Made by a program: the position numbers and the translations under genes
The notes under the pieces: generated by a model
Database searches by the model: none
The model's input: the letters and a program-made list of their open reading frames with translations, nothing else
What the model was told of the DNA's origin: nothing
Origin: a virus
Reading direction: 5' to 3' (one strand)
DNA: 30,482 nucleotides
IMG/VR virus record: IMGVR_UViG_3300010410_000128
Span: 1-30,482 of that record
Shown here: positions 1-30,482 of the stretch, in pieces
Layout: each line of letters opens with the position of its first letter
How positions within the stretch are numbered: the first letter of the stretch is position 1

Positions 1-381
1 TTAATGTTTTTTTTGTCCATAATCTCCCCTATTAACAGCATCGAGTAGGGCTGTTAGTTTTTCATTTATTTCATCCCAGACGGCTTCTTTTGGCTTCCCC
101 TCAGCAAGGTATGCCTGATCTACAGTTTCTTTAATTTTCACCACGCCATGCCGAAACGCCAGAGGAAATTGATACTGCCCTAGCGGCTTTTGGTCGTCTT
201 CAAGAATATCAACAGGCACACCAAAAAAATCTGCCAACCTAGCGAGAACCAGTTTTCGCGGTTTTGCCCCACTCACCCATCCAGAAACTGAAGGGTGTTT
301 TACACCAATGGCCTTTGATAGCTGGGTTTGATTGATCCCATCCCTATTCATTAAGGCGAGTAGTTTGTCGCAAAATTTCAA
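1..381 (-). CDS. Mu c-like phage repressor, XRE-family HTH
   Basis: 126-residue protein and the only leftward gene. Residues about 15-60 form a Cro/C1-type helix-turn-helix (NQTQLSKAIGVKHPSVSGW, then a second helical segment LARLADFFGVPVDIL). The acidic C-terminal half has no recognisable domain and may mediate oligomerisation. The start is TTG at 381: the only in-frame upstream ATG (390) is followed at once by a stop codon, and AGGA lies nine bases before the TTG. Position and divergence from the Ner-type gene match the lysogeny repressor of transposable phages, which shuts off the early promoter. It is shorter than Mu c and lacks a visible Mu-type winged-helix start, so it is a functional rather than a sequence equivalent. 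The operator is inferred to be in 382-440. Confidence 0.85.
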   Translation of the reverse strand: MKFCDKLLALMNRDGINQTQLSKAIGVKHPSVSGWVSGAKPRKLVLARLADFFGVPVDILEDDQKPLGQYQFPLAFRHGVVKIKETVDQAYLAEGKPKEAVWDEINEKLTALLDAVNRGDYGQKKH

Positions 382-440
382 AACTTACATTCCTGACATT
401 TTTCGCTTGATAACTTTCCGAACTTACGTAAATTACGGTC
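382..440. promoter_or_regulatory. divergent early control region with TTAC repeats
   Basis: A 59-base, visibly AT-rich gap separates the leftward repressor from the rightward early operon. AACTTAC(A/G)T occurs twice, at 382-390 and 421-429. The second copy is part of the perfect palindrome TTACGTAA (424-431), and a further TTACG follows at 433. These are the best operator candidates for the repressor or the Ner-like protein. I could not fit convincing -35/-10 pairs, although TTGATA at 410-415 is a possible -35. Operator function is inferred from position. Confidence 0.5.
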
Positions 441-677
441 ATGCATTCGGAAACAACAATCGGGAAGAAAACAATTCAGGCGGCAAAAGACAAGCTAAAA
501 ACAAACGGCTGGTCTATGCGACACGCCGCCGCACACCTCGGATATTCCTATACTCACTTTGTTTTTTCACTCACCGGACGCCGCCCTCTCAGCCGAGTCA
601 TGTTTGAAAAAATTATGTTGATTCCGATCTGCGAACGCCCGCGTAAGCCGGGACCAAGAAAGGCCGCCAAGTCATGA
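441..677 (+). CDS. Ner-position small HTH DNA-binding protein
   Basis: 78 residues, first gene of the rightward early operon, about the length of Mu Ner. Residues about 24-50 (MRHAAAHLGYSYTHFVFSL) read as a helix-turn-helix, followed by a basic, proline-rich tail (CERPRKPGPRKAAKS). In transposable phages the gene at this position is Ner, a negative regulator of early transcription that acts between the divergent promoters; the same role is inferred here. No strong Shine-Dalgarno precedes the ATG at 441. An upstream reading frame at 332-607 overlaps it but has no family features. The stop overlaps the start of the next gene (ATGA), so the two are probably translationally coupled. Confidence 0.7.
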   Translation: MHSETTIGKKTIQAAKDKLKTNGWSMRHAAAHLGYSYTHFVFSLTGRRPLSRVMFEKIMLIPICERPRKPGPRKAAKS

Positions 678-931
678 CTCTATTTAAGGACGCAGGAACT
701 GTCTTCTTAACGATTGGTGCTGCAAGCGGGCACAGCCTACCCATTTCTCTTGTTGAGGAAATCAGCGCATCAGGCGGATGCGAGCGCGGGACCCATTTCA
801 ACGAATGTCTCAAGCAGTTAATTGATCTGGGACTAATTGCAAGGTGCGGCGAACAGGTTTGGGTTCCGCTTCCAAATTCAATACCAACAAAACTACTTAG
901 AAGCGATGTTGAAGGGAGGCTGGTGAAATGA
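674..931 (+). CDS. small early protein, possible winged helix
   Basis: 85 residues, not recognised. It lies between the Ner-position gene and the transposase, with 4-base ATGA overlaps on both sides, so it is clearly part of the transposition operon. The middle (SLVEEISASGGCERGTHF, then LKQLIDLGLIARCG and VWVPLP) has the pattern of a winged-helix domain: recognition helix, 'ALIDLGLIxR' and a beta wing. A regulatory or DNA-binding accessory role is an inference from this pattern and the location. Confidence 0.65.
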   Translation: MTLFKDAGTVFLTIGAASGHSLPISLVEEISASGGCERGTHFNECLKQLIDLGLIARCGEQVWVPLPNSIPTKLLRSDVEGRLVK

Positions 932-3042
932 ACGTAGACGTCCTCCTGACAGCTAGAGAGTTTTCTGTTCTTGCTTCGATACGCCGGGATGAAGCCAGCA
1001 AGATTTTATCCAGAGCCGAAGCCGGAATAAATTGGCGCGGGACATCGTTGTCTATCCACTGGGAAGTCCGCGCGGGCGGGAAACAGCGGGTTGTGACGGT
1101 GAGTAGCCTGCCACCCGACCTGCAAATTGAGTGGGCGAAGAGGAATTTAAAACAAACCCTGCCGGACAACCCTCCGGAACTGTACACAGAACCGAGCGGA
1201 TCCCGAACCGCCCGTCAGGACAAAACCGGGAATCCTTTTGAAAAAGCCAAGAAGCCGCGCAAGCACACCGACACGGATGTTGAGCAGCTTGAGGCCGTCT
1301 GGGCCAAGAAGACGGAACGCCAGAAAAAGAAGGGGCTGCGCCGAGCGAAGTCGTTGTTTGCGGTTGAGAAGCTGCAGGCCGACGGGCTGACCAAGAGTGA
1401 TGCGGTAAAAGCGGTAGCCCAGCAGCAGCAGGTGACCGAGGCTTCGCTCTGGAACTGGTTTGGGAAGGTTTCCCTGTGGCCGCGCGACGCATGGCAGATG
1501 ATTTTAACCGACAACTACAGCGGAAAGCAGAAAAACGTCGAGATCAACGAAGAGGCGTGGGAATACATTCTGGCGGACTATCTTCGTCCGGAAGCACCAG
1601 CCCTTTCCGCCGTTTACGATCGCGCCGCCCAGCGATTTGATCTTCCGTCGGAAAAGACCGTGATGCGCCGGATCAATGAACTGCCGAGCACGGTCATTGT
1701 GCTGGCTCGTGAAGGGGTTGAGGCGCTGGCGCGGATGTATCCGCATCAGGAGCGCGATCATAGCTTTTATGGGGCGCTGGAAGCGGTCAATGCGGACGGC
1801 CATAAGTTTGATGTCTTTGTGCAGTGGCCGGATGGAGAGATCAACCGTCCGTTAATGGTTGGCTGGCAGGATGTTTTCAGCGGCAAAGTCCTTTCCTATG
1901 AAGTGACCAAGACGGAAAACACCGACACGATCCGCTGGGCGTTCGGAAAAATGGTTCGTGAATACGGCATCCCCGACGAAGCCTATTTAGACAACGGGCG
2001 CGGGTTTGCCAGCAAGTGGCTCACCGGTGGAGCCCCGACCCGCTACCGGTTCAAAATCAAAGAAGACGATCCGATGGGGATCCTGACTCAGATGGGCGTT
2101 AAAACCCGCTGGTGTCAGCCGTTTCACGGGCAGGCAAAACCGATCGAACGCGCCTGGAGAGATTTATGCTGCGAGCGGATTGCCAAACACCCGGCACTTG
2201 CCGGGGCCTACACCGGAAACAATCCGATGGCCAAGCCGGAAAACTACGGAAGCAAGGCCGTTCCGATCGCGCTTTTCATGGCAGTACTGGATGAGCAGGT
2301 GAAGCTTCACAACGCCCGCGAAGGCCGCCGCGCGAAGGTCTGCTCCGGACGCTCTTTTGATCAGGTTTTTGCAGAGAGCTACGAAGCCCGCAAAGCCGAC
2401 ATCCGCCGCCCAGGTGAAGAGACGCTGGCCTATCTTCTCATGCAGGCCGACACGGTCACCGTTTACAAAAACGGCAGCCACATCGCCTACAACAGCAACC
2501 GCTACTACAACGAAGCCCTCACCGAATACAGCGGAACCAAAGTGGCTGTGCGGTTTGATCCGGAACGGATGCACAGCGGCCTGCACGTTTACACGCTCGA
2601 CGGCCGCTTTATCTGCCACGCCGCCTGCGTGGCCGCCACCGGCTTCGGCGACACCGAAGCGGCACGCGAACACGCCCGCGCCAAGAATCAGTTTAAGAAG
2701 GCAGCCAAAGAACAGCTCAAGGCCGTCCGGAAGATGGATGCGCTGGAGGCGATCATTCCAAATGTCACAGGCAACAACGAAGGCACAACGATTGTCCGCA
2801 TCGACGGCAAGCCGGATCTCAGCCGCAAACCGGAAAGCGTCCAATCCTCGGAAGTTCCCGCGCAAGAAGCCGGAGCCATTTTTAGAAACAGAATTTCAGC
2901 AGCCATCCAGAAACCGAAAAGAGACCCCGCTCAACGGGATGATGAGTTCGATGAACTGGTAGCTGTTGGAATGCGCCGGACGGCCGGTGTTGCGCTTCGG
3001 CGCGACACCGAGCCGGATCCGGCAGACCTGTACTACAAATAA
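928..3042 (+). CDS. MuA-type DDE transposase
   Basis: 704 residues, slightly longer than Mu A (663). It catalyses strand transfer in replicative transposition and integration. The DDE triad is visible: D290 (AVNADGHKFDVF), D355 (AYLDNGRGF) and E407 (HGQAKPIERAWRDL), with spacing like that of MuA. The N-terminus (residues 1-75, TAREFSVLASIRRDEASKIL) matches the Mu-type DNA-binding domain that reads the internal enhancer. Residues 105-190 form a basic helical end-binding region. After the core comes the beta-barrel (about residues 510-580) and a basic helical C-terminus, which in MuA contacts MuB. The start overlaps the previous stop by four bases. The order repressor, ner, A, B is diagnostic of transposable phages. 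The recognition sites at the prophage ends are outside the window. Confidence 0.96.
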   Translation: MNVDVLLTAREFSVLASIRRDEASKILSRAEAGINWRGTSLSIHWEVRAGGKQRVVTVSSLPPDLQIEWAKRNLKQTLPDNPPELYTEPSGSRTARQDKTGNPFEKAKKPRKHTDTDVEQLEAVWAKKTERQKKKGLRRAKSLFAVEKLQADGLTKSDAVKAVAQQQQVTEASLWNWFGKVSLWPRDAWQMILTDNYSGKQKNVEINEEAWEYILADYLRPEAPALSAVYDRAAQRFDLPSEKTVMRRINELPSTVIVLAREGVEALARMYPHQERDHSFYGALEAVNADGHKFDVFVQWPDGEINRPLMVGWQDVFSGKVLSYEVTKTENTDTIRWAFGKMVREYGIPDEAYLDNGRGFASKWLTGGAPTRYRFKIKEDDPMGILTQMGVKTRWCQPFHGQAKPIERAWRDLCCERIAKHPALAGAYTGNNPMAKPENYGSKAVPIALFMAVLDEQVKLHNAREGRRAKVCSGRSFDQVFAESYEARKADIRRPGEETLAYLLMQADTVTVYKNGSHIAYNSNRYYNEALTEYSGTKVAVRFDPERMHSGLHVYTLDGRFICHAACVAATGFGDTEAAREHARAKNQFKKAAKEQLKAVRKMDALEAIIPNVTGNNEGTTIVRIDGKPDLSRKPESVQSSEVPAQEAGAIFRNRISAAIQKPKRDPAQRDDEFDELVAVGMRRTAGVALRRDTEPDPADLYYK

Positions 3043-3051
3043 GGAGGCACC

Positions 3052-3207
3052 ATGAGCGAACCCGTAATTAACGACATGACTACGCTGGGCGCAGAACTGC
3101 ATGACGATCTGCTCAAGCAGCGGAAGATCGCGGCATTTTTTGCCGTTGTCGCGCTGGCTGAAGGAATCCTGATCCTGTGCTTCGGCATCGGGCAGATGTT
3201 TTTTTAA
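3052..3207 (+). CDS. 51-residue single-pass membrane peptide
   Basis: A short reading frame with a strong Shine-Dalgarno (AAGGAGGCACC directly before the ATG) sits between transposase and MuB, ten bases after the transposase stop. The first half is acidic and polar (residues 1-24), followed by one hydrophobic helix (about 27-50, IAAFFAVVALAEGILILCF). The predicted topology is N-in or N-out with one membrane span and no C-terminal domain. No family recognised. The RBS quality, lack of overlap and membrane character support a real gene. Its position in the transposition operon is unusual, because Mu has no membrane protein between A and B. Confidence 0.65.
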   Translation: MSEPVINDMTTLGAELHDDLLKQRKIAAFFAVVALAEGILILCFGIGQMFF

Positions 3208-3213
3208 AACAAG

Positions 3214-3230
3214 GCAGGCTGGAAGCCTGC
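3214..3230. repeat. intergenic hairpin GCAGGCT-GGA-AGCCTGC
   Basis: Perfect 7-bp inverted repeat with a 3-base loop in the 58-base spacer before muB. There is no T-run after it, so it is not a classical terminator. It resembles other word-like spacer hairpins in this window. Confidence 0.7.
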
Positions 3231-3265
3231 GATACGAGACACCAACCAAGGGAGACACCATCACC

Positions 3266-4219
3266 ATGGGAACAAAATCAGAAAGACGCAAAGAGCTGCG
3301 CGAAATTATCAGCACGATGCTGAACAGCAGCGCGGTAGACCTCAGCCAGAACGAAATGAGCAAACGCATCGGGATCAGCCCGGCGGCACTCAGCACATGG
3401 CTGCAGGGCAAATACAAAGGCAGCGACACCGAGATCGAGCGCAAGATCGAACGCTGGCTCGAAAGCTACAACGCCGGCGAAGAATACACCCGCGAACTTC
3501 CTCCGGAACCGGAGTGGATCGAAACGCCGACGGCCCGTCGGATTTTCCAAACCTTGGAAACTGGACAGTTTCTCAAATCGTTGGTCATGGCCTACGGCGC
3601 GGCCGGTGCCGGCAAAACAAAGACCTGCGAATATTATGCGGCCACGCGGCCCAACGTCTGGCTCTTCACGCCCACTAAAGCTACGGCCAGTGCGCGCGGC
3701 CTACTTATGCTGATCTGCGACAAGCTGGGCATCAGCGATCCGGGATCCGGAAACTACGCCATCCAAAAAGCCATCATGCGCAAAGTCGCCGGCACGAACG
3801 GGCTCATCATCATTGATGAAGCCCAGCAGATCACGCTCGGCGCACTGGATCTCATGCGGCAGATGCAGGAACAGGCCGGAGTCGGCATGGCGCTGGTCGG
3901 GAATGAGCCGCTCTACACGCAGATGACCGGCGGATTTCGAGGCCCGAAATTCGCGCAGCTGTTCAGCCGCATCGCTCAGCGCACGCACATCGAAGGGACG
4001 CAGAGCGACGACGTGGAAACGCTGGCCGCCGCGCTGGGCATCACAGACCGCGACGCGGTCGCTTATCTGGTGCGCATCGGCACCTTGCCGGGCGGACTGC
4101 GCGGCGTGGCTAAGACGCTGCAGCTCGCCCAGCTGGCCGCCGCCGGATCCGGCGGGGAACTCAACAAGGCCATTATTGCACGGGCGTGGCGGAAGCTGAC
4201 GAATACGGAGGGCGAGTGA
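3266..4219 (+). CDS. MuB-type AAA+ ATPase, transposition target activator
   Basis: 317 residues (Mu B 312). MuB polymerises on DNA with ATP, selects target DNA and stimulates the transposase. Residues about 25-60 form an N-terminal HTH (LSQNEMSKRIGISPAALSTW) like that of MuB. Walker A is GAAGAGKTKT at 111-120, Walker B is LIIIDEAQQ at 180-188, and the sensor region GMALVGNE lies near 207-215. The C-terminal helical part (from about residue 255) corresponds to the DNA-binding domain of MuB. The RBS is GGGAGACACC, fifteen bases before the ATG through a short repeat of ATCACC. The stop overlaps the next start (TGATG). The codons near 3544-3560 contain one copy of the palindrome described in the findings. 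Confidence 0.95.
   Translation: MGTKSERRKELREIISTMLNSSAVDLSQNEMSKRIGISPAALSTWLQGKYKGSDTEIERKIERWLESYNAGEEYTRELPPEPEWIETPTARRIFQTLETGQFLKSLVMAYGAAGAGKTKTCEYYAATRPNVWLFTPTKATASARGLLMLICDKLGISDPGSGNYAIQKAIMRKVAGTNGLIIIDEAQQITLGALDLMRQMQEQAGVGMALVGNEPLYTQMTGGFRGPKFAQLFSRIAQRTHIEGTQSDDVETLAAALGITDRDAVAYLVRIGTLPGGLRGVAKTLQLAQLAAAGSGGELNKAIIARAWRKLTNTEGE
3544..3560. repeat. TTCCAA palindrome copy 1 (inside muB)
   Basis: TTTCCAA, spacer ACC, TTGGAAA: a perfect 7-bp inverted repeat. Read in the gene's frame as F-Q-T-L-E. Confidence 0.9.
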
Positions 4220-4440
4220 TGACCTGGAGAGACGCCATCGAGAAACAGCCGGGATCAACCTATACCGTGCTGGTCTGGGATGAAAAGCACGGCCACCAGC
4301 TGGCCAGCTATTCCAAGATCGGCAAGATGTGGATCCCGGAAAACCGGAAAATCAAAACGCTCGCCCCGACGCACTGGCAGCCGTTACCGAGTGCCCCGTC
4401 TGTTGAGGAAACCACTGAACTTGAGGATGCACAGTTATGA
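4219..4440 (+). CDS. DUF551-like small protein
   Basis: 73 residues. The pattern W..AIEK.PG..YTVLVWD....H.......G.MW followed by APTHWQPLP resembles DUF551, a small domain common in phage genomes, whose hallmark is a VLV strand and a C-terminal 'THWMPLP' motif. Molecular function is unknown. The ATG is shared with the muB stop (TGATG), so it is coupled to muB, and it in turn overlaps the next gene by four bases. An extended start at 4186 is possible but would lie inside muB. Confidence 0.75.
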   Translation: MTWRDAIEKQPGSTYTVLVWDEKHGHQLASYSKIGKMWIPENRKIKTLAPTHWQPLPSAPSVEETTELEDAQL

Positions 4441-4601
4441 CCTTTGACATTCACTTTGGGGACGGCACGACCGTCCGGGCGGAAGGCAAGAGCTTCCACT
4501 GCGCGTGCATCATCGCGCAGGCACAACGTGTGATGTACGACGAAACCAACGAACAGCAGCTGGCCGTTATTCGCGGGACGCTGATCAAAAAAGAAGGATA
4601 G
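4437..4601 (+). CDS. 54-residue middle-operon protein
   Basis: Short gene coupled by ATGA overlap to the DUF551-like gene and ending six bases before the Gam gene. The sequence begins with MTFDIHFGDGTTVRAEG, a beta hairpin-like start, followed by FHCACIIAQAQRVMYDETNEQ, an amphipathic helix with two cysteines. No family recognised. Support comes from its fit in the unbroken operon, with no gap on either side, and from codon use like its neighbours. Confidence 0.6.
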   Translation: MTFDIHFGDGTTVRAEGKSFHCACIIAQAQRVMYDETNEQQLAVIRGTLIKKEG

Positions 4602-4606
4602 GAATT

Positions 4607-5125
4607 ATGGCAACGAAGAGAGTGAAAAGTTCGGGATTCGAGACGCGCGGTGAGTTTGATGCTGCGCTGGATGATGTGGCGGCCATGAGTGTTAGTCTGC
4701 GCAAAATGGAGGCTGACCGCGATGAGGAACTGCAGGCCGTTCAGGAGGCCTATAACGACGACATCCTTGATGTGAAGAAGAAAATCAAGGGGCTGGTCGC
4801 GCAGGCAGAAAAGTATGCGCTATCGCACCGCGCTGAGGTTCTTCCGGTCGGTAAAAAATCCGGCGAAACCTCACTGGCCCTGTTTGGCTTCCGGACAGGC
4901 AATCCGACGCTGGCACTGCTGAATAAGAAGTGGACCTGGGAAGAGGTCATAAACGCACTCAAAACGATGTCGCTGACTGAGTTTATTGTGACGAAGCAGG
5001 CCGCCGATAAGGACGCGCTTAAAGCCAAGCTGACGGATTCGGAGTTGGCGGCCGTTGGGTGCCGGGTTGATCAGTCGGAGAGTTTCTGGGTTGAGCCGAA
5101 GCTCGAAGATGCAAAGACGTTTTAA
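4607..5125 (+). CDS. Gam-like host-nuclease inhibitor
   Basis: 172 residues, almost the length of Mu Gam (174). Mu Gam binds double-stranded DNA ends and blocks host exonucleases, and it is related to bacterial Ku. Residues 20-75 form the long charged coiled-coil helix (LRKMEADRDEELQAVQEAYN, then DVKKKIKGLVAQAEKYALSH). Then follow the typical GETSLALFGFRTGNPTLALL beta strands, the WTWEEVINALK helix and a C-terminal F.VEPKLED tail, all in Gam-family order. The ATG at 4607 is chosen because AAGGATAGGAATT precedes it; the longer frame from 4505 would overlap the preceding gene. It lies in the middle operon next to the GemA-like gene, as in Mu-type phages. Confidence 0.9.
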   Translation: MATKRVKSSGFETRGEFDAALDDVAAMSVSLRKMEADRDEELQAVQEAYNDDILDVKKKIKGLVAQAEKYALSHRAEVLPVGKKSGETSLALFGFRTGNPTLALLNKKWTWEEVINALKTMSLTEFIVTKQAADKDALKAKLTDSELAAVGCRVDQSESFWVEPKLEDAKTF

Positions 5126-5150
5126 AAGCGGAATGCGGACGGGAGACCCC

Positions 5151-5630
5151 ATGAAAACGATCGATGACACAACGAGACGCAAGATTTTCGCCCTGCTGAA
5201 AGAGGCGCACGAAAAGACCGGCAGTCCGCTGTCGCTTGAGGATTTCCGGCATATGTATCAACAGGAGGTTGGCATTACCAGCCTGAGCGACTGCCCGGCA
5301 GAGCTTGGGCTGAAGCTACTGAACCGGTTGCACAGATGCATTGAGGATCATCGTGAACCCACCCCGGCCAGTGGCCACCCCTCCGCCGGAGGGGAACCGA
5401 TGCGGACGGTGCGGATGGATGGCCATCCATTTGAAGGTCAGCTGCGCAAGGTCTATGCGCTGCTGGCCGATATGAGCCTGAGCTGGGAATATGCCGACGG
5501 AATGGCCACACGGATGTACGGCCAGAAACGCACCGAGCAGCTCAAGCCCGGCGAACTGCGCGGGCTGATCGCGGCGCTGACAAAACGGCAAATGAAACAT
5601 GGTGGAAGAAGGGAGCCGGCGCATGTCTGA
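5151..5630 (+). CDS. GemA-like (DUF1018) middle-region regulator
   Basis: 159 residues. The C-terminal part (about residues 92-155: QLRKVYALLADMSLSWEYAD, then MYGQKRTEQLKPGELRGLIA) has the pattern of the DUF1018/GemA family: a Q..K...L helix, a central aromatic, then 'L...E...LI..L' and a basic end. The N-terminal half (RRKIFALLKEAHEKTG, FRHMYQQEVGITSLSDC) corresponds to the family's first helical domain. Mu GemA modulates host gene expression and DNA supercoiling-related functions. Start 5151 is preferred over 5133 because GGGAGACCCC ends right before it. The stop overlaps the Mor-family gene, which is the same order as in Mu relatives. The subfamily match is by eye. Confidence 0.72.
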   Translation: MKTIDDTTRRKIFALLKEAHEKTGSPLSLEDFRHMYQQEVGITSLSDCPAELGLKLLNRLHRCIEDHREPTPASGHPSAGGEPMRTVRMDGHPFEGQLRKVYALLADMSLSWEYADGMATRMYGQKRTEQLKPGELRGLIAALTKRQMKHGGRREPAHV

Positions 5631-6090
5631 TTCGTTTGGATTCATGGAAGAGGTTGAGATCAAAAAGCCGCAGGCCGGAGTCGCCGGGCATGATGATCTT
5701 CCACCGGTACTGCAGGAGATCGAGCGGATGATCGGTCTCGAATTAACTCTGAAAATGGTTGAGCGCTGGGGCGGGCTGAATCTGTACATTCCAGAAAAGC
5801 TGCCGAGAAACCATCGCCTGGTCCGCACGGTTGGCCTGGACGCCGCGCAGAGGCTTTCTGACGTGTACGGCGGCGACACGATCATCATGCCGCGCGCGCA
5901 CCAGTACAAAGCCGTACAGCGGCAGATCGAAGTCTTCACGCGGCACAAGGCCGGTGAGCCGGTTGAGAAGTTGGCCTCCGCCTTTGATGTCACTTGGCGA
6001 GCCATCTACATCATGATTTCCCGCGAGAACACTCGCCGGGCAAAAATTCGTTACAACGAACTGATGCGCGAACGGGGGAGGAAGGTATGA
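5623..6090 (+). CDS. Mor-family middle/late transcription activator
   Basis: 155 residues (Mu Mor 129, C 140). Mor and C are activators that bind dyad sites at sigma70 promoters with poor -35 boxes. Visible features are the dimerisation segment (LQEIERMIGLELTLKMVERWGG), the strand-turn 'YGGDTIIMPRAH' matching the family's conserved GG..IYIP element, and a C-terminal HTH (GEPVEKLASAFDVTWRAIYIMI). Start 5623 has GGGAG eight bases upstream; an alternative at 5599 would lie deeper in the preceding gene. Only one Mor/C family gene is present in the window, so it may serve as the sole activator of late transcription. The palindromes at 7398, 14177 and 23141 are candidate binding sites (inference). 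Confidence 0.9.
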   Translation: MSDSFGFMEEVEIKKPQAGVAGHDDLPPVLQEIERMIGLELTLKMVERWGGLNLYIPEKLPRNHRLVRTVGLDAAQRLSDVYGGDTIIMPRAHQYKAVQRQIEVFTRHKAGEPVEKLASAFDVTWRAIYIMISRENTRRAKIRYNELMRERGRKV

Positions 6091-6464
6091 GCAACAGTGA
6101 ACTATTCGACTGGGGATTTAAGCAACAGGTGTCAGGGGACAGGCCGCAGGAGTCAGGCAACAGCCTCGAAATCCGCGCGGTCGAAATGAAGGCGCTGTTG
6201 CGCGACCGGAGAGTGATTCATGCTGGAGAGTTTCTGGAGCGATTCGGCTGGGACGAACGGACCTGCCGGGCGATCGCCGCCGCCAGCGAAGGCCACATCC
6301 TCGGAACGAACGAAGGCTATGTGCTGACTGAACGCGCCGATCCGGAAGAATTCAACAAGGCTAACGGCCGCATCTATAGTCAGGGGCGCAAGATGCTCCG
6401 CCGCGCCATTCAGGAGCGCCGCGTGCGGCACCAGCTGGTGGGAGGACAACATGCCGCTGTTTAA
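6087..6464 (+). CDS. middle-operon protein of unknown function, winged-helix-like
   Basis: 125 residues, coupled to the Mor-family gene (ATGA overlap) with a strong GGGGAGGAAGG ribosome-binding site. Residues about 28-80 (IRAVEMKALLRDRRVIHAGE, FGWDERTCRAIAAASEGHIL, GYVLTERADPEEF) look like a winged-helix domain: helix, 'W.ER..R.IA..S.G.I' recognition helix, then a beta wing. The C-terminal third is strongly basic (GRKMLRRAIQERRVRHQLVG). DNA binding is therefore plausible, but the family was not recognised. It overlaps the ASCH gene by 14 bases. Confidence 0.75.
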   Translation: MSNSELFDWGFKQQVSGDRPQESGNSLEIRAVEMKALLRDRRVIHAGEFLERFGWDERTCRAIAAASEGHILGTNEGYVLTERADPEEFNKANGRIYSQGRKMLRRAIQERRVRHQLVGGQHAAV

Positions 6465-6819
6465 TTTTCAGAAACAGTTTTCAGCCGATGTTGAGATGGG
6501 CAAGAAGCGACAGACCATCCGCGCTAAGCGGAAAACCAGACCGAAGCCAGGACAGATCGCCTACCTCTACACGGGAGCGCGCACAAAATCCTGTAGGAAG
6601 CTTGGTGAGGCAGAGATCGTTGAAGTCAGCCCTATCCTGATCGGAAGCAAAGGTCTCATCATCAACTATGGAGAGGATATCGGCGAGTGCATCGAAAATA
6701 AGCCGCAGGATCTTGACTGTTTTGCCCGCGAAGACGGCTTTAAAGACTGGAGCGAAATGCGCGATTGGTCCGCTAAAACACACGGCCTTCCTTTTGAAGG
6801 CGATCTGATCAAGTGGTGA
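6451..6819 (+). CDS. ASCH-domain protein
   Basis: 122 residues. The fold signature of ASCH (PUA-like nucleic-acid or modified-nucleoside binding) is visible. The start is F.KQF...V..GKKRQTIRAKRK followed by PKPGQIAYLYTGARTKSCRK and the strand LGEAEIVEVSPI. The typical end is CFAREDGFKDWSEMRDW and a final aromatic. ASCH proteins are thought to bind RNA or process modified nucleosides (for example YqfB, an N4-acetylcytidine amidohydrolase). Phage copies are widespread and of uncertain role. The ATG at 6451 follows GTGGGAGGACAAC. No catalytic assignment is made here. Confidence 0.82.
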   Translation: MPLFNFQKQFSADVEMGKKRQTIRAKRKTRPKPGQIAYLYTGARTKSCRKLGEAEIVEVSPILIGSKGLIINYGEDIGECIENKPQDLDCFAREDGFKDWSEMRDWSAKTHGLPFEGDLIKW

Positions 6820-6824
6820 TTCCT

Positions 6825-7103
6825 ATGAAAAAACGAACCGACTATCACCGGGAATATTACCGGGAGAATGCTGAAGCGTTGTCTGAGCGCAAGCAGGAGG
6901 AGCGCGACAACTTCGATCAGGCCACAACTTATTGGCGGCAGAAGAAGCTTTTTAACAGGGATCTGCCGTGGCTGCTCAAAGGAATCCCGGACGCGATCGT
7001 CGAGCGGGCGCGTGTGGCTTATGAAAAAGTGCTGGCGCAGTACGAGCCGGATGCCGTTGAGAAAAAACCACGCGTCTCAACAAAGCGAAAAGCGAAAAAA
7101 TGA
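6825..7103 (+). CDS. basic helical protein of unknown function
   Basis: 92 residues, very rich in charged residues (KKRTDYHREYYRENAEALSE at the start, KKPRVSTKRKAKK at the end). The middle contains an aromatic helix (YWRQKKLFNRDLPWLLKGIP). Such lysine-rich tails suggest nucleic-acid contact, but no family is recognised. Either GTG 6813 or ATG 6825 could be the start; ATG is chosen although neither has a strong Shine-Dalgarno. The stop overlaps the next gene by four bases. Confidence 0.65.
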   Translation: MKKRTDYHREYYRENAEALSERKQEERDNFDQATTYWRQKKLFNRDLPWLLKGIPDAIVERARVAYEKVLAQYEPDAVEKKPRVSTKRKAKK

Positions 7104-7312
7104 AATTTGATAAAGAAAAATACTCGTTTTGGGTTGATCGCACGGTGGACGGCTACCGCTACCGATTTTCTGAACATGCCATTAAGCGGCATTTAATCAG
7201 CGGGCCTGAGCATTGGGAAACCTGGCAGGATTTTGATGATCCGCGTGAATGCGCCCGCGAGTGGCGCAAACTGTGCGATCGCGCGGTCAGTGAACAGACT
7301 AAAATGGACTGA
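7100..7312 (+). CDS. last gene of the middle operon, unknown function
   Basis: 70 residues, coupled by ATGA overlap to the preceding gene. The sequence is rich in tryptophan and charged residues (FWVDRTVDGYRYRFSEHAIK, then HWETWQDFDDPRECAREWRK). No transmembrane segment and no recognised family. It ends about 50 bases before the terminator at 7365-7393, so it closes the early/middle transcription unit. Confidence 0.65.
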   Translation: MKFDKEKYSFWVDRTVDGYRYRFSEHAIKRHLISGPEHWETWQDFDDPRECAREWRKLCDRAVSEQTKMD

Positions 7313-7364
7313 ACGATGGGATTGATTCGCTTGCGCGGCGCGGCGTAATGCAAAAACAGACAGT

Positions 7365-7393
7365 CTCCGGAGGGAAACCTCCGGGGGCTTTTT
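7365..7393 (+). terminator. Rho-independent terminator of the early/middle operon
   Basis: The stem is 7365-7373 with 7378-7386 (CCGGAGG/CCTCCGG core plus one G-C and one G-U pair), closed by a GAAA tetraloop and followed by GC and five T. It is the only textbook terminator in the first 16 kb and separates the middle genes from the lysis and head genes. Confidence 0.85.
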
Positions 7394-7512
7394 GTTTCTG
7401 AACCCGTTCAGGGCGCAAAGGCTTTTCAAAGGGTGGTTTGATGGTGTCTCAGACAGGGGACGGCTCGAAGAGCCGTCCATTCTTGAGAGAAATAAAAAAA
7501 GGAGACACCCGT
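7394..7512. promoter_or_regulatory. putative late-operon promoter and leader region
   Basis: 119 bases between the terminator and the first lysis-region gene. It holds the palindrome CTGAAC-CC-GTTCAG (7398-7411) and a perfect 9-bp hairpin, GGACGGCTC-GAA-GAGCCGTCC (7458-7478), which has no T-run. It then carries a Shine-Dalgarno GGAGACACCC. I see no good -35/-10 pair, which fits an activator-dependent promoter of the Mor/C type. Late promoter function is inferred from location. Confidence 0.5.
7398..7411. repeat. CTGAAC palindrome copy 1
   Basis: CTGAAC-CC-GTTCAG, followed by GGCG. The flanks TT and GGGCG are shared with the copy at 23141. Confidence 0.85.
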
Positions 7513-7878
7513 ATGAGCACAGACCCGAAGGGCATTAAGAGCATCATCGTTGTGATGGATACCGTTCTCGATATCGGCGCAGATATTGCCGCCGCACTCG
7601 ACGACAAGAAACTTTCTCTCAGCGAAGGTCTTTCGCTGAGCAAACATATTCCCGGCGCGATCGCCGCGATCAGGGCGGCTCCGGATCTTCCGGGCGAGCT
7701 GCAGGATCTCGATGCCGCCGAGCGCGAAGAAATCATTGCGCACTTCGCCGGCAAGTTTGACCTTCCGAACGATCAGATCGAAGAGCGCGTCGAGAAGCTC
7801 TTTGCTGTAGCCGTAAATCTCTCCATCGAAGTAGTTGAGATCGTCAACGTGGTGAAGGCGTTCCGGACGAAGGAATAA
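7513..7878 (+). CDS. late-region protein of unknown function
   Basis: 121 residues, all-helical by pattern, acidic and alanine-rich (SIIVVMDTVLDIGADIAAAL, AEREEIIAHFAGKFDLPNDQ). The C-terminal helix is hydrophobic but amphipathic (LFAVAVNLSIEVVEIVNVVK), not a clear membrane span. The ATG at 7513 has GGAGACACCCGT upstream; earlier in-frame starts lie in the hairpin leader. As the first gene after the middle terminator and directly upstream of the holin, it may belong to the lysis cassette, but no lytic enzyme motif is present. Confidence 0.7.
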   Translation: MSTDPKGIKSIIVVMDTVLDIGADIAAALDDKKLSLSEGLSLSKHIPGAIAAIRAAPDLPGELQDLDAAEREEIIAHFAGKFDLPNDQIEERVEKLFAVAVNLSIEVVEIVNVVKAFRTKE

Positions 7879-7892
7879 ACTCTGACAGCCGA

Positions 7893-7913
7893 GGGCGGCC
7901 ACAGGGGCCGCCC
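7893..7913. repeat. intergenic hairpin GGGCGGCC-ACAGG-GGCCGCCC
   Basis: Perfect 8-bp stem with 5-base loop in the 49-base spacer between two late genes. Only eight bases separate it from the next Shine-Dalgarno. No T-run. Confidence 0.75.
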
Positions 7914-7927
7914 CTACAGGAGACACC

Positions 7928-8077
7928 ATGTGGCCTTTTAAAAAATTAAGGAAAAACGGATTGCGCTATTACCCACGGCACGGACGAACTCATGACCGAA
8001 AAATGCCGGGATATTTGCGCGGCGTGCGCAGGTTTTACCTCGCCCACCCCGAGCTGCGCAGAAAGGCGACTGCCTGA
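7928..8077 (+). CDS. 49-residue highly basic protein
   Basis: Short gene with a perfect Shine-Dalgarno context (AGGAGACACC directly before the ATG). Its stop overlaps the holin start (TGATGA). The product is strongly cationic and aromatic (MWPFKKLRKNGLRYYPRHGR, then GYLRGVRRFYLAHPELRRKA). No family recognised. The RBS and the coupling to the holin gene support expression. A role in lysis or nucleic-acid binding is only a guess. Confidence 0.62.
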   Translation: MWPFKKLRKNGLRYYPRHGRTHDRKMPGYLRGVRRFYLAHPELRRKATA

Positions 8078-8553
8078 TGAGCGTAACAGCCATTACTGCA
8101 ATCGTTGGACTATTTTCTCGGGCGTTTGAGCCGGTCACGAAACTGATCGATGACGAACGCTTTACCCCCGAAGAAAAGGCCAATCTGGCCAACACGCAAG
8201 TGCTGGCCGAATTGGCCAACGAACGGGCGGCACTGGAAATCGAAAAGCTGGAGTGGCAGGTGCAGGCGGAAACACAGAAGCGGTTGGCTGCTGAAGCCAA
8301 GGCCGAGGCCGATTCCCAGACCGCACTTGCGCGGATCCATGAGGCACAAACCGGCGAAGATGATTTATTCACCAAGCGCGTCCGGCCGTTTGCAGCCTAC
8401 GTCATGACCCTAATGCTGATTGCCGATCAGGTGTGGCACATGTTCGGAAAGGAACGCTTTTTTAATAACGCCATGATGATGGGTTATTTCTCGCTGCTGG
8501 GCATCTACATTGCCGGGCGGTCTTTTGAAAAATTCAAACGGATGAAGGGTTAA
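8077..8553 (+). CDS. holin of the three-TM family
   Basis: 158 residues. The first 25 residues form a short hydrophobic stretch (ITAIVGLFSRAFEPVTKLID). A long charged coiled coil follows (about 30-90, ANERAALEIEKLEWQVQAET). Then comes the signature 'RPFAAYVMTLMLIADQVWHM' membrane segment and a last membrane helix (MMGYFSLLGIYIAGRSFEKF). This arrangement matches the 3TM phage holin family (also found in gene transfer agents), which makes inner-membrane holes that release or activate the endolysin. It is flanked by a small basic protein and a spanin-like protein, which supports a lysis cassette. Confidence 0.82.
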   Translation: MSVTAITAIVGLFSRAFEPVTKLIDDERFTPEEKANLANTQVLAELANERAALEIEKLEWQVQAETQKRLAAEAKAEADSQTALARIHEAQTGEDDLFTKRVRPFAAYVMTLMLIADQVWHMFGKERFFNNAMMMGYFSLLGIYIAGRSFEKFKRMKG

Positions 8554-8556
8554 CCG

Positions 8557-8952
8557 GTGAGCTTAGAAAATTCGGAAGTGCTGGGGCAGTTTGTGCAGAT
8601 TGCGGTGTGGGTTCTCGGGGCCATTCTGCTGGTGATAAAAATCGTACAGAGCTTTCGGAGATCTCCTGCGATCGAGGCGGAGTTCTCTACAAAACTGGAT
8701 ATGAAATCCTGCAAAGAATCGTGTGACGCGCAGGTCCGCTCGATAACGGCCGTTGCCGAAACACGCGAAGCGGCCAGCCAGAAAAGCCGCGCGCGGCTGC
8801 ACGAACACCTAGAGAACCTGCGTGCAGATATGGAAGGGAAACTGCGCTCGCTCGGCGAACAGAGCGCTGCGCAAAGCGCAAAATCTGAATTATTCAACCA
8901 GCGACAGGTCGAGATGGATCGAAAGATCGACACACTTTTACAACGGAACTGA
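8557..8952 (+). CDS. DUF2730/i-spanin-like membrane-anchored coiled coil
   Basis: 131 residues with a GTG start three bases after the holin stop. There is one N-terminal membrane helix (about 10-30, FVQIAVWVLGAILLVIKIVQ), then about 90 residues of charged coiled coil (SRARLHEHLENLRADMEGKL). This topology is that of Rz-type inner-membrane spanins and of the DUF2730 proteins at the same position in Mu-like phages. A spanin would connect inner and outer membrane in the last step of lysis. No nested or overlapping Rz1 lipoprotein was seen, so the spanin role is uncertain while the topology is clear. Confidence 0.72.
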   Translation: MSLENSEVLGQFVQIAVWVLGAILLVIKIVQSFRRSPAIEAEFSTKLDMKSCKESCDAQVRSITAVAETREAASQKSRARLHEHLENLRADMEGKLRSLGEQSAAQSAKSELFNQRQVEMDRKIDTLLQRN

Positions 8953-8967
8953 ACACAGGGAGACAGC

Positions 8968-9246
8968 ATGCCACTAACTGAAGAATCAAAAGAACTATTG
9001 CGAAACGCGATCCTGATGCAGCTGAATGCTGCGAGAGCCACCGGGCTGCGGCTGGGGCCGATTCACGTCGGCGTAAAGCTGGCCGGATTCCAAACCTTGG
9101 AACAAGAGGAACTGGCGCAGCAGATGCGCTACCTCGAAGCGCACGGACTGATCTGCCGCGACAAAAAAGCGCACACCCAATCTGTCGATATTTATCTGAT
9201 CACCGCGCTGGGCGTGGATGTGCTCGACGAGAGCGGCCTTATTTAA
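8968..9246 (+). CDS. winged-helix protein upstream of terminase
   Basis: 92 residues, RBS GGGAGACAGC. Residues 15-75 show a winged-helix arrangement (LILMQLNAARATGLRLGPIH-like start, LEQEELAQQMRYLEAHGLIC as a recognition helix plus 'L..HGLI', a beta wing, then YLITALGVDVLDE). Comparable small DNA-binding proteins sit just before the terminase genes in Mu-like phages. A regulatory or DNA-packaging accessory role is possible. Codons at 9088-9102 carry a copy of the TTCCAA palindrome, read as F-Q-T-L-E. Confidence 0.75.
   Translation: MPLTEESKELLRNAILMQLNAARATGLRLGPIHVGVKLAGFQTLEQEELAQQMRYLEAHGLICRDKKAHTQSVDIYLITALGVDVLDESGLI
9088..9102. repeat. TTCCAA palindrome copy 2 (inside the winged-helix gene)
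   Basis: TTCCAA, spacer ACC, TTGGAA. Same 15 bases and same codon phase as the copies in muB and gene D. Confidence 0.9.
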
Positions 9247-9249
9247 TTT

Positions 9250-9278
9250 CCGATTGGCGATTTTTGATTGCCGATTGG
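9250..9278. repeat. GATTGGCGATT word-repeat spacer
   Basis: The whole spacer between two genes is made of imperfect repeats of CCGATTGGCGATT and GATTGCCGATTGG, ending at the Shine-Dalgarno. A similar stretch occurs at 25237-25269, before the tail-tube gene. Confidence 0.8.
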
Positions 9279-9290
9279 AGGGAGAACCCC

Positions 9291-9815
9291 ATGTCAAAAC
9301 CGTCGACTGTAAAGACGCTTCCGAAACCCGACCGCGAATGGCTTGAGAAACAGCTGCTCGAGCGGAACTTTGCGGACTATGACGGTCTGACGGCTGCGCT
9401 AGCCGAACGCGGGCTGGAGATCTCGCGCAGCGCCCTCGGGCGTTTCGGTAAGGAGTTTAAAAACCATGTCGAGAAGCTGCGCCGTGCAACCGATATGGCC
9501 GTGCTGCTGAGCGAAGAGGTCGGAGACGACGCCAACGCGATCGGCGATGCGACGACCCGCATGATGCAGATGCATCTATTTGAGGCGATGCAGGATTATG
9601 ATTTTACGCGACTGCAGGCTGTGAAGCCGCACCAGCTGATCGCTGCGCTGGCGGATTTGAACCGCGCCTCCGTCAGTCAGAAAAAATGGATGAGCGATGT
9701 CCGAACTAAGACAAAGGCCGTGGCGGAGTCGGTTGAAAAGACCACAAAAAAGGCTGGCCTGAGTACAGATGCGATCGCGCAGATCAAACGGGATATTCTT
9801 GGAATCGGAAAATGA
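9291..9815 (+). CDS. terminase small subunit, Mu gp27-like (DUF3486)
   Basis: 174 residues. The start contains 'LP.P.REWLEKQLLERNFAD', the HTH-like 'LTAALAERGLEISRSALGRF' and then long helices (MMQMHLFEAMQDYDFTRLQA), ending in GLSTDAIAQIKRDILGI. This is the DUF3486 arrangement: N-terminal DNA-binding helix-turn-helix followed by a helical oligomerisation part. In Mu the equivalent protein starts packaging from the left end of integrated DNA. The ATG at 9291 has GGAGGGAGAACCCC upstream. It overlaps the large subunit by four bases. Confidence 0.9.
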   Translation: MSKPSTVKTLPKPDREWLEKQLLERNFADYDGLTAALAERGLEISRSALGRFGKEFKNHVEKLRRATDMAVLLSEEVGDDANAIGDATTRMMQMHLFEAMQDYDFTRLQAVKPHQLIAALADLNRASVSQKKWMSDVRTKTKAVAESVEKTTKKAGLSTDAIAQIKRDILGIGK

Positions 9816-11263
9816 GATGCTTTGACACCAAAGTCGATCTGTCCAACTACCTGATGCCCTATCAGGCGCGCTGGCTCGAAGACGACAGCCGCTTTAAGAT
9901 CTGGGAAAAGACCCGGCGCGGCGGCATGTCGTTTGTCCAGGCCTTGGAAGATGTGTTTGATGCGAGCCGGGAAGAAAAGCCGATGGATGTATTCTTCAGC
10001 TCGGCCGATGCGTCGGCCGCTACGGAATACATTCTTTATGTTCAGTTCTGGGCAGAGCTGCTTGGCGAAGCCGCCGACTTCCTTGGCGAAGTGCTGATCG
10101 ACAGCAAAAACGATATCAAGGCGCTGTCGGTTAAGTTCTCAACCGGCAAGCGCATCGTTGCTCTGACCAGCAACCCGAAGGCCTTCCGCTCCAAAGGCGG
10201 CAAGCTGGTGCTCGATGAGTTTGCGTTCCACGAGCAGCAGGATGCGATGTGGAAAGCGGCCAAGCCGATTGTCACCTGGGGCTTTCCGGTCCGCGTGATC
10301 TCCACCTATAACGGCAAGGGAAACCGCTATGCCCGCATGGTGGCCGACGCGAAGAAAGGCAAGGAGCTACTCGATGGCCGCTGGCGCAAAGTCGTCGGCG
10401 AGAAGGCCAACGCCTGGAGTCTGCATACGACGACGATCGAAGATGCGGTTGCTCAGGGGCTGGCCGATAAGATTCTCGGCCGCGAATTAACGGCGGCTGA
10501 GCGTCTCGCGTGGCTGGATGAAGAACGCGACGCCTGCGGTGATGACGCGACGTGGATGCAGGAATACATGTGCGAGCCGGTCGACGGGGCTACCGCCTGG
10601 TTGACCTATGAACTAATCGCATCCTGTGAGCACGAGGACGCCGGAAAGCCAGAACTCTACAAAGGCGGGCCGTGTTACTTCGGCAACGATATCGGCCTGC
10701 GGCATGACTTGTGGGTGCTTCCGATCTTTGAAGAAGTCGGAGATGTGCTGTGGTGCCGCGAACTTGTCCGGCTGAAAAAGAAAAAATTCCGCGAGCACGA
10801 TGCGGAGATGGAACGTGTTTTCAGGCAGTACCGGATTGTGCGTGGCTGTATGGACCAGACCGGAATGGGCGAGAAGCCGGTTGAAGATGCCAAGCGGCGC
10901 TATGGGGAGACGCGCATTGAAGGCGTGATCTTCAATACGGGAAGCCACCTGCTGATGGCCAATACCGGCAAGCAGGCGTTTCAGGATCGCAAGCTTCGCA
11001 TTCCGATCGATCCTGCTCTGCGCGACTCGCTGCATAAGCTGCAGAGTGTTCCGGGGCCGAACAATCAGCCTCGCTTTATGGCCACCAGCGACGCGGCCGG
11101 CCACGCCGACGAAGCGTGGGCCATCTTCCTTGCGCTACTGGCCGCAATCAATGAGTGCGTCGTCTATGCCTACGAGGCGGCGCAGGAGCGGCGCAGCCGT
11201 GGGTTCCAGATGCAACCGGACTTTTCCGACGATGACACCCGACAGGAGAACTTTGAATTATGA
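9812..11263 (+). CDS. terminase large subunit, Mu gp28-like
   Basis: 483 residues. The packaging motor has an ATPase and a nuclease domain. The ATPase has an unusual Walker A-like element EKTRRGGMS (32-40), Walker B KLVLDEFAF with D135 and E136, and the coupling motif VISTYNG (162-168). The RNase H-like nuclease shows D293 (YFGNDIGLR), D348 (GCMDQTG) and D433 (HADEAWAIF) as likely metal ligands. Order, length and motifs agree with Mu-type headful terminases. It is coupled to the small subunit by ATGA overlap and to the portal gene by another four-base overlap. Confidence 0.93.
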   Translation: MRCFDTKVDLSNYLMPYQARWLEDDSRFKIWEKTRRGGMSFVQALEDVFDASREEKPMDVFFSSADASAATEYILYVQFWAELLGEAADFLGEVLIDSKNDIKALSVKFSTGKRIVALTSNPKAFRSKGGKLVLDEFAFHEQQDAMWKAAKPIVTWGFPVRVISTYNGKGNRYARMVADAKKGKELLDGRWRKVVGEKANAWSLHTTTIEDAVAQGLADKILGRELTAAERLAWLDEERDACGDDATWMQEYMCEPVDGATAWLTYELIASCEHEDAGKPELYKGGPCYFGNDIGLRHDLWVLPIFEEVGDVLWCRELVRLKKKKFREHDAEMERVFRQYRIVRGCMDQTGMGEKPVEDAKRRYGETRIEGVIFNTGSHLLMANTGKQAFQDRKLRIPIDPALRDSLHKLQSVPGPNNQPRFMATSDAAGHADEAWAIFLALLAAINECVVYAYEAAQERRSRGFQMQPDFSDDDTRQENFEL

Positions 11264-12813
11264 GCACTACCCTTTTTGACCACCTTGGCCGCCCGATTGA
11301 AATGAAAACGCTGGAGCAGGAAATCGCCAGTCCGATAAGCGGCGTGCGCGATATCTGGCATGACAGTCAGGCGACCAGCCTGACCCCGAGCAAGCTGGCA
11401 ACGATTCTGACGGAACTGCGCGAAGGCGAGACCACCAATTTTATTACGCTGGCCGATGAGATCGAAGAGCGCGAACCGCACTATGCGTCGGTGATCGGGA
11501 CGCGCAAAAATGCGCTGTCCGGTTTGGAGCCGGTCGTTGAGGCGGCCAGTGACGATCAAGCCGATATCGACATGGCGGATGAAATCCGCGAGCTGCTGCG
11601 CCGGCCGGAATTCGACAACCTGACGGATGATGCGCTCGATGCGCTGCACAAGGGATTTTCGGTGAGCGAGATTCTATGGGACACCAGCGAGAAACAGTGG
11701 ATGCCGCGCGACTACCGCTTTGTGGACCAGCGCTGGTTCCAGTTTGACAAAAAAACACTGGAGCTACGGTTTAAGGACAAGGAGATCAAGGAAGGCCTTG
11801 CGCTGGATCCGTTCAAGTGGATCGTGCATTACCCGCGACTGAAGACCGGCTTCCCAGTATCGAGCGGGCTGGCGCGCCTGGCAGCTGTGGCGTTTATGTG
11901 CAAGAACTACGCGATCAAGGATTGGATGCGCTTCATCGAGACCTACGGGATGCCGCTGCGCGTCGGCCGTTACGGACCGAACGCCACGCCGCAGGATAAA
12001 GCCATCCTGAAACGGGCCGTTGTCAATATCGGCGCGGATGCGGCGGCGATTATTCCTGACAGCATGAAAATCGAATTTACGGATGCCGGCAACCAGAATG
12101 CCGGGTTGCTTCTCTATAAGGGGACGGCCGAGTGGCTGGATAAGCAGATGAGTAAGGCCGTGCTCGGCCAGACGGCCAGCTCGGAAGGAACGCCGGGAAG
12201 CCTGGGCGGACAGGACGGTCAGTCGGACGTGCGCCGCGATATCCTGAAGAAAGATGCTAAGAAACTGGCCGCGACCTACAACCGTTATCTCGTGAAGCCG
12301 TACATTGATTTAAACCATGGACCACAGGCCAATTATCCGGCCATTAAATGGATCATTAAAGATCCGGAAGATGTGAAGGCGCTATCCGACAGCGTCGTCG
12401 CGCTGGTGGATCGCGGGCTGCGGGTGAGCCAATCTGAAATGAGAGATAAGCTGGGGCTGGCGGATCCGGGTGATGATGCCGAGGTGTTGGTGTCTCCGAA
12501 AGCATCGTCGTCCGGTCCGTCGGCTCCGGCGCTGAACGCGCGGAGAAACTTGAAAAGGACGGCGCTGAACGCCCAGGCCGCGCCTGAAGATGTTGTGGAT
12601 GAGCTGGAGCAGATCGCTCTGGATGGCTGGGAACCCACGCTGCAGCCGGTGCTCAATGCCTTGCAGCAGCTGGCCGATGAATGCGAAACCGCTGAAGAGT
12701 TTAACCGCCGCCTCCCTGAGATCGTCGATGCGGCAGATCTGACCGACCTGACGAAGAGTCTGGCGGCGGCGATGTTTAAATCTAGAGCCTCCGGGGATGC
12801 AGAAGAGGTTTAG
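11260..12813 (+). CDS. portal protein, Mu gp29-like (DUF935)
   Basis: 517 residues (Mu gp29 512). It forms the dodecameric ring through which DNA enters the head. Typical portions are the start IASPISGVRDIWHDSQATSL, the conserved 'EEREPHYASVIGTRKNALSG' block, 'GFSVSEILWD' and 'LLLYKGTAEWLDKQMSKAVLG'. These are followed by GQTASSEGTPGSLGGQDGQS, a loop typical of DUF935. The C-terminal 100 residues include two 'ALNA' tripeptide-type sites (near residues 424 and 434) in a low-complexity linker, a motif also repeated in the protease/scaffold gene. It overlaps the terminase gene by four bases. Confidence 0.95.
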   Translation: MSTTLFDHLGRPIEMKTLEQEIASPISGVRDIWHDSQATSLTPSKLATILTELREGETTNFITLADEIEEREPHYASVIGTRKNALSGLEPVVEAASDDQADIDMADEIRELLRRPEFDNLTDDALDALHKGFSVSEILWDTSEKQWMPRDYRFVDQRWFQFDKKTLELRFKDKEIKEGLALDPFKWIVHYPRLKTGFPVSSGLARLAAVAFMCKNYAIKDWMRFIETYGMPLRVGRYGPNATPQDKAILKRAVVNIGADAAAIIPDSMKIEFTDAGNQNAGLLLYKGTAEWLDKQMSKAVLGQTASSEGTPGSLGGQDGQSDVRRDILKKDAKKLAATYNRYLVKPYIDLNHGPQANYPAIKWIIKDPEDVKALSDSVVALVDRGLRVSQSEMRDKLGLADPGDDAEVLVSPKASSSGPSAPALNARRNLKRTALNAQAAPEDVVDELEQIALDGWEPTLQPVLNALQQLADECETAEEFNRRLPEIVDAADLTDLTKSLAAAMFKSRASGDAEEV

Positions 12814-12844
12814 CCACAAAAAGCACAAAAGGTCGCAAAAAGAG

Positions 12845-14038
12845 ATGCCGCAAAAAAAATACAGCGCCGGTCCGCCGCCGAAAGAGGCGATTGATTTTTT
12901 CCGTTCCAAGGGTTGGAAAGTCGGGTTCGACTTTCAAGACGTATGGGAACAGGAGCACGCTTTCGCCTTCACGGCCGCGAAGGTCATGACGGTGGATGTG
13001 CTGGAGACGCTGCGCGGCGCGGTTGCCCAGGCGTTGGCCGAAGGGCGCACCTTTCAGGATTTTAAAAAGGATCTTCAGCCGGAACTGGAGCGCCTTGGCT
13101 GGTGGGGAAAGAAGGAATTGCCAGATCCCACGACCGGTGAGCTGAAAAATGCGCAGCTTGGATCCCCGCGACGCCTGAAAGTGATTTATCAGACGAACAT
13201 GCGTTCGGCACGATCTGCCGGAAAGTGGGAGCGGATACAGCGCACGAAAAAGCTGTTGCCCTATCTGCGCTATTCTCTCGGCCCGGCCGAGAAGCACCGG
13301 CCGGAACACGTCGCATGGGAAGGCCTTGAGCTACTGGCGGACGATCCGTGGTGGGAAACCCACATGCCGCCGAACGGCTGGGGATGCAAGTGCTGGGTGC
13401 AACAGCTGACTAAAGAACAGGTTGACTCGACCGGCGGACCGGAGGAGGCCCCTGCAGATGAAATGCAGGAATGGACGAACCCGCGCACCGGCGCAACCGA
13501 GCAGATCCCAAAAGGCATTACGCCAGGCTTTAATTTCAATCCCGGTCAGGTTCGGCAGGAAAAACAGCTCGACCGGTTTAAGGAGCAGTTAAACAGCGTT
13601 TCGCCGACGGCGGCCGATGCGGTCCAGCGCGCCTGGATGCAACCGGAGATCTTTGGACTTTGGCGGCAGAACCCGCAAGGAAATGTTCCGGTGGCCGTGA
13701 TGGATGAAGAGACGCGGGCACTGACCGGCGCTCTGCAGCGGACCGTCTATCTCTCCGGAGCGACGATGGTAAAGCAGAATAAACGTCATGACGAAATGAC
13801 GGATGATGAATACTGCCTGCTCCCGGATATCATCCGCGACGGGCGGATCATTCAGATTGGCGAGCAGCGGCTGATCTTCTTCCGGCGTGACGGCCGGTTG
13901 TATGAGGCGGTTGTTAAGTCGACGGATAACCGGAATGAAAACTATCTAACCAGTTTCCACCATGCTCCGGAGTCGCAGATTGCGCGCGAGCTGAAAAAAG
14001 AAGGCGCACGGGAAGTGCGCCCTGAAAAGAATGACTGA
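12845..14038 (+). CDS. head morphogenesis protein, MuF / Mu gp30-like
   Basis: 397 residues. The phage Mu F-like domain is visible at about residues 85-200: LKVIYQTNMRSARSAGKWER, then 'LPYLRYSLGPAEKHRPEHVA' and 'LLADDPWWETHMPPNGWGCK', with the family's conserved R..H, W.......PP..W.C.C pattern. The C-terminus (about 270-390) ends in a small domain with RLIFFRRDGRLYEAVVKSTD. MuF proteins enter the head in few copies and help assembly. The longer ATG at 12797 would overlap the portal and would add a lysine/histidine-rich leader coded by a repetitive spacer, so 12845 is preferred. The actual start remains uncertain. Confidence 0.9.
   Translation: MPQKKYSAGPPPKEAIDFFRSKGWKVGFDFQDVWEQEHAFAFTAAKVMTVDVLETLRGAVAQALAEGRTFQDFKKDLQPELERLGWWGKKELPDPTTGELKNAQLGSPRRLKVIYQTNMRSARSAGKWERIQRTKKLLPYLRYSLGPAEKHRPEHVAWEGLELLADDPWWETHMPPNGWGCKCWVQQLTKEQVDSTGGPEEAPADEMQEWTNPRTGATEQIPKGITPGFNFNPGQVRQEKQLDRFKEQLNSVSPTAADAVQRAWMQPEIFGLWRQNPQGNVPVAVMDEETRALTGALQRTVYLSGATMVKQNKRHDEMTDDEYCLLPDIIRDGRIIQIGEQRLIFFRRDGRLYEAVVKSTDNRNENYLTSFHHAPESQIARELKKEGAREVRPEKND
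12904..12918. repeat. TTCCAA palindrome copy 3 (inside the MuF gene)
   Basis: TTCCAA, spacer GGG, TTGGAA. Here the codon phase differs: it is read as R-S-K-G-W-K. Confidence 0.9.
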
Positions 14039-14044
14039 GACGCG

Positions 14045-14106
14045 GCAGGGCCTCCCGGAACCCTGCATAGCGCTCCGCCCGGCGAACCGGACGTGCTACG
14101 GCGGAG
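14045..14106. other. structured intergenic segment between MuF and protease genes
   Basis: The 207-base gap 14039-14245 has no convincing gene. It holds nested inverted repeats: GCAGGG/CCCTGC (14045-14050 with 14061-14066), CTCCGCC/GGCGGAG (14073-14079 with 14100-14106) and an inner CCGG/CCGG around CGAA. No T-run, and no tRNA consensus found. The rest of the gap contains the palindrome at 14177-14190 and the Shine-Dalgarno of the protease gene. Confidence 0.5.
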
Positions 14107-14176
14107 AGATTTGCACCGTGTCACGCGCCTCAGATGGTTAAAAGCTACACCCGCCTCCCCCGAGAAGTCAACTCTT

Positions 14177-14190
14177 CTGAACCTGTTCAG
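14177..14190. repeat. CTGAAC palindrome copy 2
   Basis: CTGAAC-CT-GTTCAG, in the gap upstream of the protease/scaffold gene. Confidence 0.85.
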
Positions 14191-14245
14191 GGTGCTTGGT
14201 TCTGTTCTGTGCAGATAGATTCATGCACATCGAACAGGAGGGACA

Positions 14246-15223
14246 ATGCCCAAGAAACAGAAGATTAAAAGCGCGCTATGTGTGATGGCGCTGAATGCCG
14301 CCGGAGACGGCGCAACCCGTACAATTAACCTGCTCCCGAAACCGCTGGAGGATGGAACTGTTCCGGGTCGTGACGGCCGCTACTGGAAGCTGAGTAATCC
14401 GGACGCCGTTATTACGGCATCCAATGCCTATATTGAAACAAACGGCGCTCCGCTAGACGAAGGCCATAAAATGTTCTACTCACCCGACGCTCCTGCGTTC
14501 GGATGGTTCCAGTCGTTTGCGATGAGTGCGGACGGCGGGATCAACGGCGTGAACGAGTTGAATAATCTTGGCATTGATGCCGTCAACAACAAGCACTACC
14601 GCTACGCCTCGGTGGTTTTCGACTACGACTTTGAAACGCTCGAAATCCTTGTGATCAAGGGTGCCGGGCTGACGAATAACCAGAACCTGCAGGTGCAGGC
14701 TCTGAACACGCAACTCCCGGCCGGTGCCGGGGCTACCAAGGAGGATGGAATGCTTAAAGCATTACTGACCGCGCTGGGTCTTAAAGAAGATGCCACGCAA
14801 GATCAGGCCCTGAACGCAGTTCAGGTACTGAAGACAGCACAAACGGCCCTGAATGCGCAGGGAGAAGTGGTTCCGAAACAGCAGCTGCTCGATGCCACCA
14901 CGGCACTGAACACCGCGCAGACCGAACTGAAAACCCTCAAAGGCGCTGCCTTTAAGGAAAAGGTGACGACTGCGCTGAATGCGGCTTCTGCTGCCGGCAA
15001 ACTGACGCCTGCCGCCCGCGCCAAGTGGGAACCGGCAATTACCGACGACGCCGCGCTCAATCACTTTAACGGGGTGATGGAAGCGATGCCGGTCTTGACG
15101 AAAGACCAGCTTCCGGAAGGCGGGAATCCGCCCGGATCAACTACGGCGCTCAATGCGGCGGAGACGGAACTCGGCAAGGTCTTCGGCAATAGCGAAGCGG
15201 ATCTCAAGAAGTACGGGGCGTAA
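14246..15223 (+). CDS. prohead protease with C-terminal scaffold, Mu I-type
   Basis: 325 residues (Mu gpI 361). The N-terminal part (about 10-145) is the Mu-like I protease domain: RTINLLPKPLEDGTVPGRDG, then 'GAPLDEGHKMFYSPDAPAFG' containing the conserved D-E-x-H (residues 71-74), then YRYASVVFDYDFETLEILVI. Residues 150-325 are helical, alanine-rich and contain the tripeptide ALN at 152, 188, 201, 220, 243, 270 and 301 (also at 15). This part is the scaffold, probably also made separately from an internal start at 14750. The RBS is GGAGGGACA. It precedes the cement and capsid genes as in Mu. Confidence 0.9.
   Translation: MPKKQKIKSALCVMALNAAGDGATRTINLLPKPLEDGTVPGRDGRYWKLSNPDAVITASNAYIETNGAPLDEGHKMFYSPDAPAFGWFQSFAMSADGGINGVNELNNLGIDAVNNKHYRYASVVFDYDFETLEILVIKGAGLTNNQNLQVQALNTQLPAGAGATKEDGMLKALLTALGLKEDATQDQALNAVQVLKTAQTALNAQGEVVPKQQLLDATTALNTAQTELKTLKGAAFKEKVTTALNAASAAGKLTPAARAKWEPAITDDAALNHFNGVMEAMPVLTKDQLPEGGNPPGSTTALNAAETELGKVFGNSEADLKKYGA
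14738..14752 (+). promoter_or_regulatory. internal Shine-Dalgarno and start for nested scaffold
   Basis: AAGGAGG at 14738-14744, five bases, then an in-frame ATG at 14750 (residue 169 of the protease gene). It is the strongest kind of ribosome-binding site in the window and lies exactly at the protease/scaffold boundary. Confidence 0.75.
14750..15223 (+). CDS. nested scaffold protein, Mu Z-like, in frame with the protease
   Basis: 157 residues, beginning MLKALLTALGLKEDATQDQA and sharing its stop with the protease gene. In Mu the scaffold Z is likewise an independent translation product from the 3' part of gene I. A perfect internal RBS supports the same arrangement here. The product is almost wholly helical, with repeated ALN tripeptides, and would fill the prohead before the protease removes it. 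Confidence 0.72.
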   Translation: MLKALLTALGLKEDATQDQALNAVQVLKTAQTALNAQGEVVPKQQLLDATTALNTAQTELKTLKGAAFKEKVTTALNAASAAGKLTPAARAKWEPAITDDAALNHFNGVMEAMPVLTKDQLPEGGNPPGSTTALNAAETELGKVFGNSEADLKKYGA

Positions 15224-15234
15224 GGCCTGCGGCC

Positions 15235-15281
15235 TGAAACTCGAAACTTGAAACTAGAAACTTGAAACTAGAAACTTGAAG
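15235..15281. repeat. GAAACTTGAAACTA tandem spacer repeat
   Basis: Three to four imperfect 14-base units built from GAAACTTG and AAACTAG fill the gap after the protease gene and end just before the Shine-Dalgarno (AAGGAG at 15283) of the cement gene. Confidence 0.85.
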
Positions 15282-15296
15282 TAAGGAGAACGAATC

Positions 15297-15998
15297 ATGG
15301 CAGAAAGAAATACAAACAGCCGGGCCGCGATGATCATCGCGGTGGGCATTGCGGCCGCGACGAAAGTCGAAGCCGGCAAGATGGCGATCATTAACGCGCT
15401 TGGCTATGGGGCCGAGGGCAGCGAGGCGCTGAACCTCAAGGCGATTGGTCGCTGGAGCGAAACGGTCGATAACTCCGCCGGAGCGAATGGCGCATTGGTC
15501 GGCCAGGCCGAGTTCAACAAAGCATTCCTGTGGGCCAATAGCGGCGCGGATGCAGTTGATCAGAGCTGTGTCGGCAAAGAGGTCTTCATTGAAGACGACG
15601 AAACGGTCTCGAAGACCGACAACGGCGGCGCACGCTCTTCTGCAGGGATCTGTGTTGAGTTCGGCGCGGATGGCGTGTGGGTTCTGCCCTCGCTGCCGGC
15701 CAGCCGCAACGCGGCGGAACTGAACGCAGCGCTCGGCCTCACTGGAAGCACGCACAAGGTGATTGCCTCTGGTATTCATGCCTGGGCAGGCGGAGCAGCC
15801 GCGACCGACAGCATCGCTGTCGTCGGGCTGGAAGCAACGGACGTCGGCGTTGCAACACTGGTTGCACGCGCCGGTGCGGAAGTTCTGGTAATGGCAGCCA
15901 ATGATGCCGGCAATGACCAGATTGATCTCACGCTGTCGGCCAACGGAACGGATGGAACCACAAAAGTGGCCTACAGCGTTCTGCGGGCGATCGCTTAA
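15297..15998 (+). CDS. putative capsid decoration (cement) protein
   Basis: 233 residues. The first 120 or so have the pattern of DUF2190-type cement proteins: ATKVEAGKMAIINALGYGAE near the start, then 'GALVGQAEFNKAFLWANSGA', GKEVFIEDDETVSK and 'SSAGICVEFGADGVWVLPSL'. These are short beta strands of a lambda gpD-like or beta-tulip trimer. The C-terminal 90 residues (AATDSIAVVGLEATDVGVAT, ANDAGNDQIDLTLSANGTDG) look like an added beta-rich domain that could project from the head. It lies directly upstream of the major capsid gene. The assignment is from pattern and position. Confidence 0.7.
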   Translation: MAERNTNSRAAMIIAVGIAAATKVEAGKMAIINALGYGAEGSEALNLKAIGRWSETVDNSAGANGALVGQAEFNKAFLWANSGADAVDQSCVGKEVFIEDDETVSKTDNGGARSSAGICVEFGADGVWVLPSLPASRNAAELNAALGLTGSTHKVIASGIHAWAGGAAATDSIAVVGLEATDVGVATLVARAGAEVLVMAANDAGNDQIDLTLSANGTDGTTKVAYSVLRAIA

Positions 15999-16014
15999 TT
16001 GATTTCTGGTTTCT

Positions 16015-16036
16015 GGGCGGCCGAGGGAGGCCGTCC
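16015..16036. repeat. intergenic hairpin GGGCGGCC-GAGGGA-GGCCGTCC
   Basis: 8-bp stem with one G-U pair in the spacer before the major capsid gene. No T-run. Similar in composition to the hairpin at 7893. Confidence 0.65.
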
Positions 16037-16068
16037 GGGGCTGGAGCAACTGGAAGAGGAGCAAGCAA

Positions 16069-16977
16069 ATGCTTATTAACAGAGAGAATCTCGCGGGTCT
16101 GATGAAGAACATTCTGACGACTTTTAACAAGGCGCTGGACGAAGCGAAACCGATGTGGATGAAGTTTGCCACGCGGATCCCGTCGACCGGCTCGCAAAAC
16201 GACTACAGCTGGATCAAGGACGGCTGGCCGTCGATGCGCAAATGGATCGGCGACAAGGTGGTCAAAAACATGTCTGCCGGGAAATACACCATCCTCAACG
16301 AGCCCTATGAATCCACGATCGGCGTGAAACGCGACGATCTGGAAGACGACAACACCGGCATCTACGCGGCGATGGCTCGCGGCGAAGGCCAGGCTGCCGC
16401 CATGTGGCCCGATGAAATGGTTGCGGACCTGTTCAACGGTGTGTTCACCAAAGAGTGCTACGACGGCCAGTATATGGTCGACACCGACCACCCGGTCGGC
16501 GACACCACCGCCAGCAATAAGGGCACCAAGGCTCTCAGCTGCGCCACGCTTGCGCTCGCCCAGGGAAGCCTAGGGGTCGGGATCACCGCCATGACCAGCC
16601 AGAAGAACGAACAGGGACGCCCGCTCAACGTGCAGCCCAACATTCTGGTTGTTCCGCCCGCCCTGCGCGAAACCGCCAACGTGCTGATGACCAGCGACCG
16701 CCTCGAAGACGGCAAGCCGAACCCCTACAAGGGAATGTTCGAAGTCGTTGTGTGGCCGCAGCTCACCAGCGCGACCGCGTGGTTCCTGATCGATGGCACC
16801 AAGGCGCTGATGCCGTTCATCTTCCAGGAGCGCAAAGCGCCGAAGATGGTCAGCCAGACCAACCCGGACAGCGACGACGTGTTCAACCAAGCCGTCTACA
16901 AGTTCAGCATCGAAGCACGCGGCAACGCGGGCTACGGATTCTGGCAGCTGATCTACGGATCCACTGGCGCGGCGTAA
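16069..16977 (+). CDS. major capsid protein, Mu gpT-like
   Basis: 302 residues (Mu gpT 305). Recognisable elements are 'FNKALDEAKPMWMKFATRIP' (N-arm), 'SWIKDGWPSMRKWIGDKVVK', YTILNEPYESTIGVKRDDLE (the highly conserved core of Mu gpT), 'CYDGQYMVDTDHPV' and the C-terminal 'DVFNQAVYKFSIEARGNAGY'. It has the HK97 fold and forms the icosahedral shell. The RBS is AGAGGAGCAAGCAA. A strong hairpin follows the gene. Confidence 0.96.
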   Translation: MLINRENLAGLMKNILTTFNKALDEAKPMWMKFATRIPSTGSQNDYSWIKDGWPSMRKWIGDKVVKNMSAGKYTILNEPYESTIGVKRDDLEDDNTGIYAAMARGEGQAAAMWPDEMVADLFNGVFTKECYDGQYMVDTDHPVGDTTASNKGTKALSCATLALAQGSLGVGITAMTSQKNEQGRPLNVQPNILVVPPALRETANVLMTSDRLEDGKPNPYKGMFEVVVWPQLTSATAWFLIDGTKALMPFIFQERKAPKMVSQTNPDSDDVFNQAVYKFSIEARGNAGYGFWQLIYGSTGAA

Positions 16978-16983
16978 TCGAGT

Positions 16984-17003
16984 CGGGGCGCGTGAGCGCC
17001 CCG
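16984..17003 (+). terminator. hairpin after the major capsid gene
   Basis: Perfect 8-bp stem CGGGGCGC/GCGCCCCG with a GTGA tetraloop. No T-run follows, so it may act as a weak terminator or protect the 3' end of abundant capsid mRNA rather than stop transcription. Confidence 0.55.
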
Positions 17004-17047
17004 ATATCGGTTCTCAGTTAACATTTATCAGTTAAGGAGAATTTAAG

Positions 17048-17302
17048 ATGGCGAAAACAGAAAAACAGAAAGCCGACGAAAAAGCCGCTGCGGAAAAGGC
17101 TGCTGCTGAGCAGGCCGAGAAGGATGCTGCCAAGAAGGCGGTTGCCGGGCTAAAAGTGATCTGCCGCAAGGATAGCTTTTTCCGCTGCGGAAAGAAGTGG
17201 ACTAAGGAGCCGATCACGGTTGCCCAGGACAGCTTCTCTCCCGCGCAGATTGAGCAGCTGACGGATGAGCCGATGCTGATCGTGGAAGCGGTGGAGGCTT
17301 AG
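17048..17302 (+). CDS. HI1506-like / Mu gp35-position small head protein
   Basis: 84 residues. An N-terminal alanine/lysine/glutamate helix (residues 2-38) is followed by 'LKVICRKDSFFRCGKKWTKE' and 'SFSPAQIEQLTDEPMLIVEA'. The second half matches HI1506-related proteins, which lie after the capsid gene in Mu-like prophages and show a 'F.R.G..W......V....LT..Q...L...P.L.V' pattern. The role is unknown, presumably in head completion. The RBS is AAGGAGAATTTAAG, preceded by the repeat CAGTTAA. Confidence 0.8.
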   Translation: MAKTEKQKADEKAAAEKAAAEQAEKDAAKKAVAGLKVICRKDSFFRCGKKWTKEPITVAQDSFSPAQIEQLTDEPMLIVEAVEA

Positions 17303-17320
17303 GCCCCGATCGATACAGCC

Positions 17321-17356
17321 AAATCCCCGATCGGGCATGACGTGATCGGGGATTTT
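17321..17356. terminator. 12-bp terminator-like inverted repeat between head and neck genes
   Basis: Perfect 12-bp stem (17321-17332 with 17344-17355, AAATCCCCGATC/GATCGGGGATTT) and 11-base loop. The right arm ends in four T and the left begins with AAAT, so it could terminate in either direction. Its right end overlaps the TTCCAA palindrome at 17354. The remaining gap up to 17587 has no convincing gene. Confidence 0.65.
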
Positions 17357-17370
17357 CCAAGGGTTGGAAA
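17354..17370. repeat. TTCCAA palindrome copy 4 (intergenic)
   Basis: TTTCCAA, spacer GGG, TTGGAAA, directly abutting the terminator-like stem. A half-site CCTTGGAAAA lies at 17394-17403. Confidence 0.9.
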
Positions 17371-17482
17371 CCGGAACGTCTGGGTGATCCAGTCCTTGGA
17401 AAATTTGAGGCGGTTTAAATCGGCGCTGTGGCGCACGGGAGGGCATTCGACCGGATACGCGACTGACCGGGGAGGTCGAAGA

Positions 17483-17523
17483 TTTAAACAGGGTTCTAGC
17501 GGTTTTAAACAGGGTTTGAGCGG
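17483..17523. repeat. two-copy direct repeat of about 20 bases
   Basis: TTTAAACAGGGTT(C/T)(T/G)AGCGG occurs at 17483-17502 and 17504-17523, a 21-base period. A partial match, GGTTTAAATCGG, is near 17411. It is located about 65 bases before the DUF1320 gene. It could be a binding site pair or the remnant of a tandem repeat; I see no promoter elements. Confidence 0.7.
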
Positions 17524-17587
17524 ACGGCCTGCCGGAAGACGGGAAAACGGTTCTCATAAATGAGAAAAAGGCTTTGAGGGGTAGAAA

Positions 17588-18016
17588 ATGGCGTATGCAA
17601 CTTTAGCGGATCTCGAAAGCCGGCTGACTCTTGCCCGGTTGCTGGTGATTGCCGGGCTGGACACCGACGACGACGGGATGAATGACGCCCCGGACGCGGT
17701 GCGAATCGGTGCGGCCCTGGCCGATGCCTCGGCCGAGGCTGACGTGCTGCTAAATTCCCGCTACGCCATGCCGCTGTCGACGATCCCGGCAATGCTGAAA
17801 AACGCCGTGTGCGATATCGCCGCCTATCTGCTCTGCAATGAGACGACGATCTCTGACTTTATTAAAGAGCGCCGAGATAATGCCGTGGTGCTGCTGAAGC
17901 GTGTGGGCGACGGCAAGGCCGATCTGGGAATCCCGGAGGCGCAGAAGCCGTCGGCCTCCGGAGGGGACGGGTATGTTGAAGAGGGGCGAACGGACTTCAA
18001 AAACTGGAATATGTAG
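17588..18016 (+). CDS. DUF1320 protein, Mu gp36-like (head-tail connector)
   Basis: 142 residues. It starts MAYATLADLESRLTLARLLV, as DUF1320 proteins do ('Y.t..dL.........l...'), followed by 'ALADASAEADVLLNSRYAMP' and 'LKNAVCDIAAYLLCNETTIS', then ERRDNAVVLLKRVGDGKADL and a flexible glycine/serine tail. These proteins are neck components that join portal and tail. RBS GAGGGGTAGAAA. It ends 16 bases before the first of the signal-peptide genes. Confidence 0.92.
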   Translation: MAYATLADLESRLTLARLLVIAGLDTDDDGMNDAPDAVRIGAALADASAEADVLLNSRYAMPLSTIPAMLKNAVCDIAAYLLCNETTISDFIKERRDNAVVLLKRVGDGKADLGIPEAQKPSASGGDGYVEEGRTDFKNWNM

Positions 18017-18032
18017 AACCAAGGAGAAAACG

Positions 18033-18536
18033 ATGAAAAAGATTGGACTGATTGGGTTGATGTTAATGGCGGCAATGGTGGCCTTCGGAGCTCCGCCGGT
18101 AGAGATGGCTGTTACAACCAACGCGATTAAGATTCTCCCGGAGAGAAATCTTGGGCGAGGCTACGGAACGGTCTGGTCCGCAACCAATACCGCAGCCCAG
18201 GGAGAGATCATCCGCTGGGGCACTGAGCAGTATATGGCCGAAAATGCCGGGACGCTGGGAACCAACGCGCCCACCCTGTCTGTATCCGGAACGGAAACCA
18301 ACGGGACGGTGATTCTGCGCTATGTGGAAAAAGGACCGCGCCTCGGGTTTGTGCTGATGCTCAACAGCGAGGGGTCCATCCGGGTGAATCTTAACAGTGC
18401 AGCCGTGACCGGCTCCGGCATCCAGCTCGAGGGGAAAAAGTCGATCTGGCAGGAAAGCGATCGGGGCGCACCACAAGGAGCCATTTGGGTTGTGAGTGAT
18501 TCCGGGACGAATAGCGTCGCGGCTCTTGAATGGTAA
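18033..18536 (+). CDS. secreted protein 1 of the signal-peptide cluster
   Basis: 167 residues. It has a clear Sec signal peptide (MKKIGLIGLMLMAAMVAFGA; cleavage likely after G19, with A at -3). The mature part is beta-rich and has many TN dipeptides (TTNAIKI, ATNTAAQ, GTNAPTL, SGTETNGT). The last 60 residues (GFVLMLNSEGSIRVNLNSAA, then SDSGTNSVAALEW) look like a small beta domain. No family recognised. The start at 18033 has AAGGAGAAAACG; the longer frame from 17901 would lie inside DUF1320. A signal peptide is unexpected in a virion operon of a dsDNA phage. The gene may encode an accessory fibre, or a surface protein produced by lysogens. Confidence 0.8.
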   Translation: MKKIGLIGLMLMAAMVAFGAPPVEMAVTTNAIKILPERNLGRGYGTVWSATNTAAQGEIIRWGTEQYMAENAGTLGTNAPTLSVSGTETNGTVILRYVEKGPRLGFVLMLNSEGSIRVNLNSAAVTGSGIQLEGKKSIWQESDRGAPQGAIWVVSDSGTNSVAALEW

Positions 18537-18571
18537 TGGCCGCAACGCGGCTGAACTATGAAAGATGAACT

Positions 18572-19843
18572 ATGAGATATGAAAAAGGTATTTTGATTTG
18601 CGTTTTGCTGGTTGCGGCCGCGCAGGCCGGAGTGATGACTTGGCCGGGTGAAACCGATCCGGTGGCCGGGCCGGTGATCGATGCGGTGATTGAAGGAACG
18701 CAACCGCTAGACAGCATCACGCTGGATCGGCCGATCAGCAGCTGGAATGAAATCGGCCTGACTTATATGGATGCCGTTCGGCTGAACAGCGCCGTGACGC
18801 GCACTAATGATGCGGTATGGACGGGCTGGGTTACCACCGGCGATCTGATGCCGGACAATACGATTTTTCTGACCGCCGGTGAAACGTTGGAAAGCCCGGT
18901 GCAGACCGGCGGCGTCGCCCGGTATGATGTGACCGCCTCTTCGGCCGGCGGCGCGACGGGATATTCGGCCGCAATTTTCGCAGGAACCAATCAACTGGCC
19001 GCACCTTATCAGGGATCGAATGGTGTTCTGCGTATTACCTGCGGAAGCACGCTTCCGGGACAGACGGCCGGACTGACCGTTCATGCTGTGCAGATCACCG
19101 GCTATTCCAACGCCGCCGAGGCGGAAGATCCAAAGACGGTATCCGGGCTGCGGGTGATTGAAGAGCCTGCGGATCCGGAGTCGGTCACGCCTAAGTGGTA
19201 TGTGGACGCACAGGCCGCATCTACGCGGGAGTATGGTGATGCCCGGTTGGCTGCCTACGGATCGGATACGCTTAAGGTGGTTTACGGCACACAGCTACGG
19301 CTCAATCGCAACTGGAATCAGATCTGGGCGGGCAACCGCTGGATTCTTTCGGCGGGTGAGGTTGCGGGCAACGGCACCCTCTCGGGTGTCGATGATGTGA
19401 TGACCTTTGCGGTGAATGATTACCCTCTCTTAGAGATTAAGCCCGAGGCGACTGGGGTTGCGGTTGAGAAGAATTTTGTGATTGTGCATTCGGGCAGCAA
19501 CGACGTGATTACCCTGAATGTGATTACCAACGGGGTGCATTCCGCCCCCTTCGCGGAATATGCCACCGACTTGCGAGCCGGGGCGTGGACGCGGGTGACG
19601 GATTACTTAACCAACAGCTACCCAGCGATGGTTGGAACGAACTATGTAATGCAGTTTTCTGTCCCAGCGGCATTGAGCGGTTTTGTGCGGGTGATGCAGC
19701 CAGATGGCGCAAGTGAAATGCGGGTGAAGGCGGATGAACTGGTGATGAATTCCGCGCCGATTACAGGGGCAAGTCTCGTGGTTTTTACCAATGGCTGGAG
19801 CATTCAGTGCACCACGAACGGGCTGGAGTTTGTCGGGCCGTAG
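18572..19843 (+). CDS. secreted protein 2, large beta-rich fibre-like protein
   Basis: 423 residues with signal peptide MRYEKGILICVLLVAAAQAG (cleavage likely after AQA, residue 19). The mature protein is beta-rich with low lysine content. A segment 'PKWYVDAQAASTREYGDARL' (near residue 207) recalls the 'T..YVD.A' joints in tail-fibre proteins. The end contains MQPDGASEMRVKADELVMNS and a repeat-like 'FTNGWSIQCTTNGLEF'. No enzyme motif seen. The spacer before it is a TGAACTATGA word repeat and the RBS is weak. Functional alternatives are a tail fibre, a lysogen surface adhesin or a phage-exclusion protein. The sequence alone does not decide. Confidence 0.75.
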   Translation: MRYEKGILICVLLVAAAQAGVMTWPGETDPVAGPVIDAVIEGTQPLDSITLDRPISSWNEIGLTYMDAVRLNSAVTRTNDAVWTGWVTTGDLMPDNTIFLTAGETLESPVQTGGVARYDVTASSAGGATGYSAAIFAGTNQLAAPYQGSNGVLRITCGSTLPGQTAGLTVHAVQITGYSNAAEAEDPKTVSGLRVIEEPADPESVTPKWYVDAQAASTREYGDARLAAYGSDTLKVVYGTQLRLNRNWNQIWAGNRWILSAGEVAGNGTLSGVDDVMTFAVNDYPLLEIKPEATGVAVEKNFVIVHSGSNDVITLNVITNGVHSAPFAEYATDLRAGAWTRVTDYLTNSYPAMVGTNYVMQFSVPAALSGFVRVMQPDGASEMRVKADELVMNSAPITGASLVVFTNGWSIQCTTNGLEFVGP

Positions 19844-19852
19844 CCCAGAAAG

Positions 19853-19884
19853 ATGAGGGATGAATTATGAAATATGAAAAAAGT
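19853..19884 (+). repeat. 32-bp exact leader repeat, copy 1
   Basis: Identical to 20892-20923. It covers the Shine-Dalgarno (GAGGG), the start codon and the first codons M-K-Y-E-K-S. A degenerate version lies at 18552-18586. Confidence 0.9.
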
Positions 19885-20406
19885 ATTTTACTGGTTGCGC
19901 TTCTGTCTGCAGCGACATTCGCTCAAGAGCGCGTGGAATTGACCATCGGTGTGGTAGCGAATCCTGACCGGATTGAATTCAGAGCACTGGAGTTTCACCC
20001 GGAGACCGTGGTGACAAACATCACTCGGGAATGGGAGACGGCGGTCGATATCCGCACGAACCTTTACTATGGCATGAATCCGGATGAGGTTGTCACCAAT
20101 ACGGTGCAGCAGCAGGTGACGGTTGCAACGGCCGTCACCAACGCCGCGTTCTGGACGGCACCGTTTGAGTACACCATCCCGGCCGGAGAGCCGATGCTGA
20201 TGGCCGGGGCGCTCGATGCGCGGCCGCGCCGGGCGGCGATCATGGATGTGCAATTGATTCTTACGCATGAACAGCTCAGCGCGATCCTCGGGCCGGAGTT
20301 CGCCGAACAGACGCGTGCGGCCGCCGAAGCGTTCGGCCCGCTACCGGTTAAAGGGGTGCTGGCGGATGCACTGCGTGCAGCCGTACTGCAGGCGATGCAG
20401 CCGTGA
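19867..20406 (+). CDS. secreted protein 3, MKYEKS leader
   Basis: 179 residues. Signal peptide MKYEKSILLVALLSAATFAQ (cleavage likely after TFA). The mature N-terminal half is beta-rich with several VVTN/VTN units (ETVVTNITREWE, DEVVTNTVQQQVTVATAVTN). The C-terminal half is helical (LTHEQLSAILGPEFAEQTRA, VLADALRAAVLQAMQP). No family recognised. It shares its leader and first codons with the gene at 20906, so the two are probably related by duplication of at least the expression signals. The end is close to the next gene (GTG at 20403 or ATG at 20415). Confidence 0.78.
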   Translation: MKYEKSILLVALLSAATFAQERVELTIGVVANPDRIEFRALEFHPETVVTNITREWETAVDIRTNLYYGMNPDEVVTNTVQQQVTVATAVTNAAFWTAPFEYTIPAGEPMLMAGALDARPRRAAIMDVQLILTHEQLSAILGPEFAEQTRAAAEAFGPLPVKGVLADALRAAVLQAMQP

Positions 20407-20414
20407 GGTGCGCA

Positions 20415-20888
20415 ATGACCCTGACAAAAAATCCACTTCGATGGCTGCTGTGTCTTGTTTTGCTGGTTCTCGCTTTATTTGCGGGTGCCAAGGCGCGAGG
20501 CGAGGTTGTGAATCAGGATTCGCTTTCCCGTAAGGGCGGCGAAATGCATGGATCGATCATGCGGGTTTATCCCGCCGGAGTGGATAACAGCATCGTGCAG
20601 CTTTTTTCGTACAGCGCAGATCTGCTGGCGACCAACGTCATTACCAACGAAACCCTGCGCGTACTGCGGATCTGGAATGATCATGGAAAGCCGCGCATCG
20701 ATCTGCGGCCGCAGGGACAGACAGGCCTTTCCGTACGCGTCAGTTCGGATGGTATCGAAAGCCGTATGCTGACGCTGCAGCCGCTGAGCAGCACACCTGC
20801 ACCCGTGGCGGGAGGTTTTTACCGGTCAGCCTCTGGAACATTTTATATCTGCCGGTCTGTAGAAACTGGATGGGAACTTTTGAACTGA
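20415..20888 (+). CDS. secreted or anchored tail-fibre-like protein 4
   Basis: 157 residues. The N-terminus is a signal peptide or anchor (LRWLLCLVLLVLALFAGAKA; cleavage possible after AKA, residue 27). Residues 37-47 are LSRKGGEMHGS, a close match to the 'L...GG.M.G.L' repeat that begins shaft segments in many phage tail fibres. The C-terminus 'PVAGGFYRSASGTFYICRSV' followed by WELL resembles the small tip domains of short fibres. ATG at 20415 is chosen because GAGGTGCGCA precedes it; a GTG at 20403 overlaps the previous stop. It is the best evidence that this cluster is related to virion fibres despite the export signals. Confidence 0.76.
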   Translation: MTLTKNPLRWLLCLVLLVLALFAGAKARGEVVNQDSLSRKGGEMHGSIMRVYPAGVDNSIVQLFSYSADLLATNVITNETLRVLRIWNDHGKPRIDLRPQGQTGLSVRVSSDGIESRMLTLQPLSSTPAPVAGGFYRSASGTFYICRSVETGWELLN

Positions 20889-20891
20889 AAA

Positions 20892-20923
20892 ATGAGGGAT
20901 GAATTATGAAATATGAAAAAAGT
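20892..20923 (+). repeat. 32-bp exact leader repeat, copy 2
   Basis: Identical to 19853-19884: RBS, start codon and first codons of the signal-peptide gene at 20906. Confidence 0.9.
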
Positions 20924-21547
20924 GTTTTTATTCTAATGTTAGCGATGGCCGCGATGGCCTTCGGTGAAGCGATTGTTTACAGCAAGATTGATGGGTCGAT
21001 TCTACGCACGGACTCTGAGCTGATTAAGTACACCGATAGCTACATCGGCGGAAAGACAGTGACCGAATACCCGAACTGGGACGTGATCGATATCGGTTAT
21101 GGCCGCAACCTGAAAACGGAGATCCCGCACGAAGAGATCAGCACGAACGATGTGGAGGTCTGCGATGAAGCAACCCGCGAGCCGATTCTCGATGAAACTG
21201 GGATTCCTGTTTTGCAGAGTATTGTTTCCACCAACTCGTGGACGGAAACGATCATCCACACCAACGTTGCACAGGTCTCTGACTTCGTGACGAAAGAGGT
21301 GTTTATAGACCGTTTAAAGAGTCCTGAACTAAAAGCGCTCGAGGTCGAGCTTTTCCAATGGTTGGAAACCAATGGTCTTGTGGGAAAAACCACCACAGCG
21401 CTTTCTTCCGGTACTGACGCGATGGTGATGATGTGGCTGCGCTCGCAAGCGGGTCAGCCGCAAGGCCTGCCCATGCTAATGCAGTATCTCGATTTGAAAA
21501 CCGGGATTGAAAGCCTCGGCGGCCGCATTGATAAGGCGAGGCGGTAG
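20906..21547 (+). CDS. secreted protein 5, MKYEKS leader
   Basis: 213 residues. Signal peptide MKYEKSVFILMLAMAAMAFG (cleavage likely after AFG). The mature part begins EAIVYSKIDGSILRTDSELI and has a beta-rich first half with TN units (ISTNDVEV, VSTNSWTE, IHTNVAQV). A helical C-terminal half follows (SPELKALEVELFQWLETNGL, MPMLMQYLD-like helix). No family recognised. Codons at 21352-21368 contain a TTCCAA palindrome (spacer TGG), read as F-Q-W-L-E. The stop is three bases from the rhomboid start, so the two are almost certainly co-translated. Confidence 0.78.
   Translation: MKYEKSVFILMLAMAAMAFGEAIVYSKIDGSILRTDSELIKYTDSYIGGKTVTEYPNWDVIDIGYGRNLKTEIPHEEISTNDVEVCDEATREPILDETGIPVLQSIVSTNSWTETIIHTNVAQVSDFVTKEVFIDRLKSPELKALEVELFQWLETNGLVGKTTTALSSGTDAMVMMWLRSQAGQPQGLPMLMQYLDLKTGIESLGGRIDKARR
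21352..21368. repeat. TTCCAA palindrome copy 5 (inside the gene at 20906)
   Basis: TTTCCAA, spacer TGG, TTGGAAA. Codon phase as in copies 1, 2 and 7. Confidence 0.9.
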
Positions 21548-21550
21548 AGC

Positions 21551-22129
21551 ATGACGCAAGGTGTAAAATACACACGGGCAGGCTGGATCTGCGCGACGGT
21601 TGTTATGGCGCTATTCGGATTGCAGCAGGTTTTCCCATTGCGCGAGCTGATGATGTTGAGCGGTCGTTCCGGATCGTCCGCAAAGGCCGTCCACACGCTG
21701 AGCTGCATGTTTGTACATGGAAACCTTCTGCACGCGGCGACGAATGCCCTGGCTTTTGTATGTTTATTTTTTGGGCTCCGGCGGGAACGTTCTGGAGCCG
21801 TCCTGTTATTCGGTTTTTTATCCGGCTGGATCTCCACCGCCCTGTTCGCCGCATTTTTGATGCCGCACAATGCAACGCTGGTTGGATCCAGCGGCATACT
21901 GTTTGGAATGCTGGGGTTCTTTACGGCCGATGAGCCATTTTCCAGATGGAGGCTTTGCGGGGTTGGTTCAATTCCTCTGATCGTGCTGGCTCCGGTACTG
22001 GTCGCCTTGGATGCCTTTTGGGCGGCATATATACCGCCCGTACATATTGCGTGGCCGGTTCACACCGTAGCGTTTTCGTTTGGAGTAATTATCGGGACGA
22101 TTAAATGGCCGGAACGTCAGTCAGTTTAA
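21551..22129 (+). CDS. rhomboid-family intramembrane serine protease
   Basis: 192 residues with about six hydrophobic helices, the bacterial rhomboid core size. Helix 2 holds H56-GNLLH61-AATN65, the spacing of the conserved H....H...N of GlpG. Helix 4 has the catalytic motif G112-S-S114-G (VGSSGILFGMLGFF), with S114 as nucleophile. Helix 6 has H171 in PVHTVAFSFGVIIG, the expected catalytic histidine, followed by the small-residue pattern A174 and G178. Rhomboids cleave membrane-anchored or signal-peptide-like segments within the bilayer. The gene starts three bases after a signal-peptide gene and overlaps the tail gene gpG by 25 bases, so it is integral to the late operon. I know of no such gene in Mu. 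Its substrate is unknown; the upstream exported proteins are candidates. Confidence 0.88.
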   Translation: MTQGVKYTRAGWICATVVMALFGLQQVFPLRELMMLSGRSGSSAKAVHTLSCMFVHGNLLHAATNALAFVCLFFGLRRERSGAVLLFGFLSGWISTALFAAFLMPHNATLVGSSGILFGMLGFFTADEPFSRWRLCGVGSIPLIVLAPVLVALDAFWAAYIPPVHIAWPVHTVAFSFGVIIGTIKWPERQSV

Positions 22130-22557
22130 ATCCTGTGGGGCTTGACCGGGTCGAGCAGCTGGTGACCCGGCTGCTGAATCCGGATTTTAATCCACTACTG
22201 GATGCGATCGGCGGGCTGGTGGTGAGCCAGACGGAGACGCGGATTACTCAAACAAAGACCGCTCCGGATGGAACGGCTTGGCCGGCGCTGAGCCCCAACT
22301 ATGCTAAGCACAAGAAAAAGGGCGGAGGGATTCTGGAGTTAGAGGGCGATCTGCGCGATTCGCTGGTTCATCTGGTGACGGGCGCAGCGACACTCGAGGT
22401 TGGCTCGAATTTAATTTATGCGGCAACGCATCAGTTCGGTGATATGGAGAAACGTAAAATTCCTGCGCGAACTTACCTTGGGCTGAGTGCCGAAGACGAA
22501 CAGCAGATTAATGGTTTACTGGATGAGTGGTGGAGCCAGCAGCTTTCAGCTGCATAA
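22105..22557 (+). CDS. virion morphogenesis / tail completion protein, Mu gpG / P2 gpS-like
   Basis: 150 residues. Typical sequence parts are 'RITQTKTAPDGTAWPALSPN' (the conserved R......PDG..W..L), 'KKGGGILELEGDLRDSLVHL' and 'VGSNLIYAATHQFGD', with the C-terminal 'KIPARTYLGLSAEDEQQING'. This is the Phage_tail_S family, which terminates or stabilises the tail and connects it to the head. The ATG lies within the last codons of the rhomboid gene. Confidence 0.93.
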   Translation: MAGTSVSLNPVGLDRVEQLVTRLLNPDFNPLLDAIGGLVVSQTETRITQTKTAPDGTAWPALSPNYAKHKKKGGGILELEGDLRDSLVHLVTGAATLEVGSNLIYAATHQFGDMEKRKIPARTYLGLSAEDEQQINGLLDEWWSQQLSAA

Positions 22558-22568
22558 CGGAGAATCCT

Positions 22569-23138
22569 ATGGCCTTGGAAAAAATGAAGACGGCGCAGAC
22601 GCTGGACCGCTGGGTGGATATTTTTGGGAAAGCGTTTAAAGGCGTGACGGTCGATATTCATTCCGGCCGCTTTGATGCGGATGAGTTGCAGCGACTGAGT
22701 GTAAAGGTTCCGGCGATTTTCGTCGCGGTGCTTTCTGCACTTCCCGGCGTAGATACCGGCGACAGCACGCTGCAGGGCGACACCGTATTCTCGGCCTACA
22801 TCCTGACAGGCGGCCAGCAGCGCGATGTGCAAGGTTGGAATATGCAGGAGGCCGTACGCGTTCTGCTGCACAATACCGTCTCGAACATTCCCGGAGTGGC
22901 CAAACCGAAGCAGATTACCTGGGCAAACATTCTTTCAACTAAAACCACCGGCAAGCAGATTGCGCTGAACGCGGTCGCGTGGCGGCAGAACATTCTGATC
23001 GGCGAACAAAGCACCGACGCGGAGATGTTCACCGGCGGAACTGTCTGGCCGGATAATGTGGTTCCGGAGAATCTTTACCTTGATGACGGATCCGGCGAGC
23101 AGCAGCCGGGCGATCCGAACCATCCGCCCGCTGAATAG
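22569..23138 (+). CDS. DUF1834 protein, Mu gp37-like
   Basis: 189 residues. The start ALEKMKTAQTLDRWVDIFGK and the middle 'LQRLSVKVPAIFVAVLSALP', 'FSAYILTGGQQRDVQGWNMQ' and IALNAVAWRQNILIG follow the DUF1834/gp37 pattern, a neck-tail interface protein. The flexible end is rich in G, P and E. ATG at 22569 has CGGAGAATCCT upstream. In Mu, gp36 and gp37 are neighbours; here the gp36-like gene is about 4.5 kb upstream with the fibre-like cluster and gpG between them. Confidence 0.85.
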   Translation: MALEKMKTAQTLDRWVDIFGKAFKGVTVDIHSGRFDADELQRLSVKVPAIFVAVLSALPGVDTGDSTLQGDTVFSAYILTGGQQRDVQGWNMQEAVRVLLHNTVSNIPGVAKPKQITWANILSTKTTGKQIALNAVAWRQNILIGEQSTDAEMFTGGTVWPDNVVPENLYLDDGSGEQQPGDPNHPPAE

Positions 23139-23140
23139 TT

Positions 23141-23154
23141 CTGAACCCGTTCAG
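23141..23154. repeat. CTGAAC palindrome copy 3
   Basis: CTGAAC-CC-GTTCAG in the 55-base gap between DUF1834 and the baseplate gene V, followed by a T-rich stretch. Flanks TT and GGGCG as at 7398. Confidence 0.85.
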
Positions 23155-23193
23155 GGCGGTTTGTTTTTCCTTTTTGGCTGATCCTCAAGACAC

Positions 23194-23790
23194 ATGAGGA
23201 CAGACCCCCAATCAAATTTCGATCTGCGCGAAGCCGAGCGCCGCATTGCCAACCTGATTCAGTTTGGCGTTATCGCCGAGATTGTTTCCGGCGGCCGCGC
23301 GCGCGTGCAGATCGGCGAACTGCTAACGGCTCCGCTCTACTGGCTTTCTCCGCGCAGCGGAAACCGTAAAGACTGGCATCCACCGGCCGTCGGCGAGCAG
23401 GTGCTGGTGCTCTGCCACAACGGAGATCCGTCGCAGGGAGTAATTGTCGCTTCGCTCGGCAGCGCAGCCAACCCGAATCCCTCTTCCAATCCCCGAATTT
23501 TTAAAACGGTTTATTCCGACGGCACCTTTGTGCAGATCGATCTGGACACGCATGAGATGTCGATCGGTTGCGCAGGGAACGTCTCGGTGTCGGCCGGCGG
23601 GAACGTTACGGTCACGACGCTTGCTTCGCTGACCGCCTCCGCTGCGCTGTCTGCCGAGGTGACCGCGCCGGCTATTAATCTGACCGGCGCGGTGAAAATC
23701 ACCGGAGCGCTGGAAGTAACCGGAGCAACGACGCTGCAGGCGACTACGGTGCTTGGAACGGCACTGGCTCCGGGTGGAGATCAATTTTAA
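23194..23790 (+). CDS. baseplate spike protein V, P2 gpV / Mu gp45-like
   Basis: 198 residues. N-terminal OB-like fold: RRIANLIQFGVIAEIVSGGR, 'ARVQIGELLTAPLYWLSPRS', 'WHPPAVGEQVLVLCHNGDPS' and QGVIVASLGS. The second half is a repetitive beta segment (VSAGGNVTVTTLASLTASAA, INLTGAVKITGALEVTGATT), the membrane-piercing needle of gpV trimers. The usual C-terminal H-x-H metal site is not visible; the protein ends ALAPGGDQF. The ATG lies in a small inverted repeat (TCCTCA/TGAGGA at 23182-23200) and has a weak RBS, so initiation may be low, which would fit a protein needed in few copies. Confidence 0.9.
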   Translation: MRTDPQSNFDLREAERRIANLIQFGVIAEIVSGGRARVQIGELLTAPLYWLSPRSGNRKDWHPPAVGEQVLVLCHNGDPSQGVIVASLGSAANPNPSSNPRIFKTVYSDGTFVQIDLDTHEMSIGCAGNVSVSAGGNVTVTTLASLTASAALSAEVTAPAINLTGAVKITGALEVTGATTLQATTVLGTALAPGGDQF

Positions 23791-23799
23791 GGAGGCCCC

Positions 23800-24063
23800 A
23801 TGAACTATGAAGTGAAAAAAGCATTCTGGCACCGGAACCGTCCGGTGAGCGTCGGTGAAATTCTTGATCTGGATCCGGACGGCGCACGCTGGCTGGTTGG
23901 ACAGGGGAAGATTCAGAGGTCAGAGGCCGGAGGACTGACGACAGAGGACGGAGGGCAGGCACAAGGCCAGCCCGAACAGAAACGAAGAGGCAGAGGCCGG
24001 GCGGCCGCTGAAGAAACAACTGTGCCGGAAGCACCGGCCGCAACCGAAGGAGATGAAAAATGA
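23800..24063 (+). CDS. small protein before tail sheath, Mu gp38 position
   Basis: 87 residues. A compact N-terminal domain (NYEVKKAFWHRNRPVSVGEI, LDPDGARWLVGQGKI) is followed by a low-complexity, charged tail (PEQKRRGRGRAAAEETTVPE). The first 40 residues recall small structural proteins with a 'F...G....G..I.L....A..L...G.I' strand-helix pattern that phages keep near sheath or capsid genes. Exact family not recognised. AAGGAGGCCCC precedes the ATG and the stop overlaps the sheath start. Confidence 0.7.
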   Translation: MNYEVKKAFWHRNRPVSVGEILDLDPDGARWLVGQGKIQRSEAGGLTTEDGGQAQGQPEQKRRGRGRAAAEETTVPEAPAATEGDEK

Positions 24064-25235
24064 GTGACCTTGTACGAGGCGTGGAAACGCTCTTGATCAA
24101 TAATGGATCGCGGCCGATTGCAACGGTGCGGTCGAGTGTTATCGGGCTGGTGATTACGGCCCCGGATGCAGATGCCAATCTGCTGCCATTGAATACGCCG
24201 CGTGTATTTTACGGAAGTCCATCCGCGTTGCGCGCAGCGATTTATCCGGACGGGGCCGCCGATGGCGGTACCGGGCTGGATGCGATCAATATGATTTATG
24301 GGATTGTGAATCCTGTGATGGTGGTTGTGCGCACGGAAGATCCGGGCGGCGGCGCGGTAGCCAGCGCACTGATTGGCGATCCGACTCTGCGGACCGGCGT
24401 GTATGCCATGCTGAATGCCAAGGCCGTGACCGGCCTGCAGCCGCGCCTGCTGATTGCTCCGGCTCCGGACGGCTATACCTACGTCGACGGCGATCTGACA
24501 GCCGCTCCGCTGGCAACCGCGCTGGCATCCGTTGCAGAACGCCTGCGGGCGATCGCAATCATCGACGGCCCGAATGTGGACGCGGCAACCGCCCACCAGG
24601 CGGTGAGCGCGATCGGCAGCAAGCGGGTTTTCCTCATTGACCCGTGGGTGAAGAATCTCGCTGGAGATGAAATGCCGGTGTCTCCGGTTGGCGCGGCGCT
24701 GTTTAACCGGCAGGACAATCTGAACGGATTTGCCTGGTCGCCGAGCAATACGGTGATCCCGAATATTTCCGGCACCAGCCGCCCAATCGATTTCGCCCTG
24801 GGCGATGCATCCTGCGAGGCGGATATTCTGGCCGGCTTCCATGTGAATACGATCATCCGCGAAGACGGATTCCGTCTGTGGGGCATCCGCATGGCGCAGA
24901 CGACGGACACCAACTGGTTCCAAGTGACGCGCGTGCGTATTGCGGACATCATTGCCGATTCGATTCAGGCGGCGCACTTGTGGGCGGTCGACCGGCCGAT
25001 CACGAAGCGTTTTGTTGAGGACGTGCTCGAGGGCGTCAACGCCTATCTGCGGTCGCTCAAAGCCCGTAGCATTATCGTGGACGGTTCTGCATGGGCAGAT
25101 CCGGAGCTGAACGCGGAAGCGGATCTGAACGCCGGTCACCTGACGATCAGCTTTGACTTCTGTGACCACCCGCTGGCCGAGAAGATCACGTTCAACTATG
25201 AGCTGAACACGGACTATCTGGCATCGATCATTTAA
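24060..25235 (+). CDS. contractile tail sheath protein, P2 FI / Mu L type
   Basis: 391 residues, close to P2 FI (396) and shorter than Mu L. Conserved features include the start RPIATVRSSVIGLVITAPDA, 'TPRVFYGSPSALRAAIYPDG', 'LDAINMIYGIVNPVMVVVRT', the internal 'PRLLIAPAPDGYTYVD' and the domain at 'DFALGDASCEADILAGFHVN' with 'IIREDGFRLWGIRM'. The C-terminal core ends FDFCDHPLAEKITFNYELNT. The sheath contracts around the tube to drive it through the host envelope. It is a definite marker of a myovirus-type tail. Confidence 0.95.
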   Translation: MSDLVRGVETLLINNGSRPIATVRSSVIGLVITAPDADANLLPLNTPRVFYGSPSALRAAIYPDGAADGGTGLDAINMIYGIVNPVMVVVRTEDPGGGAVASALIGDPTLRTGVYAMLNAKAVTGLQPRLLIAPAPDGYTYVDGDLTAAPLATALASVAERLRAIAIIDGPNVDAATAHQAVSAIGSKRVFLIDPWVKNLAGDEMPVSPVGAALFNRQDNLNGFAWSPSNTVIPNISGTSRPIDFALGDASCEADILAGFHVNTIIREDGFRLWGIRMAQTTDTNWFQVTRVRIADIIADSIQAAHLWAVDRPITKRFVEDVLEGVNAYLRSLKARSIIVDGSAWADPELNAEADLNAGHLTISFDFCDHPLAEKITFNYELNTDYLASII

Positions 25236-25236
25236 C

Positions 25237-25269
25237 AATTGCCGATTGGCGATTGGTGATTGCCGATTG
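25237..25269. repeat. GATTGCCGATTGG word-repeat spacer
   Basis: Imperfect repeats of GCCGATTGGCGATTGG and GATTGCCGATTG between the sheath and tube genes, ending just before the tube Shine-Dalgarno (AAAAGGAG). Related to 9250-9278. Confidence 0.8.
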
Positions 25270-25286
25270 AGAAAAGGAGAAAAATT

Positions 25287-25856
25287 ATGCTTCCGAGAAT
25301 GCTGAAGAATATCAACCTGTTCGCCGATGGGCGCAACTACATGGGCAAGGTTACGGAAATGACCCTGCCTAAACTGACCACTAAAAACGAAGATTACCAG
25401 GGCGGCGGAATGGGCGGCCCGATCGCGTTTACGATGGGCTATGAAAAACTCACCGCCAGCTTCACGCTGGCCGAAGTCGATAAGAACCTGCTGCGCCTGA
25501 GCGGCCTGATGGCGCACCACGCCGTTAACGTGCAGATGCGCGGGGTGATCGATGACGAACAGGGAAACATCGGTTCGATCGTTGGAACCCTGCGCGGGAA
25601 AATCTCTGAAGCGGATCTCGGCAGCATGAAGCCGGGCGAGAAAAGCGAAACCAAGTTCACGATGGATGTGAACTTCTACGAGCTGAAAGTAGACGGCGAT
25701 CTGGTGCACTACATCGATGTGATCAACAACGTCTACACCATTGGCGGCGTGGACCAGATGATTGCGCACCGCGCGATCCTCGAAGGCGGCGACGCCGGAA
25801 CGGCCCGCGCTCTGGCGAGCACCCTCGCCCAGTTCGCATCCACGAAGCTGTCGTAA
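25287..25856 (+). CDS. major tail tube protein, P2 FII type
   Basis: 189 residues (P2 FII 172). It starts MLPRMLKNINLFADGRNYMG, with the family's 'LPr.Lkn...F.dG..y.G', and continues 'VTEMTLPKLTTKNEDYQGGG', 'IAFTMGYEKLTASFTLAEVD' and 'EKSETKFTMDVNFYELKVDG'. It ends with DVINNVYTIGGVDQM. The tube forms the channel inside the sheath. RBS AAAAGGAGAAAAAT. Confidence 0.95.
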   Translation: MLPRMLKNINLFADGRNYMGKVTEMTLPKLTTKNEDYQGGGMGGPIAFTMGYEKLTASFTLAEVDKNLLRLSGLMAHHAVNVQMRGVIDDEQGNIGSIVGTLRGKISEADLGSMKPGEKSETKFTMDVNFYELKVDGDLVHYIDVINNVYTIGGVDQMIAHRAILEGGDAGTARALASTLAQFASTKLS

Positions 25857-25863
25857 GTGACAA

Positions 25864-25880
25864 GTGGCGGGTGGCGGGTG
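25864..25880. repeat. GTGGCGG tandem word repeat
   Basis: GTGGCGG occurs twice in tandem, followed by GTG, in the 92-base spacer after the tube gene. It is followed by CCCCGCCCGCC, which can pair with the repeat. Confidence 0.7.
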
Positions 25881-25907
25881 TCGAGTGATGCCCCGCCCGC
25901 CGAATTC

Positions 25908-25923
25908 TTCCAATGAATTGGAA
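25908..25923. repeat. TTCCAA palindrome copy 6 (intergenic)
   Basis: TTCCAA, spacer TGAA, TTGGAA. The only copy with a four-base spacer. It lies 25 bases before the next start codon. Confidence 0.88.
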
Positions 25924-25948
25924 AGCCTGAAACCAGAATGGAGACACC

Positions 25949-26224
25949 ATGAAAACGATTACCGTAACTCTCGAAGACGCTATCACCGTAAACGGCAAGG
26001 AAGTTGCCGAGCTAACGATCCGCAAACCGACGGTCAAAGACCTGAAGCTTTCCAATGCGGCCGGCAAAACAGAACTCGACCGCTCGCTCGCATTGATTGG
26101 TGATCTGGCTGGTCTTACTCCCACCGATCTTGACGGACTCTCTCTGACGGATCTCTCGAAGATTAATGAGGAGATGGCCAAAGCAAATTTTATCCCTTCG
26201 GCCCCGACACAGCCGAGCAGCTGA
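25949..26224 (+). CDS. tail assembly chaperone, short form
   Basis: 91 residues, P2 gpE / Mu gp41-type. The sequence ITVTLEDAITVNGKEVAELT followed by 'IRKPTVKDLKLSNAAGKTEL' and 'LIGDLAGLTPTDLDGLSLTD' is typical of Gp41-like chaperones, which coat the tape measure protein before tube assembly. RBS GGAGACACC adjacent to the ATG. The end of the gene contains a -1 slippery site at 26185, from which a longer form is probably made. Confidence 0.9.
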   Translation: MKTITVTLEDAITVNGKEVAELTIRKPTVKDLKLSNAAGKTELDRSLALIGDLAGLTPTDLDGLSLTDLSKINEEMAKANFIPSAPTQPSS

Positions 26225-26349
26225 TGTGCGACACGGCCCTGATCTTCCATACCTCGTTTGAGGAGATGGAAGGTTGGGATCCGGACGTGCTGCTTTCCAG
26301 GAGGGAAGCGGCGGTGAAAATGGCGAAGGCAATTTACGGCGGGAAGTAA
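25949..26349 (+). CDS. tail assembly chaperone, -1 frameshifted long form
   Basis: Slippage at A-AAT-TTT (26185-26191) moves ribosomes into the -1 frame, which is open from 26170 to the stop at 26347-26349. The fusion would have 81 residues of the short form plus 52 more: YPFGPDTAEQLMCDTALIFH, then TSFEEMEGWDPDVLLSRREA and a basic end KMAKAIYGGK. Such gpE/E+E' type fusions are conserved in long-tailed phages. Alternatively the second frame could be translated alone from ATG 26224 (41 residues). The frameshift stop overlaps the tape-measure start. Confidence 0.78.
26185..26191 (+). promoter_or_regulatory. programmed -1 frameshift site A AAT TTT
   Basis: A perfect X-XXY-YYZ heptamer in the correct zero frame (codons GCA AAT TTT) inside the overlap of the two tail chaperone frames, upstream of the tape measure gene. 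Confidence 0.75.
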
Positions 26350-28376
26350 TGTCCGATCTTGGCGTCAGTATACAGTTTAACCTGGTTGACCGGCTGACCG
26401 GCGGGATGCGCAACATCCAGGCGTCGGTCGGCCGCGTTTCGCAGGCGTTTAAGACGACAGCTAAGAGCGCGGCGGATCTTGATAAAGAGATGGAGCGCGT
26501 CAACAAGCGAATGCAGAATGCCGCGTTCCTTTCCCTTGCTGCCGGCCGCCTCGAGCAGACGGCCTCCCGGATGCGCGCCGGCGTTCGCGCCAACGTCGAA
26601 GCGATCCGTCCGCTGGAAAAATCTCTTGGTGCCTTAAAGAGCCTTGGCATGACCGACATGGATGTCATTACTAAAAAGGGCATCGAAATGCAAAAGCAAT
26701 GGGCCGGTGTTTCTGCTGCCGGATTTGCTGATGCGGCCTACGACATTAAGTCCGGTTTGTCGCATCTAAGCGATACGGATGTTGCAGGATATACCGCGCA
26801 GATGGTTATGACAGCGAAGGCAACAAAGGCTTCCGAAAAGCAGATGACCAGCCTTGGCGCAACCGGCCACGGTATCTTTAAGCAGCTTTATCAAGATGCA
26901 ACCGATCTTGATTTTGGAGGGAAGTTTTCTGCCGGCATTGCCGCTGCAGTAAATCTATTTAAAACAGAAGGCCCTGAAATGCAGAGCGCCATCGAGCGAG
27001 CCGGGGCCGGGCTGTCTTTGCTGAATGCGCCGATGTATGAACAGATAACGCTCCTCGGTATGCTTCAGAAAACGATGGGCAGCGGTCAGTTAGCCGGGAC
27101 ATCCGTTAAGATGTTTTCCGCAACGGCCAGTACCGCGCAGCAGGCTTTTGACGATCTTGGGTATTCGATCGATCTGATTGATGCCGAGGGGAAGATGATG
27201 CCGATGCTCGACTTTCTGCGGTCGATGAAGGCGGAGTTTGGGACAGACTGGAATGCTAATATTGGGGATATCGTTAAAGAAGCATTCGGCACGCAGGAAG
27301 CCCTGAATGTCGTTCAAAACATGTGGTCGCAGGTTGATGCCTTTGAGGCCAACAGCAAAGCGATTCAATCGGCTACTGAGCAGGGAATGGCTTATACGAA
27401 AAATATGGCCACGCTGATGGACGCAAACTTTGATTCAAAACTCGTTTTGTTCGCACAGCAAATGGACGCCGTTCGGATATCCATCGGCAATGCAATGAAG
27501 CCGTGGATATCCGCCGTGCTTCCACTCATCAGCTTTTTCGGGCGGCTGGCCGGTGCCGTGATGCGCGTGCCCATTCTCGGTAAGCTGGTCGGCGGTATTA
27601 TTCTTGGCGTGACCCTGCTTGTTTCGGCAATGGCCGGGCTGGCGACGATCATGGCCGTCGGCTATGGCGTGTTTGCTATTTACGGTCAAGGACAACTGTT
27701 TTTGCACACGAATAATCTGACGCTGATCGGTGGGTATCGAATGCTCGCGACTACGATGCTGGGAGGAATGAAAAAAGCGATCCTTTGGAGTATCAGCGGG
27801 CTTTACTCAATGGCAACTGCGGCCTGGACCGCGATGACTCCATTCCTTCCGCTTATCGCCGTCGTTGCGGCCGTCGCTGGCGCGGCGTTTCTGATTTATA
27901 AATTCTGGGGGCCGATTAGCGGATTTTTTGTGAAGCTTTGGGGTGGCATTAAGCCGGGTCTACTTAGCGTCTGGAAGCTGATTCAGACTGTATTCGGATT
28001 TTCTCCGCTGGGGATGATCCTTAAAAACTGGCGTCCGATTATTGATTTTTTTGAGGGGATGTGGAAGCGGGTCGGCGGAATACTCGGCAAGCTCGGAGCG
28101 CTATTCCACCCGAAATCCGCAATGGCCGGCGCGATGGCTGGAGCAGCTGTGGCATCGGCTCCGATGGCGGCCCCGGCATCGATGGGGAACATCACACCGA
28201 TCGAGAAGACGATTTCTGAGGCGCGGGTGAATAGCTCGAGCAGCATTCATGCGCCCATCACAATCAACGCTGCGCCTGGACAGAATCCGGAGCAGATCGC
28301 GGCGGCCGTAACCCGACAGCTGGATGCCCGGCAGCGGGCCAACGCGGCGCGGACTCGCAGCAGACTTCATGATTGA
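26349..28376 (+). CDS. tail tape measure protein
   Basis: 675 residues. The N-terminal 60 residues are helical (VDRLTGGMRNIQASVGRVSQ). Next is a TP901-type core: 'ALGAL-like KSLGMTDMDVITKKGIEM', 'AGFADAAYDIKSGLSHLSDT', 'TAVNLFKTEGPEMQSAIERA-like' and 'VKEAFGTQEALNVVQNMWSQ'. Hydrophobic segments follow at about 400-480 (LVGGIILGVTLLVSAMAGLA) and 520-545 (FLPLIAVVAAVAGAAFLIYK), as expected for a protein that enters the host membrane. By the usual 1.5 angstrom per residue rule the tail would be about 100 nm (inference). ATG at 26349 overlaps the frameshift ORF stop; the in-frame ATG at 26274 would lie within the chaperone. Confidence 0.93.
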   Translation: MSDLGVSIQFNLVDRLTGGMRNIQASVGRVSQAFKTTAKSAADLDKEMERVNKRMQNAAFLSLAAGRLEQTASRMRAGVRANVEAIRPLEKSLGALKSLGMTDMDVITKKGIEMQKQWAGVSAAGFADAAYDIKSGLSHLSDTDVAGYTAQMVMTAKATKASEKQMTSLGATGHGIFKQLYQDATDLDFGGKFSAGIAAAVNLFKTEGPEMQSAIERAGAGLSLLNAPMYEQITLLGMLQKTMGSGQLAGTSVKMFSATASTAQQAFDDLGYSIDLIDAEGKMMPMLDFLRSMKAEFGTDWNANIGDIVKEAFGTQEALNVVQNMWSQVDAFEANSKAIQSATEQGMAYTKNMATLMDANFDSKLVLFAQQMDAVRISIGNAMKPWISAVLPLISFFGRLAGAVMRVPILGKLVGGIILGVTLLVSAMAGLATIMAVGYGVFAIYGQGQLFLHTNNLTLIGGYRMLATTMLGGMKKAILWSISGLYSMATAAWTAMTPFLPLIAVVAAVAGAAFLIYKFWGPISGFFVKLWGGIKPGLLSVWKLIQTVFGFSPLGMILKNWRPIIDFFEGMWKRVGGILGKLGALFHPKSAMAGAMAGAAVASAPMAAPASMGNITPIEKTISEARVNSSSSIHAPITINAAPGQNPEQIAAAVTRQLDARQRANAARTRSRLHD

Positions 28377-28387
28377 TTGGAACCCTT

Positions 28388-28795
28388 ATGGCAGATTCAA
28401 TTTTATTGGCACTGAGTCAGGGGAAAACACAGTTCGTGTTTTCGGTTCTCGGGACAGCTTACGATCAGCTGCAACGCTCCAGCGCCTGGCGCTGGGCGAA
28501 GATGCCGCGCGTCGGACGCTTGCCTGCCCGACAAAGCCTCGGCCCGGACGATGACACCATCGAACTGCAGGGGACAATCATTACGGAACGCAGCGGATAT
28601 GGCAGCCTGACTGATCTGCGCACTCTGATGGCTAGCGGAGAGCCGGTTCTGCTTTGTGACAGCCTAGGGAACATCCACGGCAAGTGGTGCATGGAGTCAT
28701 TGCAGGAAACCCAGACCGCGATTCATGTCGACGGCCTTCCGCGCAAGCAAACGTTTCTGCTGCGCCTTTCAGTTTATGGGGAGGATGCGGCATGA
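28388..28795 (+). CDS. tail terminator/baseplate protein U, P2 gpU-like
   Basis: 135 residues. The start MADSILLALSQGKTQFVFSV followed by 'AYDQLQRSSAWRWAKMPRVG' matches P2 gpU ('F.F......Y..L.R...WRW......GR.PA.Q..G...'), then ARQSLGPDDDTIELQGTI, LRTLMASGEPVLLCDSLGNI and 'HGKWCMESLQETQT'. Start 28388 (ATG) is used; TTG at 28373 would overlap the tape measure stop. It precedes gpX and gpD with one small membrane gene between. Confidence 0.92.
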   Translation: MADSILLALSQGKTQFVFSVLGTAYDQLQRSSAWRWAKMPRVGRLPARQSLGPDDDTIELQGTIITERSGYGSLTDLRTLMASGEPVLLCDSLGNIHGKWCMESLQETQTAIHVDGLPRKQTFLLRLSVYGEDAA

Positions 28796-28989
28796 ATATT
28801 GTGCTTTTGATTATTGAAATTTATCTGCTGATCGGGCTGGTGACCGCGCTGGTGATCGCCCGGCGATCGGCTCAGGAGCCGTGTCCGCTGCCGTGGCGGT
28901 GGAGCGCCGAAATACTCTGTTATGCGGCGGTAGTTATTTTCTACTGGCCGTGGCTTCTCGTTCTTTGGATCCAAGGATGGATTGAATAA
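28792..28989 (+). CDS. small two-span membrane protein in the tail operon
   Basis: 65 residues. Two hydrophobic helices: residues 1-22 (MNIVLLIIEIYLLIGLVTAL) and about 38-60 (AEILCYAAVVIFYWPWLLVL), separated by a short basic loop (RRSAQEPCPLPWRW). It overlaps gpU by ATGA at the start, and its last base is the first base of gpX's ATG. Its family is unknown. A membrane protein between gpU and gpX is not part of P2 or Mu. It might help release or be a superinfection exclusion factor, but there is no direct evidence. Confidence 0.75.
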   Translation: MNIVLLIIEIYLLIGLVTALVIARRSAQEPCPLPWRWSAEILCYAAVVIFYWPWLLVLWIQGWIE

Positions 28990-29213
28990 TGGCTGAAGCA
29001 ACCTACATCACCAAAGACGGCGACATGGTTGACCTGATCTGCTTCCGGCATTACGGCCGCACGGCCGATGTGACCGAAGCGGTACTGACCGCCAACCCCG
29101 GACTGGCCGAACGCGGCCCGGTGCTCGATGCCGGCGTATCAATCGTTCTTCCAGACTTTGGAACCCCGAAAAAACAGCCTGCCGAAAAAGAGACGATTCG
29201 GCTTTGGAGTTGA
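28989..29213 (+). CDS. tail protein X, P2 gpX-like LysM-type protein
   Basis: 74 residues. Sequence TKDGDMVDLICFRHYGRTAD, then 'VTEAVLTANPGLAERGPVLD' and GVSIVLPDF match P2 gpX, a small LysM-fold protein that links baseplate and tube ('T.dGD.lD.I...yyG.....e.Vl.aNPgLa..g..l..G..I.LP'). Start overlaps the preceding stop (TAATG). Confidence 0.95.
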   Translation: MAEATYITKDGDMVDLICFRHYGRTADVTEAVLTANPGLAERGPVLDAGVSIVLPDFGTPKKQPAEKETIRLWS

Positions 29214-29214
29214 G

Positions 29215-30282
29215 ATGAAACCTGCCTTTGAAATTTTAGCGGACGCCAAGCGGATCACGGATCTGATTAAAGACCGTTTTCTTTCGCTGGTCCTTACGGA
29301 TGAGTCCGGGTTTGAGAGCGATACATTTGAAGTGACGCTGGATAACCGCGACTTAAAGATTGAGCCGCCGGCGACCGGTGTGGAGTTGCGCGTTTCACTG
29401 GGGTACATCGATACTGGCGTGCGGCCGATGGGCCTGTTTGTCGCGGATGAATATGAACGCTCCGGGCTTCCTCACCAGATTCTAATTCGCGCCCGCAGTG
29501 CTTATGGCGGAAACGGGAAAACGAAGTCTGCCACCGTGAACGGTATTACGGCCGCGCTGAAGGAACAGCGGACGCGCAGCTGGGATTTCCAAACCTTGGA
29601 AACGATCGTAAACCAGATCGCTACTGAATGCGGTCTGGAGCCGCGTGTTGCCCCGGAGCTGGCTGCCGAGGTGATTGCTCACGTCGACCAAACGGCTGAA
29701 GGTAATGCGCACTTCCTGCAACGCTTGGCTAAAGACCGCGACGCGACGTTTAAGCCCGCCGGCGGATTCCTTTTATTCGTTCCCCGCTCACAAGCCAAGA
29801 CGGCGATGGGTGCGGTGATTCCGCCAGTTTATTTGACGCTTGGCGAGCCGAAGGTTTCTTCAGAGAAACCGAACTGGGCAAAGCTGTCCGGCGAAGAGGA
29901 TAGCTATCGGCTGACCGTGGCGGAGCGCGAAGATTTTAAGAGCGTGACGGCGACTTACCACGATGTGTCGGCCGCCGAGCGCAAAGAGGTGACCGTCGGA
30001 GATGGCGAGCCATCGCGCAAGTTGCGAGGAAATTATGCCAGCCCGGAGGAAGCGGCCCAGGCGGCCGCCGCCGAGTTGCGACGCATCGGGCGCGGGAAGT
30101 CTGCCCCGACGTTCAACTGTGAAGGCAATCCGCTGCTTGCCTCCGAGGGAAAGCTGATTATCGACGATTCGATGGGGAGTGATCTTGAAGGTGAGTGGAT
30201 CATCACCCGCGCCGTCCATACGATCGACGCGAGCGGGTATAAAACGAGTATTGAATGTGAAAGCGAAGGAGCAAAGCCATGA
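29215..30282 (+). CDS. late control/baseplate hub protein D, P2 gpD-like
   Basis: 355 residues (P2 D 387). gpD is the hub that holds the gpV spike. Visible elements are DRFLSLVLTDESGFESDTFE, 'VTLDNRDLKIEPPATGVELR', GYIDTGVRPMGLFVADEYER and 'QTAEGNAHFLQRLAKDRDAT', then 'FKPAGGFLLFVPRSQAKTAM' and the C-terminal 'LIIDDSMGSDLEGEWIITRA'. The ATG at 29215 is one base after the gpX stop and has GGAG near it. Codons 29586-29602 contain a TTCCAA palindrome read as F-Q-T-L-E. Confidence 0.94.
   Translation: MKPAFEILADAKRITDLIKDRFLSLVLTDESGFESDTFEVTLDNRDLKIEPPATGVELRVSLGYIDTGVRPMGLFVADEYERSGLPHQILIRARSAYGGNGKTKSATVNGITAALKEQRTRSWDFQTLETIVNQIATECGLEPRVAPELAAEVIAHVDQTAEGNAHFLQRLAKDRDATFKPAGGFLLFVPRSQAKTAMGAVIPPVYLTLGEPKVSSEKPNWAKLSGEEDSYRLTVAEREDFKSVTATYHDVSAAERKEVTVGDGEPSRKLRGNYASPEEAAQAAAAELRRIGRGKSAPTFNCEGNPLLASEGKLIIDDSMGSDLEGEWIITRAVHTIDASGYKTSIECESEGAKP
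29586..29602. repeat. TTCCAA palindrome copy 7 (inside gene D)
   Basis: TTTCCAA, spacer ACC, TTGGAAA. The 17 bases are identical to copy 1 in muB, and the codon phase is the same. Confidence 0.9.
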
Positions 30283-30482
30283 TGATGAAACTGCTGTTTA
30301 TTCCAGTTGCGATCGTCGCTGGTGCGGTATTGAACCGCGCACGCGGAACGAAAGGTTTTTTTGCAAAGATTATCGGCCTTGTGCTGGCGGCCGTCGCGGG
30401 GCTGATGACGCACAGCTGGTGGGCGGCCGCTCTTTTCCCTGCCTACGTGCTGGGCGAGTGCTGGAGCTGGGGCCAGTTGATT
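30279..30482 (+). CDS. membrane protein, cut by window end
   Basis: Open to the last base; 68 residues visible. Three consecutive ATG codons start it, overlapping the gpD stop (ATGATGATG). It has two hydrophobic segments (LLFIPVAIVAGAVL at 5-18 and IIGLVLAAVAGLMTHSWWAA at 31-50) and a third starting (LFPAYVLGECWSW). Family not recognised. It is probably part of the tail operon. Confidence 0.65.
   Translation, partial: MMMKLLFIPVAIVAGAVLNRARGTKGFFAKIIGLVLAAVAGLMTHSWWAAALFPAYVLGECWSWGQLI

Follow-up and report, generated by a model that had tools for sequence, protein, structure and literature searches.

Introduction

Few substrates are known for prokaryotic rhomboids; classical rhomboid substrates carry a type-I or C-terminal transmembrane segment and usually lie N-out/C-in. 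E. coli GlpG and other PF01694 rhomboids share with the phage protein described here an HxxxxHxxxN motif in TM2, a GxSG motif in TM4 and, less certainly, a conserved TM6 histidine and about six hydrophobic helices. In rhombosortases (TIGR03902), the signature around the active serine is SGMLH and the gene tends to adjoin that of a lone target (PMC3237569). Rhomboids have also been annotated in the Stenotrophomonas phages DLP3 and DLP5, in the latter among the moron genes (PMC7326821, PMC5834331), and in phage Summit. The "rhomboid membrane protein" of these three phages, like ours phage-encoded, has 175 residues with H45/H50/N54, S101 (active site GASAG) and H149, and its gene lies in an accessory region near sugar-modifying genes rather than in the structural operon. 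A literature search that covered few subscription journals returned no tailed-phage rhomboids beyond the DLP phage reports, and a 2025 review of the rhomboid superfamily mentions neither phages nor viruses (PMC12615303).

Here we analyse a putative rhomboid gene in the late operon of a Mu-like virus. The stretch of DNA under study (the window) comes from IMG/VR, where it forms a virus record 30,482 bases long. Phage rhomboids are already known, but the setting of this one, in a structural operon and within a cassette of exported genes, differs from that in DLP3, DLP5 and Summit, whose protein has no detectable similarity to ours by tblastn. The statement of the initial annotation that rhomboids are not a known part of Mu or P2 fits the Mu-like contigs that we examined; for phages at large, these three provide a precedent.

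Results

A diverged rhomboid-family gene in a late operon

The gene is as follows.

21551..22129, + strand: putative rhomboid-family intramembrane serine protease, 192 aa, ATG start (PF01694 match, catalytic residues invariant in four genomes, purifying selection)

It begins three bases past the upstream gene, which stops at 21547, and overlaps by 25 bases gpG, whose ATG is at 22105, both as first described. The product matches PF01694 with 52.1 bits (E=1e-13; Pfam cut-off 22.6), and orthologues in three other viral contigs, with 79% (L001), 61% (L003) and 57% (L004) identity to the window protein by local alignment, also score above this cut-off (36.6–42.1 bits). PHROG 16931, a family of unknown function, has matches to the window protein (E=4.5e-6) and to two of its three orthologues (4.8e-7 and 0.004; none for L004), together with a weak one to GlpG (0.042), so that it probably represents rhomboids of phages. 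Profile and active-site core both place the protein in the rhomboid family, as a diverged member. No rhomboid relative was detectable in the deposited phages and plasmids searched, no rhomboid turned up when the sequences of solved structures were searched, and two scans of genome collections found no host genome.

The best NCBIfam model for the protein is that of the rhombosortases (TIGR03902, 40.4 bits against a cut-off of 84), which are of similar size and suggest by analogy a rhomboid specialised for exported proteins. Rhombosortase identity is nevertheless ruled out. The four phage proteins score 28.4–40.4 bits, below both the cut-off and the GlpG control (52.7); they read SGILF, SGIIY, SGMVF and SGIIF where rhombosortases have SGMLH; and the cassette proteins, the phage part that was searched, lack the tripartite GlyGly-CTERM tag of a C-terminal transmembrane segment and basic tail.

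Catalytic residues and the register of TM6

The residues named in the initial annotation (H56....H61...N65, G112-S-S114-G and H171..A174...G178) are all present in the translation. H56/H61/N65 fall on GlpG H145/H150/N154 in every alignment, and G112/S114 fall on G199/S201 by all methods. H56, H61, N65, G112, S114, G115 and H171 are invariant in all four rhomboids (pairwise identity 51–77%), a sample of four genomes with common cassette ancestry. The catalytic residues are thus kept in the homologues rather than lost. For the pairs that allowed an estimate of dS, dN/dS is about 0.19–0.41, with dS near saturation for the distant pairs. Because the catalytic residues are invariant and these ratios are low, the comparison of orthologues shows a real, selected rhomboid gene with an intact TM2/TM4 catalytic core. 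In this core, S114 is the probable nucleophile, and H61 and N65 are the predicted oxyanion-hole residues.

The claim of a complete rhomboid signature holds for TM2 and TM4 and goes a little too far elsewhere. Relative to GlpG, the phage protein has no N-terminal domain; V47/H48 (V/L-H) stand opposite W136/R137, so that the L1 WR motif is absent; and TM6 reads VHxx(A/S)xxxG instead of AHxxGxxxG. The WR motif is common but not universal in rhomboids, DLP3 having WQ. Alignment with GlpG, which places S114 on S201 throughout, places H171 on H254 only by Pfam end-point arithmetic and hhalign, whereas MAFFT (three modes) and a 7-sequence HMM put F175 there. When positions are counted backwards from the Pfam match ends, which presumes no indel after this point, model position 126 falls on H171, its equivalents in the three orthologues, GlpG H254 and DLP3 H149. 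An AWPVH block, invariant in four of four, has A/S at +3 and G at +7 behind it and is thereby similar to IANTAHLSGAIVG in a rhomboid from Neochlamydia, and for this reason we favour H171 as the TM6 histidine. It is the probable catalytic partner of S114, although the alignment methods disagree.

Structure prediction gave an AlphaFold2 model, built from four homologues only, with a pLDDT of 46.6 and helices in the expected places. Together with four strong hydropathy segments this agrees with a putative six-helix protein as initially described, but the model is too weak to show the Ser–His geometry sought for S114 and H171. A Foldseek search of this low-confidence model against the PDB listed no rhomboid among the matches shown.

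An insert of exported genes between gp36 and gpG

In the standard Mu-like late operon gp36 is directly followed by gpG, an order that the window departs from. The two genes are separated by 4089 bases in the window and by 2.3–4.8 kb (2306–4795) in its lineage; in the remaining Mu-like contigs for which both genes were found, their spacing is −12 to +9 bases. The initial annotation placed the rhomboid inside the virion operon; this is literally true, but the gene lies in an accessory insert outside the virion backbone. The features of the insert are the following.

17588..18016, + strand: Mu gp36-like head-tail adaptor, left insert boundary (PF07030 E=8.8e-27, phrog_195)
18033..18536, + strand: exported protein, first cassette gene; family profile matches a cyanophage tailspike receptor-binding domain
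18553..18594, + strand: 42-nt leader repeat, copy 1, 83% to the reference copy
18572..19843, + strand: fibre-like exported protein of 423 aa with a signal peptide; absent in L004
19848..19889, + strand: 42-nt leader repeat, copy 2, reference copy
19867..20406, + strand: exported protein, signal peptide MKYEKSILLVALLSAATFA-QE; missing from L004, which has the rhomboid
20403..20888, + strand: exported protein, signal peptide; present in the four rhomboid-bearing genomes
20887..20928, + strand: 42-nt leader repeat, copy 3, 95% to the reference copy
20906..21547, + strand: exported protein, 213 aa, signal peptide MKYEKSVFILMLAMAAMA-FG; rhomboid partner gene, directly upstream in all four genomes
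22105..22557, + strand: gpG, virion morphogenesis/tail completion, right insert boundary (PF05069 E=2.4e-27, phrog_26)

Five genes of the insert start with signal peptides, which were called by a simple rule and inspection, and such genes occupy the same interval in L001, L003, L004, L006, L007, L011, L015, L020 and L021. The rule combined with a ribosome-binding site picks out 14 of 666 genes (2%) in 27 other Mu-like contigs. The ends of the signal peptides are of the ordinary signal-peptidase kind, and their entry is N-in; this wrong orientation and the ordinary cleavage sites do not favour them as rhomboid substrates. Transmembrane segments, whether internal or C-terminal, are absent from all cassette proteins.

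The profile of the first exported family (alignment A5) matches PDB 7eea (E=8.9e-6 over 73 residues), and its L015 member matches tail-fibre/virion PHROGs. For the gene at 20403..20888, ATG 20415 is a likelier start than GTG 20403, and its product has no relative in L011 or L015. The model of the 20906–21547 product (pLDDT 55), with a beta-rich middle and a helical C-terminus, gave no identification; among deposited phages neither this protein nor the 18572–19843 product has a relative.

The gp36–gpG gap (18016–22105 in the window; also in L011, L015, L020 and L021) is a hypervariable insertion site for exported adhesin-like genes in the lineage. The L011 insert encodes a protein with weak YadA-head repeats and, in one cassette, two divergent paralogues of the first exported family (2546–3046 and 4217–4720), to whose divergent type L020:4686–5171 is related; that of L015 has genes for large exported proteins (399 and about 650 aa).

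The 42-nt leader comprises the upstream region, ribosome-binding site, start codon and first signal-peptide codons, and stands before three exported genes that are otherwise unrelated. Several of the L001 leaders instead have MRRIG-type starts in common. The leaders look as though they were copied within a genome, and as a consequence the signal peptides would diverge while most mature proteins stay 80–90% identical.

Two other genes of the window deserve comment. The product of 22527–23138 is gp37-like, yet PHROG 490 labels it "portal" (E=4e-13), at odds with its position after gpG and with the upstream terminase and portal genes. That of 8077–8553 has a weak match to PF11351, a family of three-helix holins (24.9 bits against a cut-off of 24.8); a holin-like gene therefore probably lies before the terminase.

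The rhomboid travels with one exported protein

Among all fetched contigs, several of them incomplete, profiles of the rhomboid and of the 20906–21547 product match exactly the same four genomes (the window, L001, L003 and L004). The two genes adjoin in each, with a spacing of −4 to +3 bases, close enough for translational coupling, and the signal peptide of the partner is retained in the four orthologues though its letters diverge. These patterns show the rhomboid to be inherited as a pair with this exported protein, and the search among relatives that was initially proposed thus found the rhomboid kept next to a signal-peptide gene. The rhomboid evolves faster than its partner (dN 0.37–0.46 versus 0.11–0.20 for the distant pairs). 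The contigs L011, L015, L020 and L021 have neither gene, yet carry other exported genes at the locus, and a PF01694 search of these four, including contigs of 34.5 and 37.5 kb, found no rhomboid anywhere. The absence from otherwise identical prophages that was initially named as a refutation was thus found in part.

Between the window and L004 the sheath is 89% and the tube 83% identical, but the rhomboid only 53%. Between the window and L001 the relation is reversed, with 87% for 18572, 89% for 20906 and 77% for the rhomboid, but 43% for gpG and 53% for the sheath. The break between the two histories falls at the rhomboid/gpG boundary. Because these histories differ, the rhomboid belongs to the cassette and not to the virion backbone, and the gene-by-gene identities show the cassette, with the rhomboid at its end, to be a horizontally exchanged unit that moved between two virion backbones. 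L004 lacks the 18572 and 19867 genes and retains 20906 and the rhomboid.

Tail fibres of the lineage begin with signal peptides

In six of six readable records of the lineage or its close relatives, the tail-fibre gene begins with a signal peptide right after the ribosome-binding site.

L017:19794-20342 (the contig of L004), signal-peptide tail-fibre gene
L020:19634-20269, signal-peptide tail-fibre gene
L021:19388-19951, signal-peptide tail-fibre gene
L022:9708-10103, signal-peptide tail-fibre gene
L186:3001-3579, signal-peptide tail-fibre gene
L189:3001-3687, signal-peptide tail-fibre gene

The window ends before its own tail-fibre region. The signal peptide is followed by a shared mature start of the LPKTQAKQV type, and the C-terminal domains vary; for L017 and L021 the product has a match to the Gp53-like tail-fibre C-terminal domain. 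Fibre export is thus a lineage trait, independent of the rhomboid. Signal peptides are unexpected on the tail fibres of a tailed phage, and more surprising than the rhomboid; our literature search, which covered few subscription journals, found nothing on them.

Discussion

Based on the above data, we propose that the rhomboid is an accessory inner-membrane protease serving the exported proteins of its cassette, a reading that we hold with a probability of about 40% and in which proteolytic activity is predicted. The protein would be produced alongside the cassette products late in infection and would act as an inner-membrane serine protease, with S114 as nucleophile and H171 as the likely catalytic histidine. 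Its likeliest target would be a membrane-associated form of a cassette protein, that of 20906–21547 before the others, or a host membrane protein that hinders export, and cleavage would release the exported proteins or clear them from the inner membrane. As the cassette proteins lack transmembrane segments of the type-I or C-terminal kind, the rhomboid may cut a form stalled in the membrane, a different membrane protein of the phage or a protein of the host. The 18572 and 19867 products cannot be necessary substrates, because L004 keeps the rhomboid in their absence. Against this model, relatives export similar proteins without a rhomboid. The link to exported fibre-like proteins that was initially suggested is thus strengthened by strict co-occurrence and adjacency with 20906; a general role in their maturation is not required, because transmembrane segments are lacking and exported genes exist without the rhomboid.

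The same mobility and absence from close relatives would suit a moron gene that merely shares the cassette and whose product cleaves a protein of the host inner membrane or envelope, for instance to block superinfection or to alter the lysogen surface. The neighbouring proteins look like surface adhesins, and DLP3 and DLP5 carry a rhomboid, counted among the morons in DLP5. We consider this possible but unlikely, as the gene sits in a late structural operon and its strict pairing with one exported phage protein suggests a phage-encoded partner. That pairing, maintained across two backbones, also speaks against an active rhomboid of bacterial origin carried along with the cassette to no specific phage end, as do the retained catalytic core and a dN/dS below 1 across highly diverged copies; such a passenger, which the sporadic distribution and the faster evolution relative to 20906 would allow, seems to us improbable.

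If the F175 register of MAFFT and the 7-sequence HMM were correct, the TM6 histidine would be off the catalytic position, and the protein might instead be a membrane chaperone or quality-control factor for exported proteins, in line with the missing L1 WR and first TM6 glycine. Known pseudorhomboids, however, usually lose GxSG and HxxxxHxxxN, both of which are intact here, and the invariant AWPVH block together with the registers of Pfam and hhalign makes loss of activity rather more doubtful still. A contribution to lysis, by weakening the inner membrane or activating a holin or endolysin, is very improbable: the late operon position and other membrane proteins in the window (8077–8553 and 28684–28989) are compatible with it, but the holin-like gene lies in another module and relatives persist without the rhomboid.

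Our preferred reading of a protease serving the cassette can be extended to the lineage. We suggest, quite tentatively and as a rather unlikely proposition in its full form, that these Mu-like phages export fibres or adhesins through the host Sec pathway and complete or display them outside the cytoplasm, with exchangeable adhesin cassettes, some of which have recruited a rhomboid that processes the 20906–21547 product. Should the gene prove to be no more than a moron, it would still be an example of a rhomboid encoded within a phage structural operon, and the gp36–gpG interval would still be a site of cassette exchange. Its genetic tie to a single exported phage protein provides a small candidate enzyme–substrate pair. 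That a rhomboid travels with fibre-like export genes suggests the use, by some phages, of a protease of their own on surface proteins outside the cytoplasm, and, should the exported products become part of the virion or the cell surface, this would represent an unrecognised extracytoplasmic step in tailed-phage assembly.
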